A stretch of DNA of 59,252 nt from an uncultured Pelagibacteraceae bacterium (GTDB lineage: Bacteria; Pseudomonadota; Alphaproteobacteria; Pelagibacterales; Pelagibacteraceae), in the NCBI GenBank assembly GCA_902554335.1, contig CACDOD010000005.1, positions 1 through 59,252 on the forward strand. The letters are read 5' to 3'. A program made the translations under genes and the position numbers. Within the stretch, counting starts at the first letter, position 1. Every line of letters starts with the position of its first letter. Shown here one piece after another: positions 1-59,252 of this stretch. The notes below the pieces were generated by a model. It did not search any database. It was given only the letters and a program-made list of their open reading frames with translations, and had not been told where the DNA came from.

Positions 1-90
1 CAAAAAAAATTGTCTGAAATTCTAAAGATCCACAAGTCTGCAAGTGGAATAAAACTAATAGTTGATGTTGACCCAATTAGCTTCAATTAG
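1..90 (+). CDS. priA: Primosomal protein N' (PriA), C-terminal end only
   Basis: The first 30 codons are open in frame 1 and end at a TAG. The peptide contains the stretch KLIVDVDPISF, which matches the conserved C-terminal end of the replication restart helicase PriA (a basic strand followed by DVDP and a bulky residue). In alphaproteobacteria priA commonly lies just upstream of atpH, which supports the call. Only the tail is visible, so helicase motifs cannot be checked. Confidence 0.8.
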   Translation, partial: QKKLSEILKIHKSASGIKLIVDVDPISFN

Positions 91-125
91 CCCTATAAAA
101 TAAACCTTTTTTTAGATTCTGTAAC

Positions 126-154
126 TTGAACAGAATAATTTCGTATGGTATTTA
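126..154 (+). promoter_or_regulatory. Candidate promoter of the atp operon
   Basis: A TTGAAC box (126-131) and a TATTTA box (149-154) are separated by 17 bases in the 106-base gap between priA and atpH. A small inverted repeat (ATTCTGT/ACAGAAT, 116-136, 7-base loop) overlaps the -35 side and could be a weak terminator of priA, but no good T-run follows it. This is a consensus match only. Confidence 0.35.
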
Positions 155-196
155 ATCGGCAAATTTTAAATAATTCTTAAGAAAATAAGGAACACA

Positions 197-751
197 TTGA
201 CTGACAAAAAGGTAACATTTGCAAGCACAAATAGTTATTCGCAAGCATTATATGAGCTTGGAAATGAAGCTGGCTCATTAAGTGAGATAGAGGACCAGGC
301 TTTAGCTATCCTTAAATTAGTTTCAAAAAATGAGGAAGTTAAAAACTTTATAAAAAATCCAACAAACAAAATTGAACAACAAGCAGCTGCCTTTGATTTA
401 ATTTCAGACAAATTAAATTTAAATAAGTTATTAAAAACATTTTTAAACTTTGTAATTACAAAAAGACGACTCTTTTATATAGAGAAAATAATTGAGGACT
501 TTATCGATACTTGTTCAAAGAATAGAGGTGAAATAAAAGCAGATCTTTCATCATCTAAAGAATTAAATGAAACAGAAATATTAAAAATAAAAGATGAATT
601 AGCATCTAATTTTGGAGCAAATATAAAATTAAACTATAAATATGATCCAAGTTTAATAGGTGGTTTAATCATAAAAGTTGAAAGCACTATGATTGACACA
701 TCTATAAAGAGTAAATTAAAACAACTAGAAACAAAAATGGTAGAGGCATAA
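197..751 (+). CDS. atpH: F1-ATPase delta subunit
   Basis: This 184-residue protein has the length and layout of the F1 delta (OSCP) subunit, which links the F1 head to the peripheral stalk of ATP synthase at the inner face of the cytoplasmic membrane. It shows the helical N-terminal domain with YSQALYEL, the central FLNFVITKRR segment, and the C-terminal DPSLIGGLIIKV motif typical of the family. The start is a TTG with AAGGA 6-7 bases upstream. It abuts atpA with no spacer and opens an atpHAGDC operon; F0 genes are not in the window, as is usual in alphaproteobacteria, where F1 and F0 operons are separate. Confidence 0.95.
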   Translation: MTDKKVTFASTNSYSQALYELGNEAGSLSEIEDQALAILKLVSKNEEVKNFIKNPTNKIEQQAAAFDLISDKLNLNKLLKTFLNFVITKRRLFYIEKIIEDFIDTCSKNRGEIKADLSSSKELNETEILKIKDELASNFGANIKLNYKYDPSLIGGLIIKVESTMIDTSIKSKLKQLETKMVEA

Positions 752-2284
752 ATGGAAATAAATCCTTCAGAAGTTACAAAGATATTAAAAGAACAGATAA
801 AAAACTTTGGAGACAAAGCAGAAGTATCGGAGGTTGGACAAGTACTATCAGTAGGTGATGGTATTGCAAGGATATACGGATTGAACAATGTTCAAGCTGG
901 AGAGATGGTAGAATTTTCTGATGGATCTAAAGGAATGGCTCTAAACTTGGAAAGTGACAACGTTGGTGTTGTAATATTTGGAGATGATAGAGCTGTAAAA
1001 GAAGGAGACACAGTAAAAAGAACTGGAGCAATTGTTGATACTCCTGTTGGAAAAGAATTATTAGGAAGAGTAGTTGATGGATTGGGAAATCCTATAGATG
1101 GCAAAGGAGCTTTAGATAAAGGAATAAAAAAAAGCAGAGTAGAAATTAAAGCACCAGGAATCATTCCAAGAAAATCAGTAAGTGAACCAATGCAAACAGG
1201 ATTGAAATCAATTGACAGTCTAGTTCCTATTGGAAGAGGTCAAAGGGAATTGATTATTGGAGATAGACAAACTGGAAAAACAGCGGTTGCAATTGATGCA
1301 ATCATTAATCAAAAAAAAATAAATGAATCAGGCGATGAAAAACAAAAATTATATTGTGTATATGTTGCAATAGGTCAGAAAAGATCAACAGTAAGACAAA
1401 TAGAAAAAACCTTACAAGAAGCTGGAGCGATGGAATATACAACAATTGTTGCTGCAACTGCATCAGACGCTGCCCCTCTTCAGTTTTTAGCTCCATATAC
1501 AGGTTGTGCTATGGGAGAGTATTTTAGAGATAATGGAATGCACGCTCTTATAATCTATGATGACCTTTCAAAACAAGCTGTTGCGTATAGACAAATGTCA
1601 TTATTACTAAGAAGACCACCAGGAAGAGAAGCGTACCCTGGAGACGTTTTTTATCTTCACAGCAGATTACTTGAAAGAGCTGCAAAATTGAGCGATGAAC
1701 ACGGTGGCGGGTCACTTACAGCGCTTCCAATCATTGAAACTCAAGGAGGAGACGTTTCTGCTTTTATTCCAACAAACGTAATTTCAATTACTGATGGTCA
1801 GATATTTTTAGAAACTGAACTTTTTAACCAAGGAATTCGACCTGCTATTAACGTCGGTTTATCAGTATCAAGAGTTGGATCTTCAGCACAAACTAAAGCA
1901 ATGAAAAAAGTTTCAGGTTCAATGAAACTTGAGCTAGCCCAATACAGAGAGATGGCTGCGTTTGCGCAGTTTGGTTCAGATTTAGATGCATCTACTCAAA
2001 AACTATTAAATAGAGGTTCAAAATTAACAGAACTTCTTAAACAAAGACAATATTCACCAATGACAGTTGCTGAACAGGTGATTTCAGTTTTCTGCGGTGT
2101 AAGAGGTCATCTAGACGATATTGAGCAAAAAGATATAGCGAATTTTGAGTCTAAAATTATCGAAAAGTGTAAATCAGAAAAACCAGAAATAATTAATTCA
2201 ATTAATGCTTCAGGTAAATTAGAGGAAGATAGCGAAAAAGCATTAACGGAATTGATTATTGAACTTAAAAAAAACTTTAATTAA
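752..2284 (+). CDS. atpA: F1-ATPase alpha subunit
   Basis: This 510-residue protein is a full-length F1 alpha subunit, the non-catalytic nucleotide-binding subunit of ATP synthase. It carries the P-loop GDRQTGKT at about residues 170-177, the [11 protein letters not shown] Walker B region, the [17 protein letters not shown] segment and the family signature [14 protein letters not shown]. The ATG directly follows the atpH stop codon, which suggests translational coupling. Strong conservation leaves little doubt about the identity. Confidence 0.99.
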
Positions 2285-2290
2285 TAAAAA

Positions 2291-4472
<2,182 letters not shown>

Positions 4473-4473
<1 letters not shown>

Positions 4474-4871
4474 TGAGCGAACAGTTTAATTTAGAAATTG
4501 TTAGTCCTGAAAATTCCTTCTTAAAAAAAGATGATGTCACAGAAGTAGTTATACCGGCTTTTGAAGGTGAAATGGGAATTTTAAAAGATCATATTTCAGT
4601 AATTTCTTTTTTAAAACCAGGAATTATAAAAATTAGCTCAAACAATGAAGAAAATAATTTTTATGTAGATGATGGAATAGTAGAATTTAAAGATAATACT
4701 CTTTCCATATTAACCAGTAATATTTTTGATATTAAAAACTCTGAAGCATCTAAAATTCAAGACATGATTAAAGAAGCAGAAAAAGAACTTTCAGATGAAA
4801 AACTTGATGATCAAAAAAGATTTATAATCTCGCAGAAAGTTGAGGTATTAAAATCTTTAAGTCTAAATTAG
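4473..4871 (+). CDS. atpC: F1-ATPase epsilon subunit
   Basis: This 132-residue protein is the epsilon subunit, which couples the gamma shaft to the c-ring and can inhibit ATP hydrolysis. The N-terminal beta-sandwich is seen in FNLEIVSPE, VIPAFEGEMGILKDH and FYVDDGIVEF; the C-terminal helical hairpin follows. It overlaps atpD by one base and its 3' end overlaps the convergent rppH gene by nine bases, so no room is left for an intrinsic terminator between the two operons. Confidence 0.96.
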
Positions 4872-5336
4872 TTTTTTTAATTCTTTTTTGATTTTTTCAT
4901 ATACATGTAATTTAAATTCGACCACTTTATCTGTAATATTTTCATAATTAATCCATTTCCATTCCAAGAATTCAGGATATTTAGTGTTTAAATTTATTTC
5001 ATTATCTTCGCCTAAAAATCTCATAATATACCATTTTTGAGTTTGCCCTTTAAATTTTCCTTTCCAGATAATACCCAGCAAGTTGTCTGGTAAATTATAA
5101 CTTATTTCTTCTTCGACTTCATGAATTAATTCTACATTTTTTATACTTGTCTCTTCATCTAATTCTCTGTAAGCAGCCTCTAAAGAATTTTCTCCTTTAT
5201 CTATTCCACCCTGAGGCATTTGCCAAAAATCATTTGGATTATCAATTCTTCTTGCAACAAATAATTGATTATCTTTATTTAATAACGCCACTCCAACACC
5301 TCTTCTAAGTGGCAAATTACTTAATTTTTTATCCAT
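4863..5336 (-). CDS. rppH: RNA pyrophosphohydrolase, Nudix family
   Basis: This 157-residue Nudix hydrolase has the full Nudix box at about residues 43-65 (GGIDKGEN, then REL-EE), preceded by the RRGVGVALLN and FWQMPQGG segments characteristic of RppH. RppH removes pyrophosphate from the 5' triphosphate end of mRNA and so starts 5'-dependent decay. It is the last gene of the nine-gene minus-strand operon that begins with rplU and its start overlaps the ctpA stop by eight bases. The ctpA-rppH-atpC neighbourhood is common in alphaproteobacteria. A dinucleoside polyphosphate hydrolase activity is also possible. Confidence 0.93.
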   Translation of the reverse strand: MDKKLSNLPLRRGVGVALLNKDNQLFVARRIDNPNDFWQMPQGGIDKGENSLEAAYRELDEETSIKNVELIHEVEEEISYNLPDNLLGIIWKGKFKGQTQKWYIMRFLGEDNEINLNTKYPEFLEWKWINYENITDKVVEFKLHVYEKIKKELKKLI

Positions 5337-6468
5337 TGAGTAATTTTAATGCAAACTCTAATTGGTTATCAGTGTCAGTATCAATTCTAAATTCATCTGA
5401 AGCTTCAGTTACAAAAATATCTGGACTAACACCAACCTCAGAAATCGAGTCCCCTGATGGTAGATAATACTTTGATACTGTTAATCTAATTGCTCCATTG
5501 TTTTTTAGAGGAATAATTGATTGAACTGATCCTTTACCATAAGAATTTTCTCCAAGTATGATTGCTCTTTTATGATCTTTTAAAGCACCCGCAACTATTT
5601 CAGATGCTGACGCAGAACCATAATTTATAAGGACTATCAAAGTATCTCCATTAATCAAATCACCTTTTTTTGCAAACCATTTGCGATTATCTGATTTTTT
5701 TTTACTTTTTGTAGAAACTATTTCACCATTATCTAAGAAAAAATCTGTAATTCTAATTGCTTGAGTTAAAAGTCCTCCAGGATTATTTCGTAAATCTAAA
5801 ATATATTTATTTATATTTTTATTTTTTTTGAAATCTTTAACGATGTCTTTAAGTTGATTTGAGCTGTTATCGTTAAAAGATGTTAATCTTACATATCCTA
5901 TATTATCCTTTAGTACTTTTGATTTAACTGATTTGATTTCAATGATATCGCGAATAATATTAAAAGTTAAAGCTTTTCTAACACCAATTCTTCTTACTGT
6001 AATTTCAATTTTGCTACCGACTGGACCTCTCATTAAGTCAACAGCTTCAGATAAAGTTTTTCCCTGAACTTGTGTTCCATCAATTTTAACAATGTAGTCA
6101 CCAGCCTTAACCCCAACTGCTTCTGCAGGAGAACCATCTATTGGAGAAATTACTTTTACCACTCCTGCTTCCATACCAACTTCAATACCTAAACCACCAA
6201 ACTCACCTTTAGTTTCTGTTTGCATTTCCTGAAGCATTTGAGGGGACATGTACGAGGAATATGGATCTAATGATTGTAATACTCCGTTAATTGCAGCATC
6301 CATCGCATCACTTTGATTTACATCATCTACATACTCTCTATTTATTTTTTGTAAGACTTCACTGAATATATCAATCTTTTCATAAATGTTCGGCTCGTTT
6401 GCTAATAAAATTTTGTAATCAAACAAAGTGAATATTAAAAAAAAAAATATAGATGTTATTTTTTTCAT
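5329..6468 (-). CDS. ctpA: Carboxyl-terminal processing protease, S41 family
   Basis: This 379-residue protein starts with a signal peptide (hydrophobic residues 3-22, cleavage near LLANEP), so it acts in the periplasm. A PDZ domain lies at about 85-165 (FGGLGIEVG, GSPAEAVGVKAGDYI). The S41 protease domain follows with the LDLRNNPGG segment, the serine motif NYGSASASE at about 282-290, and the lysine of the Ser/Lys dyad in YGKGSVQ at about 312. Family members trim C-termini of envelope proteins and degrade tagged proteins. The gene overlaps rsfS by four bases. In many relatives rlmH, gpmI and an envC-like gene lie between rsfS and ctpA; here they are absent. Confidence 0.95.
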   Translation of the reverse strand: MKKITSIFFFLIFTLFDYKILLANEPNIYEKIDIFSEVLQKINREYVDDVNQSDAMDAAINGVLQSLDPYSSYMSPQMLQEMQTETKGEFGGLGIEVGMEAGVVKVISPIDGSPAEAVGVKAGDYIVKIDGTQVQGKTLSEAVDLMRGPVGSKIEITVRRIGVRKALTFNIIRDIIEIKSVKSKVLKDNIGYVRLTSFNDNSSNQLKDIVKDFKKNKNINKYILDLRNNPGGLLTQAIRITDFFLDNGEIVSTKSKKKSDNRKWFAKKGDLINGDTLIVLINYGSASASEIVAGALKDHKRAIILGENSYGKGSVQSIIPLKNNGAIRLTVSKYYLPSGDSISEVGVSPDIFVTEASDEFRIDTDTDNQLEFALKLLNG

Positions 6469-6815
6469 ATTATCACTCTTTCTTTTGGAATTAACTCAGA
6501 CCACATTTTTTCTAGCTCATAAAATTTTCTTTTTTCAGGATTAAAAATGTGAATAACTAAATCTATACCATCCACTAACTTCCAATCTGTAGAGTCTTTT
6601 CCTTCAATTTTGCAATTGTTGATACCATTATTTTTTAACTCTTCATAAACTTGTTCTGATAGAGCTTGTATATGTCTGGATGATGTACCACTAGCAATTA
6701 TCATATAGTCAGCAATTGATGATTTACCTTCTAGATCTATAGAAATGATATTAAGAGCTTTATTGGAATCTAATTTTTTGATAATTTTATCTTTTAAGTC
6801 TAAAGATTTATACAT
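6465..6815 (-). CDS. rsfS: Ribosomal silencing factor RsfS
   Basis: The protein of about 116 residues matches RsfS (Iojap family), which binds ribosomal protein L14 and blocks joining of the subunits during starvation. Diagnostic segments are ADYMIIASGTSSRHIQALSE, EGKDSTDWKLVDG and DLVIHIF. The reading frame is open upstream to a TTG at 6836, but the ATG at 6815 gives the usual N-terminus (YKSLDLKDKIIKKL), so I chose the ATG, 18 bases after the nadD stop. It overlaps ctpA by four bases. The nadD-rsfS pairing is conserved widely in bacteria. Confidence 0.93.
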   Translation of the reverse strand: MYKSLDLKDKIIKKLDSNKALNIISIDLEGKSSIADYMIIASGTSSRHIQALSEQVYEELKNNGINNCKIEGKDSTDWKLVDGIDLVIHIFNPEKRKFYELEKMWSELIPKERVII

Positions 6816-6832
6816 TAAATATAAATACAGTA

Positions 6833-7357
6833 TCAAATTTTTCTTAATTGAGAAGATGAAATATTGACTTTTTTAAAATGAATAAATTTAAGTTTTTGTT
6901 TATCTATTTGTTTAAAAGCTAATGATTTCAAAGCTTTAGATTTATAAGGGTATCTATTAAAAACAATTATATTGCACATTTTGGAAATATCTTTCCATTT
7001 TTTCCATTTATGAAAAGTTACTAGATTATCAGCACCTAGGATTAAATATAATTCTGTATTTACAAGTTTCTTTTTTAAATAATTTATAAGATCATATGTT
7101 TTATTTGATTTAGTATATTTCTCAAAATAATTAACTTGAATAAATTTATATTTTTTAGTGAATTTTTTAGATGCTTTTATTCTTTCTTGAATTTTTGTAT
7201 TACTTATTTTTTTAAAAGGGTTTTTCCTAGTTATTGCCCAAATTATTTTTACTAATTTAAATTTTTTTTTTGCTTCTTTCGATATTTTTAAATGACCTAA
7301 ATGAGAAGGATCAAAAGTTCCACCCAGAATTCCAATTTTTTTTTTTTTTCTAATCAA
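6833..7357 (-). CDS. nadD: Nicotinate-nucleotide adenylyltransferase
   Basis: This 174-residue protein carries the adenylyltransferase signature GILGGTFDPSHLGHLKIS with the HxGH motif, and the LGADNL and ISSSQLR segments of NadD. It adenylates nicotinate mononucleotide to deamido-NAD in the cytoplasm. The apparent start is a TTG at 7357, one base after the proA stop. Codons 3-7 form an uninterrupted run of 14 A residues on the coding strand (T14 at 7336-7349), so length variation or slippage there would shift the frame immediately ahead of the catalytic motif. Confidence 0.93.
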   Translation of the reverse strand: MIRKKKKIGILGGTFDPSHLGHLKISKEAKKKFKLVKIIWAITRKNPFKKISNTKIQERIKASKKFTKKYKFIQVNYFEKYTKSNKTYDLINYLKKKLVNTELYLILGADNLVTFHKWKKWKDISKMCNIIVFNRYPYKSKALKSLAFKQIDKQKLKFIHFKKVNISSSQLRKI

Positions 7358-7358
7358 T

Positions 7359-8609
7359 TTATTTTCTTATTTGACCTTTACCGTAAACTTCATATTTATA
7401 ACTTACAAGTTGACCTAAGCCTACAGGCCCTCTTGGTGGTAAATTATTTGTTGATATACCAACCTCTGCTCCAAAGCCAAACTCTCCACCGTCAGCAAAT
7501 TGAGTAGAAGAATTATGAATTCCTATTGAGCTTTTGATATTTTTTAAAAAATAGTCTGCTGCTTTTTTATCATCCGTAATGATAGCATCAGTATGCATAG
7601 TTCCAAATTGATTAATATGTTTAACAGCCTCATTTAAATTTTTGACTACTTTTGCAGAGATGTTCGATGACAAGTATTCTGTAGACCAATTTTTGTTATT
7701 TGCTAATTTAGTTTTTCCGTCAAATATTTTTTTTATGGTTTTGTCCCCAAAAACATTACAACCTTTTTTTTTTAAATTTTTTAAAACAGGATTAATAAAT
7801 TTTTTAGCGATTCTTTCGTGAAATAATACTGTTTCAGTTGCTCCGCATATACTTGTGTTTCTCATTTTTGCATTTTCTAAAACCTTTATGGCCATTTTCA
7901 TTTTTGCTTTTTTATCTATAAAAGTATGACAAATTCCTTCTAAATGTCCTATGTATGGAACTGTAGATAATTCATCTACTTTTTTTACTAAAGATTTACC
8001 TCCCCTTGGAACTATTAAATCAATATAACCTTTCATTTTTGATAGTAATTTATCTACTATATTTCTATTTTTTGAGGAAATGAATTGAACATAGTTTTGA
8101 TCAACTCCACAATTTTTTAAAGATATTCTAAATAAATTTGAAATTATTTTATTAGTATTAAATGCTTCAGATCCACCTCTTAAAATAACAGAATTTCCTG
8201 ATTTAAAACAAAGACATGCAATATCTGAAGTTACATTTGGCCTACTCTCATATATTACAGCAATTACTCCAATTGGAACTGTAACTTTTTTTATAATTAG
8301 TCCATTTGGTCTTTTCCATTTTTCTAGAATTCTATTTGTTGGATCTTTTATTTTTATAATTTGATTTATTGATTTAATAATATAATTTATTTTCTTATCA
8401 TCTATCTCTAGTCTTTTAATTAAATTGTCTTTTATTTTTTTTTTTTTAGCAAATTTTATATCTTTATTATTTTCTTTTATAATTTTTTTTTTATTTTTTT
8501 GTAATAGGCTTGCAAATTTTTTTAATACTCTATTTTTTTCTATTGGATCAACTTTACTATCAAAAGCTACTCTAGATTTTCTTGTTATTTTTTGAAGATT
8601 TAATGTCAT
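7359..8609 (-). CDS. proA: Gamma-glutamyl phosphate reductase
   Basis: This 416-residue protein is the second enzyme of proline synthesis, reducing glutamyl-5-phosphate to the semialdehyde with NADPH. It shows VIYESRPNVTSDIACLC, KSGNSVILRGG, the active-site cysteine segment STSICGA-like (NTSICGATE), and GEFGFGAEVGIST near the C-terminus. It sits one base after proB, so the two are likely translated together. A T13 run (8435-8447) encodes consecutive lysines in the N-terminal region. Confidence 0.97.
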   Translation of the reverse strand: MTLNLQKITRKSRVAFDSKVDPIEKNRVLKKFASLLQKNKKKIIKENNKDIKFAKKKKIKDNLIKRLEIDDKKINYIIKSINQIIKIKDPTNRILEKWKRPNGLIIKKVTVPIGVIAVIYESRPNVTSDIACLCFKSGNSVILRGGSEAFNTNKIISNLFRISLKNCGVDQNYVQFISSKNRNIVDKLLSKMKGYIDLIVPRGGKSLVKKVDELSTVPYIGHLEGICHTFIDKKAKMKMAIKVLENAKMRNTSICGATETVLFHERIAKKFINPVLKNLKKKGCNVFGDKTIKKIFDGKTKLANNKNWSTEYLSSNISAKVVKNLNEAVKHINQFGTMHTDAIITDDKKAADYFLKNIKSSIGIHNSSTQFADGGEFGFGAEVGISTNNLPPRGPVGLGQLVSYKYEVYGKGQIRK

Positions 8610-8610
8610 A

Positions 8611-9717
8611 TCACATTTCTACCATATCATCTTTATGAATAACTTCAGACTTAGATACATATCCCAAAATTTCACTTATTTCACTTGAATGGTGACCTTT
8701 AATTCTTAAAATTTCTTCAGAGTTAAACGAACTAAGTCCTCTTGCATATTCATTCATATTCTTATCTAAAATTTTAATATGATCCCCTTTATTAAACTTA
8801 CCATTTATACTTTTAATTCCTGCAGCAAGAAGACTTTTACCCTTTTTTAAAGCTTGAATAGCGCCTTCGTCGATAATCAATTCTCCTTTTGGAGCAATTG
8901 AACTAATTATCCATTTTTTTCTAGCATCTAATTTCGAAACTTTTGGTAAAAACCAAGTACAGTTATTCTTTTCGATTATATTTTTTATAGGTCTATTTAT
9001 TAATCCATTTGCAATAGACATATAACAACCAGATATTTGACAGATTTTTGCAGCTTCTATTTTCGTCTTCATGCCGCCGGTTCCATGTTCACTAATATTT
9101 TTTGAAATATAGTTTTTTATATTACTGTTTATTTCTTTTACTTTGTTGATTAGTTTTGCATTTTTATTTATTTTTGGATTTTTATCAAACAAACCATCAA
9201 CATCTGATAACAGTATTAAACAATCTGAGCCTGAAATTTGAGCAACACGGGAAGCTAATCTGTCATTGTCACCATATTTTATTTCGGAGGTAGCGATACT
9301 ATCATTTTCATTAACCAAGGGTATAAACCCAAGATCAAATAAATTATCAAACGTACGTTTTGCATTTATTGCCCTTCTTCTTATTTCTGTATCTTCGAGT
9401 GTTAAAAGAATTTGAGAAAGGCTTAATTTTGATTTTTTAAACATTTCTTTAAAAAGATTCATAAGTTCAATTTGACCAATAGATGCAACAGCTTGACTTT
9501 TATCAATTTTTAAATTTTTTTTGTTGATATTAAGTTTTTTACATCCCAAGGCTATAGCACCAGAGCTAACAATAATTATTCTTTTTTTATCTTTAATTAA
9601 TTTTTTAATATCCTTTGCAAAATCTAATAACCACTTTTTCCTTACATTTTTTTTGTCATCAATTAATAGAGATGAACCAATTTTTATTACTATTTGTTTA
9701 GAGTTATTTAAATACAT
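8611..9717 (-). CDS. proB: Glutamate 5-kinase
   Basis: This 368-residue protein has the N-terminal amino acid kinase domain (VIKIGSSLL, IIVSSGAIALG, PLVNENDSIA, FGDNDRLA-like YGDNDRLASRVA) and a C-terminal PUA domain (about 275-360) as in the full-length enzyme. It phosphorylates glutamate and is the usual target of proline feedback inhibition. Its ATG overlaps the obgE stop by 14 bases and it leads directly into proA. Confidence 0.97.
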   Translation of the reverse strand: MYLNNSKQIVIKIGSSLLIDDKKNVRKKWLLDFAKDIKKLIKDKKRIIIVSSGAIALGCKKLNINKKNLKIDKSQAVASIGQIELMNLFKEMFKKSKLSLSQILLTLEDTEIRRRAINAKRTFDNLFDLGFIPLVNENDSIATSEIKYGDNDRLASRVAQISGSDCLILLSDVDGLFDKNPKINKNAKLINKVKEINSNIKNYISKNISEHGTGGMKTKIEAAKICQISGCYMSIANGLINRPIKNIIEKNNCTWFLPKVSKLDARKKWIISSIAPKGELIIDEGAIQALKKGKSLLAAGIKSINGKFNKGDHIKILDKNMNEYARGLSSFNSEEILRIKGHHSSEISEILGYVSKSEVIHKDDMVEM

Positions 9718-10690
9718 GTTTTAATAAGCTTGATTTAATTTTTGAAATTAGTTTTTTATCTGTATTAGACAATATACTAACCTTTTTCTTAATTTTTTTT
9801 TCAAAAAATTTTATTTTTTCTTTTAATTCATCTTTCTCAATTAAATCTATTTTATTAAATACAATAATCTCTGTTTTTTTAACTAAATCATTACTGTATT
9901 TTTTCAATTCATTTCTAATTTGTTTATAAGATATGACCAAGTCTTCTTCTGTGACATCTATCATATGTAATAAAATTTTACACCTTTCGATATGTTTAAG
10001 AAATTTGATTCCTAAGCCAATACCTTCATGTGCGCCTTCAATTAATCCAGGAATATCTGCTAATGTTATTTCTTTATCGTCATAAACAGCTACTCCTAAA
10101 TTTGGGTTTAGAGTGGTAAATTTATAGTTTGCAATTTTTGGATTTGCACTTGTTATATTAGAAAGAAGAGTTGACTTTCCTGCATTTGGTAAACCAATTA
10201 TTCCTATATCTGCAATTGTTTTCAACTGTAACCACATCCAAAACTCTTCACCTTTTGTACCTTTGGTAAATTTTCTTGGAGCCCTATTCGTTGAGGATTT
10301 AAATCTTGTATTTCCTAAACCACCCTTTCCGCCTATTGCAGCAACATACTCCTGATGTTCTTTTTTAAAATCAAATACTAATGTTTTATTATCTTCTTCA
10401 AAAACTTGTGTTCCTATGGGCACTTTTAAAAAAAGGTCTTTTCCACTTCGTCCAGTTCGATTTTGTCCTTTCCCATCCTCACCTCTTTTTGCCTTGAAAT
10501 GTTGTTGATATCTGTAATCAATAAGAGTGTTTAAATTTCTCTCTGATTTAAATATGACAGATCCACCCTTGCCACCATCTCCTCCGTCCGGTCCTCCAAA
10601 TTCTATAAATTTTTCTCGTCTAAAACTAGGAGAACCAGAGCCACCATTGCCTGCTTTAATAAATACCTTTACCTGATCTAGGAATTTCAT
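9704..10690 (-). CDS. obgE: Obg family GTPase
   Basis: This 328-residue protein has the glycine-rich Obg fold (FIKAGNGGSGSPSFRREKF, GGPDGGDGGKGG) over the first 155 residues, followed by a G domain with P-loop GLPNAGKST, DIPGLIEGAH and NKIDL. Obg proteins act in late 50S assembly and stress responses. The C-terminal extension found in some species is short here. It lies downstream of rplU and rpmA, the near-universal arrangement, which fits a role in large subunit assembly. Confidence 0.97.
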   Translation of the reverse strand: MKFLDQVKVFIKAGNGGSGSPSFRREKFIEFGGPDGGDGGKGGSVIFKSERNLNTLIDYRYQQHFKAKRGEDGKGQNRTGRSGKDLFLKVPIGTQVFEEDNKTLVFDFKKEHQEYVAAIGGKGGLGNTRFKSSTNRAPRKFTKGTKGEEFWMWLQLKTIADIGIIGLPNAGKSTLLSNITSANPKIANYKFTTLNPNLGVAVYDDKEITLADIPGLIEGAHEGIGLGIKFLKHIERCKILLHMIDVTEEDLVISYKQIRNELKKYSNDLVKKTEIIVFNKIDLIEKDELKEKIKFFEKKIKKKVSILSNTDKKLISKIKSSLLKHVFK

Positions 10691-10727
10691 AATACAACCT
10701 TTTTACTAGAATTTAGTTGTAAGTAAA

Positions 10728-10982
10728 TTAATTGGGTTTTACAGAAACGAAAGTTCTGTCTGATTTAGATTTTTTAAACTCAACTTTTCCTTTTATTAAA
10801 GAGAAAATTGAATGGTCTTTACCCATTCCAACGTGCTCTCCAGGAAAAATTTTAGTTCCTCTTTGTCTTACAATAATATTTCCAGGGTTTACAAACTGGC
10901 CACCATATTTTTTAACTCCTAGCCTTCTACCAGCACTATCTCTTCCATTACGAGACGATCCACCTGCTTTTTTTGTTGCCAT
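10728..10982 (-). CDS. rpmA: Ribosomal protein bL27
   Basis: This 84-residue protein is bL27, whose N-terminus reaches the peptidyl transferase centre. It begins [15 protein letters not shown] and continues with [26 protein letters not shown], the family signature. It is three bases downstream of rplU. No N-terminal cleavable extension is present. Confidence 0.98.
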
Positions 10983-10985
10983 AAT

Positions 10986-11351
10986 TTACTTTACTTCCAC
11001 CTTTATTTCTTTTGATGCTTCAGCAAATACACCACCATCTTTATTGAATATTTTATTTATTTTTATTAATGAATATTGTTGTCTATGTCCGTTTTTTCTT
11101 CTTGAGTTTTTTCTTCTTCTTTTTTTAAAAACAAGAACTGTTCTGTTTTTACCATTTTTAACAAGTTGAGCTTCCACTTTAGCACCTTTAATGAAAGGTG
11201 CACCAACCTCAAGACTATTGTCATCTCCATAAGCTAAAACGTCGTTGAATTCGATTTTATCCTTTACATCCTTTAATCTTTCAATTTTAAGGATATCACT
11301 AGCCTTTACTTTATATTGTTTTCCACCCGTTTGAATTACTGCAAAAGTCAT
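10986..11351 (-). CDS. rplU: Ribosomal protein bL21
   Basis: This 121-residue protein is bL21, with the N-terminal FAVIQTGGKQYKV motif and the basic VFKKRRRKNSRRKNGHRQQY segment that contacts 23S rRNA. It is somewhat longer than the 103 residues of the E. coli protein, with a C-terminal extension (FNKDGGVFAEASKE). It is the promoter-proximal gene of the nine-gene minus-strand operon ending at rppH. Confidence 0.97.
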   Translation of the reverse strand: MTFAVIQTGGKQYKVKASDILKIERLKDVKDKIEFNDVLAYGDDNSLEVGAPFIKGAKVEAQLVKNGKNRTVLVFKKRRRKNSRRKNGHRQQYSLIKINKIFNKDGGVFAEASKEIKVEVK

Positions 11352-11368
11352 AATTAAATTTTTTCAGC

Positions 11369-11396
11369 AATATAGATCTAGAACTTATATAGTCAA
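11369..11396 (-). promoter_or_regulatory. Candidate promoter of the rplU operon
   Basis: On the minus strand a TTGACT box (11396-11391) and a TATATT box (11374-11369) are separated by 16 bases, just upstream of rplU. The 55-base gap to gloB holds nothing else. The implied leader is very short, leaving little room for autoregulatory RNA structure. Confidence 0.45.
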
Positions 11397-11406
11397 GATA
11401 TATAAC

Positions 11407-12168
11407 TTAAAAATTATCCTTTAAATCTCTCAATTTTGTAAAGGTTTCAATTGGATTACCTGAATTTATACCTAATTGTTTTTGAATATCTGCATTATCT
11501 GACCTTAAAAAAATATTACATTTAAGTTCATCATGTAGGGTAGAGGGAACTGTTGGAGTTCCATTTTTTAAATTTCTTTTGATTTCATCAATTTTTTGAA
11601 TGAGATTAGGATTTTTTTTATCAATGGTTAAACAAAAATCAGAATTTTTTTTTGTATATTCATGACCACAATAAATTTTTGTATATTGTGGAAATTTTTT
11701 AATTACATTTAATGAATCATACATTTCTTTATAGGTTCCTTCAAATATACGTCCACATCCTAAAGAGAATAAAGTGTCTCCCGTAAATAGAGCATTAAGT
11801 TGTTTGATATAAATACATATATGCCCCGATGTATGACCTGGGATATGCCTTACTTCAAATTCAAATAATTCGTTTTTCGATTTTTCGTTATCTTTTAAAG
11901 AAATATCTATATCAGGGATTCTATGTTTATCTTTTTCAAAACCTATTACTTTACAATTATATTTTTCTTTCAATTTTTTATTACCGCCCACGTGATCATA
12001 ATGATGATGGGTATTTAAAATATATTTTAATACTAAGTTATTTTGCTCAATTTGATTGATAATTGGATCTGCTTCGCTTGGATCAACTACAGCTGCAAAT
12101 GATGTTTTTTCATCAAAAATTATATAGGAATAATTATCTGTTAGACATTTTATTACTTTAATTTTCAT
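11407..12168 (-). CDS. gloB: Hydroxyacylglutathione hydrolase (glyoxalase II)
   Basis: This 253-residue protein is a metallo-beta-lactamase fold hydrolase with the metal-binding motif THHHYDHVGG at about residues 53-62, further ligands in HIPGHTSGH and FTGDTLF, and CGHEYT, all as in glyoxalase II. It cleaves S-lactoylglutathione to lactate and glutathione, finishing methylglyoxal detoxification. It follows metW with no spacer, and the metX-metW-gloB order occurs in other alphaproteobacteria. Confidence 0.94.
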   Translation of the reverse strand: MKIKVIKCLTDNYSYIIFDEKTSFAAVVDPSEADPIINQIEQNNLVLKYILNTHHHYDHVGGNKKLKEKYNCKVIGFEKDKHRIPDIDISLKDNEKSKNELFEFEVRHIPGHTSGHICIYIKQLNALFTGDTLFSLGCGRIFEGTYKEMYDSLNVIKKFPQYTKIYCGHEYTKKNSDFCLTIDKKNPNLIQKIDEIKRNLKNGTPTVPSTLHDELKCNIFLRSDNADIQKQLGINSGNPIETFTKLRDLKDNF

Positions 12169-12765
12169 TTACTTTTCAATTAGAAAAATTCCTAAATCAG
12201 AAAAAAAATTTCTTGTACCCAAATTGATTTTAGAAATATTTTTTACGCTTTCCTGATTTAGAGCTAGAGATTTAATGAATTTAATTTTTTTTTTATCACA
12301 AAAATCAAAAAAATCCTTGATTGTACACATATGCAGGTTAGGAGTGTTATACCATTCATGAGGCAAACTTTTGGTTACAGGCATTGTTCCTTTAAAAAGT
12401 AGATTAATTCTAACTTTCCAATGACCAAAGTTAGGTATAGTTACTATAGCTTTCTTCCCAACTCTTAATAATTCATCCAAAACTTTTTCTGGGTTTAAAA
12501 ATGCCTGTAAAGTTTGACTAAGAACTACAAAATCGAAAGAAGAGTCTGGAAACTGGAACAAATCGCTTTCTGCATCACCTTCAATTACTGTCAATCCTTT
12601 TGATATGCATTTTTGAACATTGTTTTTTGAAATCTCAATTCCTCTTACATCTTGACTTATATTATTAAATATAAAACTCATAAGTTCTCCATCTCCACAT
12701 CCAACATCAAGAACCCTAGTGTCTTTTTTAACAAGGCTTGCGATAATTTTAAATTCTTTTTTCAT
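12169..12765 (-). CDS. metW: MetW, methyltransferase-fold partner of MetX
   Basis: This 198-residue protein has a class I SAM-dependent methyltransferase fold ([12 protein letters not shown], then [10 protein letters not shown] and [12 protein letters not shown]-like [11 protein letters not shown]) and the [17 protein letters not shown] segment specific to MetW. MetW is always found beside MetX and is thought to be needed for full homoserine acetyltransferase activity. Its start overlaps the end of metX by 17 bases, which suggests coupled translation. Confidence 0.94.
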
Positions 12766-13882
12766 TTAATCTTTCATATGAATTGTTTAAAAAATTTTTC
12801 AATGTTTCTAGAAAGTCTGGAACATTTAATAAGAAAGAGTCGTGCCCCTTATCAGACTCTATTTCTACATATCCTACATCTGCTCCAATAGAATTTAATG
12901 CAATAACTATTTCTCTGTTTTCTGATGATGGGTATAACCAGTCAGACGTAAAAGAGATTATAAAGAATTTGGTCTTACTATTTTCAAAGGCTTTGGATAG
13001 ATTCCCCCCGTATTTTTTATTTAGATCAAAATAATCCATTGCTCTTGTTATATAAAGATAACTATTCGCATCAAATCTGTCTACAAAAACTGAACCTTGA
13101 TGTCTTAAGTAACTTTCAATTTGAAAATCAGCATCAAAACTGAATTTTAAATCATCTCTCTCTTGAAGTTTTCTTCCAAATTTTTCTTGTAAGGCATCTT
13201 TTGATAAATAAGTTATATGAGCAGCCATTCTTGCTACAGATAAACCTTTATTTGGAGAAGAATTTGTTTCTTCATATTTTCCACTTTTCCAATTTACATC
13301 TGCCATGATTGCTTGTCGTCCAAGCTCATTAAATCCAATATTTTGTGCAGAATGGTTAGACGTACATGCGATTGGAACAGCTGTATGAGATGCGCCAGGG
13401 AAATTAGCTACAAATTGTAAAACTTGCATTCCACCCATAGATCCACCAGTTACACAAAATAATTTATCTATTTTGAAATGTTTTAATAAAAAATATTGAG
13501 CATTAACCATATCGTTAATTGTAATTACTGGAAAATCATTCCCATAAGGTTTTCCTGTTTCTTTATTCAAGCTATTTGGACCAAATGATCCCATGCAACC
13601 CCCCAGAACATTTGCACAAATTACAAAATATTTATTTGTATCAATTGCTTTATCTGGTCCAACTGCATATTTCCACCAACCATCTTTTTTTGTAATTGGA
13701 TTTATATCTGTTACAAACTGATCTCCCGTTAATGCATGAAATACTAAAATAGCATTGTCTTTTTTAGAATTTAATTTACCATAAGTTTCATAAGCTATCG
13801 GGAAGTCAGATATTATCTTACCACAATCAAGCTTAAGTTGATCTTTCACAATTATTTTATTTATATTGTCAAATTTAGTCAT
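12749..13882 (-). CDS. metX: Homoserine O-acetyltransferase
   Basis: This 377-residue alpha/beta hydrolase fold protein matches MetX, which acetylates L-homoserine with acetyl-CoA for methionine synthesis by direct sulfhydrylation or via cystathionine. The nucleophile elbow is [13 protein letters not shown]; the [12 protein letters not shown] segment and the C-terminal [11 protein letters not shown] supply the Asp and His of the triad. The leader carries a SAM-II type riboswitch, so expression should fall when S-adenosylmethionine is abundant. Some members of the family use succinyl-CoA; sequence reading alone does not exclude this. Confidence 0.95.
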
Positions 13883-13918
13883 AATTTTTTTATGATTTAT
13901 GAATTGTGAGAAAAAAAA

Positions 13919-13969
13919 CTTTTTTAGCGGTTTTTTTATTGCGCTCGCAATTCAGATAAATCAGCGCCC
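13919..13969 (-). ncRNA. SAM-II (metA motif) riboswitch upstream of metX
   Basis: On the minus strand the leader contains GCGCTGATTTA, then TTGCGAGCGC, and after 12 bases CGCTAAAAAAG. GCGCT and AGCGC can form P1, and the loop GATTTA, the TTGC before the 3' strand of P1, and the GCTAAAAA element are hallmarks of the SAM-II pseudoknot aptamer. The spacing agrees, base for base as far as I can recall it, with the marine metX SAM-II RNA used for structure work. It begins at the predicted transcription start, and metX starts about 36 bases downstream. Confidence 0.88.
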
Positions 13970-13973
13970 AAAA

Positions 13974-14002
13974 TTACTACTAAATACAAATTTATATGTC
14001 AA
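13974..14002 (-). promoter_or_regulatory. Candidate metX promoter
   Basis: A perfect TTGACA box (14002-13997, minus strand) is followed after 17 bases by TAGTAA (13979-13974). The predicted start of transcription falls at about 13967, right at the 5' edge of the SAM-II aptamer, which supports both calls. The divergent hisC-like gene starts at 14056; I could not pick a clear promoter for it. Confidence 0.6.
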
Positions 14003-14055
14003 ACATTAAAATATATTCCTGTTAAATATTTATTTTTTTTATATAAGCTTAAAAA

Positions 14056-15141
14056 ATGACAGTTCCAAAATTTAAATATATAAATATAGAGGCCTACAGA
14101 CCTGGAAAATCAGTAATTAAAAAAAATACGAATTATATAAAATTGTCAGCTAACGAATCCTCATTGGGAATTAGCCCAAAAGTATTAAAAATCTTTAAAA
14201 ATAAAAATTTAATTACAAACAGATACCCAGATAGTAAGTCAAAAGTACTTAGAATGGCAATTTCAAAACACAATAATTGTGATTTCAATAAAATAATTTG
14301 CGGTTCTGGATCTGATGAAATTATACAAATGATTTGCCAATTATATTTAAATAAAAATGATGAAGTAATTTTGCCCGAGTATAGTTTTTTAATGTACAGA
14401 ATTTATTCAAAAATTGTTGGCGCGAAAGTAAGATTTTCTAAGGAAAATAACTTTAAAATATCAATTTCAAATATTCTTAAAAAAGTAACGAATAAAACAA
14501 AAATAGTATTCATTGCAAACCCAAATAATCCTACGGGGACTTATTTATCAAAGTCAGAATTAATAACACTGAGAAGGAAACTAAATAAAAAAATTCTTTT
14601 AGTTATCGATGATGCATATTATGAATATAATTTGAATAAAGATTATATTTCTGGATTAGATTTATTTAAGAGTTCAAAAAATGTTTTTGTTTTAAGAACA
14701 TTTTCTAAGATATATGGTCTAGCTTCATTGAGAATTGGTTGGGGGTATGGAGATAAAAAAATTATTAATGAGCTTTATAAAATTAAACCTCCATTTAATA
14801 TAAATTATTTTGCTGAACTTTGTGCAACAAAAGCTATTTCGGATAAACAGTTCATAAAAAAATCAGTAAGTCATAATATTTTTTGGGGCAATAAAATTAA
14901 AAGTAATTTAGAAAATTATAAAATAATTTCAAATGAAGTTACTTGTAATTTCTTATTGTTAAATTTTAAAAATTGTAAAATTTCATCAAAATTATTTATG
15001 AAAAGACTTATAGATAATAGAATTATTATAAGAAGCATGGAGGAGTATAAAATTAAAAATTGTTTAAGATTAAGTATTGGAAATTCCAAAGAAAACAAGT
15101 ATCTACTTACTGTTGTAAAAAAAATTTTTAAAAATGTTTAA
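14056..15141 (+). CDS. HisC-like aminotransferase (histidinol-phosphate/aromatic)
   Basis: This 361-residue protein is a fold type I PLP aminotransferase of the HisC family: KLSANESSLGISPKV near the N-terminus, IFIANPNNPTGTYL, DDAYYEY, and the PLP lysine in RTFSKIYGLASLRIGWGYG. Next to tyrA, as in other alphaproteobacteria, the likely job is the final transamination in tyrosine and phenylalanine synthesis, possibly with histidinol phosphate too. The substrate cannot be decided from sequence. It overlaps tyrA by eight bases. Confidence 0.88.
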   Translation: MTVPKFKYINIEAYRPGKSVIKKNTNYIKLSANESSLGISPKVLKIFKNKNLITNRYPDSKSKVLRMAISKHNNCDFNKIICGSGSDEIIQMICQLYLNKNDEVILPEYSFLMYRIYSKIVGAKVRFSKENNFKISISNILKKVTNKTKIVFIANPNNPTGTYLSKSELITLRRKLNKKILLVIDDAYYEYNLNKDYISGLDLFKSSKNVFVLRTFSKIYGLASLRIGWGYGDKKIINELYKIKPPFNINYFAELCATKAISDKQFIKKSVSHNIFWGNKIKSNLENYKIISNEVTCNFLLLNFKNCKISSKLFMKRLIDNRIIIRSMEEYKIKNCLRLSIGNSKENKYLLTVVKKIFKNV

Positions 15142-16033
15142 AAATATTCTAATCATTGGATGTGGTATGATTGGGTCCTCTATTCTTAGAGGAGTGATTA
15201 GCCAAAAATTATGTAAATCAATTTATGTATTTGAAAAAAATAGTAAATACAAAAAACAAATAAAAAAAATTAATAAAAAAATAATATTAATTAAAAAGCT
15301 CGATAAAGAAATAAGCAAAATGGATCTAATAATTATCTCTACTCCAATGAGCGAATATGAAAAAATAATTTTGAGTCTTAATAAAAATTTAAGCCACAAA
15401 ACTTTAATCACTGATGTTGGATCAACTCGAACAAATGTTGCAAAACTAATTATGGAAAAACTATCAAAAAAATTAAACTGGATAATGAGTCATCCGATTT
15501 CAGGTTCAGAAGCAAGTGGACCTAAATACGGTAGCAAAAATTTATTTAAAAAAAAATGGTGTATTTTAATAAAAAATAAGAAAAACAAGTTACTTGAAAA
15601 AAAATTATCCAGATTTTGGAAAAAATTAGGATCTAAAATTTTGTTTATGAATGAAGAAGAGCACGATAAAATATTTGCAATTACTAGTCATCTACCCCAC
15701 TTAATTGCTTATAATCTAATAAAAACATCTCAAGATTTCCAAAAAACAAACAAAAAAAATATAATTAAATATAGCGCGGGTGGATTAAGAGATTTTTCTA
15801 GGATTGCAGCATCCAATGAAATTATGTGGAGAGATGTGTTTTTTAATAATAGTAAAAATATGTCTAAAATAATTGATTTATTTATTAAAAATTTGAAAAA
15901 TTTTAAAATTGATATTAATAAAAAGAGGAACTCCTTACTACTCGATAAGCTTAAAAAATCAAAAAAAGTTAGAAAACAAATTTTATCATTAAAACAAGAT
16001 ATTAGTAAACCAAACTTTGGAAGAGAAAACTAA
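15134..16033 (+). CDS. tyrA: Prephenate/arogenate dehydrogenase
   Basis: This 299-residue protein has an N-terminal dinucleotide-binding domain (ILIIGCGMIGSSILRG) and the TyrA segments LIIISTPMSEY, LITDVGSTR, SHPISGSEASGP and AITSHLPHLIAY. It carries out the oxidative decarboxylation step of tyrosine synthesis in the cytoplasm. The name covers prephenate, arogenate and mixed specificities. It forms an operon with the upstream aminotransferase. Its stop overlaps the convergent NlpC/P60 gene by four bases. Confidence 0.92.
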   Translation: MFKNILIIGCGMIGSSILRGVISQKLCKSIYVFEKNSKYKKQIKKINKKIILIKKLDKEISKMDLIIISTPMSEYEKIILSLNKNLSHKTLITDVGSTRTNVAKLIMEKLSKKLNWIMSHPISGSEASGPKYGSKNLFKKKWCILIKNKKNKLLEKKLSRFWKKLGSKILFMNEEEHDKIFAITSHLPHLIAYNLIKTSQDFQKTNKKNIIKYSAGGLRDFSRIAASNEIMWRDVFFNNSKNMSKIIDLFIKNLKNFKIDINKKRNSLLLDKLKKSKKVRKQILSLKQDISKPNFGREN

Positions 16034-16788
16034 ATTTTAAATAATTTTATTACTTTTAGTTTTGCTGTATTTTGAATTTTTTTTATCGTTTTTTGAATTG
16101 GCATAATTATAACTTTTTTCTTCGGTCCATAAGCATGAATTAATTTATTTGAGTCAATGCACACAGCCACATGTCCTTTCCAAAAAATAATATCACCTTT
16201 TTTTAATTTTTTTTTAATTTTAGATCCTTTTTTTTTTCTCACCTGGTCTATTGTGTCTCTAGGAAAAAATTTATTGTTAAATTTATAATAATTTTGAACA
16301 AGCGCAGAACAATCGATACCTCTAAAAGTTGTTCCACCCCACTTATATGGACAATCTAAAAACAATTTAAAAATTTTTGTAAAATTAACATCTTTAGTAG
16401 AAATTGAACAAATATCATTAAACTTTATCCATTTATTTTTCTCGTACATAAATAAATTTTTATTTTTTTTAAGTAACACTAGTCTGCTTCCAAATGGTAA
16501 AAATTTATTAGTTGGTTTTTTTTTACTTTTTTCATAACCAATATATATTTTGGATTTAAGAGTTCTAACTTTATGTGTTGGATTAAATTTTTTGCTAAAT
16601 TTTACTTTTTTATTTACAAAGCCAATATAATTATCATATAAGTTCTTTACTTTATAAAATTTTTTATTTTTTGATAATATTTTAAAACCTTCTCCATAAA
16701 TTATTTGTGAACTAATATTAGAATTTTTATTTGGATTTTCTAATACATCAATTGTTAATGATTTACAGAAATATTTATTTTGCACCAA
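16030..16788 (-). CDS. NlpC/P60 family peptidoglycan hydrolase
   Basis: This roughly 250-residue protein has an N-terminal SH3-like region (about 20-125, including YGEGFKILSKNKKFYKV and LPFGSRLVLL) and a C-terminal NlpC/P60 domain. The catalytic cysteine is in GIDCSALVQ, the histidine in KGHVAVC, and a third polar residue in LIHAYG. Family members cleave gamma-D-glutamyl bonds of muropeptides. No signal peptide is visible, so it may act on recycled muropeptides in the cytoplasm; it overlaps the AmpG-like permease gene by 14 bases, which fits that idea. The start is TTG at 16788 or GTG at 16785. Confidence 0.88.
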   Translation of the reverse strand: MVQNKYFCKSLTIDVLENPNKNSNISSQIIYGEGFKILSKNKKFYKVKNLYDNYIGFVNKKVKFSKKFNPTHKVRTLKSKIYIGYEKSKKKPTNKFLPFGSRLVLLKKNKNLFMYEKNKWIKFNDICSISTKDVNFTKIFKLFLDCPYKWGGTTFRGIDCSALVQNYYKFNNKFFPRDTIDQVRKKKGSKIKKKLKKGDIIFWKGHVAVCIDSNKLIHAYGPKKKVIIMPIQKTIKKIQNTAKLKVIKLFKI

Positions 16789-18163
16789 TTTTTATTTTGT
16801 TCCTTATAAACCATAAACAAATTAATGAAGGAATAACCATTACAGTTGTTATTATAAAAAATGTACCCCAATCTCCGTTCAACCAATCTACTAATGCACC
16901 TGAAGAGGATGCTAAGGTAGTTCGCCCAGCGGTGCCGATAGAAGCCAGAAGAGCATATTGAGTTGCTGTATAAGTTCTATCTACCAATAAGGATATAAAT
17001 GCAACAAAAGCAACTGTAGCAAATGCAGCTGATATATCATCAGCAATAACAGCTACCGCAAATAACAATTCTGATTTTCCAGTCCAAGCAAGTGCTGCAA
17101 AAAGAAGGTTTGTAGCAGCCATGAATCCACCTGCAACAAACATCGTTTTAATTGTTCCTGCTCTCATAGCAAATATTCCACCAAGCAAAGTAAAAACCAC
17201 TGTAGTAATCCATCCAAGTGTTTTAGAGTAAATTGCTATTTCACTTTTAGAAAATCCTACCTCTTTATAGAAAACGATAGACATTCTTCCAAGAAATGCT
17301 TCACCAATTTTAAATAAAAAAACAAATCCTAAAATACCAACAGCAATTGAAAATCCATTTTTTTTGAAAAAACTTATTATAGGTCCACCGATTGTTCCAG
17401 TTAGATAAGCTATAAAAGTTGTAATTAGATTTTTCGAACCAAGCTTACTTTGTATCATTTTGTCAGTATCTTTTTGTTTAGACTGTCTGTTAGTTTGAAG
17501 CGGCTCATGAACAAACATCAAAGCTATATTCATGAGTATTACGACTACTCCAAGAACTAAAAAAGTTGTTTGCCAATAATCTTGAACTCCCATTTTTTCA
17601 AAAAATTCTGCTGTAAATAATGCGATGACTCCACCTAATTTATATCCAGTCCACCATCCAACAACTGCCATAGCAGCTCCAGCAGCCATAGATTTTCCCT
17701 CGTTTGCATTAATTTGTTCAATTCTTAAAGCATCAACTGTTATATCTTGAGTAGCTGAAGCAATTGCAATCACTAATCCTACACCAATTAATAATGCTAA
17801 ATTTTGTGTTGGATTAATTAAACTCCAAATTAATAGACTAATTAAAATTATAATTTGCATTAAAACTATCCATCCTCTTCTATGGCCTAGTTTTTTTGTT
17901 AAGAAAGGGACTTGAATTCTATCTATTATTGGTGCCCACAAATAATTAAAAGCATAAACAGCAAATATTAAACCTGCCCAACCAATTGTTGATCTGCTCA
18001 AACCTTCTTCTTTTAACCAAAGACTCAAACTACTTGCTATTAATACCCAAGGAAAACCACTTATTGCTCCTAAAAGCAAAATTCTTAACATTCTAATATC
18101 TTTGTAAACTAATATAGAATCTGACCAGCTTTGTTTTTTTTCTATCATCATTACCTTTTCCAA
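16775..18163 (-). CDS. AmpG-like MFS permease (muropeptide uptake)
   Basis: This 462-residue membrane protein has about 12-14 hydrophobic segments and the AmpG-family features: the N-terminal LLLGAISGFPWVLIASSLSLW-type first helix, AINYLWAPIIDRI-like FNYLWAPIIDR, GHRRGW, and ASATQDITVDALRIE. AmpG imports anhydro-muropeptides for peptidoglycan recycling. The NlpC/P60 gene downstream and the amgK-murU genes elsewhere in the window support that role, but other acyl-CoA or sugar-type substrates occur in the family. The start overlaps trkH by 13 bases; an internal ATG at 18151 is an alternative. Confidence 0.8.
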   Translation of the reverse strand: MEKVMMIEKKQSWSDSILVYKDIRMLRILLLGAISGFPWVLIASSLSLWLKEEGLSRSTIGWAGLIFAVYAFNYLWAPIIDRIQVPFLTKKLGHRRGWIVLMQIIILISLLIWSLINPTQNLALLIGVGLVIAIASATQDITVDALRIEQINANEGKSMAAGAAMAVVGWWTGYKLGGVIALFTAEFFEKMGVQDYWQTTFLVLGVVVILMNIALMFVHEPLQTNRQSKQKDTDKMIQSKLGSKNLITTFIAYLTGTIGGPIISFFKKNGFSIAVGILGFVFLFKIGEAFLGRMSIVFYKEVGFSKSEIAIYSKTLGWITTVVFTLLGGIFAMRAGTIKTMFVAGGFMAATNLLFAALAWTGKSELLFAVAVIADDISAAFATVAFVAFISLLVDRTYTATQYALLASIGTAGRTTLASSSGALVDWLNGDWGTFFIITTVMVIPSLICLWFIRNKIKIGAK

Positions 18164-19596
18164 AACGAAGGAATAAGTAATACTATTATAGCAAACAATT
18201 CAAGTCTACCCAAAATCATTCCTATTGATAAAATCCATTTAGAAAAATCAGGCAATAAAGAAAAATTTCCATTAGGGCCGATTATCCCTCCTAAACCAGG
18301 ACCTACATTTGATATAGATGTAGCAGCGCCAGAAACAGCTGTTATAAAATCTAATCCACTAATCGAAAGAAGTGTTGTTATAATAAAAAAAATTACAATA
18401 TAAAGAAATACAAATGAAATAATTGAAGAAATAAATTTTTCATTAAGAATACTGTCTCCATATTTTAAAACAAATACTCCCCTTGGATAAATATATTTTT
18501 TTAGCTGCATAACAAAAAACTTATATAAAATATGAATCCTGAATATTTTAAGTCCACAGGCTGTTGATCCCGCACAACCACCTATAAACATTAATATTAA
18601 AAAAAATATTAGAGGAAAGCTTCCCCAATCACTATAATTTGTAGTAACATATCCAGTTCCAGTTAAAATTGAAACTACGTTAAAAATAACTTCTCTTAAC
18701 AAAAAGTTTTCAGAATTAATATTTTTTAAAAGTAAAAAAATAAAAATTATAAACACTGATATAATAATTGTTTTTAAAAAAAAACTAATTTGAGAATCCT
18801 TATAAAATATTTTTTTATCTCCATTCAAATATTTTATATAAGCTATAAAAGGAATACTGCCTAAAATTATGAATATGATTGCATTAATTTCAATTAAGGC
18901 ACTGTTAAAATGGCCAATAGAGTCATTATAATTTGAAAAGCCCCCAGTTGCAATTGTAGTCATAGAATGAGTTAAACTGTCAAAATAATTCATGCCAAAA
19001 ACTTTATAAAATAATCCACATGTAAAAGTTAACATAGAATAAATAATTATTAGCCTTAAGGAGACTTCTTTAGATTTCGGTAAAATCTTCTCTGCATTAT
19101 CATTAGAAGAAATTTTAAATAATTGCATACCACCTATATTCATTAATGGCATTAAAGTTATTGCCATAAGTATAATGCCTATCCCTCCAAGCCATTGAAG
19201 TATTGCTCTCCATAAAAGTATACCTTTTGGAGCATTATCTAGATCTGTTAGAATAGTTGAGCCTGTGGTTGTAATTCCAGACATACTTTCAAAAAATGCA
19301 TCGGTAAAATTTAGACTAAGATTGGAAAAAATGAATGGCAAAGACCCAAAAATAGCTATCGATATCCAAGAAAGAGCAGTTAGGATAAATGCTTGAGGAA
19401 GGTCAATTTTTTTATTGTGATCCAAGTTTGTTAAAAAAAATAATACACCAAAAATAATAGTAATTATTGATGCTGATACAAATCCTGAGTCCAATTCATT
19501 ATAAATTAGCTGAATTATTACAGGTATTAACATGAATACCCCTAAAATAATTTGTAGCGTACCAAGTGTATAAAAAACAGTTTTATAATTGTACAT
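18151..19596 (-). CDS. trkH: Trk-type potassium uptake membrane subunit
   Basis: This 481-residue membrane protein matches TrkH/KtrB potassium channels. The four pore repeats are visible as SGITTTGSTIL, TGGFSNYN, ILTGTGYVTTNY and AATSISNVGPGLG, which are the four selectivity-filter loops. It would take up K+ driven by the membrane potential. No trkA (NAD-binding gating subunit) is adjacent, so that partner must be elsewhere if it exists. It is the first gene of the trkH-ampG-like-nlpC string. Confidence 0.95.
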   Translation of the reverse strand: MYNYKTVFYTLGTLQIILGVFMLIPVIIQLIYNELDSGFVSASIITIIFGVLFFLTNLDHNKKIDLPQAFILTALSWISIAIFGSLPFIFSNLSLNFTDAFFESMSGITTTGSTILTDLDNAPKGILLWRAILQWLGGIGIILMAITLMPLMNIGGMQLFKISSNDNAEKILPKSKEVSLRLIIIYSMLTFTCGLFYKVFGMNYFDSLTHSMTTIATGGFSNYNDSIGHFNSALIEINAIIFIILGSIPFIAYIKYLNGDKKIFYKDSQISFFLKTIIISVFIIFIFLLLKNINSENFLLREVIFNVVSILTGTGYVTTNYSDWGSFPLIFFLILMFIGGCAGSTACGLKIFRIHILYKFFVMQLKKYIYPRGVFVLKYGDSILNEKFISSIISFVFLYIVIFFIITTLLSISGLDFITAVSGAATSISNVGPGLGGIIGPNGNFSLLPDFSKWILSIGMILGRLELFAIIVLLIPSFWKR

Positions 19597-19634
19597 TTTG
19601 CATGGACATTATTTTATGGTAAATAAATTTCAAC

Positions 19635-19663
19635 ATTTTAACAATCAATAAAACTGTTAAAAT
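19635..19663. promoter_or_regulatory. Inverted repeat in the trkH/lysK divergent spacer
   Basis: A perfect 9-base inverted repeat, ATTTTAACA (19635-19643) and TGTTAAAAT (19655-19663), with an 11-base spacer lies 14 bases ahead of the lysK ATG in the 80-base divergent gap. Its geometry suits a dimeric repressor site or a leader hairpin. In sequence this AT-rich a chance origin is possible. Confidence 0.25.
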
Positions 19664-19676
19664 ATCTACAAAAAAC

Positions 19677-21254
19677 ATGAAACTAGCTATTGATAAAACA
19701 GTAATTGAGAAAACAAATGCCTGGCCATTTGTTGAGGCTAAAAAGATACTTAAAGAAAGAAAGAAATATATTCAAAAAAAAAATAAAATTATTCTGCAAA
19801 CAGGCTATGGGCCAAGCGGTTTACCCCATATAGGTACCTTTGGAGAAGTTGCTAGAACATCGATGGTAGTTAATGCACTAAATCAACTAACTGACATACC
19901 AAAAGAAATTATCACTTTTTCAGATGATATGGATGGACTAAGAAAAGTTCCAGACAATGTGCCAAATAAAGAATTACTAGAAAAAAATTTAAATAAACCT
20001 CTTACAAAGGTTCCTGATCCATTTAAAAAGTTTAATAGTTTTGGAGAACATAATAATGAAATGTTAAAAAACTTTTTAAATCAATTTGGGTTTAATTACA
20101 CCTTTAAAAGTTCAACCGATCTTTACTCATCTGGAGAATTTAATGAAACTTTAAAACTAATTTTACAAAATTATCAAGAAATAATGGATATAATTATTCC
20201 AACACTAGGAAAAGAAAGACAAAAAACTTATTCTCCTTTTTTGCCAATATGTCCAGACACTGGAAAAGTTTTGGAAATACCAGTTATTGAAATTGACAAC
20301 ACTAATTCAAAAATAATTTTTGATAATAATGGCAAAAAATTAGAAAAAAGTATTCTAAATGGAGAATGTAAACTTCAATGGAAAGTGGATTGGGCAATGA
20401 GATGGTATGCACTGGATGTAGATTTTGAAATGTATGGAAAAGATTTAATTGAAAGCGCAATCCTCTCTACAAAAATTATAAATTTATTAGGTAAGAAAAA
20501 TCCGTCTGGATTTGCTTACGAATTGTTCCTTGATGATAAAGGGGAAAAAATTTCAAAATCCAAAGGTAATGGTATAACAATCGATCAATGGTTAGAATTT
20601 GCTTCACCAGAAAGTTTATCTTTATACATGTACCAAAATCCTAAAAGAGCTAAAAAACTTTACAAAGAAATAGTACCCAAAGCTGTTGATGAATATTTAG
20701 ATTTTATTTATAAATCAAAAAATCAAGAACAAAAACAATTAATTTTAAATCCTGTTTGGCATGTGCACAATGGAAATGTTCCAAAAGAGGAAATGATAAT
20801 GACTTTTTCAATGCTTTTAAATTTAGTTGAAACAAGTAACGCAAATTCTAAAGATCTACTTTGGAAGTTTGTAAAAAAATACAAGCCAAGTATTAAAGAA
20901 GAAAAATTTCCCATTTTTGATAGACTTGTAGAATATTCTATTAAATTTTTTAACCAAGTTATAAAAGAAAATAAAAAATATAAAAAACCAAATACTGATG
21001 AAAAAAAAGCATTAGAGGCGTTAATAAAAACATTGTCAGATTGTAATGACAATATGCTACCCGAGGAAATACAAACAAAAATTTATTCTGTTGGTAAAGA
21101 GAATGGCTACCAGGATAACTTAAGAGATTGGTTCAAATTGATTTATGAAGTTGTCTTTGGAGATGAAAATGGTCCAAGGCTTGGTTTTTTTATAAGTTTT
21201 TTTGGCATCCAAGAGACAAGAGAACTTATCTCAGAGAAAATAAATAATGTTTGA
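19677..21254 (+). CDS. lysK: Class I lysyl-tRNA synthetase
   Basis: This 525-residue protein is the class I form of LysRS, which charges tRNA-Lys. The HIGH-type motif is GPSGLPHIGTFGE at about residues 43-55 and the KMSKS-type motif is KISKSKGNG at about 290-298. The class I enzyme is known from archaea and a subset of bacteria including many alphaproteobacteria, replacing the common class II enzyme. It overlaps pyrD by eight bases. Confidence 0.95.
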   Translation: MKLAIDKTVIEKTNAWPFVEAKKILKERKKYIQKKNKIILQTGYGPSGLPHIGTFGEVARTSMVVNALNQLTDIPKEIITFSDDMDGLRKVPDNVPNKELLEKNLNKPLTKVPDPFKKFNSFGEHNNEMLKNFLNQFGFNYTFKSSTDLYSSGEFNETLKLILQNYQEIMDIIIPTLGKERQKTYSPFLPICPDTGKVLEIPVIEIDNTNSKIIFDNNGKKLEKSILNGECKLQWKVDWAMRWYALDVDFEMYGKDLIESAILSTKIINLLGKKNPSGFAYELFLDDKGEKISKSKGNGITIDQWLEFASPESLSLYMYQNPKRAKKLYKEIVPKAVDEYLDFIYKSKNQEQKQLILNPVWHVHNGNVPKEEMIMTFSMLLNLVETSNANSKDLLWKFVKKYKPSIKEEKFPIFDRLVEYSIKFFNQVIKENKKYKKPNTDEKKALEALIKTLSDCNDNMLPEEIQTKIYSVGKENGYQDNLRDWFKLIYEVVFGDENGPRLGFFISFFGIQETRELISEKINNV

Positions 21255-22281
21255 AAAAATACGATCATTAGTTTTTAAATTTGATCCTGAATTGGCCCAT
21301 GATTTAGCCATCAAGGCTTTGAAAACTAGTTTAGTTCCAGTAAAGGTTAAAAATTATGAATGTCTAAAAGTTAACTTTCTAGAAAAAGAAATCCCAAATC
21401 CTATTGGTATAGCAGCTGGATTTGATAAAAATGCAGAGGTTTATAACTCTTTGTTCAAGTTAGGATTTGGATTTGTGGAAGTTGGAACGATTACGCCAGA
21501 ATCTCAATTCGGAAATCCCAAACCAAGAGTATTTAGATTAGAAGAAGATGAGGCATTAATAAATAGACTTGGATTTAATAATGTAGGATCAAAAAAAGCT
21601 TCACAGAATATTAATAATAATGCTCCAAAGGGATTATTAGGAATTAATATTGGTCCAAATAAAGATACAAAAAATCGGATTGAGGATTATCTAAAATGTT
21701 TTAGAAATTTAAATCATTTAAGTGATTATATTACAATAAATATTTCATCACCAAACACTGAAAATTTAAGAAGTTTTCATAATCCAAAAGAGTTAGAAGA
21801 ATTACTAAACGCTCTAAATGAAGAAAAAAAAAAAATAAATTCTAAAATAAGCTTTGCAGTTAAAATTGCTCCAGATTTATCATCTAAAGACCTAGATTTT
21901 ATTGGAAATATTCTTTTAAAAAATAATATAAAATTAGTAATTATTTCGAATACTTCAGATGGCACTAGAGAAAAATTAAAAAATATTAATAAATTCGAAA
22001 AAGGTGGATTATCAGGAAAACCTATAGAAGAAAAATCAAATTTATTAATAAATGAATTTTATAAAATGTTTGAGAATAAAATTAAGATAATTGGAGTAGG
22101 GGGAGTTGACTCAGGCAAAAGTGCACATGAAAAGTTTATTTCTGGTGCAAGTTACATTCAATTATACACTGGTATGGTTTATCAAGGTCCCAATATAGTG
22201 AATAAAATTTCTGAGGAAATGAATGATATTTTAACTTCAAATGGGGTGAAAAATATTGAAGAAATAATTGGATCAAAGTAA
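21247..22281 (+). CDS. pyrD: Dihydroorotate dehydrogenase (quinone), class 2
   Basis: This 344-residue protein is the membrane-associated class 2 enzyme: an N-terminal helical extension (residues 1-45, with FDPELAHDLAIKAL), then NPIGIAAGFDKNAEV, FGFVEVGTITP, INISSPNTENLR with the catalytic serine region, and IGVGGVDSGKSAHE with LYTGMVYQGP at the FMN phosphate site. It oxidises dihydroorotate to orotate with quinone. A run of 12 A (21824-21835) lies within the gene. It is coupled to lysK. Confidence 0.96.
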   Translation: MFEKIRSLVFKFDPELAHDLAIKALKTSLVPVKVKNYECLKVNFLEKEIPNPIGIAAGFDKNAEVYNSLFKLGFGFVEVGTITPESQFGNPKPRVFRLEEDEALINRLGFNNVGSKKASQNINNNAPKGLLGINIGPNKDTKNRIEDYLKCFRNLNHLSDYITINISSPNTENLRSFHNPKELEELLNALNEEKKKINSKISFAVKIAPDLSSKDLDFIGNILLKNNIKLVIISNTSDGTREKLKNINKFEKGGLSGKPIEEKSNLLINEFYKMFENKIKIIGVGGVDSGKSAHEKFISGASYIQLYTGMVYQGPNIVNKISEEMNDILTSNGVKNIEEIIGSK

Positions 22282-22289
22282 TAATAAAC

Positions 22290-22318
22290 TTGACTGAAAA
22301 GTTTAGCTGAAATATACC
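22290..22318 (+). promoter_or_regulatory. Candidate rpmB promoter
   Basis: TTGACT (22290-22295) and TATACC (22313-22318), spaced by 17 bases, lie in the 50-base gap between pyrD and rpmB and would give a leader of a few bases. This would let the ribosomal protein gene be expressed independently of lysK-pyrD. Confidence 0.4.
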
Positions 22319-22331
22319 TCTCAAAATTGTT

Positions 22332-22613
22332 ATGTCTAAAAAATGTGAACTCACTGGGAAAATACCTCTTAAAGGTCATAACGTTAGTCATGCTAACAAT
22401 AAAACCAAAAGAAGATTCTTGCCAAATTTAAAAAAAGTAAGATTTAAAAGTGAGACTTTAAAAAAATCATTGAAGTTAACTGTTTCAAATGCAGGAATGA
22501 GAACAGTAGATAAAAAAGGAAGTTTTGATCAATTTTTAATAACAGCAAAACAAAAAAACTTGTCTCCAAGACTTAAAAAAATAAAAAAAATTCTTTTAGC
22601 TAAAAGCGCTTAA
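22332..22613 (+). CDS. rpmB: Ribosomal protein bL28
   Basis: This 93-residue protein has the bL28 pattern: SKKCELTGK at the N-terminus, [17 protein letters not shown] in the middle, and the C-terminal [14 protein letters not shown]. It is a structural protein of the 50S subunit. The zinc-binding cysteines of some L28 forms are not complete here. Confidence 0.96.
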
Positions 22614-22633
22614 TTTTTATATTATAACTCAAT

Positions 22634-23182
22634 ATGAATAAAACAATTTTATTGTTATCTACAATTATGGGAGTTATCGTGCTTGCTTCTAATTATCTTG
22701 TGCAATTTCCAGTCCAATATTATGGTCTATCAGAAATTTTGACTTATGGTGCATTTACTTATCCAATGGCATTTTTAATTACAGATCTTGCCAATAGATC
22801 TTTTGGAAAAGAGATTGCAAAAAAAATTGTTTACTTTGGTTTTTTCATCGGAATTTCATTTACACTTTTTTTTTCTACAAATTTTTCAGATTTAATTTCA
22901 ATTAGAATCGCGATTGGTTCTGGTATAGCATTTATTGTTTCTCAAAGAATAGATGTCTATGTATTTGATAAACTAAGAGATAAATATTGGTTTATACCTC
23001 CTTTAACGTCTTCAATTAATGGTTCAGTATTAGACACATTCTTGTTCTTTTCAATTGCATTTTATGCAACTGGAGTACCTTGGTTTACTTTAGCTCTTGG
23101 AGATTTAGCAGTGAAATTATTTGTAGCTCTTGTGATGTTGGTGCCATTTAGAATGTTATTGAAAACTTTTAAACCGATTTAA
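22634..23182 (+). CDS. Queuosine precursor transporter (YhhQ/VUT family)
   Basis: This 182-residue membrane protein has about five or six hydrophobic helices and the family segments ASNYLVQFPVQY, YPMAFLITDLANRSFG, and ASQRIDVYVFDKLRD-like VSQRIDVYVFDKLR with SSINGSVLDTFLFF. YhhQ/QPTR proteins take up queuosine precursors such as preQ0 or preQ1 across the inner membrane. It is slightly shorter than the E. coli protein. It sits 20 bases after rpmB and converges on the polyamine operon with a one-base gap. Confidence 0.85.
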   Translation: MNKTILLLSTIMGVIVLASNYLVQFPVQYYGLSEILTYGAFTYPMAFLITDLANRSFGKEIAKKIVYFGFFIGISFTLFFSTNFSDLISIRIAIGSGIAFIVSQRIDVYVFDKLRDKYWFIPPLTSSINGSVLDTFLFFSIAFYATGVPWFTLALGDLAVKLFVALVMLVPFRMLLKTFKPI

Positions 23183-23183
23183 A

Positions 23184-24074
23184 TTATTTTAGTAAAAATT
23201 TATAAGATAGAATTTTATAAACTAGCTTTGCAACTAAGAAATTATAACTATTAAAACCCTTTATTGGTGCTAATTCATTAACATCAGCACCAACAATTCT
23301 TGAATTCTTGCATGCAATTTTTATAATTTCTAAAGCTTCATCCCAGAATATTCCACCTGGTTCTGGAGTGCCGGTTGCTGGCATAATACTCGAGTCCAAT
23401 CCGTCAACGTCGAAAGTAATATAAACATCTTTATTTTTAATTTGTTTCTTGAATTTATTTAAATCCCATTTTTTTTTATCTTTTGCCCAATAGATACTAA
23501 TTCTTTTTTTGTTTTTTTTTAAAATAAGGATTTCTTCAGCGGATATATTTCTGATTCCAAAAGAAACCACAGATACATTTTTGTGATCTACACACCTTTT
23601 TATTGCAGAGGCATGGGAAAATTTTTCACCATTATAACTTTCTCTTAAATCCGCATGTGCATCAAAATGTAAAAGTGTTAGTTTTTTATATTTTTTTACA
23701 AAAGGCTTTATACAACCTGGCGTAATAGAGTGTTCACCCCCAAGAGTAATAGGAAAAAGCTTCCTATCTATAATTTTTTTATTTATTTCACCTATTTGAT
23801 TTATTGCTTTGTCAATCCGTTTATTAATTTTAAAAGGTTTTAATGTTTTGATACCGATTTTTTTGAATGGTTCACATTTAAGTTCCTCATCATATAATTC
23901 AACTTGATGAGAAGCTTTTATTATTTCTTTTGGCCCATTTTTTGTACCGCTACCATAGCTTACAGTTTTTTCTAATCCAAAAGGGATTACAATTGCTTTT
24001 TCTTTAAAATTGAATCTATTATCAACTCCCAAAAAACCTTTTTTATTATCTAAATAATTCAATTTATTACCCAA
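23184..24074 (-). CDS. speB: Agmatinase/ureohydrolase family protein
   Basis: The protein of about 296 residues is a manganese ureohydrolase: LGGEHSITPG, HFDAHADLRE, KFSHASAIKRC and FDVDGLDSSIMPATGTPEPGG carry the metal-binding His and Asp residues. Agmatinase releases urea from agmatine to give putrescine; guanidino-polyamines are other possible substrates. The frame is open to an ATG at 24140, but that start would overlap the upstream gene by 74 bases and add unrelated residues, so a TTG at 24074 or 24062 is more likely. It is the third gene of the polyamine operon. Confidence 0.88.
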   Translation of the reverse strand: MGNKLNYLDNKKGFLGVDNRFNFKEKAIVIPFGLEKTVSYGSGTKNGPKEIIKASHQVELYDEELKCEPFKKIGIKTLKPFKINKRIDKAINQIGEINKKIIDRKLFPITLGGEHSITPGCIKPFVKKYKKLTLLHFDAHADLRESYNGEKFSHASAIKRCVDHKNVSVVSFGIRNISAEEILILKKNKKRISIYWAKDKKKWDLNKFKKQIKNKDVYITFDVDGLDSSIMPATGTPEPGGIFWDEALEIIKIACKNSRIVGADVNELAPIKGFNSYNFLVAKLVYKILSYKFLLK

Positions 24075-25110
24075 AAATTTTTGAAAAGTTCTTCCTTTCT
24101 CTTTTTTTCCATTCGGCCTTGTGATAAGCATCACTTGCAATTAGTGGAAGTACACTAGTTGCTTCTGCAAAAACCATTTGTTCTTTTGTAACATCTACCT
24201 TCCCCCAAGAGCTTGCTTCTTTCAGGGTAGAACTGCTACATGCTCCATCTCTTGAGTCTGCAACTGTAATTTGAACAGCATATTTATGCATATCAACATT
24301 TTTACCCAATAACTCAGCGCATATAACTGTATCCTGAATAAAATTTTTTGGAACACCTCCACCAATCATAAATAGACCCGAACCTTTTGATCTAATTTTA
24401 ATTTCTGTTAACTCTCTGAACTCTCTTATTGAGTCTATTGTTATATGTTTTTTAGGATTTCTTTCTTGGTGCATGACTAAACCAAACCCTGCACTAGAAT
24501 CTGTAAAGGCTGGACAAAATATTGGCACATTGTTATCGTAAGCAACCTCTATTAAAGAATCTTTTTTCTTTGCTTTTTTTTTTAAATACTCTCCCATTTC
24601 ATGGATAAATTCTCTAGATGTATAACTTCTAGGTTCTAAACTATCTGCTATTTCCCCAATTATCTTATCACACATCTGAAGCTCATCTTCATCAATATAC
24701 GTGTCATAAATTCTATCTATATAGTTATTCCTTAGTTCAGTATCATTTTGAAATTGTGAACCTTGATAATGTTTAAATCCCAATGCCTCAAAGAAATCCA
24801 TATCAATTATTGATGCTCCAGTAGCAACAATAGCATCTACCATATTATATTTAACCATATCTCTATAAACATGCATGCATCCAGCAGCCGATGTTGATCC
24901 AGCCAGTGTAAGAAAAATTGTACAATCTTGATCTTTTAACATTTCATTATAAATTTTAGCTGCATTTGCAGTTTCTCTAGAAACAAACGACATTTTTTCC
25001 ATTGAAGAAATAATATTTCTAGAGTCGAAAGATGTTATGTCAATATGTTCAATAGGTTTACTAAGAAATTCTTTTTTACTATTATGACCTGGATTTTTTT
25101 TTTCAGACAT
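24067..25110 (-). CDS. Deoxyhypusine synthase-like protein (polyamine aminobutyltransferase type)
   Basis: This 347-residue protein belongs to the deoxyhypusine synthase family: LTLAGSTSAAGCMHVYRDMV, DAIVATGASIIDMDFFEALG, FCPAFTDSSAGFGLV, IGGGVPKNFIQD and ASSWGKVD, where the lysine matches the catalytic lysine that forms the enzyme-butylimine intermediate. Bacteria have no eIF5A, so the acceptor must be a small amine; bacterial homologues are reported to make homospermidine-type or bis-guanidino polyamines. It starts directly after the decarboxylase stop and overlaps the agmatinase gene slightly. Family is firm, reaction is inferred. Confidence 0.88.
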   Translation of the reverse strand: MSEKKNPGHNSKKEFLSKPIEHIDITSFDSRNIISSMEKMSFVSRETANAAKIYNEMLKDQDCTIFLTLAGSTSAAGCMHVYRDMVKYNMVDAIVATGASIIDMDFFEALGFKHYQGSQFQNDTELRNNYIDRIYDTYIDEDELQMCDKIIGEIADSLEPRSYTSREFIHEMGEYLKKKAKKKDSLIEVAYDNNVPIFCPAFTDSSAGFGLVMHQERNPKKHITIDSIREFRELTEIKIRSKGSGLFMIGGGVPKNFIQDTVICAELLGKNVDMHKYAVQITVADSRDGACSSSTLKEASSWGKVDVTKEQMVFAEATSVLPLIASDAYHKAEWKKRERKNFSKIFG

Positions 25111-26289
25111 TTATGCAACAAGAAACTGACTTTTTGTCTCTTGATTATATAATGACATTATCGGGTTATCTTCAACTTCATATATTTCATCAGAGAAAAA
25201 ACCATTAAATTGGGTTCTAAATGTTAAACCATATGCTCCAAGTTGCCCTAACTCAATATAGTCATTTTCCTTAATATTGTTTGGAAGTAAAAAAGGTCCT
25301 TTCATATAATCCATGCTATCACAAGTTGGACCATAGAAATCAAATGATGTTAATTTTTTTGAAATTATCCTTCCATTAGTTATGAGTCTTGTAGGATAAA
25401 CAATGTTTGGAACTCCAGCATCAAAAAGAGATCCATAAGTTCCATCATTTATATAAAGTTTTTGTTTTTTTCTTAAAATTACTTTTACAATGGTAGAACC
25501 ACTCTCAGCGACAATAGCCCTTCCAGGTTCACATAAAATTTCTGGCATTTTCTCAAATCTAATTTTTTTCAAACTATTTTCTATTTCTTGAAAATAGCTT
25601 TCAATTGGTTGAGGTACTAAATCTGGATAAATAGTAGGGAACCCACCTCCTATATTAATATAATCTGGAACAATTTTAGTTCTTTTAATTATGCTTACAA
25701 TTACAGATATACCTTTTGAGTATGATATTGGGTGCATACACTGAGAACCAACATGGAAACTTAAACCAACTTTTTTTGAATTTTCTTTAGCTAATCTAAA
25801 TAGTCCCAATGCTTCAGATGTTAAGGCTCCAAATTTTTTAGACAAATCTATTTCTGCATGTTCGTTTGAAACAGCTACTCTAACAAACAGATTTAAATCT
25901 TTTGCATTATTTGTACTTTCTAATATTTTAATTAATTCTTCTTTTGTATCTAATGAAAAATCCTTCACTCCATATTTAAAATAAGCTTCTTTAATATTTT
26001 CTCTACTTTTAACCGTATGCATATAACTACAATGCAGGTTTGGGTCTAATTGTTTAATAGCTTTAATTTCTTCAATTGAAGCAACATCAAATTGTTTTAT
26101 TCCGCTTTGAATAATAGTTTTTAAAACTTCTTTATTTGGATTTGTTTTTACGGCATATAGTATTTTACCTGGAAATTTGTTTTGAAATAATTTTGATGCA
26201 ATTTGTATAGATTTTTTTCTTATACAATAAACTGGTTTATCGGGTTGTAGTTGACTAATTAATTCATCAACTGATTTAAATTTTTTCAT
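25111..26289 (-). CDS. Ornithine/lysine decarboxylase family (fold type III PLP)
   Basis: This 392-residue protein is an alanine racemase-fold PLP decarboxylase close to eukaryote-type ornithine decarboxylase. The PLP lysine is in ILYAVKTNPN at about residues 40-49; FHVGSQC, NIGGGFPT, CEPGRAIVAESG and the C-terminal GPTCDSMDYM (catalytic cysteine) follow. It probably makes putrescine from ornithine, or cadaverine from lysine. Arginine decarboxylases of this fold are much longer, so agmatine is not the expected product. GGGGAG lies about 7 bases before the ATG. The leader contains a terminator-like hairpin. Confidence 0.88.
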   Translation of the reverse strand: MKKFKSVDELISQLQPDKPVYCIRKKSIQIASKLFQNKFPGKILYAVKTNPNKEVLKTIIQSGIKQFDVASIEEIKAIKQLDPNLHCSYMHTVKSRENIKEAYFKYGVKDFSLDTKEELIKILESTNNAKDLNLFVRVAVSNEHAEIDLSKKFGALTSEALGLFRLAKENSKKVGLSFHVGSQCMHPISYSKGISVIVSIIKRTKIVPDYINIGGGFPTIYPDLVPQPIESYFQEIENSLKKIRFEKMPEILCEPGRAIVAESGSTIVKVILRKKQKLYINDGTYGSLFDAGVPNIVYPTRLITNGRIISKKLTSFDFYGPTCDSMDYMKGPFLLPNNIKENDYIELGQLGAYGLTFRTQFNGFFSDEIYEVEDNPIMSLYNQETKSQFLVA

Positions 26290-26313
26290 ATCTTGCTCCC
26301 CAAAAAAAATTTA

Positions 26314-26346
26314 ACAAAAAAAATTCGCATATCTGCTATGCGAATT
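26314..26346 (-). terminator. Terminator-like hairpin in the decarboxylase leader
   Basis: On the minus strand a perfect 10-base stem (AATTCGCATA/TATGCGAATT, loop GCAGA, 26346-26322) runs straight into a T-tract of eight bases and GTTAAA. It lies 33 bases upstream of the polyamine operon start codon. No gene on the minus strand ends just upstream, since regA is divergent, so it looks like an attenuator for the operon or a stop for stray transcription from bioY. There is no T-run on the plus strand side. Confidence 0.65.
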
Positions 26347-26441
26347 ATCAATAATCGACCATTTATGAGATATATTGAGCATTGTAAAGTTAAATCTTCT
26401 CTTGAAATTAGTTTTATCCACCCCATATAGAAGCTCTAAAT

Positions 26442-26999
26442 ATGGTTACAGAAATGAAAAAAATTAGCGATTTTAGCAATAAAAACTTGCTTCTGGTTGA
26501 TGATGATAGTCCTTTTAGAGAAAGACTGGCTAGGGCTATGGAAAAAAAAGGTTTCCAAGTTTCACAAGCTGAAGGTGTAAAAAAAGGTATAGAATCAGTA
26601 AAACAATCATGCCCAGGATTTGCTGTTGTTGATTTAAGATTGGGTGACGGAAATGGATTAGAGGTTGTAAAAGAAATTAAAAAGTTGGGTCCTGATAGTA
26701 GAATTATCATGTTAACAGGATATGGAAATATTCCTACAGCTGTGGCAGCAGTTAAAGACGGGGCAATTGACTATTTAGCTAAGCCAGCAGATGCAGATGA
26801 TGTTGAAAAAGCACTATTAGCAGATCCAAATAAAAAAGCCTCTCCACCTGAAAATCCAATGTCAGCAGATAGAGTGAAATGGGAACACATACATAGAGTA
26901 TTCGAGCTTTGTAATAGAAATGTATCTGAAACTGCAAGAAGATTAAAAATGCACAGAAGAACTTTACAAAGAATTTTATCTAAAAGATCTCCTAAATAA
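26442..26999 (+). CDS. regA: RegA/ActR/PrrA-type response regulator
   Basis: This 185-residue protein has a receiver domain (LLVDDDSPF, phosphoacceptor Asp in VVDLRLGDGNGLE, MLTGYGNI, and the lysine in YLAKPADADD) joined by a proline-rich linker (KKASPPENP) to a Fis-type helix-turn-helix (RNVSETARRLKMHRRTLQRIL). This layout is typical of RegA, the global redox regulator of alphaproteobacteria. The sensor kinase RegB is not adjacent. The start is ATG 26442 or ATG 26454. It converges on bioY with an eight-base overlap. Confidence 0.93.
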   Translation: MVTEMKKISDFSNKNLLLVDDDSPFRERLARAMEKKGFQVSQAEGVKKGIESVKQSCPGFAVVDLRLGDGNGLEVVKEIKKLGPDSRIIMLTGYGNIPTAVAAVKDGAIDYLAKPADADDVEKALLADPNKKASPPENPMSADRVKWEHIHRVFELCNRNVSETARRLKMHRRTLQRILSKRSPK

Positions 27000-27540
27000 A
27001 CTTTCTAAATTTAAGTAATTTTTCCGTTGTTAGAACAAGAATGGTAATTTTGAATATTTCTGCTAAAACAAAATTCTTTATTCCCCAAATATAAGCTACT
27101 TCCCATCCAGCTAAATATGCTAACCATGGAACACCAGTCAAATAAATTGCAATTATAGATAGTGTAATTAGCATTAACTTAATAAAAAAGTTTTTATTCA
27201 AATTTACAAAACCTGCAATAAAAACAGATGTTATAAAACCAATTAAATATCCTCCAGTTGGTCCCATCATATAAGTTAATCCAATTCCTTTTTCAGGAGT
27301 ACCAGCAAAAACAGGCAATCCAATCAAGCCTTCAAGTAAATAAGCAAAAACGGTTGCTATTCCTAATTTCCATCCTAAGGTTATACCAATCATAACAACA
27401 ACAAATGTTTGCATAGTCATTGGTACTGGATAAAAAGGAACTTTAATTTTTGCTGAAACTGTTAAAAGCAAAGTTCCAAATATGACTAATGTAATTTTCT
27501 TTAAAATATTCCCAAATTCTAATTTTTTTGTTAATTCCAT
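26992..27540 (-). CDS. bioY: Biotin transporter BioY
   Basis: This 182-residue membrane protein has about six helices and the BioY segments KIKVPFYPVPMTMQTFVV, LEGLIGLPVFAG, LTYMMGPTGGYLIGF and VPWLAYLAGW. BioY is the biotin-binding S component of an energy-coupling factor transporter. No bioM or bioN genes flank it, so it either works alone, as shown for some solitary BioY proteins, or shares ECF subunits coded elsewhere. Confidence 0.95.
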   Translation of the reverse strand: MELTKKLEFGNILKKITLVIFGTLLLTVSAKIKVPFYPVPMTMQTFVVVMIGITLGWKLGIATVFAYLLEGLIGLPVFAGTPEKGIGLTYMMGPTGGYLIGFITSVFIAGFVNLNKNFFIKLMLITLSIIAIYLTGVPWLAYLAGWEVAYIWGIKNFVLAEIFKITILVLTTEKLLKFRKFI

Positions 27541-27620
27541 GGTTACATATTACAAGTTTTTGAATAATCTTACAAATAGATCTTATTAAAGTCTATGATC
27601 ACTAGATATATAATATATTT

Positions 27621-27640
27621 AGTATAAATTAATTTATACT
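27621..27640. repeat. Perfect 20-base palindrome ahead of polA
   Basis: AGTATAAATT followed at once by AATTTATACT forms a perfect 20-base dyad ending six bases before the polA ATG. It could be an operator or a small leader hairpin. A TATAAT-like box (27609-27614) lies just upstream. A chance origin is not negligible at this base composition. Confidence 0.3.
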
Positions 27641-27646
27641 TTAATT

Positions 27647-30424
27647 ATGTCAAAAATAAAAAAAACAGACCATTTCTATTTAATAGATGGTTCAGGATAT
27701 ATTTTCAGAGCGTATTATGCACTTCCTCCACTTACAAGAAAAAGTGACGGATTGCCTGTCGGTGCTGTTAGTGGCTTTTGTAATATGTTATTTAAACTTT
27801 TAGAAGATGCAAAATCAAATTATAATAATGAAAGACCGACACATTTTGCAGTAATTTTTGACTCGGCTAGAAAAAACTTCAGAAATGAAATTTATAGTGA
27901 ATATAAAGCTAATAGATCAGATGCACCGGATGATCTAATCCCACAGTTTGAATTTATAAGAAAGTCAGTTTTGGCTTTTAATCTTCCTTCAATTGAACAA
28001 ATAAATTTTGAAGCAGATGATTTAATCGCAACTTACGTAGATCAAATCAATAAAGTTGGCGCTAAGGCAACCATAGTATCTTCAGATAAAGATTTACTGC
28101 AACTACACGGAAAAAATACGAGAATTTTTGATCCAATGAAAAATAAGTTTCTTGGTATTGAGGACATAAAACAAAAGTTTGGTGTAAAACCCGAACAAAT
28201 AATTGATGTTCAGGCATTAGCAGGAGATACAAGTGATAATGTTCCTGGTGTTCCTGGAATTGGAATAAAAACTGCTGCGGAATTAATTAATACTTTTGGA
28301 ACTCTCGAAAAGTTATTAAAAAATGCTAATACAATTAAACAAAATAAGAGAAGAGAAACCCTTATAGAAAATAAAGATAAAGCAATAATTAGCAAGGAAC
28401 TTGTTACTTTAAAAAAAGATGTCCCAGTAAATGATAAACTGGAGGATTTAACTTTAAAAAACATTGATAAAGATAAACTCTACTCATTCCTTAGAGAAAT
28501 GGAATTTAATAGACTTCTAAGCTCAGCTATTTCTACTTATGGTGAAGCTGAATTTAGTAAAGTTACTCAGACCAAAATTAAGTCTGAAAATAAAGACAAT
28601 AAAATATCAAAAAAAAACTATTTTCTATTTAAAAATGAAGATGAAATTTTGAGTTGGCTTAAAGAAGCAGATGAAAATGGAGAATTTGCAATTGATACCG
28701 AAACAAGCTCGCTGGATCCACACCAAGCAGAATTAGTAGGGGTCTCTTTATGCTCTAAGCCTGGATATTCTGGATATATTCCTCTAGCGCATAATTCTGG
28801 CAAAAATTTAGATACTTCAAAAGTACTAAAGATCTTAAAACCTTATCTAGAAGACAAAAGTATAAAAAAAATAGGACAAAATATAAAATTTGATTATATA
28901 GTTTTTTTTAAAAGAGGTATTAAGATTAATTCTATCGAAGACACTATGCTTATGTCATACGTTTTAGATGCTGGAAAAAATAGACATAACTTAGATACAC
29001 TTGCAGAAATTCACTTACAACATAAAAACATTTCTTACAAAGATGTTGTTGGTTCTGGAAAGAAGCAGTTAAACTTTAAAGATGTTGATATATTATCAGC
29101 AAGAGATTATGCAGCCGAGGACTCTGATATAACATTTAGATTATATAAACTTTTTCTTAACAATTTAAAATCAGAAAAGTTATATAAAATTTATGAAAGT
29201 TTTGAAAAACCTATGGTAGAGATATTAGCACAGATGGAAATTTATGGAGTTAAAATAGATAAAAAATTTTTAGAAAAACTTTCAAATAAATTTGAAAAAA
29301 AAATTGCACAACTTGAAAAAGACATATTTAATATTACCAAATCAAAATTTAATATTGGATCTACTAAACAATTAGGTGAAATATTATATAATCAATTGAA
29401 AATTTCTTCTTTAAAAAAAACGAAAAAAGGTAGTTTTGCAACTAGCGCTGCAGTTTTAGAAGATTTAGCTTTTAAAGGACACATACTTCCAAAACTTATT
29501 TTAGATTGGAGACAAATCACTAAATTAAAAAATACTTATTCGGACTCACTTCCAGAGCATATAAACCCAAAAACAAAAAGAATTCATACATCTTTTCTAT
29601 TAGCCGCTACTACCACAGGACGACTCGCATCAAGTGATCCAAATTTACAAAATATCCCTATAAAAACTGATGATGGAAAAGAAATAAGAAAATCTTTTGT
29701 AGCTGAAAATGGATACTCTTTAGTGTCAGCAGACTATAATCAAATTGAAATGAGAATCTTAGCAGAAATTGCTGATGTAAAAGAACTTAAAAGTGCATTT
29801 GTGAACAATGAAGATATCCACTCAATTACAGCAAGCCAAGTTTTTAATAAAAAAATAAACGAAATTAACCCTGACATGAGAAGGAAAGCAAAAGCAATTA
29901 ATTTTGGAATAATTTACGGTATTTCTCAATATGGTTTATCAAAGCAAATTGGAGTTTCCAATACAGAGGCTGAGGATTTCTTAAATTCTTACTTTTTAAA
30001 ATTTCCAGAAATTAAAGATTATATGAATGAAACTATTAAATTTTGTAGAAAAAGTGGTTATGTGAATAATATTTTTGGGAGAAGAACACATCTAAATGGT
30101 ATAAATGATAAAAATTATAACATAAGGAATTTTCAAGAACGAGCAGCAATAAATGCACCAATTCAAGGCTCGGCATCAGAGATAATGCGTTTAGCAATGA
30201 TGAGACTAAATACAAAAATTTCTGAATTTAAAAATGAAAATATAAAAATTTTATTACAGATACACGATGAATTAATTTTTGAAATTAAATCTTCTAAGCT
30301 TAAAGAAATATCAAAAATGATTAAAGATGTAATGAATGGGGTTGAAACGAGTGAATACCACAAGTTTAGCGTACCCCTTGTAATAGATTTAAATTCAGGA
30401 GAAAATTGGGGAATGTTACATTGA
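27647..30424 (+). CDS. polA: DNA polymerase I
   Basis: This 925-residue protein has all three Pol I domains: the 5' nuclease (about 1-300, YLIDGSGYIFRAYYALP, SDKDLLQL, GDTSDNVPGVPGIGIKTA), a 3'-5' exonuclease with intact DTE residues (FAIDTETSSLDP) and GQNIKFDY, and the polymerase domain with motif A (SADYNQIEMRILA), the O helix (RRKAKAINFGIIYGIS) and motif C (IHDELIFE). It fills gaps and removes RNA primers. Proofreading residues appear retained. It stands as a single gene. Confidence 0.98.
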   Translation: MSKIKKTDHFYLIDGSGYIFRAYYALPPLTRKSDGLPVGAVSGFCNMLFKLLEDAKSNYNNERPTHFAVIFDSARKNFRNEIYSEYKANRSDAPDDLIPQFEFIRKSVLAFNLPSIEQINFEADDLIATYVDQINKVGAKATIVSSDKDLLQLHGKNTRIFDPMKNKFLGIEDIKQKFGVKPEQIIDVQALAGDTSDNVPGVPGIGIKTAAELINTFGTLEKLLKNANTIKQNKRRETLIENKDKAIISKELVTLKKDVPVNDKLEDLTLKNIDKDKLYSFLREMEFNRLLSSAISTYGEAEFSKVTQTKIKSENKDNKISKKNYFLFKNEDEILSWLKEADENGEFAIDTETSSLDPHQAELVGVSLCSKPGYSGYIPLAHNSGKNLDTSKVLKILKPYLEDKSIKKIGQNIKFDYIVFFKRGIKINSIEDTMLMSYVLDAGKNRHNLDTLAEIHLQHKNISYKDVVGSGKKQLNFKDVDILSARDYAAEDSDITFRLYKLFLNNLKSEKLYKIYESFEKPMVEILAQMEIYGVKIDKKFLEKLSNKFEKKIAQLEKDIFNITKSKFNIGSTKQLGEILYNQLKISSLKKTKKGSFATSAAVLEDLAFKGHILPKLILDWRQITKLKNTYSDSLPEHINPKTKRIHTSFLLAATTTGRLASSDPNLQNIPIKTDDGKEIRKSFVAENGYSLVSADYNQIEMRILAEIADVKELKSAFVNNEDIHSITASQVFNKKINEINPDMRRKAKAINFGIIYGISQYGLSKQIGVSNTEAEDFLNSYFLKFPEIKDYMNETIKFCRKSGYVNNIFGRRTHLNGINDKNYNIRNFQERAAINAPIQGSASEIMRLAMMRLNTKISEFKNENIKILLQIHDELIFEIKSSKLKEISKMIKDVMNGVETSEYHKFSVPLVIDLNSGENWGMLH

Positions 30425-30475
30425 TTAAGTCATATTGCCCTAATTAGAACAATTTAGTATTTTTATAAGTTATAT

Positions 30476-31177
30476 ATGAAACATACAATTGCACTCGTTG
30501 ACGATGATAGGAATATTCTTACAAGCATAAGTATTGCTCTGGAAAAAGAGGGTTTTAGTGTTCAAACTTATTTAGATGGAGAAAGTGCATACATTGGTAT
30601 GACTAGAACTCCACCAAACTTAGCAGTAATTGATGTAAAAATGCCCAAAATGGATGGGGAAGAACTTTTACGAAAACTTAGAAAAAAAACTTCGCTACCA
30701 GTAATTCTATTAACATCAAAAGACGAAGAGGTTGATGAACTTCTTGGTTTAAAATTAGGAGCTGATGATTTTATAAAAAAATCAGGAGGATTTTCAATTA
30801 AAGTTTTAATCGAAAGAATTAGAGTACAGCTGAGAAAAAAAGATAATCAAAATATTGATGAAAATAAAAATATAATATCACATGGAAAACTAAGATTAGA
30901 TCCCTCGCAGTTAGAATGCGAATGGAACGGTAAACAACTACCAGATAAATTAACAACTACTGAATTTTTAATTGTCAAAGAATTAGCAAAAAGACCTGGC
31001 ATAATTAAAGAAAGATCGCAGTTAATGGATATAGCCTATAGAGAAGATACAGATATTGAGGATAGGACTATTGATAGTCATATAAAAAGAATAAGAAAAA
31101 AATTCAAAAGAGTAGATAATAATTTTTCTGCTATAGAAACCAGATATGGAAGTGGCTATAGATGGAATGTTAGCTAA
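30476..31177 (+). CDS. chvI: ChvI-type response regulator (OmpR family)
   Basis: This 233-residue protein has a receiver domain (IALVDDDRNIL, phosphoacceptor in AVIDVKMPKMDG, LLTSKDEE, KKSGGFS replacing the usual KP loop) and an OmpR-type winged-helix domain (about 130-230, with TTEFLIVKELAKRPG, DSHIKRIRKKF and GSGYRW). It is fused in operon with a histidine kinase, the stop and start overlapping by one base. In relatives ChvI controls envelope and symbiosis genes in response to acid or envelope stress. Confidence 0.92.
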   Translation: MKHTIALVDDDRNILTSISIALEKEGFSVQTYLDGESAYIGMTRTPPNLAVIDVKMPKMDGEELLRKLRKKTSLPVILLTSKDEEVDELLGLKLGADDFIKKSGGFSIKVLIERIRVQLRKKDNQNIDENKNIISHGKLRLDPSQLECEWNGKQLPDKLTTTEFLIVKELAKRPGIIKERSQLMDIAYREDTDIEDRTIDSHIKRIRKKFKRVDNNFSAIETRYGSGYRWNVS

Positions 31178-32712
31178 TGTTAAGCAATTTTTTAAAAAAT
31201 CTTTCTATTTTAAGAAAATTTTTATTTATTAATTTTTTTATATTTATAATTATTGGACTTATTACAATTTTATATTTAAATAGTGTACAGCCAAATCTAA
31301 TTAAAGCAAAACAGTCAAAACATATAGAAATTTTAAATAATACTACTGGACACTTAAATAGATTAAATATTGAATTTAATCAGGATGAAATAAAAAATTT
31401 TTTATTTTCAACAAGATTTTTATTTCAAAATTTAGACAGAGTCACAATTTTTGATAATGATTTCAATTTAATAGGTGATACTGATACTTTAGACTTAGAT
31501 CCAAGATCCTTTGGGCAAACCTCAGACGTAATACAAATGAATAATATTGATGATGAATCAATTCAAAAAAAAAAAAATGAAACTGAACAAAACGATAAAA
31601 AAGCTTTTACTTTAAATAAGCGTATTGAAAATTATTCTAAATCAAATGAAATAGGCAAACCTTATACACTTGTTGAGGAAAATTATAATAAATTTATCTT
31701 AACTACCTTAAAAAATGTTTCGAATGATGATGGAAATATAGGATATATTGCAATAAGTGAAAATTCACTAGATATCAAGAACGCAATTGAAGAAAGAAAA
31801 AATTTTATTTTAAGAACTGCAATATTAGTCGCTATTGTAATTTTAATTTTCTCAATTGTTTTAAATAGATACTTTTTAAAACCAATAAAAAACCTCGTTG
31901 ATTACACTAAAATAATAAAATCTAAGAGCAAAAAAGAAACAAAAATTGATCATATTAAAAATAGAAATGATGAGCTTGGTGTTTTATCAAAGTCATTAGA
32001 TGAAATGACTATAGAGCTTAATAATAGAATTAAAGCCACCGAAAATTTTTCAACAGATTTGGTGCATGAAATTAGGAATCCTCTTGCATCTCTTAAGAGC
32101 GCATCTGAAATTATCTCTGATACTGCCGATAAGGAAAAAAGGGAAAAACTTTTAAAAATAATGAGCCATGATGTTTCTAGAATAGATAGATTGATAACTG
32201 ATTATTCTCAAATTTTAAAAGATGAATTAGCTATTTCGTCTGAACAAATGGAAGATTTAGATTTAAAACCAATCATTGATTCAGTAGTGGATGATTTTAA
32301 TAATATTTACATTGAGAAAAAAAATATTAACATAAAATTAATTACCTCAGGTTCAAAAAATTATCTAATAAAAGGTATTAGTAATAGAGTTGAGCAAATA
32401 ATTGCTAATCTATTAGATAACGCAGTTTCTTTTAGTAAAACTGGCTCAATAGTTACAGTCGATTTAGATGAGAATGATAATTATACTATTCTTAAAGTTT
32501 CTGATCAAGGTGAGGGATTTAAAGAGTCAGATATAAAAAAAGTTTTTGATAGGTTTTACAGTAATAGGCCCGATAATTTTGGAGAGCACTCTGGACTAGG
32601 TCTTAATATTGTTAAAAATCTTGTTCAAATACACCAAGGAGAAATCTATGCTTCAAATAGTCCTAAAGGTGGAGCAATGATCGAGATTAAATTCCCAAAA
32701 AACTATAACTAA
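31177..32712 (+). CDS. chvG: ChvG-type sensor histidine kinase
   Basis: This 511-residue membrane kinase has a first transmembrane helix at about 14-36, a periplasmic sensor region, a second helix at about 205-227, HAMP, a HisKA domain with the phosphoacceptor histidine in DLVHEIRNPLASLKSA, and an HATPase domain (NLLDNAVSF, DQGEGF, GLGLNIVKNL). It is the partner of ChvI. A run of 13 A (31565-31577) lies in the periplasmic part. In many alphaproteobacteria hprK and PTS genes follow; here ahcY follows after 39 bases. Confidence 0.92.
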   Translation: MLSNFLKNLSILRKFLFINFFIFIIIGLITILYLNSVQPNLIKAKQSKHIEILNNTTGHLNRLNIEFNQDEIKNFLFSTRFLFQNLDRVTIFDNDFNLIGDTDTLDLDPRSFGQTSDVIQMNNIDDESIQKKKNETEQNDKKAFTLNKRIENYSKSNEIGKPYTLVEENYNKFILTTLKNVSNDDGNIGYIAISENSLDIKNAIEERKNFILRTAILVAIVILIFSIVLNRYFLKPIKNLVDYTKIIKSKSKKETKIDHIKNRNDELGVLSKSLDEMTIELNNRIKATENFSTDLVHEIRNPLASLKSASEIISDTADKEKREKLLKIMSHDVSRIDRLITDYSQILKDELAISSEQMEDLDLKPIIDSVVDDFNNIYIEKKNINIKLITSGSKNYLIKGISNRVEQIIANLLDNAVSFSKTGSIVTVDLDENDNYTILKVSDQGEGFKESDIKKVFDRFYSNRPDNFGEHSGLGLNIVKNLVQIHQGEIYASNSPKGGAMIEIKFPKNYN

Positions 32713-32751
32713 AAGTTGATAATTTAAATTAAAGCTGATAAATCCGGCATC

Positions 32752-34038
32752 ATGGAAGATTATAAAGTAAAAGATATAACCCAAGCAGAATTTGGAAGAA
32801 AAGAAATATCTATTGCTGAAACAGAGATGCCAGGATTAATGGCTTTAAGAAAAGAATACAAAGGAAAATACCCCCTTAAGGGTGCAAAGATTGTTGGATG
32901 CCTTCATATGACAATTCAAACAGCTGTTTTAATTGAAACTCTAGTCGAACTTGGTGCAGAAGTTAGATGGTCATCATGTAATATATTTTCAACACAAGAT
33001 CATGCAGCTGCCGCTATTGCAAAAGCAGGAATCCCAGTTTTTGCATGGAAAGGGGAAACAGAGTATGAATATTGGTGGTGTGTAAGACAAACAATCGAAG
33101 GAAAAAAAGATTGGAAGCCTAATATGATCCTAGATGATGGTGGTGACCTTACAGCATTAATGCATAAAGAATATCAAGATCTATTAAGTGGAGTTAAAGG
33201 TCTTTCGGAGGAAACTACGACAGGTGTTTTAGCTCTAAAAAAAATGGAAAGTGAAGGTAAATTATTGGTGCCTGCTATAAATGTAAACGATTCAGTTACT
33301 AAATCTAAGTTTGATAATTTATATGGTTGTAGAGAGAGTTTAGTTGATGGAATCAAAAGAGCAACAGATGTTATGATGTCAGGTAAAGTTGCGATAGTAG
33401 CTGGTTTTGGAGATGTAGGCAAAGGAAGCGCTGCATCATTAAGACAATCAGGTGCAAGAGTGATGATAACAGAAACTGACCCCATATGTGCATTACAGGC
33501 AGCAATGGAAGGTTACGAAGTAGTTACTATGGACGATATGATTGGACATGCTGATATAGTTGTTACTGCAACCGGTAATAAAGATATTGTAACAGCAGAT
33601 CACATGAGAGAAATGAAAGATAGAGCAATTTTATGTAATATTGGACATTTCGATAATGAAATACAAGTAGAAGCTTTAAGAAATTATAAATGGGATGAAA
33701 TTAAACCACAAGTTCACGAAATAACTTTACCTAGCAATAAAAGAATAATTTTATTAGCAGAAGGAAGACTTGTAAATTTAGGATGTGCTACTGGTCATCC
33801 AAGTTTTGTTATGAGTGCCTCATTTACAAATCAAACAATTGCACAAATTGAGTTGTGGAATAATTCTGACAATTATAAAAATAAGGTGTATGTTTTACCA
33901 AAAAAACTTGATGAAAAAGTTGCAATGCTTCACCTTGAAAAAGTTGGAGCAAAACTTACAAAACTTTCAAAAGATCAAGCAGAGTATATAGGTGTATCAG
34001 AACAAGGACCATACAAACCAGAAGCATATCGTTACTAA
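32752..34038 (+). CDS. ahcY: Adenosylhomocysteinase
   Basis: This 428-residue protein hydrolyses S-adenosylhomocysteine to adenosine and homocysteine, closing the methylation cycle. It shows [33 protein letters not shown], the NAD-binding loop [23 protein letters not shown] and the C-terminal [18 protein letters not shown]. It lacks nothing obvious. No SAH riboswitch is visible in the 39-base upstream gap, though a weak TTGATA/TAAATC pair is present. Confidence 0.97.
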
Positions 34039-34498
34039 AAGTAATAATATTGATATTTCAAACCAAAAAAGTTTATCGGAAATTGCTAAAAGAATATCAA
34101 ATTTAATTCAACGAGGAGATAATTTTTTCTTATTTGGTCAAATAGGTGTTGGCAAAACAACTTTTGTAAAATTTCTCATAAATCACCTTCAATCTATTTA
34201 TAATATTAATACTACAGAAGTGTTAAGTCCTACATTTAACATTTTAAATGATTATCTGATTAATGATTTTAATATAAAGCATTATGACCTTTACAGAATT
34301 AAACAAACAGAAGAACTCGACAACATTGGCTTATTTGAAGATAAAGATGCTATTAATATAATAGAGTGGCCTGAAACAGTCAAAATATCAAGTGTAAAAT
34401 TTATAAAATTTGAATTTTCATATTCTAAAGATTATAAAAAAAGACATTTGATAATCTCATCAAATTATAACAATAATATTGTTAATGAATTTAAATAA
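33992..34498 (+). CDS. tsaE: tRNA threonylcarbamoyladenosine ATPase TsaE
   Basis: This 168-residue protein is a small P-loop ATPase needed for the t6A modification of tRNAs that read ANN codons. It has the Walker A motif [16 protein letters not shown] and the [11 protein letters not shown] and HYDLYRI segments of TsaE. The only good start is a GTG at 33992, which overlaps ahcY by 47 bases. It leads into amgK and murU, the usual alphaproteobacterial order. Confidence 0.92.
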
Positions 34499-35435
34499 TT
34501 ATAAACAATTATCTGGGGATGCATCATTTAGAAAGTTTTATAGATCTCCACAAAATTCGGTAATTGTATTTTCAAAAAAAAATAAATATTTAAATTTAGC
34601 AATTTATGAGGCTATAAATAGTTGTCTCATTAAAAATGGTGTTAAAGCTCCAAAGCTAAAAAAAGAATTTTATAATAAAAATTATATTGAAATAGAGGAT
34701 TTGGGAAATGAAACAATTTTTAAGATATTAAAAAAAAACAAAAATAAAATAAAAATTTATTTTAATGCTATAAAAATTTTGAAATTAATTCAAAAAATTC
34801 GAACAAAAAATTTAGTAACTTTTAAAAAAATTAAATACAAAATACCAGAATATACCGAAACTAAAATATTAAGTGAGGCCAATCTTTTTTTAGAATGGTA
34901 TTTGCCAAAAGTTATTAAAAAAGCAAGAATAAATAAAATAAGAAAAGAGATCAAAAATAGTTTTGTAAACCTTTTTAAAAAATTAAAATTAAAAAAAAAA
35001 GTATTTGTCCATCGAGACTTTCATGTTTCAAATATGATGTATCATAAAAAAAAAATCTACTTAATTGATAGCCAAGATGCAGTATATGGAAATATTGCTT
35101 ATGATTTAGCCTCATTAATTGATGATGTAAGATTCAAAACATCTGAAGAGCTAAAAAATAAGATATTTAAAATGTTTGTAAAATTAAATAATTCTATTGA
35201 TCAAGATAAACTTAAAAATGATTTTGATATTTTATCAGTATTAAGAAATTTTAAAGTTATAGGCATATTCACTAGATTATCAGTACGGGATAAAAAAACT
35301 AGATATATGAGAATGATACCTTATGCATGGAAAATAATTGAAAATAGAACTTCAAAAAATTTAATTTTTAAAGACTTAGAAATAAAGTTAAATAAATACT
35401 TTAGTAAAAAATTGAGATTAAAAAAATGGAAATAA
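34485..35435 (+). CDS. amgK: AmgK-type sugar kinase (anomeric MurNAc/GlcNAc kinase)
   Basis: This protein of about 316 residues has the aminoglycoside phosphotransferase fold: YKQLSGDASFRKFYR at the N-terminus, VFVHRDFHVSNMMYH with the catalytic Asp, and LIDSQDAVYGNIAYDLASL for metal binding. Beside murU it is most likely AmgK, which phosphorylates MurNAc and GlcNAc at the anomeric carbon in peptidoglycan recycling. The frame is open to a TTG at 34479; the ATG at 34485 is preferred. It overlaps tsaE and murU ends by short stretches. Confidence 0.87.
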   Translation: MNLNNYKQLSGDASFRKFYRSPQNSVIVFSKKNKYLNLAIYEAINSCLIKNGVKAPKLKKEFYNKNYIEIEDLGNETIFKILKKNKNKIKIYFNAIKILKLIQKIRTKNLVTFKKIKYKIPEYTETKILSEANLFLEWYLPKVIKKARINKIRKEIKNSFVNLFKKLKLKKKVFVHRDFHVSNMMYHKKKIYLIDSQDAVYGNIAYDLASLIDDVRFKTSEELKNKIFKMFVKLNNSIDQDKLKNDFDILSVLRNFKVIGIFTRLSVRDKKTRYMRMIPYAWKIIENRTSKNLIFKDLEIKLNKYFSKKLRLKKWK

Positions 35436-36109
35436 ATACTGCATTAATTTTATGTGCTGGATATGGAAAAAGACTAAATCCCATTACTTTAAATAAGCCA
35501 AAACCTCTTATTAAAATTAACAACACTACACTTCTACAAAATACTTTGAATTTAGTTATTTCTCTAGGTATAAAAAATATTTTAATCAATTCCTTCTATC
35601 TTCGTGAGCAAATTGAAGAATATGTGGCAAATTTAAATCTTAATTTGAAAGTAATAAGTGATGGAGATAAAATTTTGGATACTGGTGGTGGAATTCTTAA
35701 TTTAATTTACAATTCAAAACAAAATGATTTTTTGGTTTTTAATCCCGATACTTTATGGAATGAAAGTTATCTTGCTGAAATTCAAAATATGGAAAAATTT
35801 TATTTTAAAAATAAAGTTAGAAATATCCTGCTAGTAGTTGAAAAATCAAAGAGTTTTGACAGAAGAATGATTGGCGATTTTATTATGAAAAATAATATTT
35901 TAAATAAATCATTTGATAAAAATTTCATATTTACAGGCTGCCAGATATTAAACAAAAGTATTTTTGAAAATTATAAAATTGAGTCATTCTCTATGAATAA
36001 AATATGGGAAGAAATGATTTCAAAAAATCAACTACATGGTTACAAAAGTGAAGTAAAATTTACTCATTTGACTGACATAGAAATTTACAAGAAACTTGTT
36101 AAAATTTAA
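35426..36109 (+). CDS. murU: MurU-type nucleotidyltransferase
   Basis: This 227-residue protein is a sugar-1-phosphate nucleotidyltransferase with the signature ALILCAGYGKRLNPITLNKPKPL and the DTGGGI and FNPDTLW segments. After amgK it is expected to make UDP-MurNAc from MurNAc-1-phosphate and UTP, the fosfomycin-insensitive recycling route. It overlaps amgK by ten bases and the convergent gpmA by eleven. In many relatives addB and addA follow; they are not here. Confidence 0.87.
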   Translation: MEINTALILCAGYGKRLNPITLNKPKPLIKINNTTLLQNTLNLVISLGIKNILINSFYLREQIEEYVANLNLNLKVISDGDKILDTGGGILNLIYNSKQNDFLVFNPDTLWNESYLAEIQNMEKFYFKNKVRNILLVVEKSKSFDRRMIGDFIMKNNILNKSFDKNFIFTGCQILNKSIFENYKIESFSMNKIWEEMISKNQLHGYKSEVKFTHLTDIEIYKKLVKI

Positions 36110-36809
36110 TTAAATCTTTGGCCCTAGAGACATCGAGATATTTTGCTTCTTTAACTTTATTGTTGGTAAAAGTAATTAAAAGTGGATTTGCAGTTGGAAT
36201 TTCTAATCTTGAAATAATTTCATTATCCAAATCGAAGAGATATTTGCATAAGGCTCGAATTGAATTTCCATGCGCAGCAATTAAAATATTTTTATTCAAA
36301 TTTTTTTCAATATTAACCAGATAATATTTGATAACCCTATCATAGGTATCTTTTAATGACTCGGTATCAGGTAATTTTTCTCTTGGAATATCTTTATAAA
36401 TTTCTATATTTGCTGGATGATATGGGTTATCCTTTTTTAAAGGTCCAGGAGGCGTATCCCAAGATCTTCTAAACTTAAAAATTTTATCTTCACCATATTT
36501 TATTTTCATATCGTCCTTATTTAACCCTGTAAGTTCACCATAATGTCTCTCATTGAGTTCCCAAGCTTTTAATATTTTTTCATTTTTTACTCTGATAGTA
36601 TTTAAGATTAGCTTCAAAGTATTAATAGCTCTTTTTTGATATGAGGAATAAAAATGAGTAATTTCAAAATTTAAATCCTTAATTAATTCGCCAGCTTTGC
36701 ATGCTTCCAATTTTCCATTTGCTGTAAGATCAACATCGACCCATCCGGTAAATCTATTTTGCGAATTCCACTCACTTTGTCCATGTCTAACTAATATTAA
36801 ATGACTCAT
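36099..36809 (-). CDS. gpmA: 2,3-bisphosphoglycerate-dependent phosphoglycerate mutase
   Basis: This 236-residue protein has the phosphohistidine motif LVRHGQSEWNSQNRFTGWVD, the NERHYGELTGLNK segment and the second catalytic histidine in AAHGNSIRAL. It interconverts 3- and 2-phosphoglycerate in glycolysis and gluconeogenesis. Its start is only 2-26 bases from the divergent VanZ-like gene, so the promoters must overlap coding sequence. Confidence 0.96.
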   Translation of the reverse strand: MSHLILVRHGQSEWNSQNRFTGWVDVDLTANGKLEACKAGELIKDLNFEITHFYSSYQKRAINTLKLILNTIRVKNEKILKAWELNERHYGELTGLNKDDMKIKYGEDKIFKFRRSWDTPPGPLKKDNPYHPANIEIYKDIPREKLPDTESLKDTYDRVIKYYLVNIEKNLNKNILIAAHGNSIRALCKYLFDLDNEIISRLEIPTANPLLITFTNNKVKEAKYLDVSRAKDLIKF

Positions 36810-36835
36810 GTATGATTTTTATTTATAAGATTTAT

Positions 36836-37204
36836 ATGAAAATAACAAAAATTTTTTTTCATTTAATAAACATAGTATTTTTAATATTTTATCTATACCC
36901 AGGAAGCCTACTGGGCCTTTGGTTATACGATAATTTGAATAAACAACCACAAGTTACTTCAGATTTTTATTTTTCTTCTAACCATGTATATGCTTTCGTC
37001 GCAGTAACATTATTTGGCCTTATCAGTCATATTAATAAAAAATATATTATTATTTATTTTGTATTTATATCAATTTTTTTAGAGCTAGCTCACTTAGTTA
37101 TTCCTAACAGATCATTCCAATTCATCGACTTATTTGGTAATATAATTGGAGTATTGATATCAATTTTAATATTTAATGTTTATAATTATTTGGAGAAAAA
37201 ATGA
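36836..37204 (+). CDS. VanZ-like small membrane protein
   Basis: This protein of about 122 residues has four predicted transmembrane helices and a polar segment (HLVIPNRSFQFIDLFGNIIGV) that resembles the VanZ family pattern of a histidine/proline turn followed by DxxxNxxG. No function is assigned. An ATG at 36812 would add eight residues. The stop overlaps the DUF1476 gene by four bases (ATGA). Confidence 0.65.
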   Translation: MKITKIFFHLINIVFLIFYLYPGSLLGLWLYDNLNKQPQVTSDFYFSSNHVYAFVAVTLFGLISHINKKYIIIYFVFISIFLELAHLVIPNRSFQFIDLFGNIIGVLISILIFNVYNYLEKK

Positions 37205-37509
37205 GTTCATTTGATGAAAGACAAAAAAGCTTTGAAAAAAAATTTGCTCATGATGAAGAGCTACAATTCAAAGTAAACGCAAGAAGAAATAAATATTTAG
37301 GCCAATGGGCTTCTAAATTACTTGGTTATAACGAGGAAAAAGAAAAAGAGTATATTCAAGCCGTTATAAAAGCTGATTTTACAGAAGCTGGAGATGAGGA
37401 TGTTTTTAGGAAAATTTACAAAGATTTAAAAAATCACAATATACCAGAAGAAGAAATTAGAAAAAAAATGAATGAAACAATGGAATTGGCAAAAAAAGAT
37501 TTTTCTTAA
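37201..37509 (+). CDS. DUF1476 protein, F1-ATPase inhibitor zeta subunit type
   Basis: This 102-residue helical protein begins SSFDERQKSFEKKFAHDEEL and continues with ARRNKYLGQWASKLLGY, the signature of DUF1476. In Paracoccus this family is the zeta subunit, which blocks ATP hydrolysis by F1F0 through its N-terminal segment. Whether it inhibits in SAR11-like cells is not known from sequence; the N-terminal region is present. The F1 operon lies at the start of this window, far from this gene. Confidence 0.87.
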   Translation: MSSFDERQKSFEKKFAHDEELQFKVNARRNKYLGQWASKLLGYNEEKEKEYIQAVIKADFTEAGDEDVFRKIYKDLKNHNIPEEEIRKKMNETMELAKKDFS

Positions 37510-37999
37510 ATCTTTATTTTTTTTATTTTTAGTATTCAATCCTGTAAGTGCAGAAATTTTTATTCTAGGATATGCCAAAGTAACAGATGCAGATACTATA
37601 AAAATCTCGAAATATAAAATAAGACTTCATGGTATAGATGCACCTGAGAAAAAACAAATTTGCCAAAGACCATATTTTAGTTTGGGATTTTTTTCTTTAT
37701 ATGAAGATTATCTTTGTGGTGAATTTACAACTGTCAAATTGAAGGAATTAGTAGAGAATGGATTAATTATAGAATGTCGGGTTAATGATAAAAAAGATTA
37801 TTTTGGAAGACATGTTGGGGTTTGTTATAAAAATAGTATAAATATAAATCAGTGGCTTGTGGAAAATGGATATGCCGTTGCATTTATCAAATATTCAAAA
37901 GACTATGTAAAATTTCAGGAAATTGCGAAAAAAAATAAAGCTGGAATTTGGTCAGGAAAATTTTTAATGCCTTGGGAATGGAGAAAAAAAAATAAATAA
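37472..37999 (+). CDS. Secreted thermonuclease-like (SNase) protein
   Basis: This 175-residue protein has an N-terminal signal peptide (residues about 9-26, LKSLFFLFLVFNPVSA) and a staphylococcal nuclease domain: VTDADTIKI, the arginine-containing KIRLHGIDAPEKKQ, CRVNDKKDYFGRHVGVCY and VENGYAVAFIKYS. Key Asp, Arg and Glu positions of the active site appear present. It likely cuts nucleic acids in the periplasm or outside, and could supply nucleotides and phosphate. It overlaps the DUF1476 gene by 38 bases. Confidence 0.85.
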   Translation: MKQWNWQKKIFLKSLFFLFLVFNPVSAEIFILGYAKVTDADTIKISKYKIRLHGIDAPEKKQICQRPYFSLGFFSLYEDYLCGEFTTVKLKELVENGLIIECRVNDKKDYFGRHVGVCYKNSININQWLVENGYAVAFIKYSKDYVKFQEIAKKNKAGIWSGKFLMPWEWRKKNK

Positions 38000-38014
38000 T
38001 TTATAAAGTACTTT

Positions 38015-38608
38015 GTGATTCGAAATAAATTATTATTAGTAATTTTTGTATTTATCTCGGCTTGTTCATCTATCCCAAAAAATACTTCTGATGGTTGTTC
38101 TATATTTTCAGAGAGATATTTTTGGTATAAGTATGCAAAAAAAACTCAGAAGAAATGGGGTACACCAATTAGCCTTCAGTTAGCGATAATCAAGATGGAA
38201 TCCGATTTTGATTGGTTAGCAAAACCACCCCGTCATAAACTTTTTAAAGTTATTCCATATAAAAGAAAGTCCAGTTCTTTAGGTTATTCTCAAGCTATCA
38301 AGGGAACATGGGAACAATATAAAAGAGAAACTAACAACCATTTAGCAACCAGAGTAAGGTTTAAAGACAGTGTCGATTTTATTGGTTGGTATACTAACAA
38401 AACTGAAAAAATATTAAAAATTTCTAAGAAAGATTCTTTTAGACAATATATCGCTTATCATGAAGGTTGGGGGAATTATAAAAATTACAAAAAAAATGCA
38501 AAAGTTATCTCTTTAGCAAAAAAGGTAGAAAAACAAACAAACAAATATAGAAAGCAACTCATTGATTGCAAGAAAAGACTTAATAGAAATAAGTATATAA
38601 TTTTTTAA
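38015..38608 (+). CDS. Lytic transglycosylase-like lipoprotein
   Basis: This 197-residue protein starts (GTG) with a lipoprotein signal peptide, the lipobox being ISAC at residues 14-17. The rest resembles an SLT-type domain: PISLQLAIIKMESDFDWLA contains the catalytic glutamate position, followed by SSSLGYSQAIKGTWEQYK and YIAYHEGWGNY. It would cleave the glycan strand of peptidoglycan from the outer membrane. The 3' end overlaps the convergent RND gene by four bases. Confidence 0.83.
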   Translation: MIRNKLLLVIFVFISACSSIPKNTSDGCSIFSERYFWYKYAKKTQKKWGTPISLQLAIIKMESDFDWLAKPPRHKLFKVIPYKRKSSSLGYSQAIKGTWEQYKRETNNHLATRVRFKDSVDFIGWYTNKTEKILKISKKDSFRQYIAYHEGWGNYKNYKKNAKVISLAKKVEKQTNKYRKQLIDCKKRLNRNKYIIF

Positions 38609-41600
38609 CGCAATTCTTTCTTAAGCTCTACATCTACAGCATCTATTCTTTTAGTATTTTTGGCTAATGCTAGATACATAGTTGGGGTTACATAAAGTGT
38701 AAAGAAAGTTGAAATAATCATACCTCCAAGAATTGTTGATCCAACAGCAAGCCTTGATCCTTCTCCAGCTCCTGGACCAAAATTACCAATTACAAGTGGC
38801 AACATTGCAATCATTGTACTTAAAGAGGTCATTATAATTGGTCTAAATCTAATATTGCATGCCTCTTTTATTGCACTTTCAATATTATTACCAGTCGTTC
38901 GTATTTGATTTGCATAATCAACAATCAAAATACTATTTTTTGTAGATATACCGATCAAAATGATTAGGGCAATTTGTGAAAATATATTTATTGAACTGTT
39001 TAAAAATAAGATGAAGATTAACCCACCTAATATTGCCAGTGGAACTGTTAAAACAATAATAAATGGATGAATAAAAGAGTTAAATGTAGCTGCCATTACC
39101 AAATAAGCAGTTAACAGTGCTAAAGCAAAAATAATAAACAGCTCATTGCTTGTTTCCTTAACTTCCTCAGATTTTCCTTTCCATGTAATTTGATTTTGTG
39201 GGGCAACTTCTGACATTGTATTTTCTAAATATTTAATTGCTTCTGTAAGGGAATAACCTTCGGATATATTTGCTGAAATTGTTATTGCTCTTTGACGGTT
39301 ATATCTAGCAAGCTCCTTTGCTGTTCCTTCCTCTTTAAATTCAACTAAATTTGCTAACGAAACCAATTTTCCATTTGTCTCAGATCTTACAAAAATTTTA
39401 GATATTCCCTCTTTGTTTCTTCTATCTGATAAATATTGCTGAAGTATGATAGGATATTCTTTTCCTAGTTTATTAAAAGTTGTAACTCTTTTACCACCAT
39501 ACAAAGTTTCTAGTGTTTTACCAATTGACTGAGTAGAGACACCTAAATCCTTAGCTTTATATTTATTTATAACAAGTTTAACCTCTGGTTTATTTCTTGA
39601 ATAATCAGACTCAATTCGAGAAAGATTTGGATTTCTTCTTAATTTTTCAATTACTTCTTTTTGAATTTTTTCAAGTTCTTCATAAGTAGTTCCATAAATT
39701 ACCATCTGAACCGGTTTATTATAACTTGAAACTCTAATAGATTGTGGAGAAATTGGGAAAGCTACTGCTTGTGGCACAGTAACTATTTTTCCAATTGCTT
39801 GTCTCATTACGGTTTGTGAATCTTGATCTCTATTTTTCCAATGGTCTAGAAGTGCAATAATAATAAAGCTGTTAAAAGAATTTGCTGAGCTACCAAAACC
39901 TGGTACACGCATTATAAATCTTTGATAGGGGCTATCATCTGCTTGCAAAAGTGGAATTAATCTCTGCTCAATTATTTGAGCTTTTTCTTCAGTATACTCA
40001 AATGAACTTCCTTCATCTGTAAATCCAATAATTAAATAAGCTCCTCTATCCTCCATTGGAAGTAATTCTTTTTTTGAAAAATTAAAAAGCAATACCGAAG
40101 ATACAACAACAAATAAAATAAAAAAAGTTATAGTTTTTGTTTTGTTTAAAGTTACAGATAATGTTTCTTGATAAAATTTTGAAAAGTTTAGAAACCATTT
40201 TTCAAACCTTTTAATTATAAAATTTTTATTAGTTTTTTTTGTCAAGAATTTGCTTCCCAGCATAGGAGAAAGAGTTAAAGCAACAAACGAGGATACTACT
40301 ATTGAAAAAGAAAGAGCAATAGCTGTTTCTCTAAACAAGGTTCCAGAAATTCCCTCTATAAAAATTAACGGTAAAAATACTGCAATTAAAATTAAAGTTG
40401 TTGCTATAATAGCAAAAGTGATCTGCTTAGACCCTTTATAGGCTGCAACTAAAGGTGTCTCTCCATTTTCTATCCTTCTGTAAATCGCATCTGTCATTAT
40501 AACTGAATCGTCAGTAATGATACCTATCGCAAGAATAAAACTTAAAAGTACAAAAATATTTATAGATAGACCAAAAATATAGATTCCCAAGAAAGAAGCA
40601 ATTAAACTTACTGGTAAAGCAATTGCAGGTACAATCACTGCTTTTAAATTTCCAAGAAATAAATAAATAATTAATACAACTAAAACGAAAGCAATCATAA
40701 GTGTTTTGTATACTTCATTAATTGCAGCGCCTACATAAGTAGCTCTATTGAATGCTATTTCAAGATCTAATCCATCTGGCAAAGTTTTCTTAACTTCTAT
40801 AATCTTTTTTTTAATTTCTTTAGAAAGCTCAACAGTAGAAGCACCACTTTTAGCGTAAATTCCTATTCCTACTGTTTTTAAGTTTAACTGATCTTTCCTT
40901 TGTGCTTTAAATAAAGTTTTTTCAGAAACCGGTCCAAATTCGATGTTTGCAACATCTGAAAGCAAAATAGTACGTTTGCCAGTTTTCTTTATAGGTAATT
41001 GCTTAATCGTCTCAATACTATTATATGATTTGTCTAAATTCAGAGTTAGATCGATGTTGTCAGCCTCCAAAGTTCCTGCTGGAAGTCTGATATTTTCTCC
41101 CCTCAAAGCTTGTTCTATTTCTTGAACAGTTAAATCATTTGCAGCTAATTTAACTGGATCTATCCAAACTCTTATACTTAATTCTCTTAAGCCTCCAACT
41201 AAAATTCTTCCTACATTTTTTACACTTGAAAAAGTATCAACCAAATATCTATCTGCATAATCCCCAAGTTCTAAATCACTCCAAGTGGGTGATGAAAGTG
41301 CAAGCCACATCGTTGTCGTAAATCCTGCTGCTCTTTTTAGTATTTGAGGCGGATCTGATTCACTTGGTAAATTATCTACTACTCTTGCTACTCTCTCCCT
41401 TATATCATTTGCTGCATTATCCAAATCGATACTTGTATCAAATTCAATATTAATAGTACTTCTTCCATTTTCGGATTTTGAGTCAATATTTTTTATTCCT
41501 TCGGCGCCACCAATAACATCCTCAATTACCTGTGTGACTTCTTGATCGATTATTGGTGCAGCCGCAGATGAGTAATCTACCTGTACTTGTACCACAGGAG

Positions 41601-41727
41601 GCTGTATCCCAGCCGGCAATTCTCTAACAGGCAATTTCCAAAAAACAAAAATACCAAAAGTTATAAGTATTAAAGACATTACCCACGAAACAACTGGTCT
41701 TCTTATACTAATGTCAGTTATGAACAT
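38605..41727 (-). CDS. RND efflux pump, inner membrane transporter (HAE-1/AcrB type)
   Basis: This 1040-residue protein is a full-length RND transporter with twelve transmembrane helices and two large periplasmic loops. It begins FITDISIRRPVVSWVMSLIL and contains the paired Asp proton-relay motif in LAIGIITDDSVIMTDAIYRR, EGISGTLFRETAIALSFS, and MTSLSTMIAMLPLVIG. The substrate cannot be predicted. It follows its adaptor after four bases. No outer membrane channel gene is adjacent. Confidence 0.95.
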   Translation of the reverse strand: MFITDISIRRPVVSWVMSLILITFGIFVFWKLPVRELPAGIQPPVVQVQVDYSSAAAPIIDQEVTQVIEDVIGGAEGIKNIDSKSENGRSTINIEFDTSIDLDNAANDIRERVARVVDNLPSESDPPQILKRAAGFTTTMWLALSSPTWSDLELGDYADRYLVDTFSSVKNVGRILVGGLRELSIRVWIDPVKLAANDLTVQEIEQALRGENIRLPAGTLEADNIDLTLNLDKSYNSIETIKQLPIKKTGKRTILLSDVANIEFGPVSEKTLFKAQRKDQLNLKTVGIGIYAKSGASTVELSKEIKKKIIEVKKTLPDGLDLEIAFNRATYVGAAINEVYKTLMIAFVLVVLIIYLFLGNLKAVIVPAIALPVSLIASFLGIYIFGLSINIFVLLSFILAIGIITDDSVIMTDAIYRRIENGETPLVAAYKGSKQITFAIIATTLILIAVFLPLIFIEGISGTLFRETAIALSFSIVVSSFVALTLSPMLGSKFLTKKTNKNFIIKRFEKWFLNFSKFYQETLSVTLNKTKTITFFILFVVVSSVLLFNFSKKELLPMEDRGAYLIIGFTDEGSSFEYTEEKAQIIEQRLIPLLQADDSPYQRFIMRVPGFGSSANSFNSFIIIALLDHWKNRDQDSQTVMRQAIGKIVTVPQAVAFPISPQSIRVSSYNKPVQMVIYGTTYEELEKIQKEVIEKLRRNPNLSRIESDYSRNKPEVKLVINKYKAKDLGVSTQSIGKTLETLYGGKRVTTFNKLGKEYPIILQQYLSDRRNKEGISKIFVRSETNGKLVSLANLVEFKEEGTAKELARYNRQRAITISANISEGYSLTEAIKYLENTMSEVAPQNQITWKGKSEEVKETSNELFIIFALALLTAYLVMAATFNSFIHPFIIVLTVPLAILGGLIFILFLNSSINIFSQIALIILIGISTKNSILIVDYANQIRTTGNNIESAIKEACNIRFRPIIMTSLSTMIAMLPLVIGNFGPGAGEGSRLAVGSTILGGMIISTFFTLYVTPTMYLALAKNTKRIDAVDVELKKELR

Positions 41728-41731
41728 TTAA

Positions 41732-42649
41732 TTAATTTTTATCTACTTTTTTTTTCCAATTAGATTCTTGTTTTTCCTCACCTTCTTTAATTGGATTTAT
41801 TTTTGCTCGTGGATAAACTTTTTTTAATCCTTCAGCCACAATTATATCACCTTCGTTGAGACCTGATAATATTTCGACTTTGCCATTACTACGATTACCA
41901 ATTTGCACTTCTATTTTATTAGCTATATTCTCAGTCGTTACTTTATATACAAATGCTTTTTCTCCTTCCATAATTACACTTGTATCTGGTACGCCTAAAG
42001 AATTTCTCATATTAAACATGATACTTACTTCTAAAAGAGAACCTGAGATTAGTTCTAGTTCTGAATTATCAATTTTTATTCTTGTTAGTAAACTTCTAGT
42101 ATCGGCGTTAATTCTGCTTGAAATAAAATCAATTTCGCCATCAAATATTTTATTTTTAAAGCTTGATACTTTCGCTTCTATTGGTAATCCTTTTTTAACT
42201 ACAGAGGAATAATTTTCAGGAATTTTAATATCGGAGTAAATTACTTTAGTGTCATCAAGTGTAATAATTATAGTTTTATCAGAAACAAATATATCCTCAG
42301 TTAATCCAGTGTAACCTACAACTCCACTAAAAGGCGCAATTATATTTCCACTTTTTAATTTAACTATAACCTCACCTTTGTTTACATATTTATTAAATTT
42401 AAGTTCATCTAAAAGCTCATCTTTTTTTACTCTGAATGAGTCGTTTCTATTTGATACTGCTGTACCAAAAGTTTCTATTTTTTCATAAAATCTGGTTTCC
42501 ATTACCTCAGTTATTATTATTCCTGGAGGTGGACGCTTACTAAATTTTTTCTTGAAATGATTTCCAATCATAGTTCTTGCAATTATAACTGATGCAATTA
42601 TTAGAAAGAAAATAATTACTATTGATAAAATTTTTGTTGATCTTTTCAT
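41732..42649 (-). CDS. RND periplasmic adaptor (membrane fusion protein)
   Basis: This 305-residue protein has an N-terminal membrane anchor (residues 8-26), then split barrel-sandwich/lipoyl segments (VKKDELLDELKFNKYVNKGEVI and NIIAPFSGVVGYTGL) without a long alpha-hairpin, then beta-barrel and membrane-proximal domains (KVEILSGLNEGDIIVAEGLKKVYP). The short hairpin resembles the MdtA/MexE-like small adaptors. It is translationally coupled to sseA (four-base overlap) and feeds the RND pump. Confidence 0.92.
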   Translation of the reverse strand: MKRSTKILSIVIIFFLIIASVIIARTMIGNHFKKKFSKRPPPGIIITEVMETRFYEKIETFGTAVSNRNDSFRVKKDELLDELKFNKYVNKGEVIVKLKSGNIIAPFSGVVGYTGLTEDIFVSDKTIIITLDDTKVIYSDIKIPENYSSVVKKGLPIEAKVSSFKNKIFDGEIDFISSRINADTRSLLTRIKIDNSELELISGSLLEVSIMFNMRNSLGVPDTSVIMEGEKAFVYKVTTENIANKIEVQIGNRSNGKVEILSGLNEGDIIVAEGLKKVYPRAKINPIKEGEEKQESNWKKKVDKN

Positions 42650-43464
42650 TTAATTAATCCGTATTCGCTCCATGAACCATCGTAAATGGTAGGTGTATAT
42701 TTATTATTAATCAAAGAATATGCAAGGGCTAAAACAGAGGCAGTGACACCTGAACCACAACTAAAAACTATATTATTATCTTTAGTATCAATTATTTTTT
42801 TAAAAATTTGATCTATTTCTTCTAAACTTTTAAAAGTATTGTTGTTTTTATTAATTAACTGACTAAACGGCAAACAACTTGACCCTTGAATTGACCCACT
42901 TCTAAGATTTGATCTTGGTTCAGCAACTCTTCCTTCAAATCTTTCAAAACTTCTCGCATCAATAACTTTAAATTTTTTTAAAGCAATATTTTTATCAATA
43001 TCCATCTTTGATTTTACCATTTTTTTGTTTTCTACTGCTTTATAATTGGATTTTTTAATTATGGTTTCAGATTTAACTAGAGGTTTTCCCTCTAGTTTCC
43101 ATTTTTTTAAACCACCATCTAGAATAAATATTAAGGATTGGTTATGACCAAAATAATTAAATGTATACCAGCATCTACAAGAACTTATCAAATCTGAATT
43201 ATCATAAATAACAATTTTGTCTTTATTAGATATTCCTAAATTTGAGACAATATTTTCCCATTGTTCTATCTTAGGAAGCATATGAGGTAAATCTGATTCT
43301 TGATCTGAATATTTGTCAATATCAAAAAATATAGAATTTACTATATGTTCGTTAGAATATTCTTTAATTGCATTTCTATTTTGATTTGGCAAATGCCATG
43401 AGCTATCAATTATTTTAACCGAATTAAGATTTTCTAATAGCCAATCGGTAGAAATCAATGACAT
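42646..43464 (-). CDS. sseA: Two-domain sulfurtransferase (3-mercaptopyruvate/thiosulfate type)
   Basis: This 272-residue protein has two rhodanese domains: an inactive N-terminal one (STDWLLENL, IDSSWHLP) and a catalytic C-terminal one with the active-site loop SCGSGVTASV. The CGSGVT loop is the mercaptopyruvate sulfurtransferase form rather than the CRKGVT loop of rhodaneses. It transfers sulfane sulfur to thiol acceptors or cyanide. It sits between msrA and the RND adaptor in a four-gene string. Confidence 0.92.
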   Translation of the reverse strand: MSLISTDWLLENLNSVKIIDSSWHLPNQNRNAIKEYSNEHIVNSIFFDIDKYSDQESDLPHMLPKIEQWENIVSNLGISNKDKIVIYDNSDLISSCRCWYTFNYFGHNQSLIFILDGGLKKWKLEGKPLVKSETIIKKSNYKAVENKKMVKSKMDIDKNIALKKFKVIDARSFERFEGRVAEPRSNLRSGSIQGSSCLPFSQLINKNNNTFKSLEEIDQIFKKIIDTKDNNIVFSCGSGVTASVLALAYSLINNKYTPTIYDGSWSEYGLIK

Positions 43465-43468
43465 TAAA

Positions 43469-43912
43469 TTAATTTTTTTCTAAATATTTTTGATGGTATT
43501 CTTCAGCTTTAGTATAATTTTTTATCTCTGATACCTGTGTTACAATCTTAGAGCTAAATTTTTTATTATATTTATCTATCATCGAAATAGAAATTTTTTT
43601 TTGTTCCTCGGTATTATAAAATATTTCGCTTCTGTATTGAGTTCCTATATCTGGACCTTGTCTATTAAAAGTTGTTGGATCGTGAAATTCAAAAAAATAC
43701 TCAATTATTTTCTCATATGAAATTTTTTTAGCATCAAATTTTAATTTAACTACCTCTGCATGCTCACTCTTACCTGAGCATACCTCCCTATAAGTTACAC
43801 CTGATACCTTGCCTCCACAATATCCAACTTCTGTTTCAACTATACCTTCTATTTTGCTAAATTTTTTTTCTGGACCCCAAAAACATCCTAATGCAAGAAC
43901 TGCTATTTCCAT
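43469..43912 (-). CDS. msrA: Peptide methionine sulfoxide reductase A
   Basis: This 147-residue protein has the MsrA core: ALGCFWGPEKKF with the catalytic cysteine, EVGYCGG, YREVCSGKSEHAEVV, FFEFHDPTTFNRQGPDIGTQYRS in recognisable parts, and the terminal EEYHQKYLEKN. It repairs S-methionine sulfoxide in proteins with thioredoxin. It is a compact form close to the minimal length. It is the first gene of the msrA-sseA-RND string. Confidence 0.95.
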   Translation of the reverse strand: MEIAVLALGCFWGPEKKFSKIEGIVETEVGYCGGKVSGVTYREVCSGKSEHAEVVKLKFDAKKISYEKIIEYFFEFHDPTTFNRQGPDIGTQYRSEIFYNTEEQKKISISMIDKYNKKFSSKIVTQVSEIKNYTKAEEYHQKYLEKN

Positions 43913-43946
43913 TGATTATTCCTTATTTTAAATTAAAGATAAACTC

Positions 43947-44828
43947 ATGCTTTCCAAAAATCAATTAGGTTTTTTCTACATGTTCATTTCAATATGCGCA
44001 TTCTCATTAATGGATGTTATTGTAAAATGGTCTGATGAATATCCAGTTGGGCAAGTTTTATTTTTTAGAGGATTTTGTGGGCTTATACCAATTTTGTTTC
44101 TAATTCCTAAGGAAAGATTTTTGGATTTTTATAAAACAGATCGACCTTTTTTACATTTAAAAAGATGTTTAGCAGGATTGATAGCCTTAATTTCTATATT
44201 TGTAGCTCTAAGAAACCTTCCACTAGCGACAGTTGTAAGTATTACTTTTGCTGCACCAATATTTACAACAATTTTTTCAATTTTTCTATTAAATGAAAAA
44301 GTACGTTTATATAGATGGCTAGCTGTTCTCGTAGGATTTTTAGGAGTTATAATTATTTCTGAGCCAGGTCTTACTTCATTAAATATTTATTACTTATATC
44401 CAATAATTTTTTGCTTAGGTTTGTCCTATGTTGCGATCGCAATTAGAAAATTATCTACAACTGAACCTGTGTGGTTAATTGGGTTTTTCTTCTCTTTTTC
44501 AATAATGATTTTGAGTTTTTTAACTTTTTATCAGGGCTGGAAATTGCCGAGTTTAATTGACCTATCTTTATTATCGATGATTGGAATACTTGGTGGGTTA
44601 GCAAATTTGTGGCTTACACAATCTTATAAGTATTCCGAGGTTAGCCTAGTTACTCCTTTAAAATATTTAGCGTTAGTATTTGCGATAATCTTTGGTTATT
44701 TTATATGGGATGAAATTCCAACAATAAAAACACTTATGGGGGCCTTTTTAGTTATTGCTTCATCTTTTATAATCTTCAAAAGAGAAATGTATTTAAAAAA
44801 ACAAGTTTCAATTACAAGACATGAGTAA
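43947..44828 (+). CDS. EamA/DMT superfamily permease
   Basis: This 293-residue membrane protein has ten predicted helices in two EamA repeats (LMDVIVKWSDEYPVGQVLFFRGFCG in the first, then TPLKYLALVFAIIFGYFIWDE in the second). Such transporters export or import small metabolites such as amino acids; the substrate cannot be told. It overlaps the following glycosylase gene by eight bases. Confidence 0.88.
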   Translation: MLSKNQLGFFYMFISICAFSLMDVIVKWSDEYPVGQVLFFRGFCGLIPILFLIPKERFLDFYKTDRPFLHLKRCLAGLIALISIFVALRNLPLATVVSITFAAPIFTTIFSIFLLNEKVRLYRWLAVLVGFLGVIIISEPGLTSLNIYYLYPIIFCLGLSYVAIAIRKLSTTEPVWLIGFFFSFSIMILSFLTFYQGWKLPSLIDLSLLSMIGILGGLANLWLTQSYKYSEVSLVTPLKYLALVFAIIFGYFIWDEIPTIKTLMGAFLVIASSFIIFKREMYLKKQVSITRHE

Positions 44829-45447
44829 ACAACCCGAGTATTGGAATAAAGCAAAGAAACATCTTTCCAAAAAGGATAGAATTATGAAGAATTTAATCAA
44901 TAAATATTCAGATTCAAATTTAACTTCACGTAAAGATGTCTTTTATTCATTGTGCAAAAGTATTATTGGACAGCAAATCAGTGTAGCCGCTGCAAATTCT
45001 GTTTTTCTAAAATTTAAAAAAAAATGCAATAAAAAAATAAATGCAAAAAAAGTATCAAAATTAACTTTTATTCAACTTAAGAGTTGTGGACTAAGTCGTC
45101 AAAAAGTTTTGGGAATTAAAAGCTTAGCAAAGCAAACGCTTGAAAAATCTTTTAATCCAAAATTGATAAAAAAAATGAATGATGAAGAAGCTATTAATTA
45201 TTTATCTAATTTAAAACAGATTGGGAGATGGTCAGCAGAGATGATACTACTTTTCACTTATAATAGACCTAACATTTGGCCAGTTCAAGATATCGGACTA
45301 TTAAGAGCAATTTCAAAAAATTATAAAAAAAAATATTTACCACCAGAAAATTTCGTTAATTTATTAAAAAAAAGATATACCCCCTATTGTTCTGTCGCAA
45401 CGTGGTATCTATGGAGAAGTATTGATCCTGAACCTATTCAGTATTGA
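44821..45447 (+). CDS. DNA-3-methyladenine glycosylase II-like (AlkA superfamily)
   Basis: This 208-residue protein is a helix-hairpin-helix glycosylase: SIIGQQISVAAAN near residue 50, the HhH motif LKQIGRWSAEMILLF, and the catalytic aspartate in WPVQDIGLLRAI. The N-terminal extra domain of E. coli AlkA is missing, as in the short bacterial forms. It removes alkylated bases in base excision repair. It overlaps the convergent DUF1330 gene by 14 bases. Confidence 0.9.
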   Translation: MSKQPEYWNKAKKHLSKKDRIMKNLINKYSDSNLTSRKDVFYSLCKSIIGQQISVAAANSVFLKFKKKCNKKINAKKVSKLTFIQLKSCGLSRQKVLGIKSLAKQTLEKSFNPKLIKKMNDEEAINYLSNLKQIGRWSAEMILLFTYNRPNIWPVQDIGLLRAISKNYKKKYLPPENFVNLLKKRYTPYCSVATWYLWRSIDPEPIQY

Positions 45448-45733
45448 ATCCTTCAATAACTTGCATATGTCTTTTTGTAGTTTTTTTTGCTATGTCCCAC
45501 CCAGCGTTATATTCTTTCGAATTTTTACATTCCAAAGCTTTATGATAACTAGGAAATTCCCAAACAACAGTTCTAACAAAATCTTCACCCTCAAATGTTT
45601 TGTGATCACCACCTCTTATTAGTGAAATACCTCCAAAACTTTTTATAATTGGCGTAACTATTTCTGCATATTTTTTTAAATTTTCTTGATTTTCAATTTT
45701 ATAATATATACTAACCCAATATCCTTTTTTCAT
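45434..45733 (-). CDS. DUF1330 family protein
   Basis: This 99-residue protein has a ferredoxin-like dimeric alpha/beta barrel pattern matching DUF1330: KGYWVSIYYKIEN, FGGISLIRGGDHKTFEG, RTVVWEFPSYHKALECKNS and EYNAGWDIA. The biochemical role is unknown. It is one base downstream of the GT17 gene and the two may be cotranscribed. Confidence 0.82.
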   Translation of the reverse strand: MKKGYWVSIYYKIENQENLKKYAEIVTPIIKSFGGISLIRGGDHKTFEGEDFVRTVVWEFPSYHKALECKNSKEYNAGWDIAKKTTKRHMQVIEGFNTE

Positions 45734-45734
45734 A

Positions 45735-46625
45735 TTAATCTAACCATTTTCGATATTTATCTAAGTTCGACTTAATTACTTCTGGTAATATTTCTAAATT
45801 ACATTTCTCAAGTTTATTTCCCAAACCAATTTTTTTCACCCTCTTATCTGCGCTTAGGTCATAAATAGCCTTTTTATTTTCCATAATTTTTTTTATATCA
45901 TCCAAATTTAATGGATTTAAGTCAAATTCTCTATGATGTAAATATGATTTCATTTTGTATTCTAATTCCTCAGGACTTTTAATATTTGTAAAATGCCAAC
46001 CTCCATTATTTATTAATTTAACATTGATATATTTATAATCAGAAAAAAATGCATCAATCCTATAAGGAGCATATTTTCTATCTTTTATATTCCTCAACCA
46101 CTGAGGACTTTTAAAATATTTTTTTTTACACGCTTTTGTTCCAACCCAAATTGTCTCAGGTAATTTTAAATTGAATTTATAATAAAACATATCTTGCTTA
46201 AATAATATTATTTTTTCATTTATTTCAGAAAAATTTACATTTGAAAGATTAGGAATTTCATCCACATCAGAAATTAAAATTAAATCATTTTCTTTAGCAT
46301 CTTTTAATCCATTATTGATATAATTTCTTTGAGCATTTTCTCTGTAAAGAGCATTCATGGTGTATTTTCTATACTTAGTGTCTTCATTATCATCAACTAA
46401 GACTTGTTCAATTTTATTAGGAATTTCATCGTAAATTTTATAAATTATCTTATCTTTAAATTCTTTATAATTTTTAATATTAAACTTTAAATCTCTTTTA
46501 TCGCCTTTATGTGTATAACAAGATTCCACTATCACAAAAAAATCTACATATGGAGCAAGATAATTAAGTCTCGTTTCTAAAACTATTTCCTCATCAAAAT
46601 ACATGAAGCAGTCATAAATTTTCAT
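45735..46625 (-). CDS. Glycosyltransferase family 17 protein
   Basis: This protein of about 296 residues matches GT17, the beta-1,4-N-acetylglucosaminyltransferase family: MKIYDCFMYFDEEIVLETRL, FVIVESCYTHKGDKRDL, LILISDVDEIPNL with the DxD motif, and NGGWHFTNIKSPEE. In bacteria these enzymes may decorate surface glycans; the acceptor is unknown. The frame is open to a TTG at 46634, but the ATG at 46625 matches the family N-terminus. Confidence 0.88.
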   Translation of the reverse strand: MKIYDCFMYFDEEIVLETRLNYLAPYVDFFVIVESCYTHKGDKRDLKFNIKNYKEFKDKIIYKIYDEIPNKIEQVLVDDNEDTKYRKYTMNALYRENAQRNYINNGLKDAKENDLILISDVDEIPNLSNVNFSEINEKIILFKQDMFYYKFNLKLPETIWVGTKACKKKYFKSPQWLRNIKDRKYAPYRIDAFFSDYKYINVKLINNGGWHFTNIKSPEELEYKMKSYLHHREFDLNPLNLDDIKKIMENKKAIYDLSADKRVKKIGLGNKLEKCNLEILPEVIKSNLDKYRKWLD

Positions 46626-46694
46626 AATGAACAATTGTTTTATTATAAATTTTGTAATAAATCGAAGAATAAATTAAATATTTAATATAAATTT

Positions 46695-47006
46695 ATGAAA
46701 CTAAAACTAATCTTTTTGTTATTTTTTAATTTATTTATATTTAATTATTCTCATTCGGACCAAAAACTAGATATTGGAAAAGAAATTTTTTTAAATGCTG
46801 GTAATTGTGGAGCTTGTCACTCACTTAAGGATGCAGGCAGTATTGCAAACGTAGGACCAAATTTAAATGAAATTAAACCAGATATAGGTAGAGTTTTAAA
46901 CTCAGTAACCAATGGAATTGGGGTAATGCCATCTTATATCGGTATACTTTCAGATGAAGAAATTGAAGCGGTTGCTTATTATGTTTCCGAAGTATCAATA
47001 AAATAA
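46695..47006 (+). CDS. Small periplasmic monohaem cytochrome c
   Basis: This 103-residue protein has a signal peptide (residues 1-20, cleavage near SHSDQK) and a single class I cytochrome c fold with the haem site CGACH at about residues 38-42 and the axial methionine in VMPSYIGILSDEEIEAVAYYV. It carries electrons in the periplasm. It ends two bases from the 3' end of puuE, at the edge of the purine island, where the urate oxidase PuuD lacks its usual cytochrome c domain; it may be the missing electron acceptor. A role with another dehydrogenase is equally open. Confidence 0.9.
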   Translation: MKLKLIFLLFFNLFIFNYSHSDQKLDIGKEIFLNAGNCGACHSLKDAGSIANVGPNLNEIKPDIGRVLNSVTNGIGVMPSYIGILSDEEIEAVAYYVSEVSIK

Positions 47007-47008
47007 TT

Positions 47009-47911
47009 TTAATTATTGTAATTTTTAATCCAATATTTTGCAATCTCCTCTCTTTTGCAAATCCAAACTTTATCTAAACTAGTAATATAATCTAAAAATC
47101 TTTTAAGAGATTGAATTCTTCCAGGTTTTCCAATTATCCTACAATGCAATCCAATTGACATCATTTTTGGATTTTTATTTCCTTCCTCGTATAATGTATC
47201 AAAACTATCCTTTAAATAATTAAAAAATTGATCACCAGAATTAAATCCTTGATTTGTTAAAAATCTCATATCATTATTATCCAGTGTATAAGGTATCATA
47301 AGTTGTTTTTTCTTACCTTTTATTTCCCAATATGGAAGATCGTCACTATATGTATCACTGCAATATAAAAAACTACCATTTTCAATTACAAGGTTTAAAG
47401 TATTTGGGCTACATCTACCAGTGTACCAACCGACAGGTCTTTTTCCAAAAATTTTTTTAATACTCATAATTGCTTTTTGCATATGTTTTTTTTCTACAGA
47501 CTTAGAAATATTTTGATAATCTATCCATCTCCAACCATGAGAAGCAATTTCATAGTTTGAGTTTTTCATTTCTTTACAAATTTCAAGATTTCTTTCTAAA
47601 GCCATACCAACGCCAAATATTGTTAAAGGAAGTTTATATTTTTTAAATAATTTATGTATTCTCCAAAAACCAGCCCTTGAACCATATTCATAAAGTGACT
47701 CCATATTTATATGTCTTCCCTTAATAGCTTTAGCACCAATTATTTCTGATAAAAAAATTTCAGAGGCCTTATCTCCATGTAAAACAGAGCTTTCTCCACC
47801 TTCTTCGTAATTTAATACAAATTGTACTGCAATTTTTGCATTATTTGGCCATTTAACTTTAGGAGAGTTTGAACCATACCCTAACATATTTCTTGGATAT
47901 TTATTTTTCAT
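47009..47911 (-). CDS. puuE: Allantoinase PuuE (polysaccharide deacetylase fold)
   Basis: This 300-residue protein matches PuuE, the cofactor-free allantoinase related to polysaccharide deacetylases: the N-terminus PRNMLGYGSNSPKVKWPN, VQFVLNYEEGGE, MESLYEYGSRAGFWRI, SHGWRWIDYQ and TGRCSPNT. It opens allantoin to allantoate. It is the last gene of a minus-strand string uraD-alc-allA-puuE in which each junction is a four-base ATGA-type overlap, so the proteins are probably made in step. Confidence 0.95.
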   Translation of the reverse strand: MKNKYPRNMLGYGSNSPKVKWPNNAKIAVQFVLNYEEGGESSVLHGDKASEIFLSEIIGAKAIKGRHINMESLYEYGSRAGFWRIHKLFKKYKLPLTIFGVGMALERNLEICKEMKNSNYEIASHGWRWIDYQNISKSVEKKHMQKAIMSIKKIFGKRPVGWYTGRCSPNTLNLVIENGSFLYCSDTYSDDLPYWEIKGKKKQLMIPYTLDNNDMRFLTNQGFNSGDQFFNYLKDSFDTLYEEGNKNPKMMSIGLHCRIIGKPGRIQSLKRFLDYITSLDKVWICKREEIAKYWIKNYNN

Positions 47912-48402
47912 TTTGAAAGATATATTTTTTCTTTTTTAAATTTATGAATTACTAAATTATTTCCTTTTCCTTTTCTATCAATCACTAAAAAATTCATATT
48001 TTTTGTTGATATAAGTGGAAAATGCCAAATTCCTCGATTTAAATTTATTCCTTTTTGTTTTGGTATTCTAAAGGATTCTATTTTTTTTAAATTTGGCACC
48101 TTGGCCTTTGGTGCCACAAAAACTAAGAACGAAGTCTCTTTCATAGGTACAAAAGCTTGACTTCCTAATGGATGCTTTTCCATCATGTCAATTTTCATTG
48201 GAAACCTTCTTTTTTTTGCAGAAAAAATACTTACAATAGTTCTACCTTTTTTTGATGCTGTGTCTATTTTTCCAAGATTGTCATATCTTTTTGCATACCC
48301 ATTATTAATTTTAAAATATTTTTTTTTACTTGTGTCAATAATTTGTCCGAATTTTTTGAAGTTTTTTTTACTTACTTTTTTGGGGTTTATTTTTATTTTC
48401 AT
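47908..48402 (-). CDS. allA: Ureidoglycolate lyase
   Basis: This 164-residue protein belongs to the AllA cupin family: KKFGQIID near the N-terminus, MEKHPLGSQAFVPM with metal-site residues, and the GIWHFPLIS motif. It splits ureidoglycolate into glyoxylate and urea. The protein is very lysine-rich. It lies between allantoicase and allantoinase genes, which supports the substrate. Confidence 0.93.
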   Translation of the reverse strand: MKIKINPKKVSKKNFKKFGQIIDTSKKKYFKINNGYAKRYDNLGKIDTASKKGRTIVSIFSAKKRRFPMKIDMMEKHPLGSQAFVPMKETSFLVFVAPKAKVPNLKKIESFRIPKQKGINLNRGIWHFPLISTKNMNFLVIDRKGKGNNLVIHKFKKEKIYLSK

Positions 48403-49385
48403 TTTACTACTTTACCGAAAGCCCTTATTCTAGAAATACCACCATCAGGAAAAATATTTATTTTTAAACAGTTAATTTTATTTTTTTTATTAATTTTACT
48501 TTTAAATAAGTGTTTTTTATGAGGTTTTAATTTTGTTTTTTCTAAAAAAGTTTTCCAATTCTTTGAATTTGCTAAAAGTTTGTTTGAATTAGTTTTATCT
48601 GCAATAAATGCCGATTGAACTGTAAGAGATTCCGGATAATTTCCTTTAAAATGGTGAGTATCAATTTCTAATCTATCTATAATCCCAGGTTTGCCAAATT
48701 TAATAATTATCCAGTCGAAATTTTTACCTCTGCTTCTTCTTGTCTCCCAACCATCACCCATATTAACTCCTGTTCCAGGGCTAAGAACGTTTTCAGCTTT
48801 GCCAAAATGCTCATTATTACAACCAACAATTGTAGATCCATTTATAATAGAGCTCAAATTTACATTTTTTCCGCTAAGATTAATTTTTTCTAAATCTACT
48901 ATTCCGTTAAGTCTTATTCTTGCAACTCCGCCATCAGGAAAAATATTCAACTTAATAAAATTAAATGTTGAGTGATTATTTATTTTAAAATTATGATTTC
49001 TATCTGGACCAAGTTTTTTTTTATTTAAGATAATTTTCCAAGTTGTTTTTTTTGTTGGATTTTTTTTTGATAAACATGCCTCCAATGATGCCAGAGAGGG
49101 TTGGTTTCCTGAAAAATAAGATGTATCGATATCTACATTAAATATTTTACCAGGCCTACCTAGTTTTATAATTAAAAAATCATGACCCTTTTTTCTCTTT
49201 CTTCTTGTCTCCCAACCGTCCATCCATTTACCATGTTTATCATAAACTCCTTCTTTGAAGACTGGTTTTGTTGAACTTAGAATTCTATTTGCAGCTCCAA
49301 AAAACTCATCAGTTTTATAAATAATTTTAGAGCCAAATTTTCTTTCTGCTAAATTAACAGTATTTTTAAGTTTCGTTTTTTTCAT
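48399..49385 (-). CDS. alc: Allantoicase
   Basis: This 328-residue protein consists of two tandem allantoicase repeats, each with a FGAANRIL/FGKAENVL start, a GWETRR motif (DGWETRRKR and DGWETRRSR), a DIDTSYFSGN/EIDTHHFKGN strand, and an FPDGGVARIR/FPDGGISRIR end. It converts allantoate to ureidoglycolate and urea. The near-perfect internal symmetry makes the call firm. It overlaps both neighbours by four bases. Confidence 0.96.
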   Translation of the reverse strand: MKKTKLKNTVNLAERKFGSKIIYKTDEFFGAANRILSSTKPVFKEGVYDKHGKWMDGWETRRKRKKGHDFLIIKLGRPGKIFNVDIDTSYFSGNQPSLASLEACLSKKNPTKKTTWKIILNKKKLGPDRNHNFKINNHSTFNFIKLNIFPDGGVARIRLNGIVDLEKINLSGKNVNLSSIINGSTIVGCNNEHFGKAENVLSPGTGVNMGDGWETRRSRGKNFDWIIIKFGKPGIIDRLEIDTHHFKGNYPESLTVQSAFIADKTNSNKLLANSKNWKTFLEKTKLKPHKKHLFKSKINKKNKINCLKINIFPDGGISRIRAFGKVVK

Positions 49386-49879
49386 TTTGTAAATATTTCA
49401 TTTAATCGGAATAGAGCAATTTTTTTAACTTGGCTTTTTGCTTCTTTGAATTCTAATTCTACATCATTATTAATTCTTTGTCTAAAATTATTTAATATCT
49501 CAATTTTGTCTTTTCCCTTAACAGCTATTATAAATGGAAAACCAAATTTTTTTTCATATTTAAAGTTAAGCATTTTAAACTCCTCATATTGTTCGTCTGT
49601 ACAGTTTTTGAGATTTGCACGAGATTGCTCTTCGCTAGAATATTTAGTCAAATTTTTTTCTACTGCTAATTTTGGATGTGACCTTAAAATATCTAAAACT
49701 TTATTTTTTTCTGTTGTCTCGTAGATGAGAAACATTTTATTTATTAAATCTTCTTTATCTTTGAATGGTTTATGTTCCAAAAGTTTTTCAGCAATCCATT
49801 GTGTTTTTTCAAAAATAACTCCAAACAAAGATATAAATTTATCTCTATTTAAATTATTAAGATCATTTTCTAAGCTCAT
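49382..49879 (-). CDS. uraD: OHCU decarboxylase
   Basis: This 165-residue helical protein matches UraD, which decarboxylates 2-oxo-4-hydroxy-4-carboxy-5-ureidoimidazoline to S-allantoin. It shows FEKTQWIAEKLL, LRSHPKLA with the catalytic histidine, the KYEKKFGFPFIIAVKGK signature, and NDVELEFKEAKSQVKKIALFRL. It is the first gene of the minus-strand ureide operon and faces uraH across a 65-base divergent spacer. Confidence 0.95.
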   Translation of the reverse strand: MSLENDLNNLNRDKFISLFGVIFEKTQWIAEKLLEHKPFKDKEDLINKMFLIYETTEKNKVLDILRSHPKLAVEKNLTKYSSEEQSRANLKNCTDEQYEEFKMLNFKYEKKFGFPFIIAVKGKDKIEILNNFRQRINNDVELEFKEAKSQVKKIALFRLNEIFTK

Positions 49880-49907
49880 AGTGGACGTTTATATAAGTTT
49901 TAATATA

Positions 49908-49943
49908 TTAATTATTGGTTTTTGTGTAATATACAATAATCAA
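49908..49943. promoter_or_regulatory. Inverted repeat in the uraD/uraH divergent spacer
   Basis: TTAATTATTG (49908-49917) and CAATAATCAA (49934-49943) are inverted repeats matching at nine of ten positions with a 16-base spacer, and the right arm ends one base before the uraH ATG. The location between both arms of the purine island suits an operator that governs the two operons. No regulator gene is found in the island, so its ligand is unknown. Confidence 0.3.
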
Positions 49944-49944
49944 T

Positions 49945-50295
49945 ATGACCAAATTAACTACACATGTTTTAGATATATATTCCGGAAAACCAGGAAAAGG
50001 AATAAAAGTTGATTTATTTTATATAAGTGGGAATGAAAAGACAAAATTGAACTCTATAGTTTTAAATTCTGATGGAAGATCAGATGGCCCTCTTATTGAA
50101 AAAGATAATTTTAAAAATGGAAAATACGAATTAGTTTTTTATATTGGGGATTATTTTAAAAGTATTCTTAAATCGGAAACTACTCCATTCCTAGATGATG
50201 TTATTATAAGATTTGGAATTTCAAAAAATAATGAGCACTATCATGTTCCATTGCTAGTATCTCCTTGGAGTTATTCAACATATAGAGGAAGCTGA
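49945..50295 (+). CDS. uraH: 5-hydroxyisourate hydrolase
   Basis: This 116-residue transthyretin-like protein has TTHVLDIYSGKPGKGI at the N-terminus, NSDGRSDGPLI, and the C-terminal YHVPLLVSPWSYSTYRGS, with the family-defining YRGS tetrapeptide at the end. It hydrolyses 5-hydroxyisourate to OHCU. No signal peptide is present. It is the first gene of the plus-strand operon uraH-xdhA-xdhB-guaD-puuD-phosphoribosyltransferase. Confidence 0.97.
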   Translation: MTKLTTHVLDIYSGKPGKGIKVDLFYISGNEKTKLNSIVLNSDGRSDGPLIEKDNFKNGKYELVFYIGDYFKSILKSETTPFLDDVIIRFGISKNNEHYHVPLLVSPWSYSTYRGS

Positions 50296-51728
50296 TGGTT
50301 TCCGATACAATTAAATTTTTATTTAATAATAAAATATTTAAAATAAAAAATCCTGATCCAAATAAAACAATTTTAAATTATATTAGAAACGATTTAAAAA
50401 TGACTGGTACGAAGGAAGGTTGCGCTGAAGGAGGGTGTGGTGCATGCACTATAGTATTAGGTGAGCTTAATAAAAATAAAATAGTTTATAAAGCTATAAA
50501 TGCTTGCATTAGTTTTTTACCAATTTTAAATGAAAAACAATTAATATTAATTGAAGATCTAAGTAATGGAAAAAGTCTTCATCCTGTTCAAGAGGCAATG
50601 ATTAAATTTCATGGTTCCCAATGTGGATTTTGTACACCTGGATTTACAATGTCCTTATTTTCAATGCATAAAAATAACAGATTGATTAATAATGAGATAG
50701 TTGAAGAAGCTTTATCAGGAAATTTATGTAGATGTACTGGCTATAGACCAATAATTGATGCTGCTAAAAGCTTGAATAATAAAAATTATCGCGATCAATT
50801 TAAAAAGGAACAAAACAAAACTATTAAATTATTAAAAAATATTAAAAGTACTGATATTGAAATTAATAATAAAGGTAAAAAATTTTTTGCACCAAAAACA
50901 ATTAGCAATTTAAAAAAATTATTAAATAAATATCCTGATGCGAAAATTCTAAGCGGAGGAACTGATCTTTCTCTTGAAGTAACAAAATTTAGAAAAGAAA
51001 TTAAAACAATAATTTCATTAAATTCTATCGAAAAATTAAATTTTATAAAAAAAAATAGAAATTTATTAGAAATAGGTGCCACAACTTCACTTTTTGAATT
51101 TCAAAACCTTATTAAAAATTATTTTTTAGATTTTCACGATATTTTAAAAAGATATGGGTCCCTTCAAATAAGAAATGTAGGCACAGTTGCAGGAAATATT
51201 GCAACAGCATCGCCCATTGGAGACGCACTACCTCTATTGCTGACACTTGATGCAAAAATAGTTGTTCAAGGAAAAAATCAAAAAAAAATTTTTTCTTTAA
51301 ATAAATTCTTTATTTCTTATAGAAAAACAAAACTGAAGAAAGGTGAATTTATATATTCAATAAAAATACCGATCAATAAAGATAATATTTTTAAAGCCTA
51401 TAAAATTTCAAAAAGGTTTGATGATGACATTTCTTCAGTTTGTGGGTCATTTAGTTTTTTAATTAAAAAAAATAAAATCGCAAAAGCTGCAATAGCTTAT
51501 GGTGGTATGTCTGCTATCCCTAAAAGAGCATCAGCAATTGAAAAAAAACTTATAAATTCAGAGTTCACTGAAAACTCATTTAGTAATGCTATTAATTTAA
51601 TAAATAAAGATTTTTCACCATTAAATGACATGCGGGCAAGCAGCGAGTATAGATTGGCTGTAGCTAAAAATTTATTATTAAAAGCTTTCTATGAAATAAA
51701 GAACAAACAAACAATAAGAATTAATTAA
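50295..51728 (+). CDS. xdhA: Xanthine dehydrogenase small subunit (2Fe-2S and FAD)
   Basis: This 477-residue protein has an N-terminal plant-type 2Fe-2S domain (GCAEGGCGACTIVLG), a second helical 2Fe-2S domain (QCGFCTPGFTMS and LSGNLCRCTGYRP), and a C-terminal FAD domain (ILSGGTDLSLEV, IRNVGTVAGNIATASPIGDA). With XdhB it oxidises hypoxanthine and xanthine to urate. The subunit split matches the bacterial XdhAB form. It shares one base with both uraH and xdhB at its ends. Confidence 0.96.
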   Translation: MVSDTIKFLFNNKIFKIKNPDPNKTILNYIRNDLKMTGTKEGCAEGGCGACTIVLGELNKNKIVYKAINACISFLPILNEKQLILIEDLSNGKSLHPVQEAMIKFHGSQCGFCTPGFTMSLFSMHKNNRLINNEIVEEALSGNLCRCTGYRPIIDAAKSLNNKNYRDQFKKEQNKTIKLLKNIKSTDIEINNKGKKFFAPKTISNLKKLLNKYPDAKILSGGTDLSLEVTKFRKEIKTIISLNSIEKLNFIKKNRNLLEIGATTSLFEFQNLIKNYFLDFHDILKRYGSLQIRNVGTVAGNIATASPIGDALPLLLTLDAKIVVQGKNQKKIFSLNKFFISYRKTKLKKGEFIYSIKIPINKDNIFKAYKISKRFDDDISSVCGSFSFLIKKNKIAKAAIAYGGMSAIPKRASAIEKKLINSEFTENSFSNAINLINKDFSPLNDMRASSEYRLAVAKNLLLKAFYEIKNKQTIRIN

Positions 51729-54046
51729 TGAGAAACGAGGAATTATTAAAAGGTCAAAGTATACCGCACGATAGCGCATCAAAGCATGTGTCTGGCTTTG
51801 CCCAATACACCGACGATATTGCCGAACCTGCTAATACTTTACATGGTGCAATTGGATGGAGTGAGAAAGCTCATGCCAAGATAAAAAAAATTGATTTGAG
51901 CAATGTAGAAAAAAGTGAAGGAGTAATATCTGTTGCAACCTTTAGAGATATTCCAGGTCGTAATGATGTAGGCCCAGTATTTGATGGGGATCCCATATTT
52001 CCAAAATCAAAAGTTGAATATTTCGGTCAACCATTGTTTGCGGTTGCAGCAACCACAACAGAACTTGCAAGGAAAGCAGTATTAAAAGCAAAAGTTGCCT
52101 ATAAAGAGCTAAAACCTGTGATAACAATTAAAGAGGCTTTAAAAAAAAATAACCTTCTTTTTAATCCAAGAATAATAAAAAAGGGAAATCCACAAAATAA
52201 AATTAATAAATCTAAAAATAAATTAAAAGGTAAATTTAATACCGGAAGCCAAGAGCATTTTTATTTGGAAGGACAAGTTTGTTTAGTAATTCCCCAAGAG
52301 GACAGTAATTTTCAAGTTTATAGTTCAACCCAACATCCTTCTGAAACACAGCAAATTATTGCAAAGATGCTAAAACAAAAAAGCAATTCAATAACTGTTA
52401 CAGTCAGAAGAATAGGTGGTGGATTTGGTGGTAAAGAAACAAATTTTATGACAGCAGCTATTTGTGCATTGTTGTCTCACAAAACTAAAAAACCAATTAA
52501 ACTTAGACTAGATAGAGATGATGATATTATATTAACAGGTAAACGGCACGATTTTTATTCTGAGTATGAAGTAGGATTTAATGATAACGGGAAAATTGAA
52601 GGATTAAAATTAAAACTTGCATCTAGGTGTGGAATGTCTCCTGATCTCTCATATGCGATTAATGAACGAGCATTATTACATATAGATAATGCATACTATT
52701 TATCGGATTTAGAAGTTAAAAATTATTTATGTAAAACCAACACATCATCCTCAACAGCATTTAGGGGGTTTGGGGGCAATCAAGGCATGATGGCAATAGA
52801 AAATATTATAGATAATATTTCACGATTTTTAAAAAAAGACCCAAGTGATGTTAGAAAAGAAAATTTTTACGGTCAAAACGAAAATAATGTTACTCACTAT
52901 GGAATGAAAATTAATGATAACGTAATTCATGATATTTTTAAAAGTCTGTTAGATAAATCCAATTATAAAAAAAGATACAATCAAATTAAAAATTTTAATA
53001 TTAAAAATAAATTTAAAAAAAAGGGTATAGCTTTAACTCCAGTCAAATTTGGAATTTCTTTTACAACAATTCACTTGAATCAAGCTGGCGCATTAGTGCA
53101 CATATATACTGATGGAAGTATACACCTCAATCATGGAGGTATCGAAATGGGGCAGGGTACACACACAAAAATAGCCCAACTTGTTGCAAATACATTTGGA
53201 CTGCCATTTGAAAAAGTACAAATATCCTCAACAAATACCTCCAAAGTTCCTAACACATCAGCTAGCGCAGCGTCATCAACAACAGATTTAAATGGAGCAG
53301 CAACATTAAATGCTACAGACAAAATTAAAACTAATCTAAATAATTTTATAAAAAAAAAATATAATATTTTATCTAAAATTGAACCTGTATATAGAAATGA
53401 AAATATTTATATCGGTAATAGAACTTTCAGTTTTAAAAAAATTATTCAAGAGGCCTATTTAAATAGAATTTCACTATCCTCATCTGGTTTTTACTCAACC
53501 CCAAAAATAAACTTTGATAAGCAGAAATTTAACGGGAGGCCATTTTATTACTTTTGTTATGGTGCAGCTGTAACCGAAGTAACAATAGATACACTTACTG
53601 GAGAAAATAAAGTAGACAGAGTTGATATAATTCATGATGCAGGCAATACCATTAATCCAGCCCTTGAACTTGGACAGATAGAGGGTGGATTTGTTCAAGG
53701 ACAAGGATGGCTTACTATGGAAGAAGTGGTTTGGGATAAATACGGAAAATTAAGAACTTATTCACCATCTACTTATAAAATTCCAGCCGTAACAGATACT
53801 CCAGATGAATTTAATGTAGAAATTTTTAAAAGAGGTTCCAATGTTGAAAATGTCGTTAATAAACAAAAAACTACAGGAGAACCTCCATTGATGCTTGCTA
53901 TGAGTGTTTTCTTTGCAATTAAAGATGCAATATCATCTATTTCAAACTACAAAAAAATACCTGAACTTGATGCACCTGCAACTCCTGAAAAAATATTAAT
54001 GAGTATTAACAAATTAAAAACAAAAATTAAATCTAATGGAAAATAA
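51728..54046 (+). CDS. xdhB: Xanthine dehydrogenase large subunit (molybdopterin)
   Basis: This 772-residue protein is the molybdenum-binding subunit: SGFAQYTDDI at the N-terminus, RRIGGGFGGKETN, NQAGALVHIYTDGS with the glutamate-position neighbourhood HLNHGGIEMGQGTH, the substrate arginine in TAFRGFGGNQG, and the catalytic glutamate in TGEPPLMLAMS. These residues point to purines rather than aldehydes or CO. The XdhC insertion factor gene usually beside it is absent from the window. It overlaps guaD by eleven bases. Confidence 0.96.
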   Translation: MRNEELLKGQSIPHDSASKHVSGFAQYTDDIAEPANTLHGAIGWSEKAHAKIKKIDLSNVEKSEGVISVATFRDIPGRNDVGPVFDGDPIFPKSKVEYFGQPLFAVAATTTELARKAVLKAKVAYKELKPVITIKEALKKNNLLFNPRIIKKGNPQNKINKSKNKLKGKFNTGSQEHFYLEGQVCLVIPQEDSNFQVYSSTQHPSETQQIIAKMLKQKSNSITVTVRRIGGGFGGKETNFMTAAICALLSHKTKKPIKLRLDRDDDIILTGKRHDFYSEYEVGFNDNGKIEGLKLKLASRCGMSPDLSYAINERALLHIDNAYYLSDLEVKNYLCKTNTSSSTAFRGFGGNQGMMAIENIIDNISRFLKKDPSDVRKENFYGQNENNVTHYGMKINDNVIHDIFKSLLDKSNYKKRYNQIKNFNIKNKFKKKGIALTPVKFGISFTTIHLNQAGALVHIYTDGSIHLNHGGIEMGQGTHTKIAQLVANTFGLPFEKVQISSTNTSKVPNTSASAASSTTDLNGAATLNATDKIKTNLNNFIKKKYNILSKIEPVYRNENIYIGNRTFSFKKIIQEAYLNRISLSSSGFYSTPKINFDKQKFNGRPFYYFCYGAAVTEVTIDTLTGENKVDRVDIIHDAGNTINPALELGQIEGGFVQGQGWLTMEEVVWDKYGKLRTYSPSTYKIPAVTDTPDEFNVEIFKRGSNVENVVNKQKTTGEPPLMLAMSVFFAIKDAISSISNYKKIPELDAPATPEKILMSINKLKTKIKSNGK

Positions 54047-54506
54047 ATCAAAATTTATGTTAAGAGCGATAGAGCTATCAATTCAGAGTGCAAAAGCAAG
54101 CGGAGGACCTTTTGGTTGCGTAATTGTCAAAAATAATAAAATTATTGCTGAAGGATTTAATCAAGTAACGTCTAATAATGATCCAACTGCTCATGCAGAA
54201 ATTGTAGCTATAAGAAATGCATGTCAAAATCAAAATAATTTCTTCCTAAAAGAATGTGATCTTTATTCTACATGTGAACCATGTCCAATGTGTCTTTCTG
54301 CAATTTACTGGGCACATATTGAAAATATTTATTACGCAAATACAAGATTGGATGCGAAGAATATTGATTTTGATGATTCTTTCATTTACTCAGAAATTAA
54401 TAAAAAAATAAATTCTAGAAAAATAAAAATGTATCAAATGCATCGAGATGAAGCTTTGGAAGCATTTAAAATCTGGGATAAGAAAAAAGACAAAATTAAA
54501 TATTAA
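54036..54506 (+). CDS. guaD: Guanine deaminase (cytidine deaminase fold)
   Basis: This 156-residue protein is a zinc deaminase with the metal and catalytic motifs TAHAEIVAIRNAC and STCEPCPMCLSAIYWA, and the C-terminal DDSFIYSEI segment seen in GuaD rather than in tRNA adenosine deaminases. It converts guanine to xanthine, feeding XdhAB, which agrees with its position. A TadA-like role is less likely given the context. Confidence 0.9.
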   Translation: MENKSKFMLRAIELSIQSAKASGGPFGCVIVKNNKIIAEGFNQVTSNNDPTAHAEIVAIRNACQNQNNFFLKECDLYSTCEPCPMCLSAIYWAHIENIYYANTRLDAKNIDFDDSFIYSEINKKINSRKIKMYQMHRDEALEAFKIWDKKKDKIKY

Positions 54507-55418
54507 ATGGATATTTTAACTTATACAATAAAGTGGTCTGAGGTTATTTTAAGATGGGCGCACGTACTTTTTGCTATTTTTTGGGTGGGAAATAGTTTTT
54601 TATTTAATTATTTAGACAACAAATTAAATAAAAAAATCACTAGTAAAGACATTGATGGTGAAGGTTATTTGATGCATTCAGGTTTTTTTTATAAGCTCTC
54701 AAGACTTAAAACATCTCCCGATAGTATTTATCTTAAACAACTAGTAATATTTAAGTGGCAAAGTTACCTAACATTTGTAACCGGAATTTTACTCCTTTTT
54801 GTAATTTATTACTACAACGCAGGTGTTTTGATGGTTGATAAAAGGGTATTAATTATTTCACCAACCTCAGCAATTTTATATTCAGTTCTTTCCTTGGTAA
54901 TTTCGTGGTTCGTTTATGATTTTTTATGTAAATCCGATTTAGTTAAAAATGAGTTCTTATTTCTTGCTACAATATTAATATTGTTAACAGTTTTAACTTT
55001 TGGCTTAACAAAAATATTTGGTCCAAAGTTTGCAATCTTAAGTGTAGGATTAATAATTGGCTCAAATATGTTTGCAAACGTTTTTACAGTTATAATTCCT
55101 AACCAAATGAATATTATAAACAGTAGCAAAAGATCCAAAAAATTTGATATGAATCTCTCTCTGGCAGCAAAACAAAGATCAATACATAACAATTATTCTA
55201 CTTTTTTAGTATTATTTATAATGTTGTCAGGCCACTCTAGTTTTTTAGTTTATCATAAATATAATTGGGCAATAGTTGTATTAATTGGAATAATTTCAGT
55301 TTTAGCAAGACATTATTTTAACCTTAGAGGCAGAAACATTCACAGGTTGCATTATTTAGTAGCATCAATAGTTGCTTTGATTATTCTAGCGGCTATAATT
55401 TTTATTTTCAAAAATTAG
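54507..55418 (+). CDS. puuD: PuuD-type membrane urate oxidase, without cytochrome c domain
   Basis: This 303-residue membrane protein has about eight transmembrane helices and the N-terminal signature ILRWAHVLFAIFWVGNSFLFNYLD, plus IIPNQMNIINSSKR and the HNNYSTFLVLFIMLSGHS segment of the urate hydroxylase domain (DUF989). It would oxidise urate to 5-hydroxyisourate. Family members are usually over 400 residues with a C-terminal cytochrome c; here the protein ends after the last helix (IIFIFKN) with no CxxCH. The stop is followed within ten bases by the next gene, so no frameshifted tail is hidden. Confidence 0.9.
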   Translation: MDILTYTIKWSEVILRWAHVLFAIFWVGNSFLFNYLDNKLNKKITSKDIDGEGYLMHSGFFYKLSRLKTSPDSIYLKQLVIFKWQSYLTFVTGILLLFVIYYYNAGVLMVDKRVLIISPTSAILYSVLSLVISWFVYDFLCKSDLVKNEFLFLATILILLTVLTFGLTKIFGPKFAILSVGLIIGSNMFANVFTVIIPNQMNIINSSKRSKKFDMNLSLAAKQRSIHNNYSTFLVLFIMLSGHSSFLVYHKYNWAIVVLIGIISVLARHYFNLRGRNIHRLHYLVASIVALIILAAIIFIFKN

Positions 55419-55428
55419 TCTTTTTTAA

Positions 55429-55953
55429 ATGTCGGAAAAATTAATTGTAAGCTGGGAGGAATACAACAGAACTGTTGAGAAACTAGCGGTTCAAATTGAT
55501 GAGAGTGGATATAAGCCTACTATATTAATAGGTATAATGCGGGGCGCAGCTCCTATGATAGATGTTTTAAGTAGAATATTTAAATTGAAGTGCGCATATC
55601 TCGCAGTGGAGTCTTACAGCGGAAAAGGAATTGAAGATGAACAAGGCGATATTGTTTTCTCAAGAGAAATGAGTTCAATAGCTCCTAATATGGGTGGAAG
55701 AATTTTATTATGTGATGATTTATCTGATACAGGAATTACATTCAACAAAAGTATCGATTGGTTAAAGCAATATGGTCCAATCAAAGGAAAAATTGATGAT
55801 ATTAAAACTGCAACATTATGGAAAAAACAAAAATCGACTTTTGAGCCTGATTTTTGTGCTGTTAAATTAGATGAAAATCCATGGATCGTACAACCTTTTG
55901 AGATTTATGAAGAAATTAGGATAGAAGATATTAAAAAAAAGCATCACAAATAA
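55429..55953 (+). CDS. Purine phosphoribosyltransferase (xanthine/hypoxanthine type)
   Basis: This 174-residue protein has a PRPP-binding motif ILLCDDLSDTGITF, an N-terminal LIGIMRGAAPMIDVLSR loop and the C-terminal KLDENPWIVQPFEIYEE, matching the XPRT/HPRT-like group. It converts free xanthine, guanine or hypoxanthine to the nucleotide, giving salvage at the same point where the neighbouring genes start degradation. Precise base preference is not decidable here. It ends the plus-strand operon at an intrinsic terminator. Confidence 0.87.
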   Translation: MSEKLIVSWEEYNRTVEKLAVQIDESGYKPTILIGIMRGAAPMIDVLSRIFKLKCAYLAVESYSGKGIEDEQGDIVFSREMSSIAPNMGGRILLCDDLSDTGITFNKSIDWLKQYGPIKGKIDDIKTATLWKKQKSTFEPDFCAVKLDENPWIVQPFEIYEEIRIEDIKKKHHK

Positions 55954-55981
55954 AAAAGGCGATCTAAAAAGACCGCCTTTT
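55954..55981. terminator. Bidirectional intrinsic terminator
   Basis: AAAAGGCG (55954-55961) pairs with CGCCTTTT (55974-55981), with one A.C mismatch and an inner TCT/AGA stem closing an AAAA loop. It is followed by T residues on both strands, better on the minus strand (TTTTTTA). It separates the convergent purine operon and the permease gene. It is one of only two clear hairpin ends at convergent junctions in the window. Confidence 0.88.
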
Positions 55982-56006
55982 AAAAAATTTAAATTATCTC
56001 TGCAAT

Positions 56007-57290
56007 TTATATAGCGAAACTAACAACGCTTGCTATAGCTATAACCCATATTGCAGGGCTTGTATCAAATTTACCCGTAACAAGTTTTACTGCAGCATAC
56101 GAAATAAATGCCAATGCAATTCCATGCGATATAGAATATGTAAATGGCATTGCTATCATAGCAAGAACAGCAGGACCTGATTCAGATATATCATCCCACT
56201 CTATGTCAGTTATATTTCTAACGAAAAGTGTTGCAATATATATAAGTGCAGCTCCATCTATTTCTTTAGGTAAGCTAGTAGCTAGTGGACTGAAGAATAG
56301 ACATAAAAGAAATAAAACACCAATTACTAATGATGTCATTCCTGTTCTACCACCTGCCTTAACTCCTGCAGCTGACTCAACATAAGTAGTTACAGTAGAA
56401 GTACCCATCATGGCACCAGCAACTGTAGACACACTGTCTGATAGCATTGCTTTATCAATGTCTTGAATTTTACCATCTTTACCTATTTTTCCAGAAACAT
56501 TTGCAACACTTGTAAGTGTCCCAGCTGTGTCAAAGAAGTCGATAAAGAACAAAGTAAATATTACCGTAACCATTGAAGCTGATAGTGCGGCACCTAAATC
56601 AAATTTAAAAAGATAAGTCATTGATGGTGGTGGTGATACAACACCATAAAAATCTCCTAAACCTGTTATCCAAGCAATTGCACTAAATCCTACAATTCCA
56701 ATAATTATATTCCCTTTGATGCCTTTTTGTTCCATCACAATCATAGATACAAAAGCTCCAGCACCAAGTAATAGAAGTGGATTTGATAGATCTCCAAGAC
56801 CAACCAAAGTAGCAGGATTATCAGAAGTTAATCCCATTATTTGGAATCCTATTATAGCCAAGAATAATCCAATTCCAGCTCCAATACCAAGTTTTAAACT
56901 TTTTGGAATTGAGTTAATTAACCAAGCCCTGATTGGTGTTAGTGAAATAATTAAGAACACTATACCAGCAACTAATACAGCACCTAAAGCTTCCTCTGGT
57001 GTGTATTGCATTCCAAGACATACACCATAGGCAATAAATGCATTTATTCCCATACCAGGCGCTAGTCCAACAGGCCAAGTTTTTGCGTAGAAGGCACAGA
57101 TGAAACAAGCTAGTGCCGTCGCACAAGCTGTAGCAGTGAATACACCACCTCTGTCAAAGCCTCCTTCAGACAAAATAAGCGGATTTAAAAACATTATGTA
57201 TGCCATTGTCAAAAATGTTGACACGCCAGCAACAACCTCTGTCTTAAAGTCCGTCTTATGTTGTTTATATTTAAAGTAGTTATCTAACAT
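56007..57290 (-). CDS. AzgA-like purine permease (NCS2 superfamily)
   Basis: This 427-residue membrane protein matches the AzgA subfamily of adenine/guanine/hypoxanthine permeases: TEVVAGVSTFLTMAYIMFLNP, the conserved GLAPGMGINAFIAYG, FTLFFIDFFDTAGTLTSVA and GTSTVTTYVESAAGVKAGGRTG. It imports purine bases, in keeping with the adjacent island. A strong Shine-Dalgarno (GGGAGG) precedes the ATG, unlike most genes here. The 153-base divergent gap to the next gene shows no purine riboswitch. Confidence 0.92.
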   Translation of the reverse strand: MLDNYFKYKQHKTDFKTEVVAGVSTFLTMAYIMFLNPLILSEGGFDRGGVFTATACATALACFICAFYAKTWPVGLAPGMGINAFIAYGVCLGMQYTPEEALGAVLVAGIVFLIISLTPIRAWLINSIPKSLKLGIGAGIGLFLAIIGFQIMGLTSDNPATLVGLGDLSNPLLLLGAGAFVSMIVMEQKGIKGNIIIGIVGFSAIAWITGLGDFYGVVSPPPSMTYLFKFDLGAALSASMVTVIFTLFFIDFFDTAGTLTSVANVSGKIGKDGKIQDIDKAMLSDSVSTVAGAMMGTSTVTTYVESAAGVKAGGRTGMTSLVIGVLFLLCLFFSPLATSLPKEIDGAALIYIATLFVRNITDIEWDDISESGPAVLAMIAMPFTYSISHGIALAFISYAAVKLVTGKFDTSPAIWVIAIASVVSFAI

Positions 57291-57443
57291 TAGACCTCCC
57301 TTATTTGCTGAAAGACTAATTGATTCGGTTTAAAAAATCCCAATAAAATAAGCGATATATGATCAAAATGTGGTTAATAATGATATATTTACAACTAACA
57401 ATTTAATTTTATTTATGACACAATTTATTGATATTAAACCTTT

Positions 57444-57743
57444 ATGAGAATTAAATTTATTTCATTATTATTAATTTTTATTTTTATAGCTGGATGCCAA
57501 ACAATTAAAAAAAAATCAGACGAAGTAGTTGAAAAAGAAAACGAAAAATTTGGAATGTTTGTTGGCAAACCTGTTAGTGAACTTAAAATTGAAATAGGGA
57601 CACCTTCTTCAGATTATATTGGTGAAAATGGAAACGAAATCTTAATTTATAAAACCAAAAAATATGGAATACCCTGCGAGAGGAAGTTTGAAATAAATTC
57701 CAATGGAACAATTGTAAAATTTTCTTCTAGTGGATGTATTTAA
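57444..57743 (+). CDS. Small lipoprotein
   Basis: This 99-residue protein has a lipoprotein signal peptide with the lipobox IAGC at residues 15-18. The mature part contains GMFVGKPVSELKIEIGTPSSDY, reminiscent of the SmpA/OmlA (BamE-like) pattern, then two cysteines (GIPCERKF and the C-terminal SGCI) that may form a disulfide. The function is unknown. A 9-base hairpin follows its stop. Confidence 0.75.
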   Translation: MRIKFISLLLIFIFIAGCQTIKKKSDEVVEKENEKFGMFVGKPVSELKIEIGTPSSDYIGENGNEILIYKTKKYGIPCERKFEINSNGTIVKFSSSGCI

Positions 57744-57744
57744 T

Positions 57745-57768
57745 CTTGTGGGGAAAACACCCCACAAG
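57745..57768. terminator. Hairpin between convergent lipoprotein and hsp20 genes
   Basis: CTTGTGGGG (57745-57753) and CCCCACAAG (57760-57768) form a perfect 9-base stem with a 6-base AAAACA loop. There is no clean T-tract on either side, so termination may be weak or aided by other factors. It is the most GC-rich inverted repeat I noticed in the window. Confidence 0.65.
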
Positions 57769-57781
57769 CAAGGTTTTGTAC

Positions 57782-58228
57782 TTATTTAATTTCGATAAGT
57801 CTTTTTTTCTTGTGATCTGGCAAAATCCTTTCACATGCTACTGTTAAAAGACCATCTTTTAACTCAGCACCATTTACTTTTATATCGTCTGCAATTGAAA
57901 ATGATCTAGCAAATTGTCTTTGTGAAATACCTCTGTGAATTACTTCACCATCATCATTTTTGTTTTCGGACTTATTTACTTGTTTAGTTCTTACAGTTAA
58001 CAAATTGTCCTCAAACTCAACTTCAACATCATCTTTATTAAAACCAGCAAGAGCAACTTCAATTGCGTAGTTGTCCTTACTTGTTTTTCTTATGTTGTAT
58101 GGTGGGTAATTTGACTGCATAGTCAAACCGCCGTTGCCCAACATGCTTTCAAATTGGTCAAACATATCGTCGAAACCAATTGAAAATGGTCTAAGTGAGT
58201 TGAATATAGATAGATCCTTACTTGTCAT
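57782..58228 (-). CDS. Small heat shock protein, Hsp20/IbpA type
   Basis: This 148-residue protein has the Hsp20 layout: an N-terminal FNSLRPFSIGFDDMFDQFES, an alpha-crystallin domain (YNIRKTSKDNYAIEVALAGFNKDDVEVEFEDNLL in recognisable parts, RGISQRQFARSFSIAD, LKDGLLTVACER), and the C-terminal IEI motif used for oligomer assembly. It holds unfolding proteins in the cytoplasm. The leader has a strong Shine-Dalgarno and a possible RNA thermometer. Confidence 0.94.
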   Translation of the reverse strand: MTSKDLSIFNSLRPFSIGFDDMFDQFESMLGNGGLTMQSNYPPYNIRKTSKDNYAIEVALAGFNKDDVEVEFEDNLLTVRTKQVNKSENKNDDGEVIHRGISQRQFARSFSIADDIKVNGAELKDGLLTVACERILPDHKKKRLIEIK

Positions 58229-58232
58229 ATTT

Positions 58233-58285
58233 ATCCTCCTTTATTTAAGCAAGTTTATTTTTGCAAGTCCCATTAGGCGACTTAC
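58233..58285 (-). promoter_or_regulatory. Candidate ROSE-like RNA thermometer in the hsp20 leader
   Basis: The minus-strand leader has a first hairpin (58285-58263, about nine pairs with one bulge, loop TAAT) and then TTGCTT (58252-58247) facing AAGGAG (58242-58237) across an AAATA loop. That pairing hides the Shine-Dalgarno and places a G opposite a G inside the weak helix, as in ROSE elements, whose conserved core is UYGCU near the Shine-Dalgarno. The pairing is short and AT-rich, so this is a hypothesis. Confidence 0.4.
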
Positions 58286-58289
58286 AATG

Positions 58290-58319
58290 ATTATATAGTA
58301 ATGAATTTTATATTTTCAA
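58290..58319 (-). promoter_or_regulatory. Candidate hsp20 promoter
   Basis: TTGAAA (58319-58314) and TATAAT (58295-58290) on the minus strand are separated by 18 bases. The expected start at about 58283 falls on the first leader hairpin. The -35 box would also fit the CTTGAAA-type heat shock sigma element, but the -10 looks housekeeping. Confidence 0.55.
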
Positions 58320-58329
58320 CCAGATCAAG

Positions 58330-59252
58330 TTAGATTTTGTCAGAAACTTTTAGTGCAAATGCGTAGTCTAATGCAACTTCCTCTATAGCACTATCTCTTC
58401 CAGTTTTACCACCGTGACCAGCATTCATTTCTGTTTTTAACAACAGTAAATTATTATCAGTTTTATAATCTCTTAATTTTGCTGTAAATTTTGTAGGTTC
58501 ATCAAACAATACCCTATTATCGCTTAAACTAGTCGTAATAAAAATATGTGGATAATCCATTTTCTTAATATTGTGATATGGCGCATAAGAGTAAATATAA
58601 TCAAAGTGTTCTTTGTTCTCTTTTGCATTTCCAAATTCATCAAATTCACCGACTGTTAATGGTAAAGAATGATCAAGGTTTGTAGTTAAAGAATCTACAA
58701 AAGGAACTGCCATTATAACTCCTAAAAATAATTCTGGAGCCTCATTTACAACAGCCCCCATTAACAATCCACCAGCAGATCCACCCATTCCAATAATCTT
58801 TCCTTTTGAAGTATAATTTTTATCAATTAAAAATTTTGCGGCTGCTATGTAGTCTTTAAAGGTATTCTTTTTATTTAATAACTTGCCTTCTTTCCACCAT
58901 TTCATTCCTCTTTCCATTCCGCCTCTAATATGAGCTGTTACCCAAATTATATCTCTATCAATTAAACTTAATCTTGTTGACGAAAACCCAGGCGACATTG
59001 AACTTCCATAAGACCCATAACCATATAAAAGTATGTTTGCACTTCCATCAATTTTTGTTTTTTTGTGTCTTGTAATAGTTATAGGAACTAATCTTCCATC
59101 ATGGGATTGACATTCTAATCTTTCAACAATGTAATCATCTGGATTATGACCTGATGGAATTTCTTGTTCTTTAACTAGTTTTTTATCTTTTGTTTTTAAA
59201 TTATATAAATACGTTTTGCCTGGAGTTTTAGGTGAAGAATAAGATAAATATA
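58330..59252 (-). CDS. ptrB: Oligopeptidase B (prolyl oligopeptidase family), C-terminal part
   Basis: The frame stays open from the stop at 58330 to the window edge, giving about 307 residues of the C-terminal catalytic domain. The family order is clear: LLYGYGSYG, VTAHIRGGMERG, the nucleophile elbow GMGGSAGGLLMGAV, a DNRV aspartate loop (where family members often have DPRV) and the histidine in NAGHGGKTGR. It cleaves short peptides after basic residues. The start and the N-terminal propeller lie beyond the window. Confidence 0.93.
   Translation of the reverse strand, partial: YLSYSSPKTPGKTYLYNLKTKDKKLVKEQEIPSGHNPDDYIVERLECQSHDGRLVPITITRHKKTKIDGSANILLYGYGSYGSSMSPGFSSTRLSLIDRDIIWVTAHIRGGMERGMKWWKEGKLLNKKNTFKDYIAAAKFLIDKNYTSKGKIIGMGGSAGGLLMGAVVNEAPELFLGVIMAVPFVDSLTTNLDHSLPLTVGEFDEFGNAKENKEHFDYIYSYAPYHNIKKMDYPHIFITTSLSDNRVLFDEPTKFTAKLRDYKTDNNLLLLKTEMNAGHGGKTGRDSAIEEVALDYAFALKVSDKI

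Follow-up and report, generated by a model that had tools for sequence, protein, structure and literature searches.

Three adjoining genes on the minus strand of an uncultured Pelagibacteraceae contig (26289-23184 of the window, that is, of the whole 59,252-nucleotide stretch analysed) probably form an arginine-to-homospermidine operon, in which agmatine would be made from arginine, two agmatines would be joined to caldomycin, and both guanidines would then be removed; we give this reading a probability of roughly 0.57. The gene cluster itself is already published and, as a cluster, ordinary (PMC9992855). What goes beyond print is the caldomycin route, which sequence comparison predicts as the most likely one for SAR11.

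The first gene product would decarboxylate arginine to agmatine, as shown in print for an orthologue. The second, a deoxyhypusine synthase (DHS)-like protein, would couple two agmatines into caldomycin, a double guanidine compound, through an imine step of the kind proposed in print by analogy with human DHS, and the third would take off both guanidino groups as urea, as printed for a Thermus ureohydrolase, to leave homospermidine. In 23 of 80 related loci (the best 80 of 560 relatives), deiminase-like and amidohydrolase-like proteins would do this trimming in two steps instead.

Organization of the locus

The open reading frames encode an ornithine decarboxylase (ODC)-family decarboxylase, a DHS-like protein with the motif SWGK, and an agmatinase-family protein. 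The first is an alanine-racemase-fold PLP decarboxylase of 392 aa ('ODC homologue', 25111-26289, minus strand; Pfam PF02784/PF00278, with matches to Orn_Arg_deC_N at 7e-36 and Orn_DAP_Arg_deC at 1.1e-7), preceded by a ribosome-binding-like site, GGGGAG, read directly from the sequence (26296-26301, minus strand). Its stop codon TAA directly abuts the ATG of the DHS-like gene (347 aa, 24067-25110, minus strand; PF01916, DS (deoxyhypusine synthase), 1.5e-98), which is followed by the agmatinase-family ureohydrolase (292 aa, 23184-24062, minus strand; PF00491, Arginase, 2.8e-61; TIGR01230). The genes are separated by 0 and about 4 bases, bearing out the near absence of spacing described in the first-pass annotation. 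The longest ureohydrolase frame starts at TTG 24140, within the DHS-like gene. We chose TTG 24062, 4 bases past the DHS-like stop, as the likely start because it gives a protein matching the orthologue length (of 13 loci with an orthologue, 9 encode one of 291 aa). In addition, in 56 of 57 orthologous ureohydrolase loci, the first codon of a start type to occur close to the upstream stop is a TTG.

Family assignment and residues of the DHS-like protein

The DHS-like protein scored 581.6 bits against the equivalog model NF002699 (caldomycin synthase), 81.6 above the cut-off of 500, and missed both TIGR00321 (DHS; 234.2 against 304.25) and NF001980 ('homospermidine biosynthesis protein'; 189.7 against 450), the model to which, at a guess from its name, Anabaena SpeY belongs. 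Kinship to the Thermus enzyme CdmS rests on NCBI model NF002699, whose range may extend beyond this reaction, and on published residue numbers (PMC10981699). We found no published activity of a SAR11 DHS-like enzyme.

The alignment comprised 104 homologues (80 Pelagibacteraceae, 21 other A1 rows including the window, and 3 plasmid sequences), 23 of which were checked as lying above the NF002699 cut-off. All 104 carry the letters of CdmS Ser67, Glu136, Asp143 and Phe204, shifted by a constant 4 positions. The same set is reduced to one of four in a distant homologue (L081) and to none in a haloarchaeal DHS, with Ala/Glu/Glu and Asn/Ser/Glu, respectively, at the first three positions; in human DHS, the four positions are occupied by Asn, Asn, Glu and Asp243. 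In the available text of the CdmS report, a docking model assigns Ser67, Glu136 and Asp143 to guanidino binding, and the roles of these residues and of Glu293 come from docking rather than from mutants (PMC10981699).

The first-pass annotation was also right that the catalytic lysine of the SWGK motif is kept, since its W and K are invariant in 104/104 homologues. This residue (CdmS Lys299) and Glu293, six residues before it, are present in 80/80 Pelagibacteraceae, 21/21 other A1 rows and 3/3 plasmid sequences, but do not discriminate, because L081 and the haloarchaeal DHS keep both. Human Asp243 and Asp316 are replaced by Phe and Cys in the window and by Phe204 and Leu286 in CdmS. The first position is Phe in all 104 rows; at the second, the 102 alphaproteobacterial sequences have Cys and two cyanobacterial plasmid sequences have Leu. 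Loss of both acidic residues is by itself equally non-discriminating, because L081 (Leu/Leu) and the haloarchaeal DHS (Asn/Leu) also lack them. The Cys at the Leu286 position of the window protein counts against coupling before trimming.

Human DHS residues 137, 238, 282-284, 288 and 313 presumably contact NAD or substrate. Loss of NAD-binding residues, named in the first-pass annotation as evidence that would refute its proposal, was seen in part: all 104 homologues retain the Asp, Gly-Gly-Gly and Asp that correspond to 238, 282-284 and 313, and Met (102) or Gln (2) stands in place of Glu137 and Asn (104) in place of His288.

A search for eIF5A/aIF5A (PF01287) gave no match in six Pelagibacteraceae genomes (the source genome is 70% complete; G012, a single contig, 100%), in line with the earlier claim of a bacterium without eIF5A. 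Three control archaea were detected and Haloferax volcanii was missed though its aIF5A is known, so the search is not fully sensitive. With no eIF5A found, the DHS-like enzyme should act on a free amine.

A probable arginine rather than ornithine decarboxylase

The window decarboxylase shares 77% identity with its counterpart in Ca. P. ubique SCGC AAA797-I19, the strain in which the Pelagibacter ubique orthologue was assayed; according to the available text, that protein is an arginine decarboxylase (ADC) for which no activity towards ornithine or lysine could be detected (PMC9992855). The two fall in one clade with support of 100/99, well apart from the ODC-like proteins that CdmS-negative alphaproteobacteria encode. 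The window protein has the specificity helix NDGxYGxLFDA of other CdmS-linked decarboxylases (one has LFDG), as opposed to letters such as DIGKFGGLAET in the CdmS-negative group, which we take, judging from these letters, to be ODCs. LFDA or LYDA is also retained in three genomes that yielded no CdmS. The window protein neither groups with ordinary alphaproteobacterial ODCs nor shares their helix letters, and this 'ODC homologue' is most likely an arginine decarboxylase that makes agmatine.

The decarboxylase was the sole ADC/ODC candidate seen in the six family genomes. PF02784 retrieved two proteins from each, one of them the operon decarboxylase, and PF01276 and PF01862 had no match. The search for a biosynthetic arginine decarboxylase elsewhere, suggested by the first-pass annotation, therefore left one other PF02784 protein per genome, which passes the LysA equivalog in both genomes scanned (G000 and G012). 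The same annotation had deduced putrescine as feedstock from the decarboxylase type and left the agmatinase substrate unexplained. Neither view held: because the orthologue acts on arginine only, the feedstock would be agmatine, and the substrate of the ureohydrolase is no longer puzzling. Of its two options for the DHS-like enzyme, the second, a guanidino product subsequently trimmed by the ureohydrolase, is now favoured.

Conservation of the cluster and of its predicted trimming genes

The genome scan used the DHS-like gene as query, and the loci kept, the best 80 of 560 relatives, were all from Pelagibacteraceae. Within these, one or more guanidine-removing genes follow the DHS-like gene in 80/80 loci and the decarboxylase lies upstream in 79/80, the last locus ending at a contig edge. 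The ureohydrolase is present in 57; in the other 23 (2 of them cut), its place is occupied by an N-carbamoylputrescine amidohydrolase (NCPAH)-like gene and, contig permitting, an agmatine deiminase-like gene, and in no locus do both kinds occur together. Parsimony gave seven changes between the two, at least four of which are forced by starred branches. This conserved gene order is more than chance. The nearest named loci to that of the window belong to uncultured Pelagibacteraceae isolates.

A search of 50,697 phage records gave no relative of the DHS-like protein at E 1e-5. Plasmid records yielded close homologues from Sphingomonas (one record) and Nostocaceae (four records), and none was found in those of Thermus; 49 kb of NC_007410.1, inspected for the second match of that record, held no such feature.

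The operon ureohydrolase passed TIGR01230 (agmatinase; 199.5 bits against 174.3) and missed PRK02190 (120.7 against 302). Among the 57 loci, GGEHS was kept in 57, DAHAD in 56 and DVDGLD in 46, and the window has all three of these arginase-family motifs, which we assume to hold metal ligands. Its substrate may be agmatine, with caldomycin and aminopropylagmatine as alternatives. Of 20 genomes in the genus that are CdmS-positive, 14 have a second full-length ureohydrolase, and that of G012 passes PRK02190, unlike the operon enzyme of the window; simple hydrolysis of agmatine thus seems to be provided for already.

Outside the family, the deiminase PF04371 was found in 27/27 CdmS-positive alphaproteobacteria against 7/20 CdmS-negative ones (Fisher p 5.5e-7, uncorrected for phylogeny, the 20 being the first listed of 360 and not a random draw). 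A tree of 29 deiminases separated three clades: 5 SAR11-like sequences (with G103), 6 canonical-looking ones, and 18 found mostly with CdmS. A caldomycin-only deiminase clade was rejected: the third clade includes three members (G064, G115 and G127) whose genomes have no CdmS match, and is for this reason not evidence for caldomycin.

Order of coupling and trimming

The published reading places trimming first: arginine would be turned to agmatine, the ureohydrolase or the deiminase and amidohydrolase together would convert this into putrescine, and the DHS-like enzyme would join two putrescines into homospermidine. In the text available, this route is stated for Pelagibacter and Fonsibacter (PMC9992855) and is a proposal for Zymomonas, whose gene types are the same (PMC8594446), and a review gives the reaction of Anabaena SpeY as putrescine to homospermidine (PMC10385936). 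In two genomes without a CdmS match, a decarboxylase of this type lies close to genes resembling carboxynorspermidine synthase and carboxynorspermidine decarboxylase, and a deiminase is encoded at another site; this would suit a shared putrescine intermediate, and agmatine too. We nevertheless consider trimming first the less likely order: the protein is of the NF002699 type, named for agmatine coupling, unlike the NF001980 type; the Thermus enzyme, in the available part of its description, leaves putrescine and spermidine untouched (PMC10981699); and the second ureohydrolase is already there in most CdmS-positive genomes of the genus. Coupling before trimming is further supported by the four CdmS residues, by the decarboxylase as sole candidate, by the guanidine-removing genes in 80/80 of the Pelagibacteraceae loci kept and by the PF04371 distribution. 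It has against it that the same gene was called a homospermidine synthase, bacterial SpeY being said to use putrescine (PMC9992855, as available), that the deiminase clade accompanying CdmS in other alphaproteobacteria is not confined to genomes with a CdmS match, and that homospermidine is low in the SAR11 strains measured, though the caldomycin route ends there too (PMC8437039).

It is improbable that the operon mainly feeds spermidine, with an AdoMetDC-aminopropyltransferase fusion aminopropylating agmatine, the ureohydrolase trimming aminopropylagmatine, and the DHS-like enzyme a side branch. Such a fusion is present elsewhere in the source genome, Pelagibacter fusions produce spermidine in E. 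coli (PMC11107197), and the enzyme that trims caldomycin in Thermus goes by the name of aminopropylagmatine ureohydrolase (PMC10981699). Yet the available text does not name Pelagibacter among the agmatine-using enzymes, and the DHS-like gene is central in every locus, which counts little because the scan queried that gene. Modification of a protein, as by true DHS, would agree with the catalytic lysine and with the DHS fold indicated by a 6e-30 match to solved structures, and the imperfect sensitivity of the eIF5A search leaves it some room; given no eIF5A match in six genomes, the missed DHS cut-offs and guanidine-removing genes in 80/80 loci (the best 80 of 560 relatives), we judge it very improbable indeed.

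Implications for SAR11 polyamines

A 2021 study of SAR11 left the DHS-like gene, dys2, unplaced and, having found little homospermidine, judged it not mainly a homospermidine synthase (PMC8437039). A SAR11 caldomycin step could bear on that low homospermidine. If dys2 couples agmatine, the compounds to seek are caldomycin (m/z 244) and N1-aminobutylagmatine (m/z 202), both absent from the compound table of that study (PMC8437039). The available text reports caldomycin so far from a heat-loving bacterium, Thermus thermophilus (PMC10981699). We suggest only tentatively, at just under even odds, that caldomycin is made in SAR11, either as an intermediate through which the pathway must pass or even as a final product kept in store, and that the deiminase acts on it in the lineages with exchanged genes, an activity for which we found no published report. 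More generally, the names 'ornithine decarboxylase' and 'deoxyhypusine synthase' in alphaproteobacterial genomes can mask an arginine-based pathway.

Comparison with known systems

The closest known systems are the ODC/ADC - DHS/SpeY - agmatinase (or AIH/NCPAH) clusters of Ca. Pelagibacter ubique and Ca. Fonsibacter ubiquis, which bring the same genes together in a comparable arrangement (PMC9992855, as available). There, the DHS-like protein was taken as a homospermidine synthase; the main text, in the part available, tells of no assay of it and does not contain the word 'guanidino' (PMC9992855). Thermus thermophilus CdmS (TTHA1570) with TtSpeBap resembles the SAR11 system in passing the model, keeping the substrate residues and having an agmatine maker and a ureohydrolase available (PMC10981699, as available). 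Unlike Thermus, SAR11 has Cys at Leu286, the three genes together and an ODC-derived ADC, and a deiminase and amidohydrolase replace the ureohydrolase in 23 of its loci (of the best 80 of 560).

According to the available text, Zymomonas mobilis likewise has a decarboxylase and a DHS-like gene in one predicted operon (ZMO1020-ZMO1019), deiminase and amidase genes in its genome (ZMO1369/ZMO1370), and homospermidine as main polyamine (PMC8594446). Unlike in SAR11, its trimming genes sit in another operon, and the DHS-like enzyme of the proposed route is assumed to couple putrescine (PMC8594446). The haloarchaeal plasmid DHS (L165) is without the four CdmS pocket residues. In the DHS - agmatinase-like - aIF5A arrangement of Haloferax volcanii, DHS is thought, in the portion of the report available, to transfer agmatine, with an agmatinase-like trimmer acting next, and the acceptor, unlike that predicted for SAR11, is a protein, aIF5A (PMC5178350).

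The decarboxylase of the cluster and its substrate

The trio lies on the minus strand and encodes a decarboxylase of 392 aa (26289-25111, Pfam Orn_Arg_deC), a deoxyhypusine synthase (DHS)-like protein of 347 aa (25110-24067, Pfam DS) and an agmatinase-family ureohydrolase (likely start TTG 24062, end 23184, Pfam Arginase), so that the first-pass annotation was right in its coordinates, its three family calls and the catalytic SWGK lysine of the DHS-like protein. The first two genes abut (gap 0), and the ureohydrolase most likely starts at the TTG 4 bases past the DHS-like stop, judging from orthologue length (of 13 loci with an orthologue, 9 encode 291 aa) and from the recurrence of TTG as the first start-type codon near the upstream stop (56/57 orthologous loci, at -8 to +5, in a survey from -10 to +24 bases around that stop). 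A weak start kept in this way might tune the ratio of the enzymes. The trio is real and conserved.

The available text of PMC9992855 draws the same cluster for Ca. Pelagibacter ubique and Ca. Fonsibacter ubiquis, and reports that the 'ODC' of P. ubique SCGC AAA797-I19 and that of Fonsibacter decarboxylated L-arginine, with no detectable activity on ornithine or lysine. The P. ubique SCGC AAA797-I19 locus is 77% (decarboxylase), 90% (DHS-like) and 81% (ureohydrolase) identical to the window. In a tree that took in 50 of 62 rows, the window decarboxylase grouped with its P. ubique counterpart in a 7-row clade (support 100/99), far from the ODC-like proteins of alphaproteobacteria below the cut-off of NF002699, the NCBI equivalog model for caldomycin synthase (CdmS). 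Decarboxylases linked to CdmS share NDGxYGxLFDA at the specificity helix (LFDG in one). A search for a second biosynthetic arginine decarboxylase (ADC), a check proposed in the first-pass annotation, covered six genomes of the family: PF02784 matched two proteins per genome, the operon decarboxylase and one other (identified as LysA in both genomes where it was scanned), and PF01276 and PF01862 gave no match. Given the arginine-specific orthologue, the shared clade and the outcome of this search, the feedstock is most likely agmatine. The decarboxylase thus does not point to putrescine, contrary to the first-pass annotation, and the agmatinase substrate that this had left unexplained is no longer a problem.

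Residues of the DHS-like enzyme

According to the available text of PMC10981699, Thermus CdmS makes caldomycin from two agmatines and leaves putrescine and spermidine untouched, the ureohydrolase TtSpeBap converts caldomycin to homospermidine, and the CdmS residues named, mostly from a docking model, are Ser67, Glu136, Asp143, Phe204, Leu286, Glu293 and Lys299. Their counterparts in the window (numbered without Met) are Ser71, Glu140, Asp147, Phe208, Cys290, Glu297 and Lys303, at a constant offset of 4. Six of the seven positions are invariant across 104 homologues (80 from Pelagibacteraceae, 21 of alignment A1 with the window among them, and three plasmid sequences; 23 verified over the NF002699 cut-off, the remainder close homologues by tblastn), the exception being the Leu286 position, which is Cys in the rows from alphaproteobacteria and Leu in two from cyanobacteria. 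The informative Ser, Glu, Asp and Phe are kept at one of four positions in a distant homologue (L081) and at none in a haloarchaeal DHS; in human DHS these positions are Asn, Asn, Glu and Asp243, and Asp316 lies opposite the window Cys. Since L081 and this haloarchaeal DHS likewise lack these two acids, acid loss alone proves nothing. Lost NAD-binding residues, which the first-pass annotation would have held against an active enzyme, were found in part only: Asp203, Gly249-251 and Asp287, which we take to be NAD-side positions, are invariant in the 104 rows, where human Glu137 is replaced by Met or Gln and human His288 by Asn.

Four Nostocaceae plasmid records carry homologues 55-56% identical to the window protein. 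In the two examined, Trichormus variabilis plasmid A (NC_007410.1, 7998-9041; NF002699 592 bits) and a Nostoc edaphicum plasmid (4998-6041), the gene directly follows rocD (ornithine aminotransferase), with TonB-receptor and iron-transport genes in the region, and Leu stands where alphaproteobacteria carry Cys.

Two modules at the third position

Of 41 relatives, 19 scored over the NF002699 cut-off and a further one had fragments; all 20 belong to the window's genus, represented by 25 genomes with its own counted, and none to the sister family (16 genomes). Among the best 80 of 560 relatives in the genome scan, all Pelagibacteraceae and surveyed up to 6 kb each side, the decarboxylase precedes the DHS-like gene in 79 and is cut by a contig end in one. 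A ureohydrolase follows in 57 of these 80 loci; N-carbamoylputrescine amidohydrolase (NCPAH)-like and agmatine deiminase (AIH)-like genes take its place in 21, two further loci show an NCPAH-like gene shortly before the contig end, and no locus has both modules. Genome-wide, the PF04371 deiminase is present in 7/7 genomes of the NCPAH/AIH form versus 0/4 of the ureohydrolase form. A quick tree of joined decarboxylase and DHS-like proteins (81 rows, window included) gives 7 module exchanges by parsimony and at least 4 by starred branches. That two unrelated modules, both guanidine-removing, replace each other at one place in the cluster suggests that the third position serves to remove guanidine.

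Some members of the genus carry a third agmatinase-family type (L044, 6425-7408; L052, 3168-4151; about 215 bits on PF00491) in a different neighbourhood, the L044 protein being below both agmatinase cut-offs. The window also holds a purine/urate breakdown cluster (47009-57290) with xanthine dehydrogenase-like subunits, urate oxidase, HIUase, OHCU decarboxylase, allantoicase, ureidoglycolate lyase, a polysaccharide-deacetylase-family protein and a xanthine/uracil-family permease. Allantoicase would release urea, as the ureohydrolase would. Urease is said to be absent from both SAR11 strains studied in PMC8437039.

Across 397 Pseudomonadota genomes NF002699 was over cut-off in 29 (own included), and all 27 of these outside Pelagibacteraceae have the PF04371 deiminase, versus 7/20 CdmS-negative alphaproteobacteria, taken as the first 20 in a list of 360 negatives (Fisher p 5.5e-7, shared ancestry uncorrected). 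The ureohydrolase has no such co-occurrence (10/28 CdmS-positive versus 16/20 CdmS-negative, one of the 16 below cut-off). The deiminase is therefore the partner outside SAR11, where the adjacent decarboxylase, too, is likely an ADC.

Order of steps and relation to known systems

Two orders would lead from agmatine to homospermidine. Trimming agmatine to putrescine before coupling is the published reading, and we regard it as possible but less likely. What speaks instead for the coupling of two agmatines to caldomycin, which would then be trimmed, is the kind of enzyme, the residues it carries and the presence of a second ureohydrolase. This second, full-length ureohydrolase (over 300 bits) occurs in 14/20 CdmS-positive genomes of the genus, and a fragment sharing 91% identity with it lies at the end of a contig in the window's own genome. 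One copy (genome G012) passes the agmatinase model PRK02190 (316 versus a cut-off of 302), of which the operon ureohydrolases of the window (121) and P. ubique SCGC AAA797-I19 (116) fall short. The sole SAR11 genome scanned for the other module is likewise below equivalog cut-offs (AIH 236 versus 382, NCPAH 296 versus 410).

Deiminase clades were dropped as a decider of step order, because one of them also takes in three genomes that lack a CdmS match. Two of these alphaproteobacteria have carboxynorspermidine synthase- and decarboxylase-like genes (below equivalog cut-offs) near an ADC-type decarboxylase (G064, locus L236, 5558-8087; G127, locus L237, 7702-10601), and the second pathway step looks exchangeable too.

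A 2021 study took note of SAR11 dys2 and, from low homospermidine, judged it not to be mainly a homospermidine synthase; caldomycin and aminobutylagmatine are both absent from the compound table in its available text (PMC8437039). As coupling first also ends in homospermidine, the low level fits only with low flux or incomplete trimming. In the main text of the literature searched, caldomycin and related terms led only to the Thermus study, whose available text makes no mention of SAR11 (PMC10981699). Both the cluster and the enzyme of its first step are already known, and the second step is most likely a further case of a kind of enzyme already known.
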